A stretch of 64,000 nt of DNA from Noviherbaspirillum massiliense JC206 (GTDB taxonomy: Bacteria > Pseudomonadota > Gammaproteobacteria > Burkholderiales > Burkholderiaceae_D): the NCBI RefSeq assembly GCF_000312045.1, contig NZ_HE978634.1, forward strand, positions 2,164,098 through 2,228,097. Reading direction: 5' to 3'. The position numbers and the translations under genes are program-made. The notes under the pieces are model-generated. The model was given only the letters and a program-made list of their open reading frames with translations. It had not been told where the DNA came from and searched no databases. This document shows positions 1-64,000 of this stretch, piece by piece. How positions within the stretch are numbered: position 1 is the first letter of the stretch; each line of letters opens with the position of its first letter.

Positions 1-80
1 GAAGAAAGCGTCATCCCGTGGAAACCCGGCCCTTCGGTACAGTCATTCATATCGGAAGGACCATCTAAATCAGGGGCAGT

Positions 81-1094
81 TCATGGAGCGGATTTGTGCG
101 CAGTCCTGTCCGCTGCATATTGCGCGACGCGCTGCTCGATCGCCCCGAAAATCGACTTGCCTTGGGCGTCCAGCATTTCGATGCGGATGGTATCGCCAAA
201 CTTCATGAACGGCGTCTTCGCTTCGCCATGTTCAATCATTTCCAGGCAGCGCTTTTCCGCGATACAGGTATACCCCTTGGCAGCGTCCTTGTTGGACACC
301 GTGCCGGAACCGACGATCGTGCCGGCACGCGCATTGCGGGTTTTCGCCAGATGGGCAATCAGCTGCGGAAAGCTGAATACCATGTCGACGCCCGCATTCG
401 GCTGTCCGACCAGCGTGCCATTCCATGTGGCGCGCAGCGGCAGGTGTACCTTGCCGTCCTGCCAAGCCGACCCGAGCTCATCCGGCGTGACGGCCACCGG
501 CGAAAAGCTGGATGCCGGCTTGGACTGGAAAAAGCCGAAGCCTTTCGCGAGTTCGGCTGGAATCAGGTTGCGCAGGGAAACATCATTGACCAGCATCAGC
601 AGCTTGATATGCGTGGCAACCTGTTCCGGCCGGGTACCCATCGGCACGTCATCCGTGATGACGGCGACTTCGCCTTCGAAATCGATGCCCCATTCTTCCG
701 AACCCACCAGGACGTCGTCACAGGGCCCCAGAAAATCGTCGGAGCCGCCCTGGTACATCAACGGCTCATGCCAGAAGGATTCCGGCATCTCGGCATTGCG
801 CGCCTTGCGTACCAGCTCGACATGGTTGACGTAGGCGGAGCCGTCGGCCCACTGGAACGCCCGTGGCAAAGGCGCCATGCAGCGCTTCGGATCGAAGGCG
901 AAGGGCCGCGCGGCCTTGCCGTCGTTCAACTGGTCATACAGTGCCTGAAGCTGCGGCGCCATGAAATTCCAGTCATCCAGCGCACGCTGCAGGGTCGGAG
1001 CGATGCCATCGGCAATATGGGCGGTCTTCAGGTCGCGTGCCACGACGGCCAGTTGGCCATCGCGGGTACCATCTTTAAGGGTGGCAAGTTTCAT
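81..1094 (-). CDS. Fumarylacetoacetate hydrolase family protein
   Basis: A 337-residue protein that reads as a two-part FAA hydrolase: an N-terminal region ending near residue 90 and a C-terminal catalytic domain carrying the GIDFEGEVAVI stretch, whose acidic residues are the usual metal ligands in this superfamily. Family members hydrolyse C-C bonds of acylpyruvates or decarboxylate dicarbonyl acids in aromatic catabolism; the substrate here cannot be told. ATG at 1094 follows a good GAGGGAA ribosome site. It lies 37 bases downstream of cysB on the same strand, so it may be co-transcribed, but no aromatic-degradation partner (homogentisate dioxygenase, maleylacetoacetate isomerase) is in the window. 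The 80 bases beyond its stop hold nothing I can assign. Confidence 0.85.
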   Translation of the reverse strand: MKLATLKDGTRDGQLAVVARDLKTAHIADGIAPTLQRALDDWNFMAPQLQALYDQLNDGKAARPFAFDPKRCMAPLPRAFQWADGSAYVNHVELVRKARNAEMPESFWHEPLMYQGGSDDFLGPCDDVLVGSEEWGIDFEGEVAVITDDVPMGTRPEQVATHIKLLMLVNDVSLRNLIPAELAKGFGFFQSKPASSFSPVAVTPDELGSAWQDGKVHLPLRATWNGTLVGQPNAGVDMVFSFPQLIAHLAKTRNARAGTIVGSGTVSNKDAAKGYTCIAEKRCLEMIEHGEAKTPFMKFGDTIRIEMLDAQGKSIFGAIEQRVAQYAADRTAHKSAP

Positions 1095-1131
1095 GCAGTT
1101 CCCTCACGCAATTGATCCGAAATACGGATCG

Positions 1132-2073
1132 TCAGAGCTCGTAGGACTCTCGCTCGCCGCTCATGATCTGTTCGACCAGTTTGCGGTTCAGAGTCGGCGA
1201 CAGCAATTCAATGAAACTGTATACATAACTGCGCAGGTATCCGCCCTGCTTCAGCGCAACCCTGGATACATTCGTGCCAAACAAATGTCCCACTGGAATT
1301 GCCCGCAAACCCTTGTCGCGCTCGGAATCGAAGGCCATGCCGGCAATGATGCCCACGCCTAGGCCAAGCTCTACATAAGTCTTGATCACATCGGCATCGA
1401 TAGCTTCCAGCAGGACATCCGGCTTCAGATGCCTGACCGAAAAGGCGTGGTCAATCTTGGCCCTGCCGGTAAAGGCACTGTCATAGGTAATTAGCGGGTA
1501 AGCGGCGATTTCCTCCAGCGTCACGCTCTTGGATTTCAGCAAGGGATGCTCGGGCGGCACCACGACCACATGTTCCCACTGGTAGCAGGGCAGGGAAATC
1601 AGTCCATCGATATCGGCAATGGATTCGGTTGCCAAGGCGAGGTCGGCCTGGTCCTTCAGAACCATGTCGGCCACCTGCCTGGGATTGCCTTGCAATAATG
1701 ACAGCCTCACTTTCGGATATTTCTGGGTGAAGGCATGCACGACCTTGGGCAGGGCATAGCGTGCCTGTGTATGGGTGGTCGCGATAGTAAAACTGCCACT
1801 GTCCTGAGCCGCGAATTCCTTTCCGATCTGCTTGAGTCCATCGATTTCCTGCATGATCAGCTCGACGGATTTCAGGACCGCCCTGCCCGGCTCGGTCAAG
1901 CCGCGGATACGTTTTCCGTGCCGCGTGAAGATGTCGATGCCAAGCTCCTCCTCCAGTTCGATGATTGCCTTGGAAACGCCAGGCTGCGAAGTGTAAAGCG
2001 CCTTGGCTGCCTCGGTCAGGTTGAAGTTTTGCCGGACGGCCTCGCGCACGAAACGAAGTTGATGCAGGTTCAT
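1132..2073 (-). CDS. cysB: CysB-type LysR transcriptional regulator of sulfur assimilation
   Basis: A 313-residue LysR regulator. The N-terminal helix-turn-helix (residues about 1-60, with the NLTEAAKALYTSQPGVSKAI pattern) is followed by a substrate-binding domain. The TTHTQARY segment near residues 99-106 is characteristic of CysB/Cbl, whose ligand pocket there binds sulfate, thiosulfate or acetylserine. Start ATG at 2073 has an AAGGGGAAT ribosome site. It is transcribed divergently from the sulfate-assimilation operon beginning at 2203, which is the regulon expected of CysB. Cbl is the alternative within the family; position beside cysI-cysN favours CysB. Confidence 0.92.
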   Translation of the reverse strand: MNLHQLRFVREAVRQNFNLTEAAKALYTSQPGVSKAIIELEEELGIDIFTRHGKRIRGLTEPGRAVLKSVELIMQEIDGLKQIGKEFAAQDSGSFTIATTHTQARYALPKVVHAFTQKYPKVRLSLLQGNPRQVADMVLKDQADLALATESIADIDGLISLPCYQWEHVVVVPPEHPLLKSKSVTLEEIAAYPLITYDSAFTGRAKIDHAFSVRHLKPDVLLEAIDADVIKTYVELGLGVGIIAGMAFDSERDKGLRAIPVGHLFGTNVSRVALKQGGYLRSYVYSFIELLSPTLNRKLVEQIMSGERESYEL

Positions 2074-2130
2074 ATTCCCCTTGCTCCTATATCCTTGCTC
2101 GCCCAGTTTTCATAATCGGGGAGCATATAA

Positions 2131-2180
2131 GCAAATAAATTCTATGTAGTTTGGAATAATGAATTAGTTTATTACGATTC
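2131..2180. promoter_or_regulatory. Candidate CysB/LysR operator in divergent cysB-cys operon region
   Basis: The 129 bases between cysB and the TauE/SafE gene are markedly AT-rich compared with their surroundings. They contain the dyad ATTC-N11-GAAT (2139-2157), which fits the T-N11-A layout used by LysR regulators, and next to it GAAT-N12-ATTC (2161-2180). CysB sites are poorly conserved, so assigning these dyads to CysB rests mainly on location. Confidence 0.35.
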
Positions 2181-2202
2181 ATGCTACTTTGTGCGAGGTA
2201 AC

Positions 2203-2976
2203 ATGACTGTTTCTTATGTTGTTTCAGGTTTTGCAGTAGGCATGCTGGTCGGACTGACCGGCGTGGGCGGCGGCTCCCTCATGACGCCGCTGCTGACTCT
2301 GCTGTTTGGCGTCTCGCCATCGGTGGCCGTCGGCACCGACCTCGCCTTTGCATCCGTTACCAAGGTTTCCGGCACTTTCGCGCATAAATTCGGCGGCAAT
2401 GTCCGTTGGCCGATCGTCGGGCGTCTCTGCGTCGGCGCCCTGCCCGCGGCTGTGCTCGCCACCTTCGCCATCCGGCACTTCGGAACGCTGAACGAGGAAA
2501 TCGGCCAGTTCATCCGTTATGCAATCGCGACTTCGGTCCTGCTGACCGTGACTGCCCTCCTGTTCCGTAGCCAGCTGCTGGCATGGGTGAATGCCCATCC
2601 GGGAAGGCAGTTGCAAGGACGCAAACTTACCATTGCCACCATCGCTGTCGGTGCATTGCTCGGCACGCTGGTGACCATTTCCTCGATCGGCGCCGGTGCC
2701 ATTGGCGCCACCCTGCTGGTACTGCTCTACCCGCGCCTGTCGCCCGCCGAGATTGCCGGCACCGATATCGCCTATGCAGTTCCGCTGACCGCCATCGCTG
2801 CAGCTGGCCACTGGTGGCTGGGCTCGATTGACTGGACACTGCTGGCTACCCTGCTCCTGGGATCGGTACCGGGCATCATCATCGGCTCGCTGGCCGCCCG
2901 CGCTGTACCGGAAAAGATCTTGCGAGGCCTGTTGGCGACGACGCTGACGGGTGTCGCCGCGAAATTAGTTTTTTAA
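2203..2976 (+). CDS. TauE/SafE (TSUP) family sulfite/sulfur-compound permease
   Basis: A 257-residue polytopic membrane protein with about eight hydrophobic segments. It has the glycine-rich TSUP signature near the N-terminus (VGLTGVGGGSLMTP) and an internal repeat of it (ISSIGAGAIGATLL). TSUP proteins move sulfite, sulfoacetate or other anionic sulfur compounds across the inner membrane. I use ATG 2203 because GAGG lies four bases before it; the in-frame GTG at 2191 would place that site inside the gene. It is the first gene of the cys operon, 9 bases before cysI, which suggests import of a sulfur source or relief of sulfite build-up. No classical sulfate permease genes are seen here. Confidence 0.85.
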   Translation: MTVSYVVSGFAVGMLVGLTGVGGGSLMTPLLTLLFGVSPSVAVGTDLAFASVTKVSGTFAHKFGGNVRWPIVGRLCVGALPAAVLATFAIRHFGTLNEEIGQFIRYAIATSVLLTVTALLFRSQLLAWVNAHPGRQLQGRKLTIATIAVGALLGTLVTISSIGAGAIGATLLVLLYPRLSPAEIAGTDIAYAVPLTAIAAAGHWWLGSIDWTLLATLLLGSVPGIIIGSLAARAVPEKILRGLLATTLTGVAAKLVF

Positions 2977-2985
2977 GGACGGAAG

Positions 2986-4680
2986 ATGTATCGCTACGAC
3001 CAATACGACCACCTGATTCTCAAGGAACGCATCGCCCAGTTCCGGGACCAGGTCCGCCGCCGCCTGGCGAACGAACTGACCGAGGAAGAATTCCTTCCCC
3101 TGCGTCTGCAGAACGGGCTGTACATGCAGCGCCACGCCTACATGTACCGCATCGCGATTCCCTATGGCCTGCTGTCGTCGACGCAACTGCGCAAGCTGGG
3201 CTACATTGCTCGCACCTATGACCGTGGCTACGGCCATTTCACCACCCGCCAGAACATCCAGTTCAACTGGATCAAGCTGGAAGAAGCGCCGGACATCTAC
3301 GCGCATCTCGCCTCGGTGGAAATGCACTCGATCCAGACTTCGGGCAACGACGTGCGCAACACCACCGCCGACGAGTTCGCCGGCGTGGCTGCAGACGAGA
3401 TCGTCGACCCGCGGCCGTATGCCGAGCTGGTGCGCCAGTGGAGCACCTTCCACCCGGAATTCGCCTACCTGCCGCGCAAGTTCAAGATCGCCTTCAATGC
3501 CGCCGCGGAAGACCGTGCCGCCATCATGATGCACGACATCGGCATTCAGATCGTGAAGAATGAACAGGGCGAAATCGGCTACCGGGTGCTGGTCGGCGGC
3601 GGACTGGGGCGCACGCCCATCCTCGGCAGCTTCATCCGCGAGTTTCTGCCCTGGCAGCACCTGCTGACCTATATCGAAGCCATCCTGCGCGTCTACAACC
3701 AGTACGGCCGGCGCGACAACAAGTTCAAGGCACGCATCAAGATCCTGCTGAAGGCAACCGGCGTCGAGGAATTCGCGCGCATGGTGGAAGAAGAATGGGC
3801 CGACCTGAAGGATGGCCCGGGCACCCTCACGGAAGAGGAGTTCCAGCGCGTTGCCGCCTACTTTGCGCCGCCAGCATACGAAAGGCTGGCCAACGAAGAT
3901 GCCCTGCTCAAGCAGCAAAGAACCGAAAGCAAGGCGTTCGACAACTGGATGAAGCGCAACGTCAAGCCGCACAAGGTCCCGGGTTACGCTGCCGTCGTGC
4001 TGTCGCTGAAGAAGCCGGGCGTGCCGCCGGGCGACGCGACCGCCGAGCAGATGGACTTCGTGGCCGACCTGGCAGATCGCTACAGCTTCGGCGAAGTGCG
4101 CGTGACGCACGAGCAGAATCTGGTCCTGGCCGACGTGAAGCAATCGGATCTGTTCACCGTATGGCAGCAGGCCAAGGCGCATCAACTGGCGACGCCGAAC
4201 ATCGGTCTCATTACCGACATCATCTGCTGCCCCGGTGGCGATTTCTGCTCGCTGGCCAATGCCAAGTCGATCCCGATCGCAGCCGCCATCGCGCAGCGCT
4301 TCGAGGATATCGATTTCCAGCATGACATCGGCGAAATCGAGCTGAACATGTCAGGCTGCATCAATGCCTGCGGCCATCACCATATCGGCAACATCGGCAT
4401 TCTCGGCGTCGACAAGGATGGCTCCGAGTGGTACCAGGTGTCGATCGGCGGAGCTCAGGGTAATGACAGCTCGCTCGGGAAGATCATCGGCCCTTCATTC
4501 TCGGCCAAACAGATGCCGGAAGTGATCGACAGGCTGTTGCAGGTCTATGTACAAAACCGTCATGAAGGCGAGCGTTTCATCGAAACCGTGCGCCGCATCG
4601 GCATGGAGCCGTTCAAGCAGCATGTCTACGCGACACCGATCGAGGACGGCGAACTGGTAGGAGAAGGCGCTTATGCGTGA
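2986..4680 (+). CDS. cysI: Assimilatory sulfite (nitrite/sulfite) reductase hemoprotein
   Basis: A 564-residue siroheme/4Fe-4S reductase, close to the 570 residues usual for CysI. It has two ferredoxin-like and two catalytic repeats. The cluster and siroheme ligands are visible as C415-x5-C421 (in CCPGGDFC) and C458-x3-C462 (in SGCINACG). It reduces sulfite to sulfide by six electrons. No cysJ flavoprotein follows it, so electrons probably come from ferredoxin or another carrier, as is common in Burkholderiales. Its last 8 bases overlap the next gene, implying translational coupling. Nitrite as the main substrate cannot be excluded from sequence, but the cysH-cysD-cysN neighbours argue for sulfite. 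Confidence 0.93.
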   Translation: MYRYDQYDHLILKERIAQFRDQVRRRLANELTEEEFLPLRLQNGLYMQRHAYMYRIAIPYGLLSSTQLRKLGYIARTYDRGYGHFTTRQNIQFNWIKLEEAPDIYAHLASVEMHSIQTSGNDVRNTTADEFAGVAADEIVDPRPYAELVRQWSTFHPEFAYLPRKFKIAFNAAAEDRAAIMMHDIGIQIVKNEQGEIGYRVLVGGGLGRTPILGSFIREFLPWQHLLTYIEAILRVYNQYGRRDNKFKARIKILLKATGVEEFARMVEEEWADLKDGPGTLTEEEFQRVAAYFAPPAYERLANEDALLKQQRTESKAFDNWMKRNVKPHKVPGYAAVVLSLKKPGVPPGDATAEQMDFVADLADRYSFGEVRVTHEQNLVLADVKQSDLFTVWQQAKAHQLATPNIGLITDIICCPGGDFCSLANAKSIPIAAAIAQRFEDIDFQHDIGEIELNMSGCINACGHHHIGNIGILGVDKDGSEWYQVSIGGAQGNDSSLGKIIGPSFSAKQMPEVIDRLLQVYVQNRHEGERFIETVRRIGMEPFKQHVYATPIEDGELVGEGAYA

Positions 4681-5200
4681 AATCATCAAAGACAAAGCCA
4701 TCGTCAATGACGACTGGATTGTGCTGCGCCTGGAAGAAGGCGCAGCACCGGAAGCGGTCGCCGTCCCGGCCGGCAAGACCATCGTGCCGCTGGCCGTATG
4801 GGAAGCGCAGCGTACGAAGCTGCAACAACGCGGCGACATCGGCGTCTGGATTGCCAGCCATGAACGCCCGGAAGTGCTGAAGGAAGATGTTGCGAAGCTG
4901 CCGGTCATCGCCGTGGATTTCCCGAAATTCGCCGACGGACGCGGTTACTCGATCGCCTACAACCTGCGCGCACGCCTGGGCTATACCGGCGAACTGCGCG
5001 CAATCGGCGACGTGCTGCGTGACCAGATGTTTTACATGCAGCGTGTCGGCTTCAATGCATTTGCCACCCGTGAAGACCGCAGCATTCATGAAGCATTGAA
5101 GGGCTTGTTCGATTTCTCGGAAGCCTACCAGGCTGCCTGGGACCAGAAAATGCCGCTGTACCGCCGTGCCGAGCGCGGGCAGAAGGCCACGCAGGAATGA
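4673..5200 (+). CDS. DUF934 family protein of the sulfite-reductase operon
   Basis: A 175-residue soluble protein matching the DUF934 family, which is found almost always beside cysI in Proteobacteria and has no firmly established biochemical role. Conserved-looking stretches include the central FADGRGYSIAYNLR and the downstream LRAIGDVLRDQMFYMQRVGF. There is no signal peptide or membrane segment. It starts inside the end of cysI (8-base overlap) and ends 4 bases before cysH, so it is translated with the reductases. Its position suggests help in assembly of, or electron delivery to, sulfite reductase; that is inference only. Confidence 0.9.
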   Translation: MREIIKDKAIVNDDWIVLRLEEGAAPEAVAVPAGKTIVPLAVWEAQRTKLQQRGDIGVWIASHERPEVLKEDVAKLPVIAVDFPKFADGRGYSIAYNLRARLGYTGELRAIGDVLRDQMFYMQRVGFNAFATREDRSIHEALKGLFDFSEAYQAAWDQKMPLYRRAERGQKATQE

Positions 5201-5204
5201 CACG

Positions 5205-5918
5205 ATGAATGCTTTCGATGCTCTGGTGGCAACCACCCGGGATACGCTGAACAGGATCGCCAGCGATTTCACGCCGGCCGTGTTCGCCTCCAGCCTGGCT
5301 GCGGAAGACATGGTTCTGACCGACATGATCCTGCGCGCCGGCCTGCCGATCGGAGTCTTCAGCCTGGAAACCGGACGACTGCACAGGGAGACCCTTGGCG
5401 TGCTCGACCGGATCAGGGAAACGTACGGCTACGAAGTGAGGCTGTACAAACCCGAACAGGCGGCGGTTGATGCCTACGTGCGGGGCCATGGCCTGAACGC
5501 ATTCTATGACAGCGTCGACATGCGCAAGGAATGCTGCCGCATCCGCAAGGTGGAACCGCTGAAGCGCGCACTGGCCGGCAACAAGGCATGGGTGACAGGC
5601 CAGCGCCGCGCCCAGTCGACTACCCGTGCCACGCTGCAAGTGCAGGAGAACGACGAGGCGCACGGAATGGTGAAGTTCAATCCGCTCGCGGACTGGTCGG
5701 AACAGGACGTATGGCATTACATCCGCAGCAACGATGTGCCGTACAACCCTCTGCATGACAAAGGCTACCCATCGATCGGCTGCGAGCCCTGTACCCGCGC
5801 CATCCAGCCGGGCGAGGACATCCGCGCCGGACGCTGGTGGTGGGAAAACCCGGATACGAAAGAATGCGGCCTGCATGTCGTCGACGGCAAGCTCGTCAGA
5901 ATCAAATCAGTAGCGTAA
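5205..5918 (+). CDS. cysH: Adenylyl-sulfate (APS/PAPS) reductase, thioredoxin-dependent
   Basis: A 237-residue PAPS-reductase-family enzyme that reduces activated sulfate to sulfite. The two cysteine pairs C110-C111 (in KECCRIRK) and C193-x2-C196 (GCEPC) mark the 4Fe-4S form, which normally uses APS directly rather than PAPS; this agrees with the absence of a cysC kinase here. The catalytic cysteine is C221 in the C-terminal ECGLH motif. ATG at 5205 follows an AGGA site 8 bases upstream; longer upstream reading is unsupported. It sits between the DUF934 gene and cysD. Confidence 0.93.
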   Translation: MNAFDALVATTRDTLNRIASDFTPAVFASSLAAEDMVLTDMILRAGLPIGVFSLETGRLHRETLGVLDRIRETYGYEVRLYKPEQAAVDAYVRGHGLNAFYDSVDMRKECCRIRKVEPLKRALAGNKAWVTGQRRAQSTTRATLQVQENDEAHGMVKFNPLADWSEQDVWHYIRSNDVPYNPLHDKGYPSIGCEPCTRAIQPGEDIRAGRWWWENPDTKECGLHVVDGKLVRIKSVA

Positions 5919-5923
5919 TCAAC

Positions 5924-6859
5924 ATGAATACCCCTGTCGAAAAAATTTTCCTGGATGCCGCGAGCAATCGTCATCTTGATTGGCTGGAGTCGGAAGCCAT
6001 CCACATCATGCGCGAGGTTGCCGCGGAATGCTCCAACCCGGCATTGCTGTTCTCCGGCGGCAAGGACTCGGTAGTCTTGCTGCGCATCGCGGAAAAAGCC
6101 TTCCGCCCCGGCCGCTTCCCCTTCCCTCTGGTGCATATCGATACCGGACACAACTTCCCGGAAGTGATCGAGTTTCGCGACCGCCGTGCCAAAGAGCTGG
6201 GTGAACAGCTGATCGTGCGCTCGGTGGAAGATTCGATCAAGCGCGGCACGGTCCGCCTGCGCAATCCGCAAACCGATTCGCGCAATGCAGCCCAGGCCGT
6301 GACCCTGCTGGAAACCATCGACGAATTCAAGTTCGACGCCTGCATCGGCGGCGCACGCCGTGACGAGGAAAAGGCACGCGCCAAGGAACGCATCTTTTCC
6401 TTCCGCGACGAATTCGGCCAGTGGAACCCGAAGGCGCAGCGCCCGGAGCTGTGGGACCTTTATAACACCCGTGTGCACCCAGGCGAGAACATGCGGGTCT
6501 TCCCGATCTCGAACTGGACCGAGCTCGACGTCTGGCAATACATTGCGCGCGAAAGGCTGGCGCTGCCCCCGATTTATTTTGCGCACGAGCGGCAGGTCAT
6601 CCCGCGCAACGGCCTGCTGGTGCCGCTGACCGAACTGACGCCGCCAAGGCCGGGCGAAGCGGTCGAAACCCGCACGGTGCGCTTCCGCACCGTCGGCGAC
6701 ATTTCCTGTACCTGCCCGGTAGCCTCGGATGCCGCGACCGTCGATGCCATCATCGCCGAAACCGCGGTGACCCAGATTACCGAGCGCGGCGCTACCCGCA
6801 TGGATGACCAGACATCGGAAGCCTCGATGGAAAAACGCAAGAAGGAAGGATATTTCTGA
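5924..6859 (+). CDS. cysD: Sulfate adenylyltransferase subunit 2
   Basis: A 311-residue ATP pyrophosphatase-type enzyme with the PP-loop SGGKDS near residues 44-49. It is the catalytic half of ATP sulfurylase, making APS from ATP and sulfate with the CysN GTPase. ATG at 5924 is chosen over an upstream in-frame start at 5837 because that one lies inside cysH and the protein then begins at the usual CysD N-terminus. The stop overlaps the cysN start by one base (TGATG), consistent with equal synthesis of the two subunits. Confidence 0.95.
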   Translation: MNTPVEKIFLDAASNRHLDWLESEAIHIMREVAAECSNPALLFSGGKDSVVLLRIAEKAFRPGRFPFPLVHIDTGHNFPEVIEFRDRRAKELGEQLIVRSVEDSIKRGTVRLRNPQTDSRNAAQAVTLLETIDEFKFDACIGGARRDEEKARAKERIFSFRDEFGQWNPKAQRPELWDLYNTRVHPGENMRVFPISNWTELDVWQYIARERLALPPIYFAHERQVIPRNGLLVPLTELTPPRPGEAVETRTVRFRTVGDISCTCPVASDAATVDAIIAETAVTQITERGATRMDDQTSEASMEKRKKEGYF

Positions 6860-8184
6860 TGAACGCAGTGCTTTCAGAAAAAACTTTGTCGAACCCCGTT
6901 GCCCAGGAGCGCGGCCTGCTGCGCTTCATCACTGCCGGCTCGGTCGATGACGGCAAGAGCACGCTCATCGGGCGCCTGCTGTTCGACAGCAAGGGGATTT
7001 TCGCCGACCAGCTGGACGCGATTTCGCGTGCCAAGCACAAGCGCACCGTCGGCGACACCGTCGACCTGTCGCTGCTGACCGACGGCCTGGAAGCGGAACG
7101 CGAGCAAGGCATCACGATCGATGTCGCCTACCGCTATTTCGCCACGCCCAAGCGCAAGTTCATCATTGCCGACACGCCCGGCCATGAGCAGTACACCCGC
7201 AACATGGTCACCGGCGCTTCCACCGCCGATGCCGTCATCATCCTGATCGACGTCTCCAAGGTGAAGATGGGCGAAGACGGCGGCGTCGAGCTGCTGACCC
7301 AGACCAAGCGCCACTCGACCATTGCCCATCTGCTGCGCATCGAGCATGTGATCGTCGCCGTCAACAAGATGGACCTGGTCGACTACGACGAGGCCGTGTA
7401 CGAGCGCATCATCGGCGCCTACCGCCAATTCGCGCAGCAGCTTGGCCTGCAGGACGTCCATCCCATCCCGCTGTCGGCACTGGCCGGCGACAATGTGGTC
7501 GTCGCGAGCGACAGAATGCCGTGGTACAAGGGGCCGACGCTGATCGAGCTGCTGGAATCACTGAGCGTATACGACGAGTCGCATGAACAGCCGTTCCGCT
7601 TCCCGGTGCAGCTGGTGGCGCGCCACAACGGACATGAAGCGAACGACTTCCGCGGCTACATGGGACGTGTCGAGGCAGGCAAGGTCAGCAAGGGCGACAA
7701 GCTGGTGGTGCAGCCGGGCGGACAGTCGGTAACGGTAAAGGACATCGTAACCCTGGACGGCTCGCTGGAAACGGCAAGCGTTGGCCAATCCGTCACCGTC
7801 CTGCTGGAGGAGTATGTCGACATTTCTCGCGGCGACATGCTGGCCGCTGCCGACAGTCTGGCGAGCCTGGTGAAGACCGTCAACGCCGACATCTGCTGGC
7901 TGTCGGAAGAGGCGCTGGACGTGCGGCGCAAGTACTGGCTGAAGCATACGACCAAGCAGGTTGCCGCACGCGTGACAAAGATCGACACCCTGCTCGACAT
8001 CAATACCCAGGAACGGCGTCCCGCGGAATCCCTGAACCTCAACGACATCGCCAGCGTGTCGATCAATGTGCAGCAGCCGCTCGCGGCAGATGACTACGAT
8101 GCCATCCGCTCGACCGGCGCCTTCATCCTGATCGATGAAGTGACGCACCAGACGGTCGCGGCGGGAATGATCAGGCTTGCCTGA
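6859..8184 (+). CDS. cysN: Sulfate adenylyltransferase subunit 1 (GTPase)
   Basis: A 441-residue translation-factor-type GTPase that drives APS synthesis by CysD. The G1 loop is GSVDDGKST (residues 27-35), then DTPGHEQYTRNM (G3) and NKMD (G4), followed by two beta-barrel domains. The protein ends after them: the C-terminal APS kinase (CysC) fusion found in some relatives is absent, in keeping with the APS-type CysH. It is preceded by a GAAGGA ribosome site inside the end of cysD and followed 15 bases later by cobA. Confidence 0.95.
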   Translation: MNAVLSEKTLSNPVAQERGLLRFITAGSVDDGKSTLIGRLLFDSKGIFADQLDAISRAKHKRTVGDTVDLSLLTDGLEAEREQGITIDVAYRYFATPKRKFIIADTPGHEQYTRNMVTGASTADAVIILIDVSKVKMGEDGGVELLTQTKRHSTIAHLLRIEHVIVAVNKMDLVDYDEAVYERIIGAYRQFAQQLGLQDVHPIPLSALAGDNVVVASDRMPWYKGPTLIELLESLSVYDESHEQPFRFPVQLVARHNGHEANDFRGYMGRVEAGKVSKGDKLVVQPGGQSVTVKDIVTLDGSLETASVGQSVTVLLEEYVDISRGDMLAAADSLASLVKTVNADICWLSEEALDVRRKYWLKHTTKQVAARVTKIDTLLDINTQERRPAESLNLNDIASVSINVQQPLAADDYDAIRSTGAFILIDEVTHQTVAAGMIRLA

Positions 8185-8199
8185 AGGGCATACGGCTTC

Positions 8200-8970
8200 A
8201 TGTCCTCACCCCCGAGTGGCCGGAACAGCACCGGCAAGGTGTATCTGCTGGGTGCCGGTCCTGGCGCCGCGGACCTGATCACAGTGCGCGGCGCCCGCAT
8301 ACTTGCACAGGCCGAAGTCGTCCTGCATGACGCCCTGGTCACGGAAGAGGTATTGCAACTGTGCCCGCAAGCGGTCAGGATTTCCGTCGGCAAGCGTTCC
8401 GGCCAGCGCTCCACAGCGCAGGCGACCATCAACCAGCGCCTCGTTGAATGCGCAAGGGAGTACCGGCTGGTAGTGCGTCTGAAAGGCGGCGACCCCATGC
8501 TGTTCGGACGGGCCGACGAGGAGTTGCGCGCGCTCGAGGCAGCAGGCATCGAGGTCGAAGTCATTCCCGGGATTACCACCGCACTGGCGGCGGCAGCTTC
8601 CACCAAACAGCCCTTGACCAAGCGTGGCGTGGCGCGCAGTGTTGCCTTCTTCACGTCCAGCGTCGCCCCCGGCCATCCGGAGCAAAGCACCCTGCCGGAT
8701 TGCGATACCCTGGTCCAGTACATGGGCGGCAAGGAAGCAGTTGCCACCGCACGCAAGCTCCTGTCACAGGGACGCTCGCCACGCCTGCCGGTCATCGTTG
8801 TCGAAAATTGCAGCCGTCCCGACGAGCGCATTCTGCGCTTGCGGCTGGATGAGCTGGAACAGGGCTTGTCGCATTGCCATGGACCGGTGCTGGTGATGAT
8901 CGGGGAAGCCTTCGCTGCCCGCACCTATGCGGAACACGCTGCCACGCTGGCCATGCAGGAAGAGAAATGA
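8200..8970 (+). CDS. cobA: Uroporphyrinogen-III C-methyltransferase
   Basis: A 256-residue SAM-dependent methyltransferase with the tetrapyrrole-methylase signatures VYLLGAGPGAADLITVRG (residues about 14-31), VVRLKGGDPMLFGR and the later PGITTALAAAA. It makes precorrin-2, the first committed step towards siroheme, the cofactor of CysI upstream. It lacks the N-terminal dehydrogenase/ferrochelatase half of the fused CysG, so other enzymes must finish siroheme; the small chelatase gene that faces it (8987-9364) is one candidate. It is the last gene of the cys operon and ends at a palindromic terminator-like sequence. Confidence 0.92.
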   Translation: MSSPPSGRNSTGKVYLLGAGPGAADLITVRGARILAQAEVVLHDALVTEEVLQLCPQAVRISVGKRSGQRSTAQATINQRLVECAREYRLVVRLKGGDPMLFGRADEELRALEAAGIEVEVIPGITTALAAAASTKQPLTKRGVARSVAFFTSSVAPGHPEQSTLPDCDTLVQYMGGKEAVATARKLLSQGRSPRLPVIVVENCSRPDERILRLRLDELEQGLSHCHGPVLVMIGEAFAARTYAEHAATLAMQEEK

Positions 8971-8971
8971 A

Positions 8972-8991
8972 AATAAGCCGCGCGGCTTATT
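8972..8991. terminator. Perfect 20-bp palindrome between convergent cobA and cbiX
   Basis: AATAAGCCGC followed at once by GCGGCTTATT forms a perfect palindrome. It can fold as an 8-bp stem with a CGCG tetraloop on either strand, and short A/T arms give a weak U-tract in both directions. It starts just after the cobA stop and covers the cbiX stop codon, so it probably ends both transcripts. The U-tract is short, so efficiency is uncertain. Confidence 0.6.
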
Positions 8992-9364
8992 GATTGTCCA
9001 GGGTGCCCAGACAATAGCGGGCGATCGCATTCAATACGTCCGGGCTTTCGCCGACCGCTTCTGCAGCCCGGATATTCAGCCCGGGATACTGCTTCTGCAG
9101 CTGGCTGATCATGAGCGGCAAGTCGCGCAAGACATGGCCGCCCTGCCCGAAAAATACCGGCACGATCATGATGTCGTCACATCCCGCCTGCTGCAATTGC
9201 AGCACGACACTCGCCAGCTCGGGCGGCATCATCTCCAGGAACGCCAGTTCAATCGGAACATCCGGCGCCTGAGCCTGGACAATTTGCTGCAAGCGCCGGA
9301 ACGGCGTGGCCCACCTCGGGTCGCGCGCGCCATGCGCAAACAGGATCATCGCGCGCCTTGTCAT
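8987..9364 (-). CDS. cbiX: Short CbiX-type sirohydrochlorin chelatase
   Basis: A 125-residue single-domain chelatase of the CbiX/SirB family. The N-terminal LFAHGARDPRW carries the conserved metal-binding histidine, and the central VPVFFGQGGHVLRDLP carries the second. Such short forms act as homodimers and insert cobalt, nickel or iron into sirohydrochlorin. Beside cobA and a siroheme-dependent CysI, ferrochelation for siroheme is the likely job, but this is inferred. It is the third gene of an lptF-lptG-cbiX unit: its GAGG ribosome site lies in the end of lptG and only 7 bases separate them. Confidence 0.88.
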   Translation of the reverse strand: MTRRAMILFAHGARDPRWATPFRRLQQIVQAQAPDVPIELAFLEMMPPELASVVLQLQQAGCDDIMIVPVFFGQGGHVLRDLPLMISQLQKQYPGLNIRAAEAVGESPDVLNAIARYCLGTLDNQ

Positions 9365-9371
9365 GCCTGCC

Positions 9372-10499
9372 TCACCGCCTCTGCATCCGCCACAGCGTGG
9401 CGATCGCCGCCAGCAGGAACATCGCGCTCGGCAGCATCGCCGTGGCTGCCGGCGGCCAGGTATTCAACAGCCCCAGGTGCGAGAACAGGCTGTTGATCAG
9501 TTGGAAGCTCACGCCAATCATGATGCCGATAAAAATCTTCAGACTCACGCCGCCAGTGCGGAAATGCAGATAGGCAAATGGCAGCGCGAGCGCCATCATT
9601 ACCAATATTGCCAGCGGATAAACCACCTTCTTCCAGAAGGCGATCTTGTAGCGCTCGGCATTCTGCTTGTTTTCGGTGAGATACCGGACATAGGAAGAAA
9701 GATCCTTGGCCGACATGCGGTCGGGATCGGCAAACAGCACCGACAGGATGTCGGGCGTGATTTCGGAAATCAGGTTGCGGTTGGGCGCCGTGGTGGTCGA
9801 AACCGCAGTCGATATGTTTTGCGTACTGCCGGAAAAGCTGGTTTCCGACACGTTAGCCAGGCGCCAGGTATGCTCGCCCGCATAATTGGCAGTATCGGCC
9901 GAAACGATCTTCGTCAGGCGGAATTCGGGGTCGAACTCGTAAAGACGGATGCCGCGCAGCTGGCCGTCCGGCCTCACCTCGCGCACATTCACGAAACGCG
10001 AGCCGATGGCTTTGCCGGTCATTCCGTTCTGCCTGATCACATCCTTCGTCCACAAACCCGAGCGGAACTGCTGCGATACTGCGGCACCTTGCACTCGCAG
10101 CTTCAGCTTTTCCGCCATTTCGCTGCTTGCGGGAGCGACGATTTCGCCAAACAGGAAAGTGATCACCATGAGCACGATACCCACTTGCGCCAGGATCCAG
10201 CCCGCCATCCTGGGCGACATGCCGGATGCGCGCATGATCGTGAATTCGGAACGGGCCGCCAGCTGGGACAGCGCGAAAATCGTCCCGATCAGGGCAGCCG
10301 TCGGCATCAGCTCGTAGATGTAACCCGGAAAGCCCAGCAGCACATACAGGAATGCATGATGCAACTGATAACCGCCGCGGCCCACCCTTGGCAATTCCCC
10401 AATCAGTTCGAAAAACGCGAACAGCGCCAGGAAGGCCAGCAGCACGAATACGACGGAGCTGAAGAGCTGGGCGGAAATATATCGCTGCAAGACTTTCAT
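9372..10499 (-). CDS. lptG: LPS export ABC transporter permease LptG
   Basis: A 375-residue inner-membrane permease of the LptBFGC complex, which extracts lipopolysaccharide from the inner membrane for transport to the cell surface. Transmembrane segments group at the N-terminus (about residues 12-120) and C-terminus (after about residue 270), with a periplasmic beta-jellyroll between. The early LGFPGYIYELMPTAALIGTIFAL and RASGM segments are typical of the family. The start at 10499 overlaps the lptF stop by four bases (ATGA); a longer reading to 10646 would run into lptF and is rejected. Confidence 0.93.
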   Translation of the reverse strand: MKVLQRYISAQLFSSVVFVLLAFLALFAFFELIGELPRVGRGGYQLHHAFLYVLLGFPGYIYELMPTAALIGTIFALSQLAARSEFTIMRASGMSPRMAGWILAQVGIVLMVITFLFGEIVAPASSEMAEKLKLRVQGAAVSQQFRSGLWTKDVIRQNGMTGKAIGSRFVNVREVRPDGQLRGIRLYEFDPEFRLTKIVSADTANYAGEHTWRLANVSETSFSGSTQNISTAVSTTTAPNRNLISEITPDILSVLFADPDRMSAKDLSSYVRYLTENKQNAERYKIAFWKKVVYPLAILVMMALALPFAYLHFRTGGVSLKIFIGIMIGVSFQLINSLFSHLGLLNTWPPAATAMLPSAMFLLAAIATLWRMQRR

Positions 10500-11635
10500 T
10501 GCGATTGCAACTCCGCCTTGTTCGTTGCCACTGTCCGCTTGAACGCCGCCCACATCCTCGAAGGATGATAGGGACTGTTGATCGTAAGCCGCCATGCGAA
10601 CAGCAGGGAAACCGCCAGTATGGCCACCAGGTGGATCGGCCACCATCCCATTCCAAAGGAGACCCGGCCCTGCACCACCATGGTCTGGAATACGCTAACC
10701 ATATTGCTGTACACCACGAACAGCAATATTGCAATGATCAGGTTACCGGAACGGCCGCCGCGCGGATTCACGAAACTCAGGGGAATCGCGAGCAGCATCA
10801 GGAACACTCCCATCAGAGGCAGCGCGATGCGCCACAACAATTCACCCATGTTGTAGTTGGTCCTGTCTTGCAACAGAACGGATGTAGGCTGCGAGCGCGC
10901 GGATTTATCACCGGCCACGGCTGCCGATTGCGGCGCAACCAGGACGCCGTAACGCTCGAACTCCATCACCCGGAAATCCGATTGCGTGCTGATGCCGTCA
11001 TAGCGGCGCCCCCTGCTCATGACCAGAAACTTGTCGCCATGTTCATCGAGCGAGACCGTGCCTTCCTGCGCCACGACGATGCTGTTGCGCCCGTTGTTCA
11101 TGGTATTGACGAAGATGTTCTTCACTTTGGTGCCATCCTCGGAAATGCCTTCGACGAAGAAGATGCGTTCGGCCGATGCGGATTCCTGGAACTTGCCCGG
11201 GGCGACCTTGGCAATGTCGCCGCGCTTTTCAAAGCGTTCCCGGAATTCGGCGCTTTGCCGGTTTGCCCACGGCGTGGCGACGAAGCTGAGCAAGGCGGTA
11301 AGCGCCACAATGGGCATGCCGAAGGACAATACTGGCCGTATCCATTGCGCTAAACTGAGCCCGGAAGCGAACCAAACAACCATCTCGGAATCCTGATAAC
11401 TGCGGGTAACAACAAGCAGGACCGAAATGAATCCGGTAAGAATCAAGATGATGGGCAAATAGTTAAGCGCGGCAAAGCCGATCAAGGCAACCACGTCCTG
11501 GGATGCGACTCGTCCACCCGCGGCCTGGCCGAGAATGCGGATCAGCATCACTGTGATGACAATGGTGAAAAGCGTGGTGAAGACAGCGCCGGCGGTACTT
11601 ACCAGTTCGCGTCGGAGAGCGCGCCGAAAAATCAT
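10496..11635 (-). CDS. lptF: LPS export ABC transporter permease LptF
   Basis: A 379-residue partner of LptG with the same architecture: N-terminal membrane helices (starting about residue 14), a central periplasmic domain, and C-terminal helices (GNLIIAILLFVVYSNM region). It begins MIFRRALRRELV, typical of LptF. It is the first gene of the lptF-lptG-cbiX unit and lies back to back with pepA, with only 36 bases between the two start codons, so the promoters must overlap. The same lptF/pepA divergence occurs in enteric bacteria. Confidence 0.93.
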   Translation of the reverse strand: MIFRRALRRELVSTAGAVFTTLFTIVITVMLIRILGQAAGGRVASQDVVALIGFAALNYLPIILILTGFISVLLVVTRSYQDSEMVVWFASGLSLAQWIRPVLSFGMPIVALTALLSFVATPWANRQSAEFRERFEKRGDIAKVAPGKFQESASAERIFFVEGISEDGTKVKNIFVNTMNNGRNSIVVAQEGTVSLDEHGDKFLVMSRGRRYDGISTQSDFRVMEFERYGVLVAPQSAAVAGDKSARSQPTSVLLQDRTNYNMGELLWRIALPLMGVFLMLLAIPLSFVNPRGGRSGNLIIAILLFVVYSNMVSVFQTMVVQGRVSFGMGWWPIHLVAILAVSLLFAWRLTINSPYHPSRMWAAFKRTVATNKAELQSQ

Positions 11636-11642
11636 TGAAGGC

Positions 11643-11648
11643 TATAAT
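11643..11648 (+). promoter_or_regulatory. Candidate -10 box for pepA
   Basis: TATAAT lies 24 bases before the pepA start codon, in the 36-base gap shared with lptF. No good -35 hexamer is present at 16-18 bases (that position falls in the lptF start), so this would need an activator or be weak. The match alone is the evidence. Confidence 0.35.
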
Positions 11649-11671
11649 TGCATATAGATAAGGAGCAACCC

Positions 11672-13198
11672 ATGGACTTTAGCATAAAAACTATCGACGC
11701 AAAAACCGGCACCACGGGCATCAAAACCGATTGCATCGTGGTCGGCGTGTTCGAAAACAAGAAACTGTCCCAGGCCGCGCGCGAACTCGACCGCAAGGGC
11801 GATATCGCCGCCGCGCTCAAGTCGGGTGACATCTCCGGCAAGCCCGGCTCCACGCTGCTGTTGCGCAATACCGATGGTATTGCGTCCGAGCGCATCCTGC
11901 TGCTGGGCATGGGCAATGAAGAAACCATCAGCGAAAAGAATTTCCTATCCGCCGCACAGGCGTTGGCACGCAGCCTGGCTGGCCTTGGAGCAAAGGATGC
12001 GACTCTCGCCCTGCCCCTGGACTCGGTGAACAAGCGCGACGCCGCCTGGGCGATCCGCTCCATCATTCTTGCCATTCGGGACAACGCCTACCGTCCGGAT
12101 ACATTGAAAAGCCAGAAGGATGCCAACTCGAACGGCGTCAGAAAGCTTGCCTTCGCTACCGGCACGACGGACAGCGCTGCCGCCAAGAATGCAGTGGCAC
12201 AAGCAGTGGCTCTGGCCAATGGCATGGAACTGACGAAAGACCTGGGCAATCTGCCCAGCAATGTCTGTACGCCCACCTATCTTGCCAATACTGCCAAGAA
12301 GCTTGCGAAGGATTACAAGTTCGGCATCGAAGTGCTGGACCGCCGTCAGCTCGAAGCCCTCAAGATGGGCAGCTTCCTGTCAGTGACCAAGGGCAGCGAG
12401 GAACCGCCGAAGTTCATCATCCTGAAGCACATGGGTGGCAAGACGAAGGATGCGCCGGTCGTACTGGTCGGTAAAGGCATCACTTTCGACACCGGCGGCA
12501 TTTCGCTCAAGCCGGGCGCCAACATGGATGAAATGAAATACGACATGTGCGGCGCCGCGTCGGTGCTCGGTACTTTCCGCGCCATCGGCGAAATGGGCTT
12601 GAAGCTGAACGTGATCGGCATTGTCCCGAGTTGCGAAAACATGCCATCCGGACGCGCATCCAAGCCGGGCGACATCGTGACTTCCATGTCGGGCCAGACC
12701 ATCGAGATCCTCAATACCGATGCGGAAGGACGGCTGATCCTGTGCGATGCGCTGACCTATGCCGAGCGCTTCAAGCCGGCTGCGGTGGTCGATATCGCCA
12801 CTCTGACCGGCGCCTGCGTCACCGCCCTCGGCCATCACAACACCGGCCTGTTCACGCGCCATGACGATGCACATGACGAGCTTGCGGATGAATTGCTGGC
12901 CGCCGGCAAGGCGACCGGCGACACCGCATGGCGCATGCCGATCGAAGACAGCTACCAGGAACAGCTCAAGTCGAATTTCGCCGACATGGCGAACATCGGC
13001 GGCCCGCCGGGCGGCAGCATCACCGCCGCCTGCTTCCTCGAGCGCTTCACCCGGAAGTACACCTGGGCACACCTGGACATCGCCGGCACGGCATGGAAGA
13101 GCGGCGCCGCCAAAGGCGCCACCGGACGCCCGGTGCCGCTGCTGACCACCTTCCTGCTGAACCGTGCTCAGGCCGGCAGCGGCAGGAAAGCAGCATAA
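11672..13198 (+). CDS. pepA: Leucyl aminopeptidase (M17 family)
   Basis: A 508-residue cytosolic dimetal aminopeptidase that removes N-terminal residues from peptides. The C-terminal catalytic domain has the metal and active-site stretches [17 protein letters not shown] and the M17 signature NTDAEGRL. In enterics PepA also binds DNA (Xer recombination, carAB control); whether that applies here is unknown. ATG 11672 follows AGGAG by 6 bases, while the earlier in-frame ATG at 11648 overlaps the -10 box. The following 185 bases (13199-13383) hold no gene I can support. Confidence 0.95.
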
Positions 13199-13383
13199 AG
13201 CCGGCAAGCTGCAAGGGCGGTTGATGTTTCGCTGCGTTCCCTAGTGCAGCTTCTCCGGCCCGACCTGCGTCTTGCGCTTCTGTTTCCGAAAGCGTCGCCG
13301 TGCTTTGCGGCGTCGATTCGGGAATGGAATTCCAATTCGGCAGGCCCAGCTTGTTGGCTAAGGTGCGACAGCGCGGCTGGTAT

Positions 13384-14880
13384 CTACAGAGCCCCGATCC
13401 GGATCGAAGCGTAGTCATAACACGCCGCCTTCCCTGCTCCGCAAGGATAAGGCAGGTCAAGCCGGCCCTGCCGCTCTATCCGGCTGTCGGGATAGGCATC
13501 CTGCAGCTTCTCCATCCATCCGTCTGCGACTGCGCCGCGCATCAATACGATCACCTGACCTTGCAGGTGCGGACGCTGCTTCAGGACATCGTCCAGCAGC
13601 AGCGTCCGGCGCGCAGGCTGCTGTAGGTACAGACTGGCGGCGGCACGTTGTTCGCTGACGACCAGAACGGACGCATTCGGAAACAGCCTGTCCAGCTGGG
13701 CCGACATGTCCGAATAGGGAGGATCCGTCCGCACCTTCTTGCCTATCATCGGACCAAGGTATCCACGCACGGGAAACGCCAGCAGGATGATGACACCGGC
13801 CACTTGCGCGATCTGCAGAATGCGCCGGGTCACACCGCGCTGCAGCAATACCGGCCACAGCACCAGCCAGGCAAGCGGCAGGGAAAACAGCAGCGGCTGC
13901 AGCCATCGCCCCCTCATTGCGCTGACTTCGCCTGTCAGCACGATTGCAGTGACATAAACACAGAAGGCGGCATGCAGGAGGGCGAAAAACCGCGCCTCGG
14001 GATGGATCATCCCCGGCACCCTCTTCTTTCGGAAGCGCAGCGAAAAGAAACCGTAGACCAGCCATTGCGGAGCGCTGATCGTCAGTGTCGTCAGCAGTAC
14101 GCTGGAAAGGCCGCTTGCCACGTTCGACAGGTAATCGGCGTGACCGCCTTCCCGCATCTTCTCCAGCGTACCCGCGGTCGCGATGCCCAGGTGGTCGAAC
14201 AGCCATACGGCATGCGGCAGGAAAATCAGCAAGGCAACGCCGGCCGCAAGCAACATCCGGCGATTCCACAAGACCTGCCGGTAATGCGCAACCAGCAGGC
14301 TGGCGGTCGCAAGCCCTGCAAGGAAGACTGCGAAATTGTACTTGGACAGCAGCCCCAGCCCGACCAGAAGACCCATCAGGGCATGGCGCCACATGGCAGG
14401 ACGCCGCACAAGCGTGAAATAAAGCCAGAGCGTGGCGGCCGCGATCGCGGTCGACAGCACAGTGTGTGTCAGGTCTCTTTGTGCCTCCCAACTGAATTGG
14501 GGCATCAGCAGCAAGGATGCCGAAGCCGCCATGGCGCCGCCAGCGCCGACCAGCGGTTTGGCCGTGAAATAGATGCAGACATAGAGGGAAAACAGCAACA
14601 GGTTCTTCAGCGCCGCGAGAGCAAACAGGTTTACGCCGAACATCTGGAACAGACACCACTGCAGCCAGTAGTACAAGGGAGGCTGGGTACCGTATCCCAG
14701 ACGCAGCTGCTGCGACATCAGGATTTGCTCGGCTTCGTCAAAACTGAGCGGAGCCGCCAGCCCAATGCGGAACGCGACCTGCAGCACGAAGTAGGCAGCC
14801 AGGCAAAGCAGGAATCCCCTGCCGGAACGGATCAGTCCGGAATCCACGATTGATTTTCGTTCACTCAAGAGAAGAGGCAT
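13384..14880 (-). CDS. GT39/PMT-like integral membrane glycosyltransferase
   Basis: A 498-residue protein with about 11 hydrophobic segments followed by a C-terminal soluble part (after about residue 390). The first periplasmic loop has an acidic DE pair (SFDEAEQ) and then GTQPPLYYWLQW, the layout of GT-C glycosyltransferases that take sugars from polyprenyl phosphate. The acceptor is unknown; lipid A, O-antigen and protein are all possible. It stands alone, not in an operon with the ArnT-like gene 2.4 kb further on, but may act in the same envelope-decoration process. Confidence 0.75.
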   Translation of the reverse strand: MPLLLSERKSIVDSGLIRSGRGFLLCLAAYFVLQVAFRIGLAAPLSFDEAEQILMSQQLRLGYGTQPPLYYWLQWCLFQMFGVNLFALAALKNLLLFSLYVCIYFTAKPLVGAGGAMAASASLLLMPQFSWEAQRDLTHTVLSTAIAAATLWLYFTLVRRPAMWRHALMGLLVGLGLLSKYNFAVFLAGLATASLLVAHYRQVLWNRRMLLAAGVALLIFLPHAVWLFDHLGIATAGTLEKMREGGHADYLSNVASGLSSVLLTTLTISAPQWLVYGFFSLRFRKKRVPGMIHPEARFFALLHAAFCVYVTAIVLTGEVSAMRGRWLQPLLFSLPLAWLVLWPVLLQRGVTRRILQIAQVAGVIILLAFPVRGYLGPMIGKKVRTDPPYSDMSAQLDRLFPNASVLVVSEQRAAASLYLQQPARRTLLLDDVLKQRPHLQGQVIVLMRGAVADGWMEKLQDAYPDSRIERQGRLDLPYPCGAGKAACYDYASIRIGAL

Positions 14881-15208
14881 ATGTTCGCTTGGATAGTGGC
14901 TTTTTGTCGGTGGATATACTGCAATTAGAAGTCGGCCAGCAATGCTTTCCGTCGACTAGCAGGAATGGCAGAATCTAAAAATTAAGCGGAATCCGAGTTG
15001 GATATTTGATCGAGCTCTGCAGGAAATTTCCGTTCGCCATATTGCTGCGCCCTTGCCAGCATTACGCATTCCGACACCGCAACCCAAGGCCAGCGCGCCA
15101 TGAATGGGGTACCATCGGCATTCCGCGCCCGAGCATCCAACCAAATCGCCGGTCGGATTTCCGGCCTTTGCTCCTGACTATCAAAAAACAAAAGGAATTG
15201 CCCAGTAT
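14881..15208. other. 328-base region with no gene
   Basis: It lies between the divergent starts of the GT39-like gene and the exonuclease III gene. It is AT-richer in its left half (to about 15010). Reading frames of 60-70 codons exist but resemble no family and lack ribosome sites, so I treat the region as promoter DNA for both neighbours. I see no RNA gene or convincing -35/-10 pair. Confidence 0.5.
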
Positions 15209-15973
15209 ATGAAGCTTGCCACTTGGAACGTCAATTCACTCAAAGTCCGCCTGCCCCAGGTGTTGCAGTGGCTGGCAGACAATCCGGTGGATGTCCTGTG
15301 CCTGCAGGAGACCAAGCTGACCGACGACAAATTCCCCGTCGCCGAGATCGAGGCTGCCGGCTACCAGGTTGCCTTCACCGGTCAGAAGACCTACAACGGC
15401 GTCGCCATCCTGTCGAAGCATCCGATGAGCGAAGTGGTCAAGAACATCCCGAGCTTCGAAGACCAGCAGCAGCGCGTGATCGCAGCCACCATCGGAGGCA
15501 TGCGCATCGTGTGCGCCTATATCCCGAACGGGCAATCCATCGATTCCGACAAGTATCAGTACAAGCTGCAATGGTTGAACGGTTTGCACGACTGGCTGGT
15601 GGAACAAGGCAAGGCTTACGACAAGCTCGCCCTGCTCGGCGATTACAACATCGCCCCGGAAGACCGCGACGTGCACGACCCGGCCGGCTGGCAAGGCCAG
15701 GTGCTGGTGTCCGACCCGGAACGCGCCGCATTCCGGCGCCTGCTGGACCTTGGCCTGAAGGACGCCTTCCGGCTGTTCGAACAGCCGGACAAAATGTTCA
15801 GCTGGTGGGACTACCGTCAAATGGCATTCCGCCGCAACATGGGCCTGCGGATCGACCACATCCTGCTCTCCCCTGCCCTGGCGTCCCGCTGCAGCAGCTG
15901 CGTGATCGACAAGACGCCACGCAAGTGGGAACAGCCTTCCGACCATACGCCGGTGGTCGCGACGCTGGATTAA
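15209..15973 (+). CDS. xthA: Exodeoxyribonuclease III
   Basis: A 254-residue endonuclease/exonuclease/phosphatase-fold enzyme that repairs abasic sites and trims 3' ends. Visible motifs are [12 protein letters not shown] at the start, LQETKL (metal-binding glutamate), GDYNIAP (active-site Asp/Asn), RIDHIL and the terminal SDHTPV (catalytic Asp-His). ATG 15209 starts exactly at the conserved N-terminus; a longer frame from 15104 adds 35 non-conserved residues and is rejected. AAGGAA lies 11 bases upstream, slightly far. Confidence 0.94.
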
Positions 15974-15986
15974 TAAGTAGCCTTGG

Positions 15987-16014
15987 CAGGCATCGATATC
16001 CAGGCATCGATATC
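15987..16014. repeat. Tandem duplication of a 14-base unit
   Basis: CAGGCATCGATATC occurs twice with no gap (15987-16000, 16001-16014), 14 bases after the xthA stop. Each unit includes the palindrome ATCGAT. It is followed at 16019-16033 by a small hairpin, GCGTGC-GAA-GCACGC. The second copy could be a slippage product or part of a terminator region. Confidence 0.8.
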
Positions 16015-16075
16015 GTATGCGTGCGAAGCACGCAAGTCTGTCCCTGGATCAAATTTCAATATGCCATGCGGAAGT

Positions 16076-16123
16076 AGGGTGCGCCGCGCGCACCGGAATG
16101 GCATGGTGCGCACGGCACACCCT
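16076..16123. repeat. REP-like inverted repeat, copy 1
   Basis: A 19-base arm (16076-16094, AGGGTGCGCC followed by GCGCGCACC) pairs with 16105-16123 with two G-U-type mismatches around a 10-base loop. A close relative with the same arm sequence lies at 28972-29031. It is intergenic, between the 3' ends of xthA and the LAB_N gene, as expected of REP/BIME-type elements. Confidence 0.75.
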
Positions 16124-16158
16124 GCTTTCTTTTCCGTTCATCGTTGCGAAATCCCGCT

Positions 16159-16443
16159 TTAGTCCCCGGATGCCCTGGCAGTTGTCCGTTCCATCTTGAT
16201 CAGGTAAAGATTGCGCAGATAAATGAAAACACCGAGAAGCTGGCCGGCAATGAATACCGGATCGCGACGGTGAATGGAATATACCAGCAGCGTCAGGCCA
16301 CCCAGTACGCTGAAATACCAGAATGCCACCGGAACCACGCTTCTTCTCTGCCGCTCACTCTGAATCCACTGGATGACGAAGCGCATCATGAAAAGTCCCT
16401 GCCCCGCAAAACCGATCACCAGCCACCAGACATCGTTTTCCAT
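16159..16443 (-). CDS. LAB_N (lipid-A-disaccharide synthase N-terminal-like) small membrane protein
   Basis: A 94-residue protein with three hydrophobic helices, matching the LAB_N domain: GQGLFMMRFVIQW, then SVVPVAFWYFSVLGG, then DPVFIAGQLLGVFIYLRNL. It is a stand-alone version of the short domain that precedes LpxB in some bacteria. The family is related in fold to PQ-loop/SemiSWEET transporters, so a role in flipping lipid-linked sugar is conceivable but unproven. ATG 16443 lies one base after the PAP2 stop, with GGAGG 7 bases upstream, so it is the last gene of a five-gene operon. Confidence 0.82.
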   Translation of the reverse strand: MENDVWWLVIGFAGQGLFMMRFVIQWIQSERQRRSVVPVAFWYFSVLGGLTLLVYSIHRRDPVFIAGQLLGVFIYLRNLYLIKMERTTARASGD

Positions 16444-16444
16444 T

Positions 16445-17239
16445 TCAGTTTTCCTCCGCACTTCCGCGCATGCTTCGCCGCGGAAGCATCAGGATCATTT
16501 CGCGCGCGCCCCAGACCAGGCAAATGATGCCAAGCACCCGCTGGAATGCGAGCGCATTGGGATATCTCATATGATTACTTACCAATAATGCCGCCGCGAT
16601 GGCGAGCAATACGATGCCCGCGAGGTAGCCGCCGATCCCGGAGGTTTTCCATGTCCGACGCCCCACCAATGCCAACCCGGCCCATGCCGCCAGCCAGCCG
16701 CCGAGCATCCCGCCCAGCAGGTCGAGCGGCCAATGGACTCCGACCATGACGCGCGACAGGCTGACCAACACCGCAAGAATGAACAACAGCGTGCGCAGCA
16801 GGTAATGCCGGCTCAGACTCATGATCCAGATTCCGGCAACCGCGAAAATCGCGGCGGCATGGCCCGACGGGAAGGCCCGGGCGCGAAAGGCGGGGCCATA
16901 ATGGAAGAATTCCTCCGGCGGGAACACTGCCAGTGGACGCGGCACGTTGATCACATGCTTGATGCCTTGCACCCATAATGCGGCAAAGACTGCCGCAAAC
17001 AGTGCCGCCCAGAAGCGCTGCGGCGATCGCTTGATCCAGGGCGCCACCAGCGCGAGCGCCACGGCGCCATCCCCGAGAATGGTCAGGTTGGCCCACCAGA
17101 CATCGCCCAGCACATGCCCGGAACGATTCAAGGCAAGAAAGAGTTCCCGGTTGCTGTCAGTGAAATAAACGACTCCCAGCAAAACCGATGCGATCAGCGG
17201 AGGCAGCCATGCCCAGGGTGAGTTTCGGTAGCTTTGCAT
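16445..17239 (-). CDS. PAP2-superfamily membrane phosphatase
   Basis: A 264-residue membrane protein with all three acid-phosphatase motifs: KHVINVPRP (K-x6-RP), PSGH, and SRVMVGVHWPLD (SR-x5-H-x3-D). About seven helices are predicted by eye, two beyond the phosphatase core. Relatives dephosphorylate undecaprenyl pyrophosphate or lipid A phosphates on the periplasmic side. In this operon either recycling of the polyprenyl carrier or removal of a lipid A phosphate before glycosylation would fit. It starts 6 bases after the ArnT-like gene. Confidence 0.85.
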   Translation of the reverse strand: MQSYRNSPWAWLPPLIASVLLGVVYFTDSNRELFLALNRSGHVLGDVWWANLTILGDGAVALALVAPWIKRSPQRFWAALFAAVFAALWVQGIKHVINVPRPLAVFPPEEFFHYGPAFRARAFPSGHAAAIFAVAGIWIMSLSRHYLLRTLLFILAVLVSLSRVMVGVHWPLDLLGGMLGGWLAAWAGLALVGRRTWKTSGIGGYLAGIVLLAIAAALLVSNHMRYPNALAFQRVLGIICLVWGAREMILMLPRRSMRGSAEEN

Positions 17240-17245
17240 GATTGT

Positions 17246-18844
17246 TCAGGAAGGAATCCTTACCAGGACGACACCGCCCTTGCCGTACAGGATTTCCGCT
17301 TGTCCCAAGTTCGGTAATTCATCGCTTCGGGTCAGGACCACATCTCCCGGTGCGGGAGCGCTGACCCGCCTGGTCACCGCTTGCCGGTACACGCTGAAGC
17401 TTGGCACGTTGATCCGCCACGCCACCACCGGCACGTTCAGTCTTTGTGCGACCGCAGCGGCTTCCTTCACCGGCCCCTGCTGCAGTTCGCCGACGGCGGG
17501 CAGGACCAGGCCGCCAGCGGCCGCAGCTCCCAGCAGTCCCATCGCGATCAGCCGCTGCCACACTGCGATGCGCGTGGCAAAGACGAGGGCTAGCATTGTC
17601 AGCAGCAGGATCAGGGCGGCCACGTAGTAGGACTGCCCGAACACATCCGGGCGCGTCAGCATTTCGCGTATATAAGTGTTGCGGATGCGCGGTCCGCTCC
17701 ATTGCAGCAATCCGGGCAGCGCCAGCACGATGCCCAGCATCAGCAGAGGCGGCGTGAATGCCAGCCAGCGCGACTGCAGGGATTCCCTGCGCATCGCCAT
17801 CAGCACGAACAGCGGTGAAATGCCATACAACAGGTAATGCGGCAGCTTGGTGCCGGCCAGCGAGAAGAAGATCAGCACCAGCAGAAACCAGGTCCACAGG
17901 AAAGTATCAAGCGGATGCGCCCACATGCGCCGGATGCCCGGCAAGACGCGGAGGAACAGGCCGCTGTAGGGCAACAGCAGCACCAGGCTCATCGGCAGGT
18001 AGTAGAGCATGTTGCCGCTGTGCCCCTGGAGCGGGGACATGAAGCGCTCGACATTGTGGCGCATGAAAAAACCCGCGAGGAATGCCGAACCCTGTTCACG
18101 GTATTCGAGCAGGTACCAGGGGCCGGCCACCACGAGAAAAATGGCCCAACCGACCGGATCGGTCACTGCTTTCCACCAGGAGCGCAGCTTGCCATGCAGC
18201 AGAAACGCGATCGCGCTCGTGGCAAACGGAATGAAGAGCGCGATCGGTCCCTTGGTGAGCATGCCGAGTGCCATCCACAGGAATGCGCGATACCGGTACT
18301 TCTGGAGCGGCTGCTCCAGATAACGGTACACGTCGAACATGGCGAGGACAAGAAACAGGTTCAGCAGCGCATCGGCTGTCGCGGCACGCCCGATGACATT
18401 GAAGCCGAGCGTCGTTGCCGCGATCACGGCAGCCGCATAACCGGTCGTGCGGCCCGCCTGATGCCAGGCAAAGCAAAGGATTGCCAGTATCCAGCCGATG
18501 CTGGCCATAGCGGACGGTAGCCTGAACGCCAATTCATGAATGCCGAACAGCGATACGGAAATCGCCTGCAGCCAGTAGATGAGAATCGGCTTGTCGAAGC
18601 GCAGGTTGCCGTTCAGGTAGGTGGTCAGATAATCCCGGCGCTCCAGCATTTCACGCGTTGCCTCGCTGAAGGCTCCCTCGTCCACGTCGAACAGCGGAAC
18701 CTGGCCGAGCTGGACCAGCAGGCCGACGCAGATGGCGAGCGCCAGCAGCACCGGAAGCGCCGCCGGGGATTGCATCACCCGGGACGGCAGGCTTGCGCCT
18801 TTCCCGGGCAGGAAATCGGTACGGTCGGAGCCGGTCCGGTTCAT
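17246..18844 (-). CDS. ArnT-like GT39/GT83 membrane glycosyltransferase
   Basis: A 532-residue polytopic protein (11-13 hydrophobic segments, then a small C-terminal soluble part). The first periplasmic loop has the ArnT-like acidic motif FDVDEGAFSEATREM and then FDKPILIYWLQ; ArnT uses these to handle polyprenyl-phosphate-linked sugar. Such enzymes move a sugar from undecaprenyl phosphate to lipid A or another acceptor on the periplasmic face. I use ATG 18844, 13 bases after the GT2 stop; ATG 18775 is an alternative and the reading from 18982 overlaps GT2. No arnA, arnB or arnD is nearby, so the sugar is probably not aminoarabinose. Confidence 0.82.
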   Translation of the reverse strand: MNRTGSDRTDFLPGKGASLPSRVMQSPAALPVLLALAICVGLLVQLGQVPLFDVDEGAFSEATREMLERRDYLTTYLNGNLRFDKPILIYWLQAISVSLFGIHELAFRLPSAMASIGWILAILCFAWHQAGRTTGYAAAVIAATTLGFNVIGRAATADALLNLFLVLAMFDVYRYLEQPLQKYRYRAFLWMALGMLTKGPIALFIPFATSAIAFLLHGKLRSWWKAVTDPVGWAIFLVVAGPWYLLEYREQGSAFLAGFFMRHNVERFMSPLQGHSGNMLYYLPMSLVLLLPYSGLFLRVLPGIRRMWAHPLDTFLWTWFLLVLIFFSLAGTKLPHYLLYGISPLFVLMAMRRESLQSRWLAFTPPLLMLGIVLALPGLLQWSGPRIRNTYIREMLTRPDVFGQSYYVAALILLLTMLALVFATRIAVWQRLIAMGLLGAAAAGGLVLPAVGELQQGPVKEAAAVAQRLNVPVVAWRINVPSFSVYRQAVTRRVSAPAPGDVVLTRSDELPNLGQAEILYGKGGVVLVRIPS

Positions 18845-18857
18845 GACATGCGTTCCA

Positions 18858-19952
18858 TCATCCGGCCTCGCGTCCCCGCACAGGCGCAGGCTGCCTCGAT
18901 GCCTGCAGCGTGACTTCGCCTTCCGGCTTGGGTATGCCATGCTGGGCATCGTTCGGGTCGCCGAGGACCGTGCGCACTGCATAGGTTTTCGTGCCGGTCG
19001 ATTCGAAATAGGTACGCGCCAGCATCTCGGTCACGATGCCGGTGCTGATGAACTGCACGCCGATGACTGCAAGCAGCGCGCCCAGCAGCAGCAGCGGACG
19101 GTTGCCGATCGCCTCGCCATCGACAAGCTTGGCCCATGCCAGCGAGGCGAGAATCAGGAAGCCCGCCAGGCCGAACAGCATGCCGATGCGCCCGAAAAAA
19201 TGGCCGGGCTTGGCGCGGAAGCGCATGAAGAAATACACCGAGAGCAGGTCGAGCATCACCTTGAAGGTTCTCGACAGGCCGTACTTCGACTCTCCATGGA
19301 TGCGCGGGAAATGGCTGACCGGTTCTTCCTTGATGCGGGCGGGAGAAGTCACGGTGGCCATCCATGTCGGAATGAAGCGGTGCATCTCGCCATACAGCCT
19401 CACCTGTCTGATGACGGAAGCGCGGAAGACCTTCAGCGAGCAGCCGTAGTCGTGCAGCCGCACGCCGGTGACCGCGACGATCAGGCGGTTCGCCAGCCAG
19501 GACGGCACTTTCCTGAACCACAGGTTGTCCTGGCGCTGATGACGCCAGCCGACCAGCAGGTCCAGGTCTTCCGCCAGCAGGCGGTCGACCATGCGCGGAA
19601 TGTCTGAGGGATTGTTCTGCAGGTCGCCGTCCATGGTAGCGATGATCGTGCCCTGCGCTGCGTCGATGCCGGCTTGCATGGCTGCCGTCTGGCCGAAGTT
19701 GCGTTGCAGGATGATGGCCGAGACATGCTCCGGATAACGCGCGACCGCCTGGCTCAGCCGTTCCGCCGTGCCATCGCGGCTGCCGTCATCGACCAGGATC
19801 AGCTGCCATGGCCAATGCGCCGGCGTCAGCGCGGCATGGACTTGCTCCACCAGCGGTCCGATGTTGTCTTCTTCGTTATAGACGGGCACCACCACCGACA
19901 GCCGGTGCTGCCCGTTGCGCTGCCCTCGCTCGGCATCTGTCTTCGTCCACAT
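18858..19952 (-). CDS. GT2 polyprenyl-phosphate glycosyltransferase (ArnC/DPMS-like)
   Basis: A 364-residue protein with an N-terminal GT-A domain (SVVVPVYNEEDNI, then VDDGSRDGT, then DGDLQNNP) and two C-terminal helices (about residues 265-285 and 300-325), the layout of ArnC, GtrB and dolichyl-phosphate-mannose synthase. It would load a nucleotide sugar onto undecaprenyl phosphate on the cytoplasmic side. ATG 19952 is preferred to the TTG at 19958. It follows the epimerase by 14 bases and precedes the ArnT-like transferase by 13, so donor, carrier loading and transfer are encoded in order. Confidence 0.87.
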   Translation of the reverse strand: MWTKTDAERGQRNGQHRLSVVVPVYNEEDNIGPLVEQVHAALTPAHWPWQLILVDDGSRDGTAERLSQAVARYPEHVSAIILQRNFGQTAAMQAGIDAAQGTIIATMDGDLQNNPSDIPRMVDRLLAEDLDLLVGWRHQRQDNLWFRKVPSWLANRLIVAVTGVRLHDYGCSLKVFRASVIRQVRLYGEMHRFIPTWMATVTSPARIKEEPVSHFPRIHGESKYGLSRTFKVMLDLLSVYFFMRFRAKPGHFFGRIGMLFGLAGFLILASLAWAKLVDGEAIGNRPLLLLGALLAVIGVQFISTGIVTEMLARTYFESTGTKTYAVRTVLGDPNDAQHGIPKPEGEVTLQASRQPAPVRGREAG

Positions 19953-19966
19953 TGGCAAAGGTCCGG

Positions 19967-20977
19967 TTAAGAATGATAGCTTTTGTACCAGTCGGCAAAG
20001 CGGGCGATGCCAGCGGCGAGCGGCGTGGCGGGCGCCCAGCCGGTGGCTTTCGCCAGTTCGCTGGAATCCGCGCTGGTGGCGATCACATCGCCCGCCTGCA
20101 TCGGGCGGAAAATCATTTGCGCCTTGCGCCCGAGCTCCTTCTCGAGGGTCTCGATGAAGTCGATCAGCGCGACGGGCTGCTGATTGCCAACGTTGTAAAT
20201 CCGATAGGGCGCGTGGCTGGTCGCGGGGTCGGGATGGAAGGCATCGAAATCCGGATCCGGGTTTGCCGGATGCCGCATGATGCGCACGATGGATTCCACC
20301 ACGTCGTCCACATAAGTGAAGTCGCGCAGCATCTTTCCTTCATTGAATACTTCGATCGGACGGCCCTGCGTGATCGCATCGGCAAACAGCATGGGTGCCA
20401 TATCCGGGCGTCCCCATGGTCCGTACACCGTGAAGAAGCGCAAGCCGGTGGTCGGCAACCCATATAAATGACTGAAACTGTGCGCCAGCAGTTCATCGCT
20501 TCTCTTGGTTGCCGCGTATACGCTGACCGGATGATCCGCCGGATGATGCTCGCTGAAGGGCATGAGCCGGTTTGCGCCGTAAATGCTTGAGCTGCTTGCA
20601 TACACCAGATGCGACACCCTATGTTTCCTGCAGCTGTCGAGGACATTGGCGAACCCGACCAGGTTGCTCATGATGTAGCGCTGCAGGTGTTCGGCCGGGT
20701 GCCGGACACCGGTCTGGGCGGCAAGATGCACGACAGTGGTAAAACCGCCGGAACGGAACAGCTCATCCACCGAGTCCGCGTCCGCCAGGTCGAGCTCTGC
20801 AAAGCGGAAGCCGGCATGACGAGAAAGCACTGCAAGACGGGCCCGCTGCAGGCCGCCATGCGATGGACCCTGTGTGGCCTGCATGTTGTCGATGCCGACC
20901 ACCTGCTGCCCATCCTGCAGCAGGCGGTGTGCCAGGTGCATGCCGATAAAGCCTCCTGCTCCAGTAACAAGAATCAT
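19967..20977 (-). CDS. NAD-dependent epimerase, UDP-glucuronate 4-epimerase type
   Basis: A 336-residue extended short-chain dehydrogenase. It shows the NAD-binding ILVTGAGGFIGMHLA at the N-terminus, the ASSSSIYG serine and the catalytic YAATK pair. The LRFFTVYGPWGRPDMAP and RDFTYVDDVVE segments are those of UDP-glucuronate 4-epimerases, which make UDP-galacturonate; UDP-glucose epimerases differ there. Substrate remains inferred. ATG 20977 begins the conserved N-terminus. It is the first gene of the five-gene envelope operon. Confidence 0.85.
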   Translation of the reverse strand: MILVTGAGGFIGMHLAHRLLQDGQQVVGIDNMQATQGPSHGGLQRARLAVLSRHAGFRFAELDLADADSVDELFRSGGFTTVVHLAAQTGVRHPAEHLQRYIMSNLVGFANVLDSCRKHRVSHLVYASSSSIYGANRLMPFSEHHPADHPVSVYAATKRSDELLAHSFSHLYGLPTTGLRFFTVYGPWGRPDMAPMLFADAITQGRPIEVFNEGKMLRDFTYVDDVVESIVRIMRHPANPDPDFDAFHPDPATSHAPYRIYNVGNQQPVALIDFIETLEKELGRKAQMIFRPMQAGDVIATSADSSELAKATGWAPATPLAAGIARFADWYKSYHS

Positions 20978-21471
20978 CCCGATGTGTCCAATGCAGTTAA
21001 AGACGGCCAAGCGCCGCTTCCTTCAGCCTTCGCGGCGCACTACGTACTCTTTGATTCCGCTGCGCTCGTCAGGCCCGAAAGAACGGACGCGCACGCCCGC
21101 CATGCTGCTGACCGCTTGCGTTTAAACTGGCCGGTCCTCCCGAAATGTCGGCAAGCCGCGTGGAGAAATGCGCCACCGCCCTTGTTCCTGCATTGGAGTG
21201 CAGCCGATTTCGAAGCGGCGCCTGGTCCTGCAGGCTTCCCCGAGGATTCCCAAGCCTCCGGAAAGCGGGTCGGGTTCCCGAGTGGCACGTCAGTGTGGCT
21301 TGTACTTGTCCGCCATCTCATGAAGTTGCGCATGGCGGTCAGCCGGCTGTCATAGCGCAAAAGAAATCTTCGCCCCGTGTTTATATAAGAAGCAGCATAA
21401 GAGACTTTGCTTTAACGCAAAGGCAAGGCATGTCATATCTGCGCGTTTTCCGCAGGGAAATGAAGCGGGAT
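20978..21471. other. About 500-base region with no supported gene
   Basis: It lies upstream of the epimerase operon and downstream of prpE. Open frames of 106 codons (minus, 21040-21360) and 138 codons (plus, 21145-21561, running into prpE) match nothing I know and lack good ribosome sites. An AT-rich stretch at 21361-21420 could hold a promoter. A small RNA cannot be excluded by reading alone. Confidence 0.5.
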
Positions 21472-21500
21472 TGCCGGGCACTGGAAAGCGGTGCCCGGCA
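21472..21500 (-). terminator. Probable terminator of the prp operon after prpE
   Basis: A perfect 10-bp stem, TGCCGGGCAC (21472-21481) with GTGCCCGGCA (21491-21500) and a 9-base loop, begins 22 bases beyond the prpE stop. The sequence after the stem on the minus strand is only modestly T-rich, so Rho may contribute. Confidence 0.55.
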
Positions 21501-21522
21501 TGGGGAAATAAGGCGTGCGGCG

Positions 21523-23412
21523 TCAGCTCTTGAGTGCGCCTTCGATCTGATGAAGGGCTGACGGATCTTCGATCGTCGGCAAGTCTCCGGGATCACGGCC
21601 TTCGCAGATCGCCTGGATGGCCCGGCGGAGCAGCTTGCCGGAGCGGGTTTTCGGCAGCAGCGTCACGAAGTAGATCCGGGCCGGCCGGCCAAGCGCGCCC
21701 AAGCGTCTGTCGACCACTGCCATGATCTCGCCTTCCAGCGTCCGCCGCTCTTCGGCTGTCGTTGCCGCCTGTGCATTCTTCAGTACCGCGAAGGCAACCG
21801 CGACCTGCCCCTTGAGCTTGTCCTCGATGCCGACCACCGCCACCTCGGACACGTTCGGATGGCTGGAAATGCTTTCCTCGATCTCGCGCGTGCCGAGTCG
21901 GTGTCCCGCGACATTGATCACGTCATCGGTACGGCCAAGGATGAAGTAATAACCGTCCGCATCGCGGATGCCCCAGTCGAAGGTCGAATACGCCTGCTGG
22001 TCCGCGAAGTTGGACCAATAGGTATCGAGGAAGCGCCGGTCGTCGCCATACACGGTCTGCATGCATCCCGGTGGCAGCGGACCTTCGATCACCACCACGC
22101 CCTTCTCGTTCGCGCCGCAGGTCTTGCCCGTCCCTTCATTCAGGATCTTCACCTTGTAGCCGTACATTGGCACGCCCGGGCTGCCAAGCCGCGCCGGCCG
22201 GTCGTCCACGCCGCGCGCGATCGAGAGGATGGGCCAGCCGGTTTCAGTCTGCCAGTAGTTGTCGATCACCGGCACATCCAGCGCGGATGAAATCCATTCG
22301 GAAGTCGATTCATCCAGCGGTTCGCCGGCGAGGTAGAGCGTCTTCAGGGAAGACAGGTCATGTTTCTTCATGAATTCCGGCGGTTGCTTCTTCAGCACCC
22401 GCACCGCCGTCGGTGCCGAGAACATGCGACTGACCTTGTATTTCTCGACGATGCTCCACCAGATTCCCGCATCAGGGCGGATCGGCAGTCCTTCATACAG
22501 GACGGTCGCCATGCCGGCGATCAGCGGGCCGTAGACGATGTAGGAATGGCCAACCACCCAGCCGATGTCGGACGTGCAGAAATAGGTTTCCCCCGCCTTG
22601 CCGCCGAAGATGTAATCCATGGAAGCAGCGAGCGCCACCGCATAACCGCCGACATCGCGCTGCACGCCCTTGGGCTTGCCAGTCGTACCGGAGGTGTAGA
22701 GGATGTAGGAGGATTCATTGGACTCCAGCCAGGTAACGGGAACCTGCGCATCGGCGTGCTTTTCGCGCAGCTCCGCATAATCCACGTCCCGGCCTGGCAC
22801 CCTTTCCATTGCTGCCAGGCCGCGGTCGACGAGCAGCACATGGTCGGGCTTGTGCTGCGCCATGCGGATCGCCTCGTCCAGCAAGGGCTTGTAGGCGACG
22901 ACCTTGCCGCCGCGCGAACCCGCATCGGCGGACACGACCAGCTTCGGCGTCGCGTCCTCGATGCGGCTGGCCAGGCTGTTGGATGCAAAGCCGCCGAACA
23001 CGACCGAATGGATCGCGCCGATGCGGGCGCAGGCGAGCATGGCGAATACCGCTTCCGCAATCATCGGCATGTAGATCAGGACGCGGTCGCCCTTGCCCAC
23101 GGCGAGCGACTGCATCATGGCCGCCGCGCGATTGACTTCGGCATGCAGTTCGGCAAACGTGTATGTCTTTTCGCTGCCGGTTTCGGTGGAGATGGCGATC
23201 AGGGCCGGCTTGTCGCCCTGGCTGCCCGTCCACCGATCGACGGCGTTGTAGCAGAGATTGGTCTTGCCGCCGACGAACCAGCGGGTGAATGGCGGCTTCG
23301 AATAATCGAGCACCCGGGAAAACGGCTCCTGCCAGTGAATCCGCCTGGCCTCGTCAGCCCAGAATCCGTTCGGGTCGTCGACAGAGCGTTGGTAGAAATC
23401 TGAATAATTCAT
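21523..23412 (-). CDS. prpE: Propionyl-CoA synthetase
   Basis: A 629-residue acyl-adenylate-forming enzyme, the usual PrpE length. The P-loop-like YTSGTTGKPKGVQRDVGGY and the C-terminal RSGKLLRR lysine (the site acetylated or propionylated in relatives) are present. It activates propionate to propionyl-CoA, feeding the methylcitrate cycle encoded upstream. ATG 23412 has an excellent GGAGGAGA ribosome site; the reading from 23514 adds 34 non-conserved residues. It is separated from prpD by 179 bases, so it may have an extra promoter, but I could not identify one. Confidence 0.95.
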   Translation of the reverse strand: MNYSDFYQRSVDDPNGFWADEARRIHWQEPFSRVLDYSKPPFTRWFVGGKTNLCYNAVDRWTGSQGDKPALIAISTETGSEKTYTFAELHAEVNRAAAMMQSLAVGKGDRVLIYMPMIAEAVFAMLACARIGAIHSVVFGGFASNSLASRIEDATPKLVVSADAGSRGGKVVAYKPLLDEAIRMAQHKPDHVLLVDRGLAAMERVPGRDVDYAELREKHADAQVPVTWLESNESSYILYTSGTTGKPKGVQRDVGGYAVALAASMDYIFGGKAGETYFCTSDIGWVVGHSYIVYGPLIAGMATVLYEGLPIRPDAGIWWSIVEKYKVSRMFSAPTAVRVLKKQPPEFMKKHDLSSLKTLYLAGEPLDESTSEWISSALDVPVIDNYWQTETGWPILSIARGVDDRPARLGSPGVPMYGYKVKILNEGTGKTCGANEKGVVVIEGPLPPGCMQTVYGDDRRFLDTYWSNFADQQAYSTFDWGIRDADGYYFILGRTDDVINVAGHRLGTREIEESISSHPNVSEVAVVGIEDKLKGQVAVAFAVLKNAQAATTAEERRTLEGEIMAVVDRRLGALGRPARIYFVTLLPKTRSGKLLRRAIQAICEGRDPGDLPTIEDPSALHQIEGALKS

Positions 23413-23591
23413 TGTCTCCTCCGATTTCACTTCAAATGCAGCCGGATGCAAGCCAGTTTCGTCGATCCGCCTTACTGTGCGCTTACAAGGCATGCGCGAG
23501 TCAAGCGAGATCAAAGGAAGGGACGGGAGCCAGACGGAAAGATTCGTTGCGCGGGAGGAGCGCCTTCCGGGCTTATTTCCACGCGGACAGG

Positions 23592-25043
23592 TCAGATGAC
23601 GTACAGGTCGACATATTCGTGCACCGGCATGGCTTCGAGCTTTGCCTGGTCGAGCGAGATGTCGAGGATCATCTGTTGTTGCCTGGGGGGGAAGCGGCGT
23701 GCCAGGTTGGTGCGGAACTTCGCTTCCAGCAGAGGGATGCCTTCCGCGCGACGGCGCGCATGGCCGATCGGATACTCCACCACGACTTCCGGCAGCACTT
23801 CCCCGCTGTTCAGTTCGACCGTCAGCGCATTCGCAATCGAGCGCTTGTGCGGGTCGTGGTAATCGGCGGTGAAGGCCGGATCTTCAACGCACACGATCTT
23901 CTCGCGCAATGCATCGATGCGCGGGTCGGCAGCCACTTCATCCTCGTAATCGGCGGCGGTCAGATGGCCGTACAGCAGCGGAACGGCCACCATGTACTGG
24001 ATGCAATGGTCGCGGTCGGCCGGGTTGTCCAGTGGGCCTTTCTTGTCGATGATGCGGATGCAGGCTTCATGGGTGCGGATCGTGATTTTCCGGATGTCAT
24101 CGGCCGACTTGCCGTCTTTCTTCAATGCGGCGTGGATTGTCATTGCCGCTTCGACCGCCGTCTGAGCATGGAATTCGGCCGGATAGGAAATCTTGAACAG
24201 CACGTTTTCCATCACATAACTGCCCCATTGCGCCGACGGGCGCTGGAAGCGGAACGGGTGGCCCTTGAACAGCACGTCGTAGAAACCCCAGGTCCTGGCG
24301 CTCAGCACCGAGGGATAGCCCATCTCCCCCGTTTTCGCGATCAAGGCGAGCCGTACCGCACGGGAAGTCGCGTCGCCGGCCGCCCATGACTTGCGCGAGC
24401 CGGTGTTTGGCGCGTGGCGGTAGGTGCGCAAGGACTGGCCATCGACCCAGGCCAGCGATATCGCATTCAGGATTTCCTCGCGCGACAGGCCGAGCATCTG
24501 CGCGACAACGGCGGTCGAGGCCACCTTGACCAGCACCACATGGTCGAGGCCGACCTTGTTGAAGGAATTTTCCAGGGCGATGCAGCCCTGTATCTCGTGC
24601 GCCTTGATCATGCCGGTCAGCACATCGCGCATGGTGAGCGGCTTCTTGCCCATCGCAACGGCGTTGCGCGACAGCCAGTCGGCCACCGCGAGGATGCCGC
24701 CGAGGTTGTCGGACGGATGGCCCCATTCAGCCGCCAGCCAGGTATCGTTGAAGTCCAGCCAGCGGATCATGGTGCCGATGTTGAATGCGGCCTGCACCGG
24801 GTCGAGCTGGAATTGCGTGCCCGGCACCTTCGCACCGTTCGGCACCATCGTACCTTGCACGATCGGCCCGAGCAGCTTGGCGCAGGCCGGATACTCGAGG
24901 GCTTCGAGGCCGCAGCCGAGCGTGTCGATCAGGCAGTTGCGCGCCGTCTCGTAAGCGAGCTCTGAACGGACCTCGGTGTTCAAGACGTAATCGGCAATGT
25001 CGACCAGGACCTGGTCCCAGTCGGGGCGGGTGGCAGATTCCAT
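23592..25043 (-). CDS. prpD: 2-methylcitrate dehydratase (MmgE/PrpD family)
   Basis: A 483-residue protein, exactly the enteric PrpD length, with strongly conserved stretches such as [19 protein letters not shown] and [20 protein letters not shown]. PrpD is a cofactor-independent 2-methylcitrate dehydratase. It is present in addition to AcnD and PrpF, which together do the same step by another stereochemical route. The start codon lies in a hairpin preceded by a three-codon mini-ORF (see 25036-25063); the only strong ribosome site, GGAGG, is 21 bases away from it. Confidence 0.95.
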
Positions 25044-25063
25044 GCCATTTAGGACATGGAATC
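25036..25063 (-). promoter_or_regulatory. Hairpin with mini-ORF sequestering the prpD start
   Basis: In the prpF-prpD gap the message reads GATTCCATG, a 10-base loop, then CATGGAATC: a perfect 9-bp stem. The prpD ATG (25043-25041) is in the 3' arm. A second ATG in the 5' arm (25057) starts ATG-TCC-TAA and is 7 bases from GGAGG (25069-25065), the ideal spacing, whereas prpD's ATG is 21 bases away. Ribosomes would meet the mini-ORF first, melt the hairpin and could restart at prpD 5 bases after its stop. Confidence 0.55.
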
Positions 25064-25077
25064 GCCTCCGCTGTTCC

Positions 25078-26268
25078 TTAAAACGCGTCGCCCGGCACGC
25101 GCACCCATCCTTCCATCAACACCCGCGCGCTGCGGCTCATGATGGCCTTGGTCACGCTCCATTCTCCGTTGGCCTGGCGCGCTTCCGCACCGACGCGCAA
25201 GGTGCCGGAGGGATGACCGAAGCGCACCGCATTGCGTTCGCCGCCGCCTGCGGCGAGATTGACCAGCGTACCGGGAATCGCTGCGGCGGTGCCGATGGCA
25301 ACCGCTGCCGTGCCCATCATTGCGTGATGCAGCTTGCCCATGGACATCGCGCGCACCAGCAGGTCGATCCCGTCCGCCTTCACCGTCTTGCCGCTGGAAG
25401 CGACATACTCCTTCGGCGGCGCGACGAAGGCAACCTTGGGCGTGTGCTGGCGTTTGGCGGCCTCGTCGAGGTTCCTGATCAGCCCCATGCGCATCGCGCC
25501 GTAGGCCCGGATGGTCTCGAACTTCAGCAGTGCTTCGGGATTGCCGTTGATCGCTTCCTGCAGTTCGGTGCCGTTGTAGCCGATCTCGTCGGCATTCACG
25601 AAGATGGTTGGAATGCCGGCATTGATCATGGTGGCCTTCAGCGTGCCGACACCCGGCACTTGGAGATCGTCCACCAGATTCCCGGTCGGGAACATCGCAC
25701 CGCCTGCACCCTCTTCTTCCGCGGCCGGATCGAGGAATTCCAGCTGCACTTCCGCAGCCGGGAATGTCACGCCGTCGAGCTCGAAGTCGCCGGTTTCCTG
25801 CACCTGCCCGTTGGTGATCGGCACATGCGCAATGATGGTCTTGCCGATGTTCGCCTGCCAGATGCGCACCGTGGCGATGCCATTCTCGGGAATACGGCTG
25901 GCATCGATCAGGTCATTGCTGATTGCGAAGGGACCGACCGCAGCGGACAGGTTGCCGCAGTTGCCGCTCCAGTCGACGAAGGGCTTGTCGATGGAGACCT
26001 GGCCGAACAGGTAATCTACATCATGCTCGGGCCGGCCGCTTTTGCTGACGATGACCGTCTTGCTGGTGCTGGACGTTGCGCCGCCCATGCCGTCGATTTG
26101 CTTCCCGTACGGGTCGGGGCTGCCGATGACGCGCAGCAGCAGCTTGTCGCGGGCTTCGCCCGGCACCTGCGCGCGCTCGGGCAGATCCTGCAGGCGGAAG
26201 AACACGCCCTTGCTGGTCCCGCCACGCATGTAGGTCGCGGGGATTTTGATTTGGGGGATGTGAGCCAT
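25078..26268 (-). CDS. prpF: 2-methylaconitate cis-trans isomerase
   Basis: A 396-residue diaminopimelate-epimerase-fold isomerase. The residues matching the catalytic pair described for PrpF are visible as K70 (in TSSTSKT) and C104 (in [12 protein letters not shown]). It converts the trans isomer of 2-methylaconitate released by AcnD to the cis form that aconitase can hydrate. It lies between acnD (57 bases upstream) and prpD (34 bases downstream), the standard order in betaproteobacteria. Confidence 0.95.
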
Positions 26269-26325
26269 GTTTTTTTATCCTGTGGATTTTCCCTCCCCCT
26301 TCAAGGAGAAGGGATTGCAACAGCT

Positions 26326-28944
26326 CTACGCTGCCTTTGCGTCGGACGACGCAAGAAAGTCCTGCGCAAACCGCTGCAGCACGCCACCGGCTTCGTAGAT
26401 CGACACTTCTTCCGCGGTATCGAGACGGCAAGTCACCGGCACTTCCACCCGTTCGCCGCTCCTGCGGTGGATCACGAGGGTAAGGTCACAGCGCGGCTTG
26501 CGCTCGCCGATCACGTCGAAGGTTTCAGTACCATCGATGCCAAGCGTGAGGCGGTTGACGCCAGGCTTGAACTCCAGCGGCAGCACGCCCATGCCGATCA
26601 GGTTGGTGCGATGGATGCGTTCGAAGCCTTCGGCCACGATGGCTTCCACGCCCGCGAGGCGCACGCCCTTTGCCGCCCAGTCGCGCGAGGAGCCCTGGCC
26701 GTAGTCGGCGCCGGCGATGATGCACAGCGGCTGCCGGCGTTCCATGTAGGTCTCGATCGCTTCCCACATGCGGGTCACCTTGCCTTCCGGCTCGATGCGG
26801 GCGAGCGAGCCGGGCGTCACCGCGCCGTGGGCATCGCGCACCATCTCGTTCTTCAGCGTCGGATTGGCGAAAGTGGCGCGCTGCGCGGTGAGGTGGTCGC
26901 CGCGGTGAGTTGCATAGGAATTGAAGTCTTCTTCCGGCAGCCCCATTTTCGCCAGGTACTCGCCGGCCGCCGAGCTCGGCAGGATGGCGTTGGATGGCGA
27001 CAGGTGATCCGTCGTGATGTTGTCGCCCAGTACCGCCAGGGGACGCATGCCAGTCAGCGTACGCGGGCTGGCCGCAAGCGCGCCCTGCCCTTCCCTGTCC
27101 CAGTACGGCGGGCGGCGGATGTAGGTGCTCATCGGACGCCAGTCGTAGAGCGGCTTGACCGCTTCCGTCGACGCCGCCTTCTTCTCGAACATCGGGATAT
27201 AGACATTGCGGAACTGTTGCGGCTTCACGCAGGACTTCACGATTGCATCGATCTCTTCATCGGTCGGCCACAGGTCCTTCAGCAGGATGGGCTTGCCGCT
27301 GGCATCGGTGCCGAATGCATCGCGCTCGATGTCGAAGCGAACGGTGCCGGCGATCGCATAGGCCACGACCAGCGGTGGTGAGGCAAGGAAGGCCTGCTTG
27401 GCGTAAGGATGGATGCGGCCGTCGAAGTTGCGGTTGCCGGAGAGGACGGCGGTCGCATACAGGTCGCGGTCGATGATTTCCTGCTGAATCTTCGGGTCGA
27501 GCGCGCCGGACATGCCGTTGCAGGTCGTGCAGGCGAAGGCCACGATGCCGAAGCCGAGCTTTTCCAGTTCCTTCTTCAGTCCGGCTTCTTCCAGGTACAG
27601 CTCCACCGCCTTCGAACCGGGTGCCAGCGAAGTCTTCACCCATGGCTTGCGGACCAGCCCCAGGCGATTGGCATTGCGCGCCAGGAGAGCCGCCGCAATC
27701 ACGTTGCGCGGATTGGAAGTATTGGTGCAGCTGGTGATCGCGGCGATGATGACCGCGCCGTCCGGCATCTGGCCCGGGACTTCCTCCCACTTGCCGGCGA
27801 TGCCCTTCGCCGCGAGGTCGGTGGTTGCCACGCGCGCATGCGGGTTCGAGGGGCCGGCCATGTTGCGCACGACGGAAGACAGGTCGAACTTCAGCACGCG
27901 CTCGTATTGCACATTCTTCAGCGTGTCGGACCAGAGGCCGGCTTCCTTCGCATAAATTTCCACCAGCTTCACCTGCTCTTCGCTGCGGCCGGTGAGCTTC
28001 AGATAATCGAGCGTCTGCTGGTCGATCGAGAACAAGGCCGCCGTGGCACCATATTCCGGAGCCATGTTGGAAATGGTCGCGCGGTCGCCCAGCGTCAGTG
28101 ACGAAGCACCCTCGCCATAAAACTCGAGGTAGGCGCCGACCACCCTGGATTTGCGCAGGAACTCCGTAAGCGCGAGCACGATATCGGTGGCGGTGATGCC
28201 AGGCTGGCGTTTGCCGGTCAGCTCCACGCCGACGATTTCCGGCAGGCGCATCCAGGAAGCGCGGCCCAGCATCACATTCTCGGCCTCGAGACCGCCGACG
28301 CCGACGGCGATCACACCCAGTGCATCGACGTGCGGCGTGTGGCTGTCGGTGCCCACGCAAGTGTCGGGGAAAGCCACGCCATCAATGGCATGGATGACCG
28401 GCGACATCTTTTCCAGGTTGATCTGGTGCATGATGCCGTTACCCGCGGGGATCACGTCCACGTTCTTGAACGCTTCCTTGGTCCATTCAATGAAGTGAAA
28501 GCGGTCCTCGTTGCGGCGATCCTCGATCGCGCGGTTCTTGGCGAATGCATCCGGGTCAAAGCCGCCGCACTCCACGGCCAACGAGTGATCGACGATCAGC
28601 TGCACCGGCACCACGGGATTGACCTTGGCCGGGTCGCCGCCCTGCTCGGCAATCGCGTCGCGCAGGCCGGCGAGGTCGACCAGCGCAGTCTGGCCGAGGA
28701 TGTCGTGGCAGACCACGCGCGCGGGGAACCAGGGAAAGTCGCGCTCGCGCTTGACTTCGATGATCTGCTTCAAGCAGTCGGTAAGGATTGCCGGATCGCA
28801 GCGGCGCACCAGGTTCTCGGCGTGGACGCGGGAGGTATAGGGCAGCTTTTCCCAGGCGCCCGGCTGGATCGCTTCGACAGCGGCGCGCGCGTCGAAATAG
28901 TCCAGCTTGGTGCCCGGCAGGTTTTTGCGGTATGCGGTGTTCAT
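26326..28944 (-). CDS. acnD: Fe/S-dependent 2-methylisocitrate (2-methylcitrate) dehydratase AcnD
   Basis: An 872-residue aconitase-superfamily enzyme with the 4Fe-4S cysteines in ITSCTNTSNPRN and ACTTCNGMSG, and a C-terminal swivel domain carrying GADYGQGSSRDWAA. It dehydrates 2-methylcitrate and needs PrpF as partner. The N-terminus (MNTAYRKNLPGTKLDYFD) is typical of AcnD and shorter than that of aconitase A. A REP-like hairpin separates it from prpC upstream. Confidence 0.95.
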   Translation of the reverse strand: MNTAYRKNLPGTKLDYFDARAAVEAIQPGAWEKLPYTSRVHAENLVRRCDPAILTDCLKQIIEVKRERDFPWFPARVVCHDILGQTALVDLAGLRDAIAEQGGDPAKVNPVVPVQLIVDHSLAVECGGFDPDAFAKNRAIEDRRNEDRFHFIEWTKEAFKNVDVIPAGNGIMHQINLEKMSPVIHAIDGVAFPDTCVGTDSHTPHVDALGVIAVGVGGLEAENVMLGRASWMRLPEIVGVELTGKRQPGITATDIVLALTEFLRKSRVVGAYLEFYGEGASSLTLGDRATISNMAPEYGATAALFSIDQQTLDYLKLTGRSEEQVKLVEIYAKEAGLWSDTLKNVQYERVLKFDLSSVVRNMAGPSNPHARVATTDLAAKGIAGKWEEVPGQMPDGAVIIAAITSCTNTSNPRNVIAAALLARNANRLGLVRKPWVKTSLAPGSKAVELYLEEAGLKKELEKLGFGIVAFACTTCNGMSGALDPKIQQEIIDRDLYATAVLSGNRNFDGRIHPYAKQAFLASPPLVVAYAIAGTVRFDIERDAFGTDASGKPILLKDLWPTDEEIDAIVKSCVKPQQFRNVYIPMFEKKAASTEAVKPLYDWRPMSTYIRRPPYWDREGQGALAASPRTLTGMRPLAVLGDNITTDHLSPSNAILPSSAAGEYLAKMGLPEEDFNSYATHRGDHLTAQRATFANPTLKNEMVRDAHGAVTPGSLARIEPEGKVTRMWEAIETYMERRQPLCIIAGADYGQGSSRDWAAKGVRLAGVEAIVAEGFERIHRTNLIGMGVLPLEFKPGVNRLTLGIDGTETFDVIGERKPRCDLTLVIHRRSGERVEVPVTCRLDTAEEVSIYEAGGVLQRFAQDFLASSDAKAA

Positions 28945-28971
28945 TACTCGTCAATGAAAAAGGTGTTGCGT

Positions 28972-29031
28972 AGGGTGCGCCATGCGCACCGCATTTTATG
29001 TACGGCGGGCAAGGTGCGCGCGGCGCACCCT
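28972..29031. repeat. REP-like inverted repeat, copy 2
   Basis: Arms 28972-28990 and 29013-29031 pair over 19 bases with two mismatches around a 22-base loop. The right arm is the exact reverse complement of the left arm of the element at 16076-16123. It sits in the 93-base gap between prpC and acnD, inside the prp operon, so its RNA form may modulate the prpC/acnD ratio. Confidence 0.75.
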
Positions 29032-29037
29032 GGTCCT

Positions 29038-30192
29038 TTACTTGCGCTTGTTGATGGGCACGAACTTCAGGTCTTCCGGCCCGACGTAATTCGCGCTCGG
29101 GCGGATGATCTTGTTGTCGATACGCTGCTCGATGATGTGGGCGGCCCAGCCGGAGGTGCGGGCGATCACGAACAGCGGCGTGAACATCGCGGTCGGCACG
29201 CCCATCATGTGGTAGGACACGGCGGAGAACCAGTCGAGGTTCGGGAACATCTTCTTGATATCCCACATCACGGATTCCAGACGTTCGGCGATGTCGAACA
29301 TCTTCATCGAGCCGGCTTCCTTCGACAGCCTGCGCGCGACTTCCTTGATCACCTTGTTGCGCGGGTCGGCGATGGTGTAGACCGGATGGCCGAAGCCGAT
29401 GATGACTTCCTTGTTTTCCACGCGCTTGCGGATGTCGGCTTCCGCCTCGTCCGGATTGTCGTAGCGCTTCTGGACTTCGAACGCGAATTCGTTGGCGCCG
29501 CCATGCTTGGGGCCGCGCAGTGCGCCGATCGCGCCGGTGATGGCGGAATACATGTCGGTGCCGGTGCCGGCGATCACGCGACTGGTGAAGGTCGAGGCAT
29601 TGAATTCATGTTCTGCGTACAGGATCAGCGACGTGTGCATTGCCCTGACCCACTCGTCGGAAGGCTGTTCGCCGTGCAGCAGGTGCAGGAAGTGGCCGCC
29701 GATCGAATCGTCGTCGGTTTCCACCTCGATCCGGTTGCCGTTGTGGCTGTAGTGATACCAGTAGAGCAGCATGGAGCCGAGCGATGCCATCAGCTTGTCG
29801 GCGATGCCGCGCGCATCTGGCACATTGTGGTCATCCTTTTCCGGCAATACGCAGCCGAGGGCGGACACGGCGGTGCGCATCACGTCCATCGGGTGGGAAG
29901 AAGCCGGCAGCCATTCCAGCACCGCTTTGACGTTGGCCGGAATGCCGCGCAGCGACTTGAGCTTGGCCTTGTATCCCTTCAGTTCGGCGACGGTCGGCAG
30001 CTTGCCGTGCACCAGGAGGTACGCAATCTCTTCGAACTCGCAGGCCTCCGCCACGTCGAGGATGTCGTAGCCGCGGTAATGCAGGTCGTTGCCGGTCCTG
30101 CCCACCGTGCACAAGGCGGTATTGCCGGCCGTGACGCCGGACAGCGCGACGGATTTTTTCGGTTTGAAACCTGTTGCTTGTTGCTCGCTCAT
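29038..30192 (-). CDS. prpC: 2-methylcitrate synthase
   Basis: A 384-residue citrate-synthase-family protein that condenses propionyl-CoA with oxaloacetate. Family features seen include [13 protein letters not shown] near the start, [32 protein letters not shown] split across the middle, and IGFGHPVY with its catalytic histidine. ATG 30192 follows GGGAGA and sits 17 bases after prpB; a longer open frame in the same phase upstream is a shadow of prpB. The prpB-prpC-acnD order supports methylcitrate rather than citrate synthase. Confidence 0.95.
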
Positions 30193-30209
30193 CAAGATCT
30201 CCCGGTAAA

Positions 30210-31100
30210 TTACTTGGACTTCTGCTGCGCAAACAGCGCGTCGAGCTTTTGCTCGAATTCGTGGTAGTTGATGCGTTCGTACAATTCCATGCGCGTCTGC
30301 ATGGTATCGACGACATTCTTCTGCGTGCCGTCGCGGCGGATCGCGGTGTAGACGTTTTCCGCTGCCTTGTTCATGGCGCGGAAAGCGGACAGCGGATAGA
30401 GCGCCAGGCTCACGTTCGCCGACCGCAGCTCGTCCACGGTATAGAGCGGCGTGGCGCCGAACTCGGTGATGTTGGCAAGCACCGGTACCTTCACCGCGTC
30501 TGCGAACTTCTTGTACATCGACAGCTCGGTGATCGCTTCCGGGAAGATCATGTCGGCGCCGGCTTCCACGCAGGCATTCGCCCGGTCCAGTGCGGCTTCC
30601 AGACCTTCGACGGCAAGCGCGTCGGTGCGGGCCATGATGACGAAATTCTCGTCGGTGCGCGCATCGACCGCTGCCTTGATGCGGTCCACCATTTCCTGCT
30701 TGCTGACGATTTCCTTGTTCGGACGATGACCGCAACGCTTGGCGCCGACCTGGTCCTCGATGTGCATGGCGGCAGCGCCGAACTTGATCATGGACTTGAC
30801 CGTGCGCGCGACATTGAAGGCCGAAGAACCGAAGCCGGTATCGACATCCACCAGCAGCGGCAGGTCGCAGACATCGGTGATGCGGCGCACGTCGGTCAGC
30901 ACATCGTCGAGATTGGAAATGCCGAGGTCGGGCAAGCCGAGGGAGCCGGCTGCGACACCGCCGCCCGAGAGATAAATGGCCTTGAAGCCTGCGCGCTTGG
31001 CGAGCAATGCATGATTGGCATTGATGGCACCGACGACTTGCAGCGGCGCTTCTTCTTTGACCGCCTGACGGAAGGCGGCACCTGCGGAATGGAGACTCAT
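30210..31100 (-). CDS. prpB: Methylisocitrate lyase
   Basis: A 296-residue isocitrate-lyase-superfamily TIM barrel that splits 2-methylisocitrate into pyruvate and succinate. The active-site loop KRCGH is residues 121-125 with the catalytic C123, and the metal-binding VDVDTGFG lies near residues 84-91. It has an AAGGA ribosome site and is the first gene of the prp operon, 40 bases downstream of the predicted sigma-54 start. Confidence 0.96.
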
Positions 31101-31121
31101 TGTTTTTCCTTGTAGTCGGGT

Positions 31122-31133
31122 GTTTCATGAAAC
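31122..31133. promoter_or_regulatory. Palindrome in prpB leader, possible regulator site
   Basis: GTTTCATGAAAC is a perfect 12-base palindrome between the predicted transcription start (about 31140) and prpB. Its half GTTTCA matches the repeats near prpR (31286-31333), so it may be another PrpR contact point or a small leader hairpin. Confidence 0.4.
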
Positions 31134-31150
31134 GTGAACCATCCCTTTAG

Positions 31151-31166
31151 TGCAATCGACATGCCA
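31151..31166 (-). promoter_or_regulatory. Sigma-54 promoter of prpBC-acnD-prpFDE
   Basis: On the minus strand TGGCATGTCGATTGCA matches the -24/-12 consensus TGGCACG-N4-TTGCW at all but one of the defined bases. It lies 51 bases before the prpB start. The adjacent divergent gene encodes PrpR, a sigma-54 activator of exactly this operon in enteric bacteria. Confidence 0.8.
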
Positions 31167-31285
31167 GCCAGTAATGCTGGCCATAAGCGCCAAATATCAG
31201 TTCTGCAACTCCCGGAGAAATGCTTTTTCCTCAGGAGGTTATGGCCGCCAAAGCCGGGCAGCTCCCATCCATGCCCGACCACCGT

Positions 31286-31333
31286 CGTTTCAAATGACGT
31301 TACAATTGAAACGTTGAAACGCACGTTTGAAAC
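31286..31333. promoter_or_regulatory. TTGAAAC repeat cluster, candidate PrpR upstream activating sites
   Basis: Four related units occur in 48 bases: CGTTTCAA (31286-31293), TTGAAACG (31306-31313), TTGAAACG (31314-31321) and TTTGAAAC (31326-31333). The first two form an inverted repeat. The cluster is 120-180 bases upstream of the sigma-54 promoter, a normal distance for such an activator, and the last unit touches the prpR start codon, which would allow self-repression. Confidence 0.6.
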
Positions 31334-32941
31334 ATGGCTCGCTCCCCCTCCTTCCCTCGTACACCCGCCGACAAGCCGGTGATCTGGACTGTCTCGATCT
31401 CCCGGCTGTCGGAGCTGTTCCGCGACATCACGCCGGAGTTCGACGATCGCGCCATCATCGAGCCGATCAACCTCGGCTTCGAGGAGGCGGTGCGCCACAT
31501 CCGGGAAAGGATGGACACCGAACGCTGTGATGCGGTGATTTCCGCAGGCTCGAATGCCGCCTACCTGAAAGGCCGCCTGTCAGTGCCGCTGGTCATCGCC
31601 AAGGTCAGCGGCTTCGACCTCATGCAGGCACTGGCACGCGCACGCCGGATCAGTCCGGACATCGCCCTCGTCTCCTACCAGGAAACCATGCCCGAGCTGG
31701 CAGAATTCCAGACGGCTTTCGGCCTGAAGATCGTGCAGCGGACCTATACCACCGAGGAAGACGCAAGATCGCAGCTCAGCGAGTTGAAGGCCGCCGGCAT
31801 CAAGGTTGTCGTCGGCGCAGGACTGGTGACCGACCTGGCGGAGGAAGCGGGACTGGCAGGCGTATTCGTTCATTCGGAAGCATCGATCCGGCAAGCCTTC
31901 GAGGATGCGCTGGAGATTGCGCGCTATACGCAGCTCGAGTCCAGCGGCAAGAAGCGTCCGGTCGCCGATGCCCTGCGCGCCCGGCACGGGCTGAATGCCT
32001 TGCGCGGCGAATCGACGGCAATGCAGGCGGTGCGCGATTCGGTCGCGCTGTTCGCAAGATCGCCGGCCACTGTCCTGATCCAGGGTGAGACAGGCACCGG
32101 CAAGGAACTGGCGGCGCAAGCGATTCATCGCGAAAGCCCGCGCGCGCGCCAGCCGTTCGTGGCGATCAATTGCGGTGCCGTCGCGGAATCGCTGCTGGAA
32201 TCCGAGTTGTTCGGCTATGAGGAAGGCGCCTTCACCGGTTCGCGCCGCGGCGGGCATGCCGGCCTGTTCGAAACGGCCCATCGCGGCACGCTGTTTCTCG
32301 ACGAAATAGGCGAAATGCCGCTGGCCTTGCAGACACGGCTGTTGCGAGTGCTGGAAGAAAGAGAAATCGTGCGGGTGGGCGGCACCCGGCCGGTTCCGGT
32401 CGATGTGCGCATCATCAGCGCCACCCATTGCGACCTGGCCCAGCGCGTCCGGGATGGATTGTTCCGCGCCGACCTCTACTATCGCCTGGCAGTGCTGCGC
32501 ATAGCAATCGCGCCCTTGCGCGAGCGCATGGAAGACCTGGTGCCGCTGGCGGAATGGAGCCTGAAGAATGCGCTGGCCGCACTCGGCGTGCGGCCGCACG
32601 CCAACCTGCATGCAGAGCTGTTCGCCTGCGCGCCGCTGCTCGGCACCTATGCGTGGCCTGGTAATGTCCGGGAATTGCGCAACCTGATGGAGCGAGTGGC
32701 GCTGTTCCTCAGTGCCGAGCCGCTGCAGGCATTGACGCCGGGCTTCCTGGCGAAGCTTGCGCCGGAGCTTTCCGGCACCATCGCTTCCTCGGAAAAGCGG
32801 CGGCCAGCGACCTCACCGGAAACCATCGCGCAGGTACTGGCCCGCTTCAATGGGAATCGGGAAGCGGCTGCCAGGCATCTGGGGATCAGCCGCACCACGC
32901 TCTGGCGCAAGCTGAAGGAGGAAGACCGCATCTCGCGCTAA
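31334..32941 (+). CDS. prpR: Propionate catabolism regulator PrpR, sigma-54 dependent
   Basis: A 535-residue three-domain activator: PrpR_N sensor domain (about 15-200, with [19 protein letters not shown]), AAA+ domain (about 220-450; Walker A GETGTGKE) and a Fis-type helix-turn-helix at the end ([20 protein letters not shown]). In relatives 2-methylcitrate is the inducer. The sigma-54-contacting loop reads GAFTGS rather than the commoner GAFTGA. The N-terminus aligns well with enteric PrpR, so ATG 31334 is kept, although it has no clear ribosome site and follows directly on a TTGAAAC repeat. Confidence 0.95.
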
Positions 32942-32943
32942 CC

Positions 32944-33597
32944 CTAGTACAGCGGTTCTTGCAAGCCTTCGCTTTCGAATGCGCGCTGCACTGCCGGACG
33001 CGCCGCGATCAGGGCGAGATGGTGGCCAAGATGCATGCGCTCACGTGCGGGCCGCTGCATGAAACGCGTCCAGCGGCCCAGCATCAGCAGGTAGGGATCG
33101 GCAGCGCTGTAATTTTCACCGAGCAGGTATGGTCCCCTGCCCTTGTCCGTATTCCGTGCCAGCGCAGATTCGATCAGGTCGAGCATGCCGCCGACTCGGC
33201 GCTCCGCATGTGCCTTCACCTGCGCTGCCGCACCGGCATCGTCAGTCAGCCGCTCCGGATAGAAATAGGTAAGCAGCTCCGCCTGCAGAGTGTTGGTCAG
33301 GTAAACCAGCCACTTGTAGAACTCGGCGCGCGCATCGGTACCAACTGGCGGCGCCATTCCCGCTTCCGGGTGACGATCGACTAGGTGCAGGCAGATGGCC
33401 GCCGTTTCGTAGAGCACGAGATCGCCGTCGATCAGCGTAGGGATGCGCCCGTTCGGATTCAGCTTCAGGTATTCCGGACTGGTGTGCGCATTCCTGTCCC
33501 TGTCCACCAGTACCAGTTCATAGGGAACGCCGAGCTCCTCCAGCAACATGTGGGGCGCGAGATTGGCATTACCTGGGTAATAATAGAGCTTGTACAT
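32944..33597 (-). CDS. Glutathione S-transferase family protein
   Basis: A 217-residue GST with an N-terminal thioredoxin-like domain (MYKLYYYPGNANLAPHMLLEE; the NPNGRIPTL cis-proline loop; YETAAICLHL) and a C-terminal helical domain with SAADPYLLML. Substrate unknown. ATG 33597 is used, since the reading from 33630 adds residues before the conserved start. It converges on prpR with only 2 bases between the stops and is divergent from the DUF1289 gene. Confidence 0.88.
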   Translation of the reverse strand: MYKLYYYPGNANLAPHMLLEELGVPYELVLVDRDRNAHTSPEYLKLNPNGRIPTLIDGDLVLYETAAICLHLVDRHPEAGMAPPVGTDARAEFYKWLVYLTNTLQAELLTYFYPERLTDDAGAAAQVKAHAERRVGGMLDLIESALARNTDKGRGPYLLGENYSAADPYLLMLGRWTRFMQRPARERMHLGHHLALIAARPAVQRAFESEGLQEPLY

Positions 33598-33632
33598 TGT
33601 TGGCCTGTGCCTCGTTTCAACCGATTCCAATT

Positions 33633-33824
33633 ATGCAAAATTCTTCGCCAAAGCGCCCCGATACTCCCTGCGTCGCCGTCTGCTCGACCACCTTCGACGA
33701 GGTGTGCCGCGGCTGCGGCCGCACCGTGGATGAAGTCGCGCAATGGGTATTCATGACTGACGAGGAAAAGGAAAAGGTCTGGCAGAGAATCACCGCACAG
33801 GGCTATCCGCGCCGCCAGTCCTGA
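33633..33824 (+). CDS. DUF1289 small cysteine-rich protein
   Basis: A 63-residue protein with the DUF1289 pattern: TPCVAVC at residues about 10-16, then VCRGCGRTVDEVAQW. The four cysteines suggest a bound metal. Function is unknown. ATG 33633 removes 12 upstream residues that overlap the GST start region. It converges on ntrC. Confidence 0.85.
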   Translation: MQNSSPKRPDTPCVAVCSTTFDEVCRGCGRTVDEVAQWVFMTDEEKEKVWQRITAQGYPRRQS

Positions 33825-33864
33825 CTGCCTGCGGTCTGCCGACTCGCGGCAGGCACATCCTCGG

Positions 33865-35400
33865 CTAATCGTCCTTCGCGCCGTCGATTCCCAGCTCCTG
33901 GATTTTCCGTGTGATGGTGTTGCGGCCGATACCGAGCCGGATCGCCGCATCATTCTTGCGTCCGTGAGTATGCTTCAGCGCCACCTTGATCAGCGCTGAT
34001 TCGAACTGCCGGCCGAGCGCATCCATTACCTCCGGCTGACCAAGGGCAAGCATGTGCGCCGCCTCGCTTTCCAGCAGCGTGATCCAGTTTTCCGCGTCGA
34101 CGGAGTCGTTGTCTTGCGCGAGCGAGGCGGATGACGGCGCATGCACTGCGCCATTTCCTGCGCCTTGTGTCGCATTGTCCGAATGCGCAATGGCCGGTAC
34201 TGGCACCAGCACAGTGACTGCCGCCGCAGATGCCGCAGGCAGGGATTCCCCATGCGTCAGGTCGGGCGGCAAATCCTTGATTTCCACGGTTTGCCCGGGC
34301 GCCATCACGGTGATCCAGTTGCACAGGTTTTCGAGCTGGCGCACATTGCCCGGGAAATCGAGGCTGGAAAGGAATTGCATCGCACTGTCGGACATCCGCT
34401 TGGCTTCGACGCCGAGCTGCTTCGCGCTTTGTGCGAGGAAGTGCCGTGTCAGGAGCGGGATGTCTTCACGCCGCTCGCGCAGGCTGGGCAACCGCAGGCG
34501 GATCACGTTCAGACGGTGATACAAGTCTTCGCGGAACAATCCTTCGCGGACCCGCTGCTCCAAGTTCTGATGAGTCGCTGCGATCACGCGCACGTTCGCT
34601 TTCAGCGGCTGATGGCCGCCGACGCGATAGAAATGGCCGTCCGACAGCACACGCAGGAGCCGCGTCTGCAAGTCGAAAGGCATGTCGCCGATCTCGTCCA
34701 GGAACAGCGTGCCGTTCTCGGCCTGCTCGAAGCGGCCGCGGCGCGTCGCCTGGGCGCCGGTGAATGCGCCGCGCTCATGACCGAACAGCTCGGACTCGAG
34801 CAGGTCCTTGGGAATTGCTGCGGTGTTCAGGGCGATATAAGGCTGCCCGGCACGCGGACTGTGCCTGTGCAGCGCCCGCGCCACCAGCTCCTTGCCGGTA
34901 CCGGACTCACCGGTGATGAGCACAGTGACATTCGATTGCGACAGGCGGCCGATGGCGCGGAACACGTCCTGCATGGCAGGCGCCTGCCCGAGGATTTCCG
35001 GCGTGTCCGCGGCTGCCTGTTCGACCTCCGCCTCGCGCAGGCTTTCATCTAATGCCCGTCGTATTAGTTCCACCGCCTTGTCGACGTCGAAGGGTTTTGC
35101 CAGGTATTCGAAGGCGCCGCCCTGGAAAGCCGCCACTGCGGAATCAAGGTCGGAAAAGGCGGTGATGATAATGACCGGCAAACCGGGATGTTTCGCCTTC
35201 ACAGCCTTCAGCAGCTCGAGGCCCGAGTCACCCGGCATGCGGATATCGGAAACCAGCACCTGGGGCGTGCCCTTTTGCAGTGCATCCATCGCATCGCGTG
35301 CATTGGAAAAGCTGGTGGTGGCCAGGTTTTCGCGCGCCAGCGCCTTCTCGAGCACCCAGCGTATCGATTCGTCGTCGTCAACAATCCAGATCGGCTTCAT
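33865..35400 (-). CDS. ntrC: Nitrogen regulation response regulator NtrC (NR-I)
   Basis: A 511-residue sigma-54 activator: receiver domain with phospho-acceptor D52 (VSDIRMP), AAA+ domain (Walker [15 protein letters not shown] loop) and a C-terminal Fis-type helix-turn-helix ([18 protein letters not shown]). A linker of about 90 residues, rich in alanine and proline (about 390-480), separates the last two and is longer than in enterics. Phosphorylated by NtrB under nitrogen limitation, it would activate glnA through the sites at 38879-38965. It follows ntrB by 42 bases. Confidence 0.95.
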
Positions 35401-35442
35401 TCGTGTTCCAAGTCATATTCGAGCGGCGCTTCAGTCCGTCGC

Positions 35443-36516
35443 TCAAGGCAGCGGTATCAGCAACCTGAAGTCCGTGTATCCGGGGCGACTCTCGCATTCG
35501 ATCATGCCCATGTGCTGCTGCACGAAGGTTTGCGCCAGCGTCAACCCCAGGCCGCTTCCGCCCTCCCGTCCCGATACCAGCGGATAGAAAATGCGGTCCC
35601 GGATCTCGGCCGGAATGCCCGGTCCGTTGTCGATGATATGCAAGTCCAATGCCAGCTTGTAACGCACCTTTGCAATCGTGACCTGGCGGGCCACGCGGGT
35701 CTGAAAAGTGAGCACGGCATCGCCGGCCTCGATACGTTCCGTCAGTGCATGCGCGGCATTCTGGGCAATGTTCAGCACCGCCTGGATCAGCTGCTCCTTG
35801 TCGCCGCGCAGCTCCGGCACCGACAAGTCATAGTCGCGCCGGATCGTCAGGCCGTGCGGAAACTCGGCGACAATCAGACTGCGCACCCGCTCGCATACCT
35901 CGTGGATGTTCACGTCGCCGACGATATGGGGCCGCTTGTGTGGCGCCAGCAGCCGGTCCACCAGCGTCTGCAGACGGTCAGCCTCCTTGATGATCACTTG
36001 CGTATATTCGCGCAGCTCCTTCGCATGCCGTTGCGGCAGTTCGAGCTCGAGCAGTTGCGCGGCGCCGCGTATGCCTCCCAGGGGATTCTTGATCTCATGC
36101 GCCAGGTTTCGGATCAATTCCTTGTTGGCCTGGCTCTGGTCCAGCAGGCGCTCTTCGCGATCCGTCTTCAGCTGCTGCACGTTTTCGCGCAGCTCGATCA
36201 GGACCGGCCGCTCGGAATTGTCGAGCGCCGTGACGATCACATGCACATGCAGCGGGTCGCGCCCCGGTCGCTCCAGCGTCAAGTCGAGCCGCTTGTCGGC
36301 AAACTGGTAGCCGACGGCCTGCTTGTAGGCCGCCGCCAGCTCGTCACCATTGAGAAACAAGGCGTCCAGTTTCTGGTTGGCCAACACCTTCGATGAGCTT
36401 TCGAGAAGATTTTCCGCGGCAGCATTGACGAAGGCGATGCGGCTTTGAGCATCGAGGATAAGGACTGCCGACGAAAGCAGATCCAGGCCATCCAGGGGAG
36501 GAAGTGGTGTTTTCAT
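35443..36516 (-). CDS. ntrB: Nitrogen regulation sensor histidine kinase NtrB (NR-II)
   Basis: A 357-residue cytosolic kinase with an N-terminal PAS domain (about 12-120), the phospho-acceptor H140 in LAHEIKNPLGG, and a HATPase domain with NIAQNAAHAL (N box), DNGPGIP (G1) and GSGLGLTLA (G2). It phosphorylates or dephosphorylates NtrC according to PII signalling. ATG 36516 has GAGG 5 bases upstream. That site abuts the T-tract of a strong terminator hairpin (36526-36555), so expression from upstream must pass through it. Confidence 0.94.
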   Translation of the reverse strand: MKTPLPPLDGLDLLSSAVLILDAQSRIAFVNAAAENLLESSSKVLANQKLDALFLNGDELAAAYKQAVGYQFADKRLDLTLERPGRDPLHVHVIVTALDNSERPVLIELRENVQQLKTDREERLLDQSQANKELIRNLAHEIKNPLGGIRGAAQLLELELPQRHAKELREYTQVIIKEADRLQTLVDRLLAPHKRPHIVGDVNIHEVCERVRSLIVAEFPHGLTIRRDYDLSVPELRGDKEQLIQAVLNIAQNAAHALTERIEAGDAVLTFQTRVARQVTIAKVRYKLALDLHIIDNGPGIPAEIRDRIFYPLVSGREGGSGLGLTLAQTFVQQHMGMIECESRPGYTDFRLLIPLP

Positions 36517-36525
36517 GGAAGCCTC

Positions 36526-36555
36526 AAAAAACAAAGGCCGCTTCACGCGGCCTTT
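36526..36555 (-). terminator. Intrinsic terminator/possible attenuator between DUF4124 gene and ntrB
   Basis: A perfect 9-bp stem AAAGGCCGC/GCGGCCTTT (36533-36541 with 36547-36555) with a 5-base loop is followed on the minus strand by GTTTTTTG, a classic intrinsic terminator. It lies 17 bases after the DUF4124 stop, and its T-run ends next to the ntrB ribosome site, leaving no room for a promoter between hairpin and ntrB. Confidence 0.85.
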
Positions 36556-36572
36556 CACAAGCAAGCGCAACC

Positions 36573-37055
36573 CTATTTTAGATTAGCCAGTTCGCGCCTC
36601 AACGCTTCGATATTCTTTTCGGTACGGCTGATGTCTTCCTTCATCGTTTCCGTCCGTTCCTGGTACTTTGCGTAATTGCGCTCGTCGCCGCGGCGCTCCG
36701 GTTCGCCGTTATTGAATTCTTTCTGCAGGTTGGCGAGCTTTTGTTCCTCGGCCTTCATCTCGTCAAGCAGGATCTGCCTGCGATCATTGTCGCGCGTCTT
36801 CTGGGCATTCCCGTCCACTTTCGGGAAGTCCGACGGGGAAGATGCGGGCTTTGCCGCAGCCTGGACAGCGGGCCTCTTCGGCGCCGTAATCATGGTAATG
36901 CTCGGCAAATCGACTTTTTTGCAGCCCTTGGTGGCGCCGGTATTCTTGTACTCCTTCTTGCCGCTTTCATCGACGCAGAGGTACACCTCGCTCTGAGCGT
37001 AGACATGGCCGGTTGCGGCAGCAAGCAAGAGCAGTCCGGAGAGATATTGTTTCAT
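36573..37055 (-). CDS. Exported DUF4124 protein with C-terminal coiled coil
   Basis: A 160-residue protein with a signal peptide (MKQYLSGLLLLAAATGHVYAQ, cleavage near A20-Q21), a DUF4124 domain (SEVYLCVDESGKKEYKNTG, cysteines near residues 27 and 45), a low-complexity linker and a charged helical C-terminus (about 85-160) likely to form a coiled coil. Function unknown; the domain is common in betaproteobacterial periplasmic proteins. It lies between glnA and ntrB, bracketed by terminators on both sides. Confidence 0.85.
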   Translation of the reverse strand: MKQYLSGLLLLAAATGHVYAQSEVYLCVDESGKKEYKNTGATKGCKKVDLPSITMITAPKRPAVQAAAKPASSPSDFPKVDGNAQKTRDNDRRQILLDEMKAEEQKLANLQKEFNNGEPERRGDERNYAKYQERTETMKEDISRTEKNIEALRRELANLK

Positions 37056-37160
37056 GAGATTTCTTTTAGGAAACTATGGAGGCGCCTATAGTTTAGGATA
37101 AGAATCAAGGCTTTACAAACGACAAGAGCCGGAACCCGGAGTCGGCACAACAGTTCTGCA

Positions 37161-37196
37161 AACAAAAACGGGGAAAGCGCCTGCTTTCCCCGTTTT
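37161..37196 (-). terminator. Strong intrinsic terminator of glnA
   Basis: A perfect 14-bp stem, AAAACGGGGAAAGC (37165-37178) with GCTTTCCCCGTTTT (37183-37196), has a 4-base loop and is followed on the minus strand by TTTTTGTTTG. It starts 25 bases beyond the glnA stop. Confidence 0.93.
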
Positions 37197-37220
37197 ATCT
37201 GCCTGCTGGCAGGCTCCCCC

Positions 37221-38636
37221 TTACAGGGAGTAATACATGTCGAACTCGATCGGATGGGTCGTCATGCGGAAGCGTTGTACTTCCTGCATTTTCAGTTCGA
37301 GGTAGGCGTCGATCATGGTGTTGCTGAACACGCCGCCGCGGGTCAGGAACTCGCGATCCTTGTCCAGGTACTCGAGCGCTTGCTCAAGCGAGGAGCACAC
37401 GGTCGGGATCTTCGCATCTTCTTCCGGCGGCAGGTGGTACAAGTCCTTGGTTGCAGCTTCTCCCGGGTGGATCTTGTTCTGCACGCCATCCAGACCGGCC
37501 ATCAGCAAGGCCGAGAAGCACAGGTAAGGATTGGAGAGCGGATCCGGGAAACGTGCTTCGACGCGGCGTCCCTTCGGATTGGCCACGTGCGGAATGCGGA
37601 TCGAGGCAGAACGGTTCTTGGCCGAATAAGCCAGCTTCACCGGTGCTTCGAAACCTGGCACCAGACGCTTGTATGAGTTGGTGCCCGGATTGGTGATCGC
37701 ATTCAGCGCGCGGGCATGCTTGATGATGCCGCCGATGTAGTACAGCGCGAATTCGGACAGGCCGGCATAGCCGTCACCCGCGAACAGGTTCTTGCCATCC
37801 TTCCAGACCGACTGGTGCACGTGCATGCCGGAGCCGTTGTCGCCAACGATGGGCTTTGGCATGAAGGTGACAGTCTTGCCATAAGTGTGGGCGACGTTCC
37901 AGATCACGTATTTCATGTTCTGGGTCCAGTCGGCACGTTCCACCAGGGTGGAGAACTTGGTGCCGATTTCATTCTGGCCGGCGCCCGCCACTTCGTGGTG
38001 GTGCACTTCGACCGGGATGCCCAAGGCTTCGAGGATCAGGCACATTTCCGAACGCATGTCCTGGAAGCTGTCGACCGGGGGAACCGGGAAATAGCCGCCC
38101 TTGACGGTCGGACGGTGGCCACTGTTGCCGCCTTCGATGTCCTTGCCGGTGGTCCAGGAAGCTTCTTCGGAATTGATCTTCACGAAGCAGCCGGACATGT
38201 CGACCTTCCAGCGCACGCTGTCGAAGATGAAGAATTCGGGTTCCGGACCGAAGTAGGCGGTGTCGCCCAGGCCGGAGGACTTCAGGTAGGCTTCGGCGCG
38301 CTTGGCGATCGAACGCGGGTCGCGGTCGTAGCCCTTGCCATCGGAAGGCTCGATCACGTCGCACTGCATGAACAGTGTGGTCTCTTCCATGAAGGGGTCG
38401 ATCCGGGCGGTATTCGGGTCCGGCATCAGAAGCATGTCGGATGCTTCGATGCCCTTCCAGCCGGCGATCGAGGAGCCGTCGAATGCATGGCCGGACTCGA
38501 ATTTGTCCATGTTAAATTGAGAAACGGGAACAGTCACGTGCTGCTCCTTGCCCCGGGTATCAGCAAAACGGAAGTCAACGAATTTGACTTCGTTTTCTTT
38601 CGCCATCTTCAACACTTCTGCGGCCGTCGTTGCCAT
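37221..38636 (-). CDS. glnA: Type I glutamine synthetase
   Basis: A 471-residue GlnA, the length usual in proteobacteria. It joins ammonia to glutamate using ATP. Metal and substrate stretches seen include FFGPEPEFF-like sequence ([12 protein letters not shown]), [10 protein letters not shown] and [19 protein letters not shown]. The adenylylation site is Y400 in [10 protein letters not shown]; its modifying enzyme GlnE is encoded at 58590-61352. Transcription is likely NtrC/sigma-54 controlled (see 38760-38965). Confidence 0.97.
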
Positions 38637-38759
38637 GCGAATCTCCTAAAATATGCAGGTACTACAGAATTTTGCGGTTTGGTTGTGAGCCGACTGCGTG
38701 CGGCGTATCGTGCGAAGCGCTACAAGACGAAGTACGACCAGAACTCGGAAGGCATTCTT

Positions 38760-38775
38760 AGCAGGTTCCGTGCCA
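38760..38775 (-). promoter_or_regulatory. Sigma-54 promoter of glnA
   Basis: On the minus strand TGGCACGGAACCTGCT matches the full -24 box TGGCACG and, at correct spacing, CTGCT for the -12 box TTGCW. The predicted start near 38750 leaves a leader of about 113 bases before glnA. Confidence 0.85.
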
Positions 38776-38878
38776 GCAAATTTACCGCCGGCAAATTTGC
38801 CTGCCCTTACTAAAACCGGAAAATCGAATGAAATAAGCTGCTTTCAAAGCACAAGGATGATAACAGGCAAGACCATGC

Positions 38879-38895
38879 ATCACCAAAAATGTGCA
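38879..38895. promoter_or_regulatory. NtrC-like site 1 upstream of glnA
   Basis: ATCACC-AAAAA-TGTGCA fits the 6-5-6 layout of the NtrC dyad TGCACC-N5-GGTGCA at 8 of 12 positions. Its centre is about 137 bases upstream of the predicted glnA start. Confidence 0.6.
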
Positions 38896-38907
38896 TCTGG
38901 GGATTTG

Positions 38908-38924
38908 AGCACCATTTTGGGGCG
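38908..38924. promoter_or_regulatory. NtrC-like site 2 upstream of glnA
   Basis: AGCACC-ATTTT-GGGGCG matches the NtrC dyad at 9 of 12 positions. Its centre is 29 bases (about three helical turns) from site 1. Confidence 0.65.
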
Positions 38925-38948
38925 TTGCATATTTTATTCGACAGAATT

Positions 38949-38965
38949 TGCACCAATATTGTGCG
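38949..38965. promoter_or_regulatory. NtrC-like site 3 upstream of glnA
   Basis: TGCACC-AATAT-TGTGCG has a perfect left half and 4 of 6 in the right half. Its centre is 41 bases (about four turns) from site 2 and about 70 bases before the rhodanese gene, so it could also affect that divergent gene. Confidence 0.65.
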
Positions 38966-39016
38966 CAGGTTGAAATCTGCCGCATCTCGTCCAACAGTTA
39001 ACAATCGGGAACGAAC

Positions 39017-39475
39017 ATGAGCAAAGACATTCTTTCGACCGCACGCCAGCGCGCCAGCGAAAAGCAACTACCCTATGCCGGCGCAGTCACGCCGCAGGAA
39101 GCCTACGAGCTGCTGCGGCAAAATCCGGAAGCGAAACTGGTCGACGTGCGTACCAATGCCGAACGCGACTGGGTAGGACGGGTTGCGATTCCCGAGGGCC
39201 AGCACGCCGCGATACAGTGGAACCTCTATCCGGGAGGGATGCAGAATCCTGATTTCCTGGCGCAGCTTGATCAGGTGGCGCGCAAGGACACGGTGCTGAT
39301 GTTCCTGTGCCGATCCGGCGTGCGTTCACGGCATGCAGCCAAGCTCGCGACGGAAAACGGCTACGCCAACTGCTTCGACATCCTGGAAGGCTTTGAAGGC
39401 GACAAGGATGCGGAAGGCCATCGCAAGACGGTTGCGGGCTGGTGCAAGGCCGGCCTGCCATGGATCGGAGCCTGA
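39017..39475 (+). CDS. Single-domain rhodanese-like protein
   Basis: A 152-residue cytosolic rhodanese with active-site loop CRSGVRS (C98), expected to carry persulfide sulfur. The leading segment LVDVRTNAERDWVG is the family's CH2-A-like motif. Physiological acceptor unknown. It is transcribed divergently from glnA across the 380-base regulatory region that carries the NtrC-like sites, so nitrogen-linked control is possible but unproven. It converges on the hemerythrin-like gene with no clear terminator in the 84-base gap. Confidence 0.9.
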   Translation: MSKDILSTARQRASEKQLPYAGAVTPQEAYELLRQNPEAKLVDVRTNAERDWVGRVAIPEGQHAAIQWNLYPGGMQNPDFLAQLDQVARKDTVLMFLCRSGVRSRHAAKLATENGYANCFDILEGFEGDKDAEGHRKTVAGWCKAGLPWIGA

Positions 39476-39559
39476 GCTGGCTCCAAGTGCCGCGCAATTC
39501 ACGCAAGGAACACGGCACCAGCCGAAAACCGCCACTCCAAGCGCACAGGAATATCCTCC

Positions 39560-40132
39560 TCAAAGAGCTGGGGCATGCGAGGAGGTGCTGCCTTGCGTCA
39601 TGAACTGGGCATGTGACGCATCGCGCCGTCGCTGGCGGGCCATTGCGTCCTCGGAGAGGAATTTGGCAGCCATTGCGAACCATTCATCCATCGACAACAG
39701 GCGTTCCGCCAGGGGAAACAAATGCTCCTCTTCCCTTGCCAGCCTTTCCAGCATTTTCCGGCAATAGACCTGCATGGACAGGCAAACTTCCCTGGCGCTT
39801 TCAGCCATGTCGTGACCCATGCCCGACAGCTTGCCGTGTGCCCAGGCGAGGAGGTCACTTGCGGCGGCAGCAAGGAAGTCCAGTTCGGCCAGCAGAGGCA
39901 CAGTAACGGCCTTTGTCCGGATTGCGGGCAGCAGATGCACTTCGACCTTGCGATTGCGGCAATGCTGGTCGAATTGGACCAGCTTGTTCATGATCGCTTT
40001 CATCAGGGGAAGATCCACTTTCGGCAGCTTTTCCAGAATGTTCCGGATTCCCTGCTGGAGTTTGCCAAGCATGTTTTTTGTAGCTTTGTGTTCATTGGTA
40101 ATGGCTACCAGAGAATAGGTCGCGGTCAGCAC
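39560..40132 (-). CDS. Degenerate hemerythrin-like domain protein
   Basis: A 190-residue all-helical protein resembling HHE/hemerythrin domains: ITNEHKATKNMLGKL near the start, FDQHCRNRKVEVHLLPAI in the middle and REEEHLFPLAERLLSMDEW near the end. Aligned by eye, the middle motif lacks the usual H-H-P-K-E ligands and the last lacks the histidine before EE, so iron binding is doubtful. I choose GTG 40132 because AAGGAG lies 5 bases upstream and the domain begins there; the open frame extends to 40270 without a ribosome site. The 256 bases up to prfC hold no other gene. Confidence 0.6.
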   Translation of the reverse strand: MLTATYSLVAITNEHKATKNMLGKLQQGIRNILEKLPKVDLPLMKAIMNKLVQFDQHCRNRKVEVHLLPAIRTKAVTVPLLAELDFLAAAASDLLAWAHGKLSGMGHDMAESAREVCLSMQVYCRKMLERLAREEEHLFPLAERLLSMDEWFAMAAKFLSEDAMARQRRRDASHAQFMTQGSTSSHAPAL

Positions 40133-40388
40133 GCGGACTCCTTCTTTCCATGAGTGCAATGAATAAACGATGACCCGCAGCAGCTTGATCAGCCGCCGGG
40201 AATGCACAGTGGCGAAAAAATGTTGAAGGAGTATAGGAGGCGGCGCCATGCGCCGTTTGATTTCACGCAAAGGCCGCCAAGATCCAATTTACTGGCGGAC
40301 AATCCATGCCTGAATGCAAAAAACAAGAGATGAAGTATGGCGCGCTGCAACTATTCAAGCCTGGTCGCAGCGCGCGTCATTTGCGGCG

Positions 40389-42056
40389 TCAATCGAGTTT
40401 CGCCGCATGCTCCCGCGTGGTGTGGAAGGTGATGTTCGGCCAGCGTTCCTGGGTCAGTTTCAGGTTGACGCCCGAAGTCGCAAGATAGGCAAGATTGCCT
40501 GCGGCATCATGTGCAAGATTGGCACCGGCCGACGACTTTTCGAAGTCGGCGAGCATGCGCTTGTCTTCGCACGAGATCCAGCGCGCGCTGCTGATGCTGG
40601 TGCCTTCGAACACCGCATCGACTCCGTATTCGTTCATCAGGCGGCTCGCCACCACTTCGAACTGCAGTACACCGACTGCGCCGAGGATCAGGTCGCTGCC
40701 GTGCACCGGCTTGAAGACCTGCACCGCACCCTCTTCGCCGAGCTGCTGCAAGCCTTTGTGCAATTGCTTGATCTTGAGCGGATTGCGGATGCGTACCGAA
40801 CGGAAAAAGTCCGGCGCGAAATAGGGAATGCCTGTGAACTGCAACAACTCTCCTTCCGAAAAACTGTCGCCGATCTGCATGTTGCCGTGATTGGGCAATC
40901 CGATGATGTCGCCGGCATAGGCCTCTTCCACCTGCTCACGGCTGGACGCCATGAAGGTGACGACGGACGACACCTTGATTTCACGGTTCAGTCGCAGATG
41001 CTTGATTTTCATGCCGCGCTCGAAGCGCCCGGAACACACCCGTAGGAAGGCGATGCGGTCGCGGTGCGCCGGGTCCATATTGGCCTGGATCTTGAACACG
41101 AATCCGGAGAATGGCGCTTCCGTCGGCTCCACCGCACGTACAGTTGCATCGCGCGGACGCGGGGCCGGCGCCCAATCCAGCAAGGCGTTCAGGATTTCAC
41201 GCACGCCGAAGTTGTTGATCGCCGAACCGAAGAACACCGGCGTCTGCGTGCCTGCAAGGAAGGCATCGAGGTCGAAGGGATGGGATGCGCCATGGACCAG
41301 TTCGACTTCCATCTTGAGCTGTTCCATCTCGAGGGGGAACATCTCTGCCAGCTTCGGATTGTCGATACCCTTGACGACTTCGAATTCCTGGTCGGCCCGC
41401 TCCTCGCCCGGCGTGAACAGCAGGATCTCGTCGCGCAGAAGGTGATACACGCCGCGGAAACTCTTGCCCATGCCGATCGGCCATGTGACCGGCGCGCACT
41501 GGATCTTCAGCACCGACTCGACTTCATCGAGCAGTTCCAGCGGATCGCGGGTTTCGCGGTCCATCTTGTTCATGAAGGTCAGGATGGGCGTATCGCGCAT
41601 GCGGCAGACGTTGAGCAGCTTGATGGTCTGCTCTTCCACGCCCTTGGCGGCGTCGATCACCATCAGCGCGGAGTCGACCGCAGTCAGCACGCGGTAAGTG
41701 TCTTCCGAAAAATCCTGGTGGCCCGGCGTGTCGAGCAGGTTGACGACGTGATCACGGTACTCGAACTGCATGACCGAACTGGCAACCGAAATGCCGCGCT
41801 GCTTTTCGATCTCCATCCAGTCGGACGTCGCATGCCTGCCGCTCTTGCGCGCCTTGACCGTACCGGCAAGCTGGATCGCGCCTGAGAACAGCAGCAGCTT
41901 TTCCGTCAGGGTCGTCTTGCCGGCGTCCGGGTGCGAAATGATGCCGAAGGTGCGCCGACGTGCGACTTCGCGCGCAATCGCATCGCCGGAACCGGCGCGC
42001 ACGGCCGGAGCGGCATCGGGAGTTTCGGTCGAGGGAAGTTCGGGTGCTGCTGACAT
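40389..42056 (-). CDS. prfC: Peptide chain release factor 3
   Basis: A 555-residue translational GTPase that recycles RF1/RF2 after termination. The G domain shows [15 protein letters not shown] (G1), DTPGHQDF (G3) and NKMD (G4); the RF3 C-terminal domain follows. It has about 25 extra N-terminal residues before [11 protein letters not shown] compared with the shortest homologues. ATG 42056 is used rather than a TTG at 42071; neither has a strong ribosome site. It lies downstream of orn beyond a terminator-like hairpin. Confidence 0.94.
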
Positions 42057-42069
42057 AATGGCGTCTTGC

Positions 42070-42097
42070 AAAAAGTAGTAAGCCCCGATGACGGGGC
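42070..42097 (-). terminator. Probable terminator of orn, close to the prfC start
   Basis: A 6-bp GC stem GCCCCG/CGGGGC (42082-42087 with 42092-42097) and a 4-base loop are followed on the minus strand by TTACTACTTTTT. It lies 85 bases after orn and ends 14 bases before the prfC ATG, so prfC transcripts from upstream would have to read through it. Confidence 0.55.
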
Positions 42098-42181
42098 GTG
42101 AAAATTACATCATCCGGGAATGGTCTCGTGCCGCATTGGCATCTTGCAAGCGGCCGCCGGACGAGCCGCGGCGATTCTGCT

Positions 42182-42769
42182 TCAAGCCTTGATGAAATGC
42201 TCGCGGTAATAGCGCAGCTCTTCGATCGACTCGACGATGTCCGCCAGTGCCGTGTGCATCTGGTGCTTCTTGAAGCCTGCAGCGACTTCCGGCTTCCAGC
42301 GCTTGCACAATTCCTTTAGCGTCGAAACGTCCAGGTTGCGATAGTGGAAAAACGCTTCCAGCTTCGGCATGCCACGCGCCATGAAGCGGCGGTCCTGACA
42401 GATCGAATTGCCGCACATCGGTGATTTTCCGGCAGGCACATATTGCTTCAGAAAATCGAGCAATGCCGCTTCGGCATCCGCCTCGGTTACAGATGAGGCC
42501 TTTACCCGATCAATCAAGCCTGACCTGCCATGCGTGCCCTTGTTCCAGGCATCCATGCCGTCGAGAATTTCATCCGGCTGATGGATGGCAAACACCGGTC
42601 CTTCGGCCAGCACATTCAATTCGGAATCAGTGACAACCACTGCCACTTCGATAATGCGGTCCTTGTCCGGATCGAGTCCGGTCATTTCCATGTCGACCCA
42701 CACGAGATTGAATTCATTCGGCCGCACAGGCGCCTGGGCCGGGGAATGGGATGGATTGGCTTGTGACAT
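42182..42769 (-). CDS. orn: Oligoribonuclease
   Basis: A 195-residue DEDDh 3'-5' exonuclease that degrades 2-5 nucleotide RNAs, including pGpG from cyclic-di-GMP turnover. The exonuclease motifs are [11 protein letters not shown] (Exo I), [10 protein letters not shown] (Exo II) and [11 protein letters not shown] (Exo III). It is divergent from the M48 protease gene with 46 bases between starts, a pairing seen in other Burkholderiales. Confidence 0.95.
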
Positions 42770-42815
42770 AATTTGTTTTCCGTATTCGAATCCGCCATTT
42801 TCTCACAGGCATAGA

Positions 42816-44075
42816 ATGTATTCACTCGCGTTTTCGCTTTTGTTTGTTGCCTTCCTCGCCCTCACCCTGCTGGTCCGCTTCTGGCTCGCTTCACGCCACA
42901 TCCGGCATGTTCTCGCCCACCGGCATGCGGTGCCTGCGGAATTTGCGGACAGGATTCCGCTGGATGCGCACCAGAAGGCGGCCGACTACACCGTCGCGAA
43001 AACCAAGCTCGGCTTGCTGGAATTGCTTGTCCATACCGCCGTTCTGATCGGGTTCACGCTGCTGGGTGGCCTGCAACTGCTGTCCACCACCCTGCTCGGC
43101 ATTACCGGCCCCGGCATGACCTACCAGATCGCCCTGCTGGCCGCCTACGCGGTCATCACTTCCGTGATCGATCTCCCCTTCGACTATTACCGCCAATTCA
43201 TCCTTGAAGAGAAATTCGGCTTCAACAAGATGACGCGCCGCCTGTTCTTCACCGACATGCTGAAGGGCGCCGTGCTCGGCGCCGCCATCGGATTGCCGCT
43301 GGTCTGGGTCATCCTGACACTGATGGAGAAATCCGGCGACCTGTGGTGGCTGTATGCGTGGCTGGTCTGGACCGGCTTCCAGCTGCTGATGCTGGTGATT
43401 TACCCAACCGTCATCGCGCCCCTGTTCAACAAGTTCACGCCGCTTGCCGATGACAGCCTGCGCGCCCGGATCGAGGGCCTGATGCGGCGCGTCGGATTTG
43501 CCTCCAAGGGTTTGTTCGTGATGGACGGCTCCAAGCGCAGCGCACATGGCAATGCGTATTTTTCCGGCTTCGGTGCCGCCAAGCGCATCGTGTTTTTCGA
43601 CACCCTGCTGGCGCGCCTGGCACCGGAAGAAATCGAGGCGGTGCTCGCCCATGAACTCGGGCACTTCAAGCTCAAGCACATCATCAAGCGCATCGTCGTC
43701 ATGTTCGCCGTGTCGCTCGGCCTGCTCGCCCTGCTCGGCTTCCTGAAGACCCAAACGTGGTTCTTCACCGGACTGGGGGTCGATCCCCTGCTGAGCGGAA
43801 GCAACGATGCCATGGCGCTGATCCTGTTCACGCTGACTTTGCCCGTATTCACTTTCCTGCTCTCCCCGCTGACTTCGATCACATCGCGCAAGCATGAGTT
43901 CGAGGCGGATGCCTTCGCGGCCCGCCACACCGATGCCCATAACCTGGTGTCGGCGCTGGTGAAGCTGTACGAAGACAATGCGTCGACCCTGACGCCGGAC
44001 CCGATCCATTCCGCCTTCTACGATTCGCACCCGCCTGCCAGCGTGCGGATCCATCACCTGCTTGCCGCACGATAG
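42816..44075 (+). CDS. M48 (Ste24/HtpX-like) integral membrane zinc protease
   Basis: A 419-residue protease with about seven hydrophobic segments. The zinc motif HELGH is residues 279-283 and the third ligand is in EADAFAAR. It resembles CAAX prenyl protease Ste24 in size and layout (N-terminal CAAX_prot_1-like half, then peptidase M48). In bacteria such enzymes take part in membrane protein quality control. ATG 42816 begins the first membrane helix; the upstream open frame is a shadow of orn. Confidence 0.9.
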   Translation: MYSLAFSLLFVAFLALTLLVRFWLASRHIRHVLAHRHAVPAEFADRIPLDAHQKAADYTVAKTKLGLLELLVHTAVLIGFTLLGGLQLLSTTLLGITGPGMTYQIALLAAYAVITSVIDLPFDYYRQFILEEKFGFNKMTRRLFFTDMLKGAVLGAAIGLPLVWVILTLMEKSGDLWWLYAWLVWTGFQLLMLVIYPTVIAPLFNKFTPLADDSLRARIEGLMRRVGFASKGLFVMDGSKRSAHGNAYFSGFGAAKRIVFFDTLLARLAPEEIEAVLAHELGHFKLKHIIKRIVVMFAVSLGLLALLGFLKTQTWFFTGLGVDPLLSGSNDAMALILFTLTLPVFTFLLSPLTSITSRKHEFEADAFAARHTDAHNLVSALVKLYEDNASTLTPDPIHSAFYDSHPPASVRIHHLLAAR

Positions 44076-44086
44076 AGGTGATTGCC

Positions 44087-44443
44087 ATGGTGACTACGAA
44101 TGAACTGCTCCAGAAGAGATGCCGGCATCTCGATACCGGCTTGAGCGACACGGAAATTGCGCAGCACCTCGCCGCCGTTCCCGGCTGGGCGCTGCAGGAA
44201 GGCAAGGTAGCAAAGACGTATTCGTTCGCGAATTATTACGAGACCATCGCCTTCGTCAATGCGATCGCCTGGCTCATCCATGCCGAGGACCATCATCCCG
44301 ATCTGACCGTCACCTACAACCGCTGCATCGTGAAATTCGACACCCATTCCGTCAACGGCGGCCGCGGCGGCATTTCTGAAAACGACTTCATCTGCGCCGC
44401 CAAGGTCGACGCGGTGTACCAGCAAGGCCGGCATCAGGGATGA
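44087..44443 (+). CDS. phhB: 4a-hydroxytetrahydrobiopterin dehydratase (PCD)
   Basis: A 118-residue pterin-4a-carbinolamine dehydratase with the family signature [16 protein letters not shown] and the terminal THSVNGG. It recycles the pterin cofactor of phenylalanine hydroxylase; no hydroxylase gene is present here. ATG 44087 follows GAGG by 8 bases; a GTG at 44078 is an inferior start. It is 11 bases after the M48 gene and overlaps rsgA by four bases (ATGA). Confidence 0.92.
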
Positions 44444-45324
44444 TGCGGGGTATCGTGATCGCGGCACATGGCCGCCATTATCTGGTCCAATGCGCCGACA
44501 TCCGGCTGCAGTGCGTTACCCGGGGCAAGAAGAGCGATGTCGCAGTCGGCGATGCCGTCGACCTGAAGCAGACTTCCCCCGACCAGGGCGTGATCGAATC
44601 CATCGGGGAGCGCAAGACCCTGCTCTACCGCTCGGACCAGTACAAATCCAAGTTGCTCGCGGCCAATGTCACCCAGCTGTTCATCGTGGTGGCAACCGAA
44701 CCGGGCTTTTCCGACGATCTGGTATCGCGTGCCCTGGTCGCTGCCGAGGCGGCCGGCATCGCGGCGCATCTCGTGCTCAACAAGATCGATGTCAGCCATG
44801 CACTGGAGCGCACCCGGCAACGGCTGGACTTGTATGCTGCGCTCGGTTACCCGGTGCACGAAGTTTCGGCGCTTGCCGCACCGGAAACCACGCGCGCAGT
44901 GCTCGAACCGCTGCTGCAGGGCGAGTCGACCATCCTGATCGGCCAGTCGGGCATGGGCAAATCCTCGCTGATCAATCTCCTGGTGCCGGATGCGGATATC
45001 GCCACCCGGGAAATCTCGGCGGCGCTCGATTCGGGCAAGCACACCACCACCTTTACCCGGCTCTACCAGATCAACGATGATACGAGCGTGATCGACTCGC
45101 CGGGCTTCCAGGAATTCGGCCTGTACCACCTGAGCGAAGGCATGCTGGAACGTGCATTCCGCGATTTCAGGCCGCATCTGGGCAAATGCCGGTTTTACAA
45201 CTGCCATCACCAGACTGAGCCGGGATGCGCCATCCTGGCGGCGGTCGATGCCGGCGAGATTTCGCCGATGCGCCACGCCCTGTACCGGCAGCTGGTGCAC
45301 GAATCGTCGCAGAAGCTGTACTGA
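44440..45324 (+). CDS. rsgA: Ribosome small-subunit-dependent GTPase A
   Basis: A 294-residue circularly permuted GTPase that aids late 30S assembly. It has an OB-fold (residues about 1-70), then the motifs in permuted order: NKID (G4), [12 protein letters not shown] (G1), [10 protein letters not shown] (G3), and the C-terminal zinc-binding knuckle with [14 protein letters not shown]. It is the last gene of the M48-phhB-rsgA operon. Confidence 0.95.
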
Positions 45325-45349
45325 GCCGTACCGGCGCATTCCCGGCGGT

Positions 45350-45380
45350 TTGGCTATTCTGACCAAAAATCTCTTATAAT
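45350..45380 (+). promoter_or_regulatory. Candidate argF promoter
   Basis: TATAAT at 45375-45380 lies 50 bases before argF. The best -35 candidate is TTGGCT (45350-45355), with a long 19-base spacer, so this is a weak match overall. The leader that follows has a GC-rich dyad (GGCGGC with GCCGCC around 45400-45420). Confidence 0.4.
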
Positions 45381-45430
45381 TGAATGGCTTGCAAATTTCG
45401 GCGGCGGCGACCGGGCCGCCGTTTCCATTT

Positions 45431-46345
45431 ATGGCAATCAAACACTTCCTCCAATTCTCCGACTTCACGCTTGCCGAGTTCGAACATGTGATCGAACGCA
45501 CACGCATCATCAAGCGCAAGTTCAAGAATTACGAACCGTACCATCCGCTGGCAGATCGTACGCTGGTGATGGTCTTCGAAAAGAATTCCACCCGTACCCG
45601 CCTGTCCTTCGAAGCAGGCATGCACCAGCTCGGCGGCGCGGCGATTTACCTCAATACCCGCGACAGCCAGCTGGGACGGGGCGAGCCGGTCGAAGATGCG
45701 GCCCAGGTGATTTCGCGCATGTGCGACATCATCATGATTCGCACCTTTGGACAGGAAATCATCGACCGTTTTGCCGCGCATTCCCGGGTTCCGGTGATCA
45801 ACGGCCTGACCAATGAACACCATCCCTGCCAGGTGCTGGCCGATATCTATACCTATATCGAGCATCGCGGCTCGATCGCCGGCAAGACCGTGGCCTGGGT
45901 GGGCGACGCCAACAACATGCTGTACTCCTGGCTGCAGGCGGCACAGGTGTTCGGCTTCCACGTCAACGTGTCCACGCCCAAGCGCTACGAGATCGACCCG
46001 ACGCTGGTGGCGCCGGACAACAATCACTACACCACCTTCGTCAATCCTTCGGATGCCTGCGTCGGCGCCGACCTGGTCACCACCGACGTCTGGACCAGCA
46101 TGGGCTACGAGGAAGAAAACGCGGTGCGCATGAAAGCTTTCGCCGGCTGGATCGTGGATGGCGAGAAAATGAAGCGCGCCCATCCGGATGCCTTGTTCAT
46201 GCACTGCCTGCCCGCCCATCGCGGCGAAGAAGTGGCCGCCGAAGTGATCGACGGCCCGCAGTCCGTGGTATGGGACGAAGCGGAAAATCGCTTGCACGTC
46301 CAGAAGGCACTGCTCGAATACCTGGTCCTGGGCAAGGTCGATTGA
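45431..46345 (+). CDS. argF: Ornithine carbamoyltransferase
   Basis: A 304-residue enzyme making citrulline from ornithine and carbamoyl phosphate. The carbamoyl-phosphate site STRTR, the HPCQVLAD stretch and the ornithine-binding HCLPAHRGEEV are present. ATG 45431 starts the conserved MAIKHFLQFSD; 17 extra residues from 45380 would begin on the -10 box. It is followed by argG after 62 bases, together completing the ornithine to argininosuccinate steps. Confidence 0.95.
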   Translation: MAIKHFLQFSDFTLAEFEHVIERTRIIKRKFKNYEPYHPLADRTLVMVFEKNSTRTRLSFEAGMHQLGGAAIYLNTRDSQLGRGEPVEDAAQVISRMCDIIMIRTFGQEIIDRFAAHSRVPVINGLTNEHHPCQVLADIYTYIEHRGSIAGKTVAWVGDANNMLYSWLQAAQVFGFHVNVSTPKRYEIDPTLVAPDNNHYTTFVNPSDACVGADLVTTDVWTSMGYEEENAVRMKAFAGWIVDGEKMKRAHPDALFMHCLPAHRGEEVAAEVIDGPQSVVWDEAENRLHVQKALLEYLVLGKVD

Positions 46346-46377
46346 TCATCGAAGCGCCCCGTTCCTCATCGTCTTAA

Positions 46378-47745
<1,368 letters not shown>

Positions 47746-47769
47746 TTCCTCAACATCGAACTCGACATC

Positions 47770-48084
47770 ATGACCACACAATTCGACAACGTTTCCGTCG
47801 TCAAGAAAGCCAACATCTACTTCGACGGCAAGTGCGTTTCGCACACCGTCCTGTTTGCCGACGGCACGAAAAAAACCCTTGGCGTGATTTTCCCGTCTTC
47901 GCTGACCTTCAATACTGGCGCGCCGGAAATCATGGAACTGAATGCCGGCAAGTGCCGCATTCGCCTGAAAGGCCAGACTGAATGGAAGACGTACGAAGGC
48001 GGCCAGCGCTTTGAAGTGGCGGGCAATTCCAGCTTCGATATCGAGACGCTGGAAACGCTGGATTACGTATGCCACTTCGGTTGA
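47770..48084 (+). CDS. ppnP: Pyrimidine/purine nucleoside phosphorylase (DUF1255)
   Basis: A 104-residue cupin-fold protein of the PpnP family, which cleaves several nucleosides with phosphate. Recognised by [20 protein letters not shown] and TGAPEIMEL. It follows argG by 24 bases, so it is probably co-transcribed, and ends at a strong bidirectional terminator. Confidence 0.9.
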
Positions 48085-48116
48085 AGTGCGCATACGAAGC
48101 CGCGCGATGATGTGAA

Positions 48117-48143
48117 AAAAAACGGCCGTTGCGGCCGTTTTTT
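48117..48143. terminator. Bidirectional terminator between ppnP and murB
   Basis: AAAAAACGGCCG (48117-48128) pairs perfectly with CGGCCGTTTTTT (48132-48143) around a TTG loop. The A-run and T-run give a U-tract on both strands, suiting two convergent genes; it reaches the murB stop codon. Confidence 0.92.
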
Positions 48144-49165
48144 CATATGAAGACCGGTTCCGGCTCCAGCACGACGCCGAAGCGTTCCTTCACATCCGCC
48201 TGTATGCGCGCTGCAAGCTGCGCAATCTCCTGCCCGCTGGCGCCTCCCCTATTCACCAGAACCAGAGCCTGCCTTTCATACACGCCAGCGGCTCCCAGGC
48301 TTTTGCCCTTCCAGCCGCACTGGTCAATGAGCCAGCCGGCTGCCAGCTTGAAACTGCCGTCCGGTTGCGGATAGCTGACGAGTTGCGGATAGCGCTCCGA
48401 TAGCGCGTCGCACTGCCGGGACGAGACCACTGGATTCTTGAAAAAGCTGCCCGCATTGCCGACCACGGATGGATCCGGCAGCTTGCGGGTACGGATGGCG
48501 ATCACCGCATCGCTGACGTCCCGCGGTGTCGGCGATGCGATGCCGCGCGCGGCGATTTCCCGCTCCACGTCGGCATAGCGCAGGTTCGGCTTCCAGCGCT
48601 TCGGCAATGCGAAAGTGACATCGAGGATCACCGCGCGCTCGCGCAGCGCATGCTTGAAGATGCTGTCGCGATAGCCGAAGGCGCAGATGGCCTTGTCGAG
48701 CCGGATGATTTCGCCGGACTCGAAATCGAAGGCCGTCAGTTCAAAAAAGCAATCGCGGACTTCCACGCCGTAGGCACCAATGTTCTGAATCGGCGCGGCG
48801 CCAACGCTGCCCGGTATCAATGACAGGTTTTCCAGTCCGCCCAATCCCCGTTCCAGCGTCCATTGCACGAAGCGATGCCAGTTTTCGCCAGCTGCGGCGC
48901 GCACGTATGTCGAGTCGTCATCTTCTCCAACGACATCGATGCCCTGGCTGCACATGTGAAGCACCAGGCCCGAGAAATCCTTCGTCAGCAGGATGTTGCT
49001 CCCGCCGCCGAGAACCAGGCGCGGCAGCCCCGCCAATGCTTCGCTGTTCCTGACATGAGGCAGCATGTCGGCAGACGTTACCTGCAGGTAGGCATGTGCC
49101 TTCGCATCGATGCCGAAGGTATTGTGAGGACGCAAAGGATAATCGTGTCGGATCGGAAGCTTCAT
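48143..49165 (-). CDS. murB: UDP-N-acetylenolpyruvoylglucosamine reductase
   Basis: A 340-residue type I MurB, an FAD enzyme reducing enolpyruvyl-UDP-GlcNAc to UDP-MurNAc. It shows the FAD-binding [11 protein letters not shown] and the downstream GSFFKNPV with its catalytic serine. ATG 49165 begins [18 protein letters not shown], the conserved start; the frame from 49201 is rejected. TATAAT lies 9 bases upstream on the minus strand with no ribosome site between, so a very short leader is possible. It stands alone, divergent from yajQ. Confidence 0.94.
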
Positions 49166-49271
49166 AGCGCAGGGATTATATGCCACCGCCCTGCCGGGCA
49201 TGCCTAGTCACCCGCTTTTTTGTCCGCTAGAATGGCCCGTTACTCGAATAGCAAGTTGAAAGGAATGCACC

Positions 49272-49757
49272 ATGCCATCGTTTGACGTTGTTTCCGAAGC
49301 CAACGCAGTCGAGGTGAAGAATGCCGTCGACCAGGCCAACAAGGAGATTTCCACCCGTTTCGATTTCAAGGGCAGCGATGCGCGCGTCGAGCAGAAAGAA
49401 CGCGAACTGACTGCCTATGCAGACAGTGAATTCCAGCTCAATCAGGTGCGGGATGTCCTCACGGGCAAGATGGCCAAGCGCAATGTCGATGTCCGCTTCC
49501 TCGACATGGGCAAGATCGAAAAGATCGGCGGCGACAAGGTGAAGCAGGTCATCAAGGTGAAGAACGGCATCGAGTCCGACACCGCGAAAAAGATCGTCCG
49601 TCTCGTCAAGGACAGCAAGATCAAGGTCCAGGCCAGCATCCAGGGCGATGCGGTACGGGTGACGGGCGCGAAGCGGGATGACTTGCAGGCGACGATCGCC
49701 CTGCTGCGCAAGGACGTGACGGACTTGCCACTGGAATTCAACAATTTCCGCGACTGA
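49272..49757 (+). CDS. YajQ family cyclic-di-GMP-binding protein
   Basis: A 161-residue protein matching YajQ over its whole length ([11 protein letters not shown] start, [11 protein letters not shown], and the C-terminal [11 protein letters not shown]). Relatives bind nucleotides including cyclic-di-GMP and act with transcription factors in virulence control; the role here is inferred from family only. A good AAGGAA ribosome site precedes ATG 49272. Confidence 0.93.
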
Positions 49758-49824
49758 AAACCGAATCCGGTTAGCATGCGGAATGTATGTACTTCATCCT
49801 GACCGATACAGCCTTTCGAGTCTT

Positions 49825-50454
49825 ATGCGTCTACATTCCGCAGCTCTTCTCTTGATCCTTGCCGGCGCCGCTCAGGCGGCAGACATCAGCGTTGTCGGCC
49901 TGTTTCCCAACAAGGCAGTGCTGGTCGTCGACGGCAAGGCGCCAAAGACCTATTCGGTGGGCAGCACGATCGCGGATGGCGCCCGGCTACTCGCGGTGAA
50001 CGGCTCGGCTGCGGTCATCGAGGCCAACGGCAAGCGGCAAACCATCGGGATCGGCGAATACGTCAGCCGTGGACGTTCTGACGGGCCGGCGAGCGTGACG
50101 CTCCAGGCCGACACCCAGGGCCACTACATCGCTCAGGGACAGATCAACGGGGGCAGCGTGCGCATGCTGCTCGATACCGGCGCCACCATGATTTCCCTGC
50201 CGGCATCGGATGCGACTCGCCTCGGGATCCGGTACAAGCAGGGTCAGGTGGGTTATCTCAATACGGCAAACGGCACCGTTCCCGCTTATCGCGTCAAGCT
50301 CGATACGGTCCGGATAGGCGATATCGAACTCAATCAGGTCGACGCGGTGGTGCAGGAACAGGGCCTGCCCATCATCCTGCTCGGCATGTCTTTCCTGAGC
50401 CGCATGGAAATGCGCCGCGAAGGTGAGCAGATGACGCTCACCAAGCGATTCTGA
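49825..50454 (+). CDS. Exported retropepsin-like aspartic protease (clan AA)
   Basis: A 209-residue protein with a signal peptide (residues 1-18, ending AAQA) and a C-terminal retropepsin-like domain whose active site is LLDTGATMISLP (D117). Single-domain clan AA proteases work as dimers; substrate unknown. ATG 49825 is chosen because the signal peptide starts there. It follows yajQ by 67 bases on the same strand. Confidence 0.85.
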   Translation: MRLHSAALLLILAGAAQAADISVVGLFPNKAVLVVDGKAPKTYSVGSTIADGARLLAVNGSAAVIEANGKRQTIGIGEYVSRGRSDGPASVTLQADTQGHYIAQGQINGGSVRMLLDTGATMISLPASDATRLGIRYKQGQVGYLNTANGTVPAYRVKLDTVRIGDIELNQVDAVVQEQGLPIILLGMSFLSRMEMRREGEQMTLTKRF

Positions 50455-50511
50455 GTGATTCCATTTTGAAGGAGGCGTGAGAAGAGCCGCGCTTCCTGCG
50501 GCTCCTCCGCT

Positions 50512-51579
50512 TCAGGCATCCGCATCCTGGTGCAGGCGGCGCTGCCTTACTGCTTCCGCCAGGCCTTCCAGTACCTTCACGCTTGTCTCCCAATCGATGC
50601 AGCCATCGGTAATCGACTGGCCATAGGTCAGTTCCTTTCCCGGTACCAGATCCTGACGACCCGCTACCAGATGGGATTCGACCATCACGCCGACGATGCG
50701 CGTGTCGCCCGCGGCAATCTGGCGGCCGATGTCGGCACAGACCGGCACCTGGTTTTCCGGCTTTTTCGAACTGTTCGCATGGGACGCATCGATCATCAGG
50801 CGCGAAGCCAGGCCATTGCTGGCGATATCCTTGCAAGCAGCCTCGACGCTTGCCGCATCATAGTTGGGCGACTTGCCGCCGCGCAGGATGACATGACAAT
50901 CCTCGTTGCCATTGGTGGATACGATGGCCGAGTGTCCTCCCTTGGTGACGGAGAGGAAATGGTGCGGCTGTGAAGCGGCCTTGATGGCGTCGATTGCGAT
51001 TTTCACGTTGCCGTCGGTGCCGTTCTTGAAACCGACAGGGCAGGACAACCCGGAAGCAAGTTCGCGGTGCACCTGGGATTCGGTGGTACGCGCACCGATT
51101 GCCCCCCAGCTCACCAGGTCGGCAACGTATTGCGGACTGATCACATCCAGGAATTCGGTGCCGGCTGGCAGGCCGAGCTCATTGATGTTGAGGAGCAGTT
51201 CGCGCGCCATGTGCAAGCCATCGTTGATGCGGAAGCTGTTGTCCATGTAGGGATCGTTGATCAGGCCCTTCCAGCCGACGGTCGTGCGCGGCTTTTCGAA
51301 ATACACGCGCATCACGATTTCCAGCTCATTGGCGAAGCGTTCCCGCTCCTTCACAAGCCGGCGCGCATAATCCATCGCCGCCCTGGTGTCGTGGATCGAG
51401 CAAGGTCCGATCACCACCATTACCTTGTCATCCTGGCCATGCAGGATGCGGTGCAAGGCGGTACGGGCATGGGCTACCGTCTTGGCCGCCTTCTCGGTAC
51501 AGGGAAATTCGCGGATCAGGTGGGATGGCGGAGTGAGTTCTTTCAATTCTCGTATGCGAATGTCGTCCGTGCGCAGCAT
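50512..51579 (-). CDS. aroG: 3-deoxy-7-phosphoheptulonate (DAHP) synthase, class I
   Basis: A 355-residue AroFGH-type enzyme that condenses phosphoenolpyruvate and erythrose-4-phosphate at the head of the shikimate pathway. Signatures VVIGPCSIHD, YFEKPRTTVGWKGLINDP (split), ASHANSSKKPE are present. Which aromatic amino acid inhibits it cannot be read with certainty, so the aroG symbol is by overall resemblance. ATG 51579 has a GGAG site; the frame continues in phase to 51660 through a hairpin region rich in phenylalanine codons (see 51631-51657). Confidence 0.92.
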   Translation of the reverse strand: MLRTDDIRIRELKELTPPSHLIREFPCTEKAAKTVAHARTALHRILHGQDDKVMVVIGPCSIHDTRAAMDYARRLVKERERFANELEIVMRVYFEKPRTTVGWKGLINDPYMDNSFRINDGLHMARELLLNINELGLPAGTEFLDVISPQYVADLVSWGAIGARTTESQVHRELASGLSCPVGFKNGTDGNVKIAIDAIKAASQPHHFLSVTKGGHSAIVSTNGNEDCHVILRGGKSPNYDAASVEAACKDIASNGLASRLMIDASHANSSKKPENQVPVCADIGRQIAAGDTRIVGVMVESHLVAGRQDLVPGKELTYGQSITDGCIDWETSVKVLEGLAEAVRQRRLHQDADA

Positions 51580-51630
51580 GTTTTCTCCAGGTAAAAAACT
51601 TAAAAATCCTAATCTTAAAAACCTACAAAC

Positions 51631-51657
51631 GAAAAAACCGCCATCGCTGGCGGTTTT
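51631..51657 (-). terminator. Terminator-like hairpin in the aroG leader
   Basis: AAAACCGCCA (51634-51643) pairs with TGGCGGTTTT (51648-51657) around TCGC, and on the minus strand is followed by TTTTTTCGTTT. It is 175 bases beyond tldD and 55 bases before aroG, so it either ends the yhdP-nit-tldD transcript or attenuates aroG. Confidence 0.8.
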
Positions 51658-51831
51658 CATGAGAAATTCGGTTTTGGCTGTCTGCGCGCTTACCGCTTTT
51701 CCACCGCCCTTGGGCTGGAATAGCTAAAGTAAAAATAAAAGAAAAAGCGCGCGAAAGTCATGATTACTGTGGGTTTTCGGGTAGGGCCAGACCAATAGTG
51801 CAATAAATCAAGGCATTTGGCAAGCGGCCCG

Positions 51832-53292
51832 TCATGCCGTTCCGCCCACGGTCATGCCGTCGATGCGCAATGTCGGCTGTCCTACTCCGACCGGCACGCT
51901 CTGCCCTTCCTTGCCGCATACGCCGATGCCGCTGTCGAGCCGCATGTCGTTGCCGATCATGGTCACGCGGTTAAGGACGTCGGGCCCGTTGCCGATCAGG
52001 GTCGCGCCCTTGACCGGGTATGTCACCTTGCCATCCTCGATCATGTAGGCCTCGCTCGCGGAAAAGACGAACTTACCGTTGGTGATATCCACCTGGCCGC
52101 CGCCGAAATTCACTGCGTACAAGCCGTTCTTCACCGAAGCGATGATCTCGGACGGATCCTTGTCGCCGCCCAGCATGTAGGTGTTCGTCATGCGCGGCAT
52201 GGGCAGATGCGCAAAGGATTCGCGGCGCGCATTGCCGGTGACCGGCATGTTCATCAGGCGCGCATTCAGCGTGTCCTGGATGTAGCCCTTCAGGATGCCG
52301 TCTTCGATCAGGGTCGTGCACTGGGTCGGATTGCCTTCGTCATCGATGTTCAGCGAACCGCGGCGGTCGGCCAGTGTGCCGTCATCCACCACGGTCACGC
52401 CCTTAGCCGCCACCCGTTCACCGATGCGGCCGGAAAAGGTGCTGGAACCCTTGCGGTTGAAATCACCCTCGAGGCCGTGGCCGACTGCTTCATGCAGCAG
52501 GACGCCTGGCCAGCCCGGCCCGAGCACCACCGTCATCGGGCCGGCCGGCGCCGGGCGCGCTTCGAGGTTCACGAGTGCCGATGCGACGGCTTCACTCGCA
52601 TATTTCTCAAGCAGCTCATCGGTGAAGTAGCCATAGTTGTAGCGGCCACCGCCACCGCTCGATCCCATTTCGCGGCGTCCGTTCTGCTCAGCAATCACCG
52701 TCACGGAAACCCGCACCAGCGGACGGATGTCGGCCGCGAGCACGCCGTCGCTGCGCACCACCAGCACCACATCGTATTCGCCCGCGAGGCCGGCCATGAC
52801 CTGCACCACCCGCGGGTCCTTGGCGCGCGCAATGCGCTCCACCTTTTCCAGCAGGCGGACCTTTTCGGTCGCGTCGATGGAAGACAGAGGATCCTTCTGC
52901 AGGTACAGCGAGCGTCCGCCGGCCGGCTGGATGGCCGAGGCCAGCTTGATCTTGCCGGCACCCTGACGCGCGATGCTGCGGGTCGCCGCGGCGGCTTCGA
53001 GCAGGGCGCGTTCGGAAATCTCGTCCGAATAGGAAAACGCGGTCTTGTCGCCCGACACGGCGCGCACCCCGACGCCCTGGTCGATGGAAAAGCTGCCTGT
53101 CTTCACGATGCCCTCTTCCAGGCTCCAGCCTTCATTCTTCGTGAACTGGAAATACAGGTCGGCATAATCGACGCGATGGGTGAAGATTTCATCCAGCGCC
53201 TTCATCAGCTTGCCTTCATCCAGTCCAAACGGAGTCAGCAAGACATCGCGGGCAATCGCCAAGGTCGACAGGTTGGGCTCAAATGCTTTCAT
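51832..53292 (-). CDS. tldD: Metalloprotease TldD
   Basis: A 486-residue TldD, which with TldE/PmbA forms a zinc protease that processes unfolded peptides and some modified peptides. The metal motif HEAVGH (H267, E268, H272) is in [14 protein letters not shown]. Its partner gene is not in this window. It is the last gene of yhdP-nitrilase-tldD, after a 140-base gap; ATG 53292 has a poor ribosome site. Confidence 0.94.
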
Positions 53293-53432
53293 GGTTCAGG
53301 CAGTCGCGCACCAGCGCGAAGATGGATTCAAGGGATTGGTGGATTGTAGAGCATCTGGGAGCAAGCCGTTGGCGCATGCCTTGGCGCGCCTGGATTTATC
53401 GAGAGCAACGTGCAGGCCTTGCAGCATGGGCT

Positions 53433-54242
53433 TCACAACTTGCGATGCTGCAATGCAGGCAGGCTCTCGCGCACCCGCCGCAACTGCCCGAGATCGAGCT
53501 CGTCAAGGACGACGCCTTCGCCCTCGGCCCGCATCGCCTTGATCTCCCCCCATGGGTCGATCAGCATGCTGTGGCCCCAGGTGCGGCGCCCGTTCGGATG
53601 CTTGCCTCCCTGTGCGGCGGCAAGCACATAGCACTGGTTCTCGATGGCGCGGGCGCGCAGCAGGATTTCCCAGTGTGCCTGCCCGGTGGTATAGGTAAAT
53701 GCCGCAGGCATGACGATCAGGCTGCAATCGCCCATCGCCCGGTAAAGCTCGGGAAAGCGCAGGTCGTAGCACACTGACAGGCCGATCTTGCCGAACGGTG
53801 CGTCGAAGACCGCGACGTTCTTGCCATGCACGATGGTCCGTGCCTCGTCATACGATTCCTCGCCTTTCGTGAAGCTGAAGAGGTGGATCTTGTCGTAGCG
53901 TGCGACCTGCCTGCCTTCGGGGTTGTAGACCAGCAGCGTGTTCAGCACCCTGACGGGATCGGGCGCTACGATCGGCAGGGTCCCGCCGACCAGCCAGATG
54001 CGATGTTCGCGCGCAATGTCCGCCATGAAGGCCTGGATCGGGCCCGAGCCCGGCTGTTCCGCATGCGCCAGCTTGTCCGACTCGTGCATGCCCATGACCG
54101 GCCAGTACTCGGGCAGCAGCACCAGCTGCGCGCCCTGCTGCGCCGCCTCGGCGATATGCCTGCGCGCGGAGGCGAAATTCTCTTCGATCTGCGGCGTCGA
54201 TACCATCTGCACCGCAGCGATTTTCGTGATCTGATCTGTCAT
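53433..54242 (-). CDS. Carbon-nitrogen hydrolase (Nit1/deaminated-glutathione amidase type)
   Basis: A 269-residue nitrilase-superfamily enzyme with the catalytic triad E45 (LLPEYW), K118 (YDKIHLF) and C158 (SVCYDLRFPELYR). The FPELYR context and YDKIHLFSF loop point to the Nit1 branch, which repairs deaminated glutathione; omega-amidase is the alternative. It starts 2 bases after the yhdP stop, with an AGGAG site inside yhdP. Confidence 0.9.
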   Translation of the reverse strand: MTDQITKIAAVQMVSTPQIEENFASARRHIAEAAQQGAQLVLLPEYWPVMGMHESDKLAHAEQPGSGPIQAFMADIAREHRIWLVGGTLPIVAPDPVRVLNTLLVYNPEGRQVARYDKIHLFSFTKGEESYDEARTIVHGKNVAVFDAPFGKIGLSVCYDLRFPELYRAMGDCSLIVMPAAFTYTTGQAHWEILLRARAIENQCYVLAAAQGGKHPNGRRTWGHSMLIDPWGEIKAMRAEGEGVVLDELDLGQLRRVRESLPALQHRKL

Positions 54243-54244
54243 CG

Positions 54245-57200
54245 TCAGCCGCTCCTGTCAGGTTGTTCGTTTGCCTCGCTTGAATTAGGGGTCACGTTCG
54301 GCTTGCGCACCAGCTTGGTCACCACAGGCTCCTTCCACGGACCGGTCACCTGGTATTCGAAGGTGAAAGCTTTCATCAGCGGTTCGCGCAGGAACAATTG
54401 CGCAAGGAAGCTCCCCACGCCGATCGCCGGATTGATTGCCAGTCCATACACCACCGATGCGGCACCGACGTTGATTTCCGGGATCACCACCACATGCAGA
54501 TTTTGCGATTCCTTCGTGATATCTGCACTGCCATCGATCAATACCGTCGCCGCCACACTGCGCATCTTGAAATTGTCGGTCCTCGCCACCCCCTGATTGA
54601 TGGTTGCGTTTGCCGTCACGCCATCGAAGGCAAAGCCTTCCGAGAACACGTCGCGGAAATCCAGGATCAGGCGCCGCGGCAGCGATTGCAGGCTCAGCAC
54701 GCCGAGCAGTTTGGCGGCCGCCGGATCGACTTTCAGGAATTGGCCTGACGCCATGTCCAGCCGGATCTGGCCGGACAGGCTGGGAATGTCAAAGGAAAAA
54801 GGCATGTCCTTCCAGCTCACCTCGCCTTCCATCTTTCCCTTGCCGCCACGCAGCACATTGGCGAAGCCGAAGCGGTTGAGCAGGCGGCCGGCATCGGCGA
54901 TGTTGAAGGTATAGTTCAAGGCCGTGACGTTCTGGCCATCACTGCTCGTCCATTTTCCCGACGCCTTCAGGTCCGCATCCGGGTTTGCAATAGAGAGCCG
55001 GTTGATGCGCCATTCGTTCCCGGCAGGCGTGCGCGCATTGTGGGCGACGAGTTCCAGATGACCGAACTTCGTGCCGGACAATTCAAAGTTTTCCGCAACG
55101 ATGTCGAGGGCTGGAATTTGTGTCGTCGTGCCCTTGCCTTCCAGCAGATCGGTCACGTCGGACGCGGCAGACTTCGGAATGATGAGCGACGCCAGCCGCG
55201 CAGTGACCTTGCCCAGCCCTCGTCCCGAACGCGATTCGTTCCAGGTGACGTAGCCGGACGCCTGGTCGGCGTCGATATTCGCCTGCCACATGCCTTCCTG
55301 ATGGGAAGCGCCGACCACCACGTTGTCCAGTTTCTTTCCCATGATGATGAGTTCCACCGCCCTGGCAGCGAGGACTTCCGGCTCGACGTATTGCGCGATG
55401 TCAGGCGTGCCCTGCGCCTCGGGCACATTCGCGTCGGCCTTGTCCTGGTCCCCGGAGGCAAGCGATCCCGCCACCTTCTTCCATGCATCCACGTTCAGCA
55501 CGCCGAGATTGACGTTCGCAACCAGGCCGGAATCCGGCTGCGGCGGAGGCGCATTGACGCCGATCCCGCCCCTGAGCACGCGCCACTGCGCATCCTTGCC
55601 TGCACTCTTTTCCCGCTCGTAGCGAGCGGCGATTGCCGCGCCGAGCGACAGTTTCAATTCATCGCGCGAGAGGGCGGGGTCTGCGGACGGCAATCCCGTC
55701 AACTCGAATTTCAGCGGCATGGTTTCCTGGGCGGACTTGCCCACCGGAGCCGGGAAATCAAGCGCGATTCCTTGCAGGCCCGACTCCACCACCACCTCGG
55801 GATGCTTGTTCCTGACGCGGATGGTCGTGCTGTAGCGCGTGCTGCCGCTGATGCGCGCAGTCATGCGCTGTGCGCCGGGCGCCGGATAATTCTTGCGTAT
55901 CCCTTCGGCGGTCAGGCTGCCCTCGCCTTTCACCAGGATGGATCCGTCCCGCAGGGATCCGCCGGAGACCATGACCGGCCCGCCGAGAAAGCCCGCCCGG
56001 ATGCCATTGAGGTTAAACCCCTTTTCGGAAAAATCGAGCCTGCCGCTGGCTCCCGAAAGAGGCGGAAGTGCATTGAAAAGCGTGACAGTGTTGTTCGCGA
56101 ATTGCAACGAGCCTTCGACCTTGGCATTTTCCAGATGTGCAAGAGGCAGTTGCAGCTTCAAGGCCAGCGCCGCGTCGCCGTTCGCCCGGGTTTCTTCGGT
56201 GAAGTGACCGATCCATTCGGTGACCGGGCTGTCGTTCACGTAGCGAACGAAATCCTGCAAGGGGCCGTTGGCACGGCCGTCGATGTCGAGAACCCGGTCC
56301 GGTGCCGGCAAATCGGGAATGACCGCTCTCACGTTCGCCAGGTCCACGCCGTGCGTCTTCGCGCTCTCCGCATGGATCTCCATGCGGGTGCGGTTGAACG
56401 CGATCGTGCCCCTGATTCCTTCCAGCAGAGGCCAGAGTGGCGCCTTGACATCCTTGCCGAACCTGCCGGGCGCATAATTCAGCCGCCCATCCTCGATCCT
56501 GCCCACCACGCTGAATTCGCCCCTCGCCTTCTCGGCCGGCACCAGCGCGGAGAACGGGAAATGCGCAAGGTCACCCTTGAGCCGGATGTTCACGTCGCGT
56601 GCGGTGCCGCCGACCAGCGCGCCGGTCAGCCAGTGGCGCAACTCTTCCGGCGTCTGCAGCGGCAGGTAGCGCCCGATGTTTTCCAGCTTCAGGCCATTGA
56701 CCTTGCCCGACATGTCGATCACGCCGGGCGATTTCGATTGCTGGCGGTTCAGCGGCATCAGGTGCCTGCCGGACAGCGAGCCGGACAGCCCGTCCTGGAC
56801 GAACTCCATCCTGCGCACATCCAGCAACAGCTGGTCGTTCTGCTGGAAGGTCCAGTTTGCCTGCATGTTCAGGCGATCGAAGAGCATGACCGGATCCTCG
56901 AAATAGCCCGGCATCTGCAGCTTGAGCTGTTCCGACGCGAGGCTGAAGCCGCCTCCGCGCTCATTGGCATCGATCTGGCCGGTCAGGTTTTCAAAACCGG
57001 GGATGGCAGGAATTGCAACCTGGGCCGGCGCATCCGCAGTCTTCGGCCGTGCCGGCCGGGCTGGCTGCGCGTTCAGCGACAAGCCGGCGAACTGGCCCTT
57101 GATGCTGTAGGCCGAGATGTCGGGATACGTCCCTTGCCACTGTGCCGAGAAGTCTTTCAGTTTTCCGCGCGGCGCAAAGTCGGCCAGCATCTTGCGCTGC

Positions 57201-58447
57201 TCGGTCGGCAGCGGCAGGCGCTCCGCGAAATTCGCGAGTGTCTCCAGGTCCAGCATCCGGGCGGCGAATTCCGTCCTGGCCGGCTTGCCGCTCCTTGCAG
57301 GTATATAGCGTTCGCTGATGCTTGTTTCCGGCAATGTCAATCCGTCACTTGTCTGCATCGAAAAATTCGTCAGCGACATGCTGTGACCGTTGGCCCCCAG
57401 GGTTGGTTTGCCGTCCTGGACGAAGGGATTGAATTCCTCGTGCACCGAGACACGTCCGTTCACCCGTTCCAGGTTCAGGAGTTCCAGGTCGCTGCGCAGC
57501 CGCGCCGAGACCCGCGACAGTGTCAGGTCCGCGGTGAAATTGGCAACTCGCGCATGATCGAAATCCAGCCAGGCGCGCACCGATCCCCTGCCTTGCAGCA
57601 GTTCGAAGGGATAATCGACATAGGTTTTCCAGACTGGCAGGTCGGTATCCTGCAGATCGACATACAGCTGGCCTGTCCAGAGCGCGGCATTGGAAATCCT
57701 GTTGGTGAAGCGTGGATGCTCGAACAGCCCACGGACATCCAACGGCGCAGCCAGCGCGCGCGGCGGCGTGGCATGGAGGGTGAATTCGTGGCTCTGCCAT
57801 TGGTTGCGCAGCAGGAGATCGACGTTTTCCAGCAACAGTTCCGGCGCGCCACGCTGCACATCATTCCAGCGGATGCGCCCGTCACGGATGACGATTTCCC
57901 GCTGCGACAATACCCAGTCCGCGCCCTTGCCATTGCCGCTCTTGCGGTTGTCGATGAAGATCCCGGCAACATAGAGATTGCCGCTTGCGTCGCGCATCAC
58001 CTCCATCTCGGGCCGCTCGATTTCCAGCGCATGCAGCCGCAGGTCGGCGGCGGGCACCGACCACCACGAGAGGATGGCCGATACCACCGGCAGGTTGAGC
58101 GCGCGCTTGCCGGCATCGTCATATACCGCGACACCGCCAAGCGTCAGATGCGGACGCAATCCGGTCCATGACGCTTCGATGCTGTCGATCGACACCCGCT
58201 TGCCGAGTGCGCGCGCGGCCATCTGTTCCACTTGCGGCTTGTATTCGGCGATGTTGGGCAGGACCAGATAGCGCAGGCCGAGGAAGAGGATGCAAAAGAG
58301 GAAGTAGATGACGGCGACCAGCTTCAGCATGAAGCCGGCCGCATGATGGGTGACGGTGTTCAGTGTCCGGTACCCGTCTCGGAAGGCATGCCAGTAGAGA
58401 GCAAGGCGGCCGGCAGCCGGCTTGTTATTTTGTTGGTCGATGGACAT
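54245..58447 (-). CDS. yhdP: YhdP family AsmA-like envelope protein
   Basis: A 1400-residue protein with one N-terminal membrane helix (about residues 38-62) and a very large periplasmic part built of repeated beta segments, with DUF3971 and a C-terminal AsmA-like region (near GVGSFLAQLFL). Members of this family form long bridges that carry phospholipid to the outer membrane. Slightly longer than the enteric protein (about 1266). ATG 58447 is used; a TTG directly before it is not needed. First gene of yhdP-nitrilase-tldD. Confidence 0.92.
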   Translation of the reverse strand: MSIDQQNNKPAAGRLALYWHAFRDGYRTLNTVTHHAAGFMLKLVAVIYFLFCILFLGLRYLVLPNIAEYKPQVEQMAARALGKRVSIDSIEASWTGLRPHLTLGGVAVYDDAGKRALNLPVVSAILSWWSVPAADLRLHALEIERPEMEVMRDASGNLYVAGIFIDNRKSGNGKGADWVLSQREIVIRDGRIRWNDVQRGAPELLLENVDLLLRNQWQSHEFTLHATPPRALAAPLDVRGLFEHPRFTNRISNAALWTGQLYVDLQDTDLPVWKTYVDYPFELLQGRGSVRAWLDFDHARVANFTADLTLSRVSARLRSDLELLNLERVNGRVSVHEEFNPFVQDGKPTLGANGHSMSLTNFSMQTSDGLTLPETSISERYIPARSGKPARTEFAARMLDLETLANFAERLPLPTEQRKMLADFAPRGKLKDFSAQWQGTYPDISAYSIKGQFAGLSLNAQPARPARPKTADAPAQVAIPAIPGFENLTGQIDANERGGGFSLASEQLKLQMPGYFEDPVMLFDRLNMQANWTFQQNDQLLLDVRRMEFVQDGLSGSLSGRHLMPLNRQQSKSPGVIDMSGKVNGLKLENIGRYLPLQTPEELRHWLTGALVGGTARDVNIRLKGDLAHFPFSALVPAEKARGEFSVVGRIEDGRLNYAPGRFGKDVKAPLWPLLEGIRGTIAFNRTRMEIHAESAKTHGVDLANVRAVIPDLPAPDRVLDIDGRANGPLQDFVRYVNDSPVTEWIGHFTEETRANGDAALALKLQLPLAHLENAKVEGSLQFANNTVTLFNALPPLSGASGRLDFSEKGFNLNGIRAGFLGGPVMVSGGSLRDGSILVKGEGSLTAEGIRKNYPAPGAQRMTARISGSTRYSTTIRVRNKHPEVVVESGLQGIALDFPAPVGKSAQETMPLKFELTGLPSADPALSRDELKLSLGAAIAARYEREKSAGKDAQWRVLRGGIGVNAPPPQPDSGLVANVNLGVLNVDAWKKVAGSLASGDQDKADANVPEAQGTPDIAQYVEPEVLAARAVELIIMGKKLDNVVVGASHQEGMWQANIDADQASGYVTWNESRSGRGLGKVTARLASLIIPKSAASDVTDLLEGKGTTTQIPALDIVAENFELSGTKFGHLELVAHNARTPAGNEWRINRLSIANPDADLKASGKWTSSDGQNVTALNYTFNIADAGRLLNRFGFANVLRGGKGKMEGEVSWKDMPFSFDIPSLSGQIRLDMASGQFLKVDPAAAKLLGVLSLQSLPRRLILDFRDVFSEGFAFDGVTANATINQGVARTDNFKMRSVAATVLIDGSADITKESQNLHVVVIPEINVGAASVVYGLAINPAIGVGSFLAQLFLREPLMKAFTFEYQVTGPWKEPVVTKLVRKPNVTPNSSEANEQPDRSG

Positions 58448-58589
58448 CAATCAGAGAAGGCAAATGGGGACACCGGGCGTACAATAGGATCGCCTCGATT
58501 ATGCCGAACAATGTGTTCGATTAGACAACGCAGGCCGGATATTGCCCGCCGTTTTGCAATAGCGCCACGCAATCGGCAACAGCTTCCGC

Positions 58590-61352
58590 TTGAAAAAACG
58601 TACAACTTCCCGACCGATCATCGTGACGTACTCCTCTTTGACCAGCAATCTTGCCTCCCGGTTCTATTCGCGCTGGGTAAATGCCGCCCCGGCCCGCGCC
58701 GGCATGGTAAAGGAACTTGCCGAATTATCCATGAAGCCCGAGGCCTTTGCGACACTTTTACAGAAGGAAGTCGAGGCCGGCCTGCCCCTGCCGAGGGCAA
58801 TGCGGCGCCTGCGCAACCTGGTCATCTGCGCCCTGATCGAGCGCGACCTGAGCGGGCGCGCCGACCTGGCGGAAGTACTGGATACCATCAGCGGCTTTGC
58901 CGACTTCGCGGTGCAGACCCATGTCGCCGCCCTGACGGCCGAAATGATCGAAGCGCATGGCACGCCGGTCGGAGAGGAATCCGGAGAGCCGCAGGAACTG
59001 ATTGTCCTGGGCATGGGCAAGCTGGGCGGCGGCGAGCTGAATGTCTCGTCCGACATCGACCTGATCTTCGTCTACCCGGAACAGGGTGAAACCCAGACAA
59101 CCTCGCCGGAGCAGCGCCAGTTGTCGAATCATGAATTCTTCACCCGGCTCGGCAAGAAACTGATCGGGGCCCTGTCGGAAATCACCGAGGACGGCTTCAC
59201 CTTCCGGGTCGACATGGCGCTGCGGCCGAACGGCAATTCGGGGCCACTGGCGGCAAGCTTCGCCATGCTGGAGGAATACCTGCTGGTGCAGGGGCGCGAA
59301 TGGGAGCGCTATGCCTGGGTCAAGGCACGGGCGCTGACCGGCCGCGCCAGCGACATTGCGGCACTCGAGCAGATCGTCCGGCCCTTCGTCTACCGGCGCT
59401 ACCTCGATTTCGGTGCCATTGAAGCCTTGCGCAATATGCATGCGCAGATCCGGGCCGAAGTCATCCGCCAGGAAGCGCGCCATCCCGACCGCAGCAATAA
59501 CGTCAAGCTGGGCCGCGGCGGCATCCGCGAAATCGAATTCCTGGCCCAGGTGTTCCAGCTGATCCGCGGCGGGCGCGATCCGGAACTGCGCAACCGCTCC
59601 ACCCGCAGGACGCTCTCCACCCTGGCCCGCAAAGGCTTGCTGAGCACGGCTGAAGTGGACCAATTGCAGCAGGCCTACGTCTTCCTGCGCAATCTGGAAC
59701 ACCGGCTGCAATACCTCGACGATGCGCAGACGCATACCATGCCGGCCAATCCTGAGGATCGCCTGACGGTGGCCCGCATGATGGGTTTCGCCGACGAACA
59801 GTCATTGCTGGACGAGCTGAACCGGCAGCGGGCGATCGTGGCTGCCCAGTTCGACGCCATGTTCAGCGACAAGAGCAACGGACGCGTGGCCGAATCGGAA
59901 GCAGCCCAACCGGCCCCTGCCGATACCAGCCTTTCGGACCAGGACAGTCTCGAAGCGGTGGCCGCGCGCCTGATGGCGCTCGGCTTTGAAGACGCGCCAG
60001 CCGCGGCCCAGCGCCTGCAAGCCACCTGGCAATCCTCGCGCTTCCAGTCGCTGCCGGAAAACAGCCGCGCAAAACTGAATGCGCTGATCAATTCAGCCCT
60101 GCCCGTCATCGGTGCCATCGGCAGTTCGCGGTCCGCGACGCTCAGCCGACTGCTGGACTTTTTCGAGGCCATCGCCCGCCGTGCCGCATACCTCGCGCTG
60201 CTGACCGAATTCCCGCACACCCTGGAACGCGTCATCCGGATGATGCACGCAAGCGACTGGGCGGCGAAATACCTGACGCGCCATCCCATCCTGCTCGACG
60301 AGCTTCTCGAAACCCGCAGCCTGAAGGCGGCGCCGGACTGGCCGGCCTTTGCCGCCGAATGCCAGCGGCAGCTGGATGCCGCGCATGGCGATACCGAGTT
60401 GCAGATGAACGTGCTGCGCGACCTGCACCATGCCCAGCTGTTCCGGCTGCTGGCGCAAGACCTGGAAGGTGACCTGACGGTGGAAAGACTGGCCGATCAC
60501 CTGTCGGCCCTGGCCGACATCCTGGTGGCGGCGACCATAGGCGCGGTCTGGCAAACCGTTCCGAACCGGCACCGGGAAACGCCGCTCTTCGCGGTCATCG
60601 CCTACGGCAAGCTTGGCGGCAAGGAACTGGGCTATGCCTCCGACCTCGACGTGATCTTCCTGTTCGACGACGAGCATCCGGACGCGGCCGCCCTGTACGC
60701 CAAGCTGGCGCAGCGCTTCATTACCTGGATGACCATGCATACCTCGTCCGGCATCCTGTTCGATGTGGATATCGCCCTGCGTCCGGATGGCGCGAGCGGC
60801 CTGCTGGTTTCGCGCTTTGCCGCATTCGAGAAGTACCAGGCCGAATCGGCCTGGCTATGGGAACACCAGGCCCTCACGCGCGCCCGCTTCTGCGCCGGCG
60901 ATGCCGACATCGGCGCACGCTTCGAAGCGCTGCGCGTGACCATACTCCGCAAGCCCAGGGACGAAGAGAAGCTGAAAGAGGAAGTCCGGGCGATGCGCAG
61001 GAAGATGCATGACGCGCATCCGAACCGCTCCGGCCTGTTCGACCTGAAGCATGACGCGGGCGGCATGATCGATATCGAGTTTGTCGTGCAATTCCTGGTG
61101 CTGCGTCACGCCGAACGCTACCCGCAACTGACCGACGACATCGGCAACATCGCCCTGCTCAAGCTGTGCGGTGAACTTGGCCTGATCGACAAGACACTCG
61201 CCAACGGGGCGGCGGATGCCTACCGCAGCTTCCGCAAGCTGCAGCACCAGATCAGGCTGCAGGGCGAAGAGCGGGCGCGCGTGGAAACCGAACGGGTTTC
61301 GCAGGAAGCGGCAACCGTGCGCCAGCTCTGGGCCTCGATTTTCGAAGGCTGA
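58590..61352 (+). CDS. glnE: Bifunctional glutamine synthetase adenylyltransferase/deadenylase
   Basis: A 920-residue protein with two nucleotidyltransferase domains, each with the G-K-L-G-G...D-x-D pattern: GMGKLGGGELNVSSDIDLIF (removase half, about residue 140) and YGKLGGKELGYASDLDVIF (transferase half, about residue 675). PII-binding domains separate them. It adds AMP to, or removes it from, Y400 of GlnA. The start is uncertain: TTG 58590 and GTG 58623 are both possible and neither has a clear ribosome site; TAG at 58560 limits the frame. Divergent from yhdP. Confidence 0.93.
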   Translation: MKKRTTSRPIIVTYSSLTSNLASRFYSRWVNAAPARAGMVKELAELSMKPEAFATLLQKEVEAGLPLPRAMRRLRNLVICALIERDLSGRADLAEVLDTISGFADFAVQTHVAALTAEMIEAHGTPVGEESGEPQELIVLGMGKLGGGELNVSSDIDLIFVYPEQGETQTTSPEQRQLSNHEFFTRLGKKLIGALSEITEDGFTFRVDMALRPNGNSGPLAASFAMLEEYLLVQGREWERYAWVKARALTGRASDIAALEQIVRPFVYRRYLDFGAIEALRNMHAQIRAEVIRQEARHPDRSNNVKLGRGGIREIEFLAQVFQLIRGGRDPELRNRSTRRTLSTLARKGLLSTAEVDQLQQAYVFLRNLEHRLQYLDDAQTHTMPANPEDRLTVARMMGFADEQSLLDELNRQRAIVAAQFDAMFSDKSNGRVAESEAAQPAPADTSLSDQDSLEAVAARLMALGFEDAPAAAQRLQATWQSSRFQSLPENSRAKLNALINSALPVIGAIGSSRSATLSRLLDFFEAIARRAAYLALLTEFPHTLERVIRMMHASDWAAKYLTRHPILLDELLETRSLKAAPDWPAFAAECQRQLDAAHGDTELQMNVLRDLHHAQLFRLLAQDLEGDLTVERLADHLSALADILVAATIGAVWQTVPNRHRETPLFAVIAYGKLGGKELGYASDLDVIFLFDDEHPDAAALYAKLAQRFITWMTMHTSSGILFDVDIALRPDGASGLLVSRFAAFEKYQAESAWLWEHQALTRARFCAGDADIGARFEALRVTILRKPRDEEKLKEEVRAMRRKMHDAHPNRSGLFDLKHDAGGMIDIEFVVQFLVLRHAERYPQLTDDIGNIALLKLCGELGLIDKTLANGAADAYRSFRKLQHQIRLQGEERARVETERVSQEAATVRQLWASIFEG

Positions 61353-61379
61353 GGAGCGGCTGCAGCCGGGAGCGGGATT

Positions 61380-62651
61380 TCAGGCAGACGCTCCCGTCGG
61401 CTGCCTGGTCCCGGCTTGACCGTTCCAGAACAAGGCCTGCCCGAGCACGTATTCCATCGCGGTAGCGGCGGCCAGCAGGCTGGAGCCGACCACGAGCAGA
61501 TAGGTTGGCGACAGCACCTTCGCCAGTCCCCAGAACATGAACAGCGATACCATGCGCAGCACCCACAAGGTGAATTCACGGGCAAAGATGCGGTCTGACA
61601 GGTCACCGCGAATGTCCATGGTCCGCTGGTTCAGCACCTGTTCGCTGGCCGACAGGAAGGGCCCTCCGGCCGCCTTCAGCACTGAATAGCCGATGTACAA
61701 GGCCGGCACCCAGGCACTGGCGCCCAGCAGCACGAAGGCGAGCGCCACCACCAGGCAGGAGCCGCCGAGCCAATGGCTGCGGTTCTGCACATCCCGGTTC
61801 TTCCGGGTGAAATAGAGCGCAATGCCGCCGGTCAGTCCCGCTATCGTCGAGACCCAGCCGAAATGGCTGGCCGAATGCAGAGCCTTGACGGCGCCGGCGG
61901 AAGCCAGCGCCTGGGTCACCCCGAACAGGCCGGATTCGAGGAAGAAGATCGGCAGGCAGGCGATGAATTCGGGCTGGCGGATGACGGAAAGCGGATCATT
62001 GATGGACACCGGCGCGGTATGCGGTATGCCCCGGCCGAAGACGAGCGCGCCGAGCAGGCAGAGCGCACCGTAAAACCAGAAGACATAGCGGCTTTGCTCG
62101 GCGGATCCCGCCAGCAGCAGGGTTGCCGCGAGGGTCGCGGCAATGCCGCAGATGACGGTCAGGGTTCCCGAATGCGAGGCATAGCCATCCCGTTCGCCGT
62201 CCTCCAGGAAGGACATCTCCAGCCAATGGCGCGCGCCCCAGGTCAGGCCGATGAACGAGCCATAGGCAAACGCCAGTATCGCTACCGAACCGCCCCCGAA
62301 CAGGATCAGCAGCCCCGGAATCAGGAATCCGAGCCTGAGCAAACGCCTGCCCGACAGCCGCAGGCGCGGGCCGAAGAAAAAGGCGAAGAAGGTAGACAGC
62401 ATGGCGACGGTCAGCATGATCGCCGTGAAGCGGAACATGGCATTCACGTTCTGTCCACCGACAACGAAGTATCCGATGAAGCCGCCCAGGGTGCTGACTG
62501 CTCCCTGCAAGGCGATCAATGGCAACAGGGAGCGCGCGCGGGAAAAAGCCTTCATGAATATGGGATCGGATAGACAGCCGGTGACGAAAAACGCGCCGGA
62601 CGAGGGCGAAGACTCCGGTGCAGCAATTGCCTGATAGCAAGGCGTAATCAT
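61380..62651 (-). CDS. MFS-like transporter of unknown substrate
   Basis: A 423-residue protein with about 12 hydrophobic segments in two halves separated near residue 215, as in the major facilitator superfamily. A conserved-looking LTWGARHWLEMSFLEDGERDGYASHSG lies in the first half. I do not recognise the substrate. ATG 62651 is preceded by AAGGG; ATG 62555 starts closer to the first helix and may be the real start. It converges on glnE and is separated from gap by 230 bases with no supported gene. Confidence 0.7.
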   Translation of the reverse strand: MITPCYQAIAAPESSPSSGAFFVTGCLSDPIFMKAFSRARSLLPLIALQGAVSTLGGFIGYFVVGGQNVNAMFRFTAIMLTVAMLSTFFAFFFGPRLRLSGRRLLRLGFLIPGLLILFGGGSVAILAFAYGSFIGLTWGARHWLEMSFLEDGERDGYASHSGTLTVICGIAATLAATLLLAGSAEQSRYVFWFYGALCLLGALVFGRGIPHTAPVSINDPLSVIRQPEFIACLPIFFLESGLFGVTQALASAGAVKALHSASHFGWVSTIAGLTGGIALYFTRKNRDVQNRSHWLGGSCLVVALAFVLLGASAWVPALYIGYSVLKAAGGPFLSASEQVLNQRTMDIRGDLSDRIFAREFTLWVLRMVSLFMFWGLAKVLSPTYLLVVGSSLLAAATAMEYVLGQALFWNGQAGTRQPTGASA

Positions 62652-62829
62652 GCAATACGCCCTTGCGGTGTTACAAGCATTTGCTCGGCCTTGTCTGCTG
62701 ACGGCAACGCCGGCAAGTCCGTCGCTGCATCATCCATGAAGAAACGGCAATGAAAAGTCGAGGTAAGGCGATTGGCTCATGCCATCGCGGCATCGCCGGG
62801 TTGCGGCTGTCGCCAGGTCTTTGGCCGCA

Positions 62830-62861
62830 AAAAAAAAACGCCCCGGATGCCGGGGCGTTTT
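62830..62861 (-). terminator. Strong intrinsic terminator of gap
   Basis: AAAACGCCCCGG (62835-62846) pairs with CCGGGGCGTTTT (62850-62861) around ATG; the minus strand continues with a run of ten T counting the stem. It begins 20 bases after the gap stop. Confidence 0.94.
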
Positions 62862-62881
62862 GATCAGGGAAGCTTCCTGAA

Positions 62882-63892
62882 TTACTTCGCGTTCATCAAC
62901 GCAACCGTGGTGTCCAGCATGCGGTTGGAGAAGCCCCACTCGTTGTCATACCAGGAAGAGACTTTCACCAGGCGGCCGGAGACCTTGGTCAGGGTGGCGT
63001 CGAAGTTGCTCGATGCCGGGTTGTGGTTGAAGTCGACCGATACCAGCGGCTCGGTATTGTAGGTCAGGATGCCCTTCAGGGCGCCGTTGGCGGCTTCCTT
63101 CATGATGGCATTGACTTCGTCCACGGTCGTGTCGCGTGCGGCGATGAAGGACAGGTCGACGATCGAGACATTGATGGTCGGGACGCGGATGGCATAGCCG
63201 TCGAGCTTGCCGTTCAGTTCCGGCAGCACCAGGCCGACTGCGGCGGCGGCGCCGGTCTTGGTCGGGATCATGCTCATCGTCGCGGAGCGCGCACGGCGCA
63301 GGTCTTCGTGGTAGACGTCGGTCAGCACCTGGTCGTTGGTGTAGGCATGCACGGTAGTCATCAGGCCGTTCAGCAGACCGATCTTGTCATGCAGCGGCTT
63401 GACCAGCGGTGCCAGGCAGTTGGTGGTGCACGAGGCGTTCGAGATGACGGTATCGGAAGCCTTCAGCACGTTCTGGTTGACGCCGAATACGACGGTGGCG
63501 TCGACATCCTTGCCGCCCGGTGCGGAAATGATGACTTTCTTGGCGCCGCCCTTGAGGTGGGCCGATGCCTTTTCCTTGGAGGTGAAGAAGCCGGTGCACT
63601 CGAGAACCACGTCAACTTTCAGCTCGCCCCATGGGATTTCTGCCGGATTGCGCTGCGCGAAGACGCGGATCTTGTCGCCGTTGACGATCATGAAATCGCC
63701 GTCGACTTCAACGGTGCCCGGGAACTTGCCATGGGCAGTGTCGTAGCGGGTCAGGTGGGCATTCGTCTGAGCATTGCCCAGATCGTTGATCGCAACGATC
63801 TGGATGTCGTTCTTCTTGCCGCCTTCGTAATGGGCACGAAGGATGTTGCGGCCGATGCGGCCATAGCCGTTGATTGCAACGCGGATGGTCAT
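62882..63892 (-). CDS. gap: Glyceraldehyde-3-phosphate dehydrogenase, type I
   Basis: A 336-residue GAPDH. The NAD-binding [20 protein letters not shown] start is conserved, the catalytic cysteine is in [12 protein letters not shown], and [13 protein letters not shown] lies near the end. ATG 63892 has an AGGAG site 6 bases upstream. It starts 19 bases after the transketolase stop, so tkt and gap form an operon, a common arrangement in betaproteobacteria. Confidence 0.96.
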
Positions 63893-63911
63893 GGTTTTCT
63901 CCTGAAGATAA

Positions 63912-64000
63912 TTACGCTAAAACCGATTTCACCTTGGCCACGACGTTTTCCGTCGTGAAGCCGAAATGCTTGAACAGCACGCCTGCGGGTGCGGACTCGC
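63912..64000 (-). CDS. tkt: Transketolase, C-terminal end (partial)
   Basis: The last 28 codons of a gene that continues beyond the window. The minus strand reads [20 protein letters not shown] and ends KVKSVLA then TAA (stop at 63912-63914). The [14 protein letters not shown] pattern is the conserved C-terminus of transketolase. Too short for the open-frame length cut-off but unambiguous. Confidence 0.88.

Follow-up and report, generated by a model that had tools for sequence, protein, structure and literature searches.

The window, by which we mean the whole 64,000-nucleotide stretch of Noviherbaspirillum massiliense JC206 DNA that was analysed, carries on its minus strand five closely packed genes whose coordinates and intergenic gaps of 14, 13, 6 and 1 bases, as put forward in the earlier note, were confirmed from the sequence. 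The first gene (19967..20977) encodes a 336-residue protein of the UDP-glucuronate 4-epimerase type (Pfam Epimerase PF01370, 1.9e-55). It is followed by genes for a 364-residue ArnC/GtrB-like GT2 glycosyltransferase with a hydrophobic C-terminal part (18858..19952; Glycos_transf_2 PF00535), a 532-residue ArnT-like GT-C transferase (17246..18844; PMT_2 PF13231, 1.2e-19), a 264-residue LpxE-like PAP2 lipid phosphatase (16445..17239; PAP2 PF01569, 1.5e-18) and a 94-residue stand-alone LAB_N protein (16159..16443; LAB_N PF07578, 4.5e-33), and all five Pfam matches exceed their cut-offs. Upstream, 545 bases separate the unit from the stop (21523) of an acetyl-CoA-synthetase-like gene, and downstream a convergent Exo_endo_phos gene ends at 15973, 185 bases away. 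Neither promoter-like patterns (2 versus 1.5 in shuffles) nor terminator-like patterns (6 versus 4.9 in shuffles) were enriched between 15900 and 21600.

The recurrence of this gene set was surveyed in named LAB_N loci representing the best 80 of 488 relatives, and because many of these loci belong to close relatives, the counts given here are not counts of independent events. The order epimerase-GT2-ArnT-like-PAP2-LAB_N, which had been proposed as something to look for outside this strain, was present in seven of these 80 loci, all of them from Massilia and tightly spaced by an approximate measure, so the five genes are conserved together elsewhere. As the identical order recurs in Massilia, the arrangement is more than a chance one. 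Six further loci of the 80 hold the GT2, ArnT-like, PAP2 and LAB_N genes with no epimerase in the unit, and this four-gene set was additionally found in two other genera (genomes G017 and G032). No flanking gene of at least 150 residues was common to all 17 loci compared. Among 60 relatives, only four carry LAB_N; Noviherbaspirillum denitrificans has all five functions in a different layout, with GT-C and PAP2 genes that are non-orthologous to those described here.

The best PDB matches of the GT2 are ArnC (9hwj, 175 bits) and sll0501 (5eke, 121 bits), and the sole PDB match of the GT-C is ArnT (5ezm, E 6.2e-20, or 4.4e-37 with a family profile). Residues D55, E56, D84, K85, P86 and D158 of the GT-C are invariant in a 17-row alignment. 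These relationships suggest that the GT2 loads a sugar on polyprenyl phosphate and that the GT-C transfers it on the periplasmic side, and we regard a polyprenyl-phosphate route as highly probable.

For the epimerase, the best solved relative is 5u4q (388 bits over a near full-length alignment), and the window protein falls in the 5u4q-like branch. Its Arg190, part of a GRPDM motif, aligns with Arg185 of the Bacillus cereus enzyme 6zl6, a residue that binds the carboxylate of UDP-galacturonate; at the other positions from the B. cereus study, as read from the alignment, T280 is kept and P85 and Q211 are not (one of three). Two of the three other epimerase-like genes in the same genome have an Asp at the arginine position, and the third has an Arg in a different context. 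The solved relatives and the Arg185 equivalent support, at the level of sequence, the earlier assignment of this protein as a UDP-glucuronate-4-epimerase-type enzyme, which would make UDP-galacturonate. The genome also encodes, outside the operon, a dehydrogenase that matches UDP-glucose dehydrogenase 2y0e at 742 bits.

The small LAB_N protein has about three hydrophobic segments, judged by eye. Genes for a GT2 and an ArnT-type GT-C both lie near LAB_N in 56 of the best 80 (of 488) loci, which bears out the grouping claimed for these families and makes LAB_N a flippase candidate; in 13 of the 80 it stands without a GT2 or GT-C gene nearby. A comparison with GtrA drew on 20 LAB_N and 20 GtrA regions, hand-picked for variety from 62 and 101 matching genomes and possibly overlapping the named loci. 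A GT-C gene was present near LAB_N in 17 of 20 regions and near GtrA in 3 of 20, a contrast that is partly built in because the profiles used for GT2, GT-C and PAP2 had the window proteins as their starting point, were extended with the 80 loci and therefore favour LAB_N-type partners. A PDB search with LAB_N gave five matches, the top two being SemiSWEET-type with weak E values of 0.13 and 0.16; 4qnd is presumably a SemiSWEET. The proposed likeness in fold to PQ-loop transporters draws on these weak matches, on the assignment of LAB_N to the MtN3-like Pfam clan (PMC4499210) and on 9 of 68 LAB_N members that gave weak MtN3_slv matches (E up to 0.01); a profile comparison of LAB_N with MtN3_slv proteins (hhalign) was negative at 1.9 per cent. 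An apparent GT2-LAB_N fusion in locus L038 was dismissed because its GT2 end looks shifted in frame. We lean towards LAB_N being a flippase or the partner of one.

We consider it probable that the five genes together make up a self-contained extracytoplasmic galacturonosylation system. In the pathway that we infer, UDP-glucuronate supplied by the UDP-glucose dehydrogenase would be converted by the epimerase into UDP-galacturonate, the GT2, working at the cytoplasmic face, would attach galacturonate to undecaprenyl phosphate, and LAB_N may carry the undecaprenyl-phosphate-galacturonate over the membrane or help to do so. At the periplasmic face, the ArnT-like GT-C would pass the sugar to a lipid acceptor, most likely lipid A, from which the LpxE-like PAP2 could strip a phosphate whose place galacturonate would then fill, as in the logic of RgtE-LpxE-RgtF.

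Lipid A is put at an even chance of being the acceptor. The residues of the LpxE motif KX6RP/PSGH/SRX5HX3D (PMC6581854) are invariant across 17 rows of PAP2 sequences, and the best PDB match of the window PAP2 is LpxE 6ebu, at E 4.4e-14 against 2.3e-4 for the next match, or 1.2e-20 against 4.5e-7 with a profile. The protein also resembles undecaprenyl-diphosphatase models, with 59.8 bits against SepP, which is under the cut-off. Since the Aquifex LpxE, at 14-17 per cent identity to the remaining LpxE enzymes, accepts undecaprenyl pyrophosphate as well (PMC6581854), sequence does not discriminate a specificity for lipid A 1-phosphate. It is predicted to dephosphorylate lipid A or undecaprenyl pyrophosphate, with action on lipid A judged a balanced call. 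This bears on a possible but doubtful alternative, in which the same sugar pathway serves the LPS core, O-antigen or another glycan and PAP2 recycles undecaprenyl pyrophosphate. Such an acceptor would fit the combination of a GT2, a small membrane protein and a GT-C, which is the layout of GtrABS and other three-component systems that modify O-antigen (PMC11127046), with LAB_N here where GtrA stands there, and it would fit the presence of the LAB_N module in Gram-positive Paenibacillus, which is without lipid A. It agrees less well with the PDB matches, in which ArnT is the one significant relative for the GT-C and LpxE ranks best for PAP2, and the unit and its immediate neighbours contain no O-antigen genes.

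The identity of the sugar as galacturonate, or another uronate, is held with good confidence. Across 92 LAB_N loci, which range from Burkholderiales to Fusobacteria and Paenibacillus, there are five UDP-sugar-dehydrogenase genes and 22 epimerase-type genes, and the arginine is present in 21 of the 22, the remaining one being cut off; the epimerase profile was built on seven seeds, at least four of them with the arginine and two (L025 and L160) from loci later counted. Plasmid regions were represented by 12 chosen from 19 records. In a separately drawn sample, the arginine was found in 5/5 epimerases near LAB_N and in 0/3 near GtrA, with an arginine-bearing epimerase in 5 of 20 LAB_N regions and none of 20 GtrA regions. 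In Paenibacillus, the dehydrogenase, epimerase, GT2 and LAB_N genes lie end to end. We think it unlikely that the sugar is instead glucuronate or a neutral hexose and that the epimerase serves another pathway. The absence of the epimerase from the unit in the six four-gene loci of the best 80 (of 488), as well as in G017 and G032, could be read that way, as could the fact that the top NCBIfam model for the window epimerase is GalE, although its score of 133 bits is below the cut-off of 262.3. Yet G017 and G032, the two four-gene genomes open to a search, encode an epimerase of this kind at another site (49 and 54 per cent), all four genomes with LAB_N have one compared with 21 of 56 without LAB_N, and of 27 epimerase-type genes found close to LAB_N in the two samples, 26 have the arginine and the other is cut off. 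The operon is real and probably a variant of lipid-linked galacturonate systems, and the link between LAB_N and galacturonate spans phyla.

A variant or remnant of the aminoarabinose (Arn) pathway is highly improbable: ArnC and ArnT are the closest solved structures to the GT2 and the GT-C, and ArnBCADTEF likewise combines a GT2 for an undecaprenyl-phosphate sugar with an ArnT-like GT-C, but the unit has no aminotransferase, formyltransferase or deformylase (ArnB, ArnA and ArnD are not in it), and both proteins fall far under the equivalog cut-offs (198.8 bits against 529 for ArnC, by which the GT2 is not ArnC, and 131.9 against 567 for ArnT). The same contig carries, near 1.29 Mb, a separate arn-type operon with higher-scoring genes, whose ArnC and ArnT also miss the equivalog cut-offs (352.1 and 223.9 bits). 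The earlier note had set the unit apart from the aminoarabinose pathway, and the second operon upholds this; the claimed absence of ArnA, ArnB and ArnD holds at the locus but not genome-wide.

The galacturonosylation reading has its closest parallel in the Rgt systems of rhizobia, Oligotropha and Caulobacter (RgtE, RgtF or RgtD, and LpxE), which share with it, at family level, a GT2 loader, a GT-C, a PAP2 and a supply of UDP-galacturonate. The Oligotropha genes rgtE, lpxE and rgtF are numbered consecutively in their locus tags (PMC7663294). Unlike Rgt, the window operon has the epimerase and LAB_N built in, and its GT2 is ArnC-sized with a hydrophobic tail of its own. Caulobacter, in which rgtE and rgtF homologues are described, served as a control and gave no match in the LAB_N search, so LAB_N is not obligatory in Rgt-type systems. 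Azospirillum lipoferum is listed with 1-galacturonate lipid A, and a plasmid of strain 4B carries the order GT2-LAB_N-GT39. In Bordetella, we take LgmA to be ArnT-like. The Lgm genes are also clustered and add a sugar to lipid A (PMC4993483), but that sugar is glucosamine and not a uronate.

Finally, a broader proposal can be made tentatively: LAB_N may be a dedicated translocator of polyprenyl-phosphate-galacturonate which, with the UDP-glucuronate 4-epimerase, GT2 and GT-C, forms a cross-phylum three-component system (Burkholderiales, Alphaproteobacteria, Halanaerobium, Fusobacteria and Paenibacillus) with no fixed connection to lipid A. In that case LAB_N would be a bacterial counterpart of MPDU1, a PQ-loop family protein needed for the use of dolichol-phosphate sugars (PMC3281891), and its "lipid A biosynthesis" label in databases would be misleading, so that an annotation found in numerous genome records would gain a corrected reading. 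Family assignments link the two distantly, and they would hold analogous places in their pathways, but MPDU1 is larger and eukaryotic, its function is unsettled (PMC3281891 calls it unknown), and the relation is unsupported by the comparison that used MtN3_slv proteins. Translocators of single sugars on polyprenyl phosphate are poorly established in general, and PMC11127046 states that flippase activity had not been demonstrated directly for the proteins it discusses. At 94 residues, LAB_N is a compact subject for direct testing, and its gene accompanies a putative galacturonate pathway across several phyla. If the galacturonosylation reading is correct, galacturonate-decorated envelopes are predicted in Massilia and Noviherbaspirillum. 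The phage records searched yielded no LAB_N match; one phage-like metagenomic contig carries LAB_N.

The five minus-strand genes at 16159-20977, encoding an epimerase, an ArnC-like GT2, an ArnT-like GT-C, a PAP2 protein and the 94-aa membrane protein LAB_N (PF07578), are separated by gaps of 14, 13, 6 and 1 bases when read from the sequence, just as the earlier note gave them, and the family names used there agree with the Pfam assignments. This five-gene unit is free-standing, with 545 bases free ahead of the epimerase gene and, after the last gene, an exonuclease-type gene in convergent orientation. A second PMT_2 GT-C gene (13384-14880, minus strand), to which NCBIfam models gave no match, lies past the convergent gene and outside the unit.

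The core idea, a galacturonate operon distinct from the aminoarabinose (Arn) system, was upheld in each sequence test run. Six arn-type genes are present elsewhere on the same contig of the 4.19 Mb source genome, at 1.2918-1.2991 Mb (locus L133, 1777-9097). The formyltransferase (490.2 bits) and UDP-4-keto-pentose synthase (685.2 bits) are above the NCBIfam cut-offs; as the best matches for ArnT (223.9 bits), ArnB (306.3), ArnC (352.1) and ArnD (204.4) fall under the strict cut-offs, the arn assignment rests on best match together with clustering. The window GT2 and GT-C scored 198.8 and 131.9 bits against the ArnC and ArnT models, below the arn-type genes' own scores.

The nearest solved relative of the window epimerase is 5u4q (388 bits), whose deposited name, dTDP-glucose 4,6-dehydratase, we suspect to be wrong. 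Second are 6zl6 and its kin; we take 6zl6 to be the Bacillus cereus UDP-glucuronate 4-epimerase, with which the numbering agrees. The window's own genome holds four UDP-sugar-dehydrogenase-type genes above cut-off; the best match of one, 2y0e at 742 bits, clearly marks it as a UDP-glucose dehydrogenase. According to the B. cereus study, the UDP-galacturonate carboxylate is held by Arg185 alone (PMC12338863). The equivalent residue is present in the aligned window epimerase as Arg190, and the window protein departs from the B. cereus enzyme at two of the three other positions that the study singles out. At the same site, three other epimerase-like genes of this genome carry Asp (two) or an Arg in a different context (one).

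A new observation is that LAB_N accompanies UDP-glucuronate 4-epimerases in several phyla, including Gram-positives. A mixed epimerase profile was run on 92 LAB_N loci: 80 genome loci, the best of 488 relatives, together with 12 regions drawn from 19 plasmid records. Among these 92 loci, 22 epimerase-type genes were detected, one per locus, and the arginine lies within an RPDM or RPDL motif in 21 of them, the remaining gene being truncated at the locus edge. At least two sequence types are represented (GPWGRPDM and RQRPDL/GQRPDM), in hosts comprising Massilia, Noviherbaspirillum, Geobacter, Rhodobacteraceae including Paracoccus, Halanaerobium, other Halanaerobiales, Cetobacterium, Ilyobacter, Hymenobacter, Paenibacillus and Aeromonas. 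Five of these loci additionally contain a UDP-sugar dehydrogenase gene. The Cetobacterium run reads GT2, LAB_N, epimerase, dehydrogenase, GT39, and that on two Paracoccus plasmids LAB_N, GT39, GT2, epimerase. In the Gram-positive Paenibacillus (L162, 1856-5327), genes for UDP-sugar dehydrogenase, epimerase, GT2 and LAB_N overlap or touch at their ends, with no GT-C directly after the module. Two-component regulator genes adjoin the LAB_N modules of Cetobacterium, Thalassospira, Ilyobacter and Hymenobacter (L160, L161, L163 and L164), which suggests envelope-stress or signal control.

A separate sample comprised 20 LAB_N regions from Pseudomonadota and 20 regions with GtrA, the small membrane protein of the GtrABS three-component system. 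The LAB_N regions yielded five epimerase genes, all with the arginine, and the GtrA regions three epimerase-like genes, none with it (5/20 versus 0/20 regions; one-sided chance 0.024). Partner counts, biased because the search profiles were built on LAB_N loci, were 18 versus 14 for GT2, 17 versus 3 for GT-C and 6 versus 0 for PAP2. A close epimerase was also found in 4/4 genomes with LAB_N versus 21/56 without (hypergeometric 0.026), a comparison that adds little since the two genes are linked in two of the four. In the open-licence literature, outside which subscription journals and preprints lie, the portions available, those of PMC3281891, PMC3937554 and PMC4499210 among them, held no LAB_N-galacturonate link and no proposal of LAB_N as a flippase, which is not proof of novelty.

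The search for the same five-gene order in other Burkholderiales, proposed in the earlier note, was successful. Among the best 80 of 488 LAB_N relatives from a scan of genomes, the full order epimerase-GT2-ArnT-like-PAP2-LAB_N occurs at seven loci, every one Massilia (M. solisilvae, M. terrae, M. agilis, M. horti, M. norwichensis, Massilia sp. Bi118 and one uncultured Massilia). The epimerase-free order GT2-ArnT-like-PAP2-LAB_N occurs at six more of these 80 (Herbaspirillum sp. SJZ107, M. kyonggiensis, M. phosphatilytica and Massilia sp. Root133, PDC64 and Root335). The four-gene set was also found in two more genera, and a Nitrospirae contig carries GT2, PAP2 and GT-C with LAB_N. Noviherbaspirillum denitrificans (L021) has the same five functions rearranged, with GT2, LAB_N and epimerase (49 per cent identical) on one strand and PAP2 and GT-C on the other. 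No flanking gene of at least 150 aa is common to the window and the 17 loci compared. Across the window and the seven loci, the five proteins show correlated pairwise distances (r 0.82-0.95), which fits joint inheritance but would fit plain descent too.

LAB_N itself is carried by 4/60 relatives (2/15 within the genus, counting the window's own genome), 14/399 genomes of the order and 62/398 Pseudomonadota genomes. Among the 80 loci kept as the best of 488 relatives, a GT2 stands immediately ahead of LAB_N in 49. An ArnT/PMT_2-type GT-C is found no more than 3 kb away in 57, and 56 combine such a GT-C with a GT2 no more than 3.5 kb upstream; all 66 GT2 and 63 GT-C matches lie within 3.5 kb. 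PAP2 matches within 3 kb were found at 26 of these 80, and nine that were checked outside the Massilia-type block are PAP2 by Pfam. Thirteen of the 80 are Dechloromonas-type loci with a solitary LAB_N; in one (L045, LAB_N at 10001-10264) the neighbours resemble trpS and scpA by eye, and the other 12 have similar ORF sizes.

One source places LAB_N in the MtN3-like clan beside the SWEET and PQ-loop families (PMC4499210). A PDB search gave five weak matches, the top two SemiSWEET-type (E 0.13 and 0.16). MtN3_slv was weakly matched by 9/68 LAB_N members at E up to 0.01 (best 0.0016), and when the LAB_N profile was compared directly with those of 13 MtN3_slv proteins, the outcome was negative, at 1.9 per cent.

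For the last steps, the operon's GT-C has just one significant match among solved structures, ArnT. The window PAP2 keeps all residues of the full motif; its best solved relative is LpxE and its best NCBIfam match an undecaprenyl-diphosphatase model, under cut-off. Aquifex LpxE is reported to accept undecaprenyl pyrophosphate too (PMC6581854). According to another source, Oligotropha lipid A bears galacturonate at both ends, with consecutive rgtE, lpxE and rgtF locus tags, and Azospirillum lipoferum lipid A bears it at the reducing end (PMC7663294). The Oligotropha rgtE-lpxE-rgtF genes correspond to three of the functions predicted for the window operon. GT2-LAB_N-GT39 is carried on a plasmid of A. 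lipoferum strain 4B, a strain that may differ from the chemically studied one and in which another gene may be responsible. Caulobacter, used as a control, has homologues of rgtE and rgtF; searching it turned up a GtrA match and none for LAB_N, so a different flippase may act there. LAB_N is a candidate flippase and lipid A a putative acceptor of the sugar.

Finally, an open frame joining GT2 and LAB_N (L038, 6604-7716) was considered as a true fusion, which is improbable because the GT2 end seems frame-shifted. A phage-like metagenomic contig (L017), in which a GT2 was searched for with no match, carries a LAB_N gene at 3296-3565 (61 per cent identical) and a terminase-like ORF recognized by eye. 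LAB_N adjoins lpxB in an ancestral chlamydial arrangement and is fused to it in Chlamydiaceae, according to one source (PMC3937554), and its name may derive from this association.
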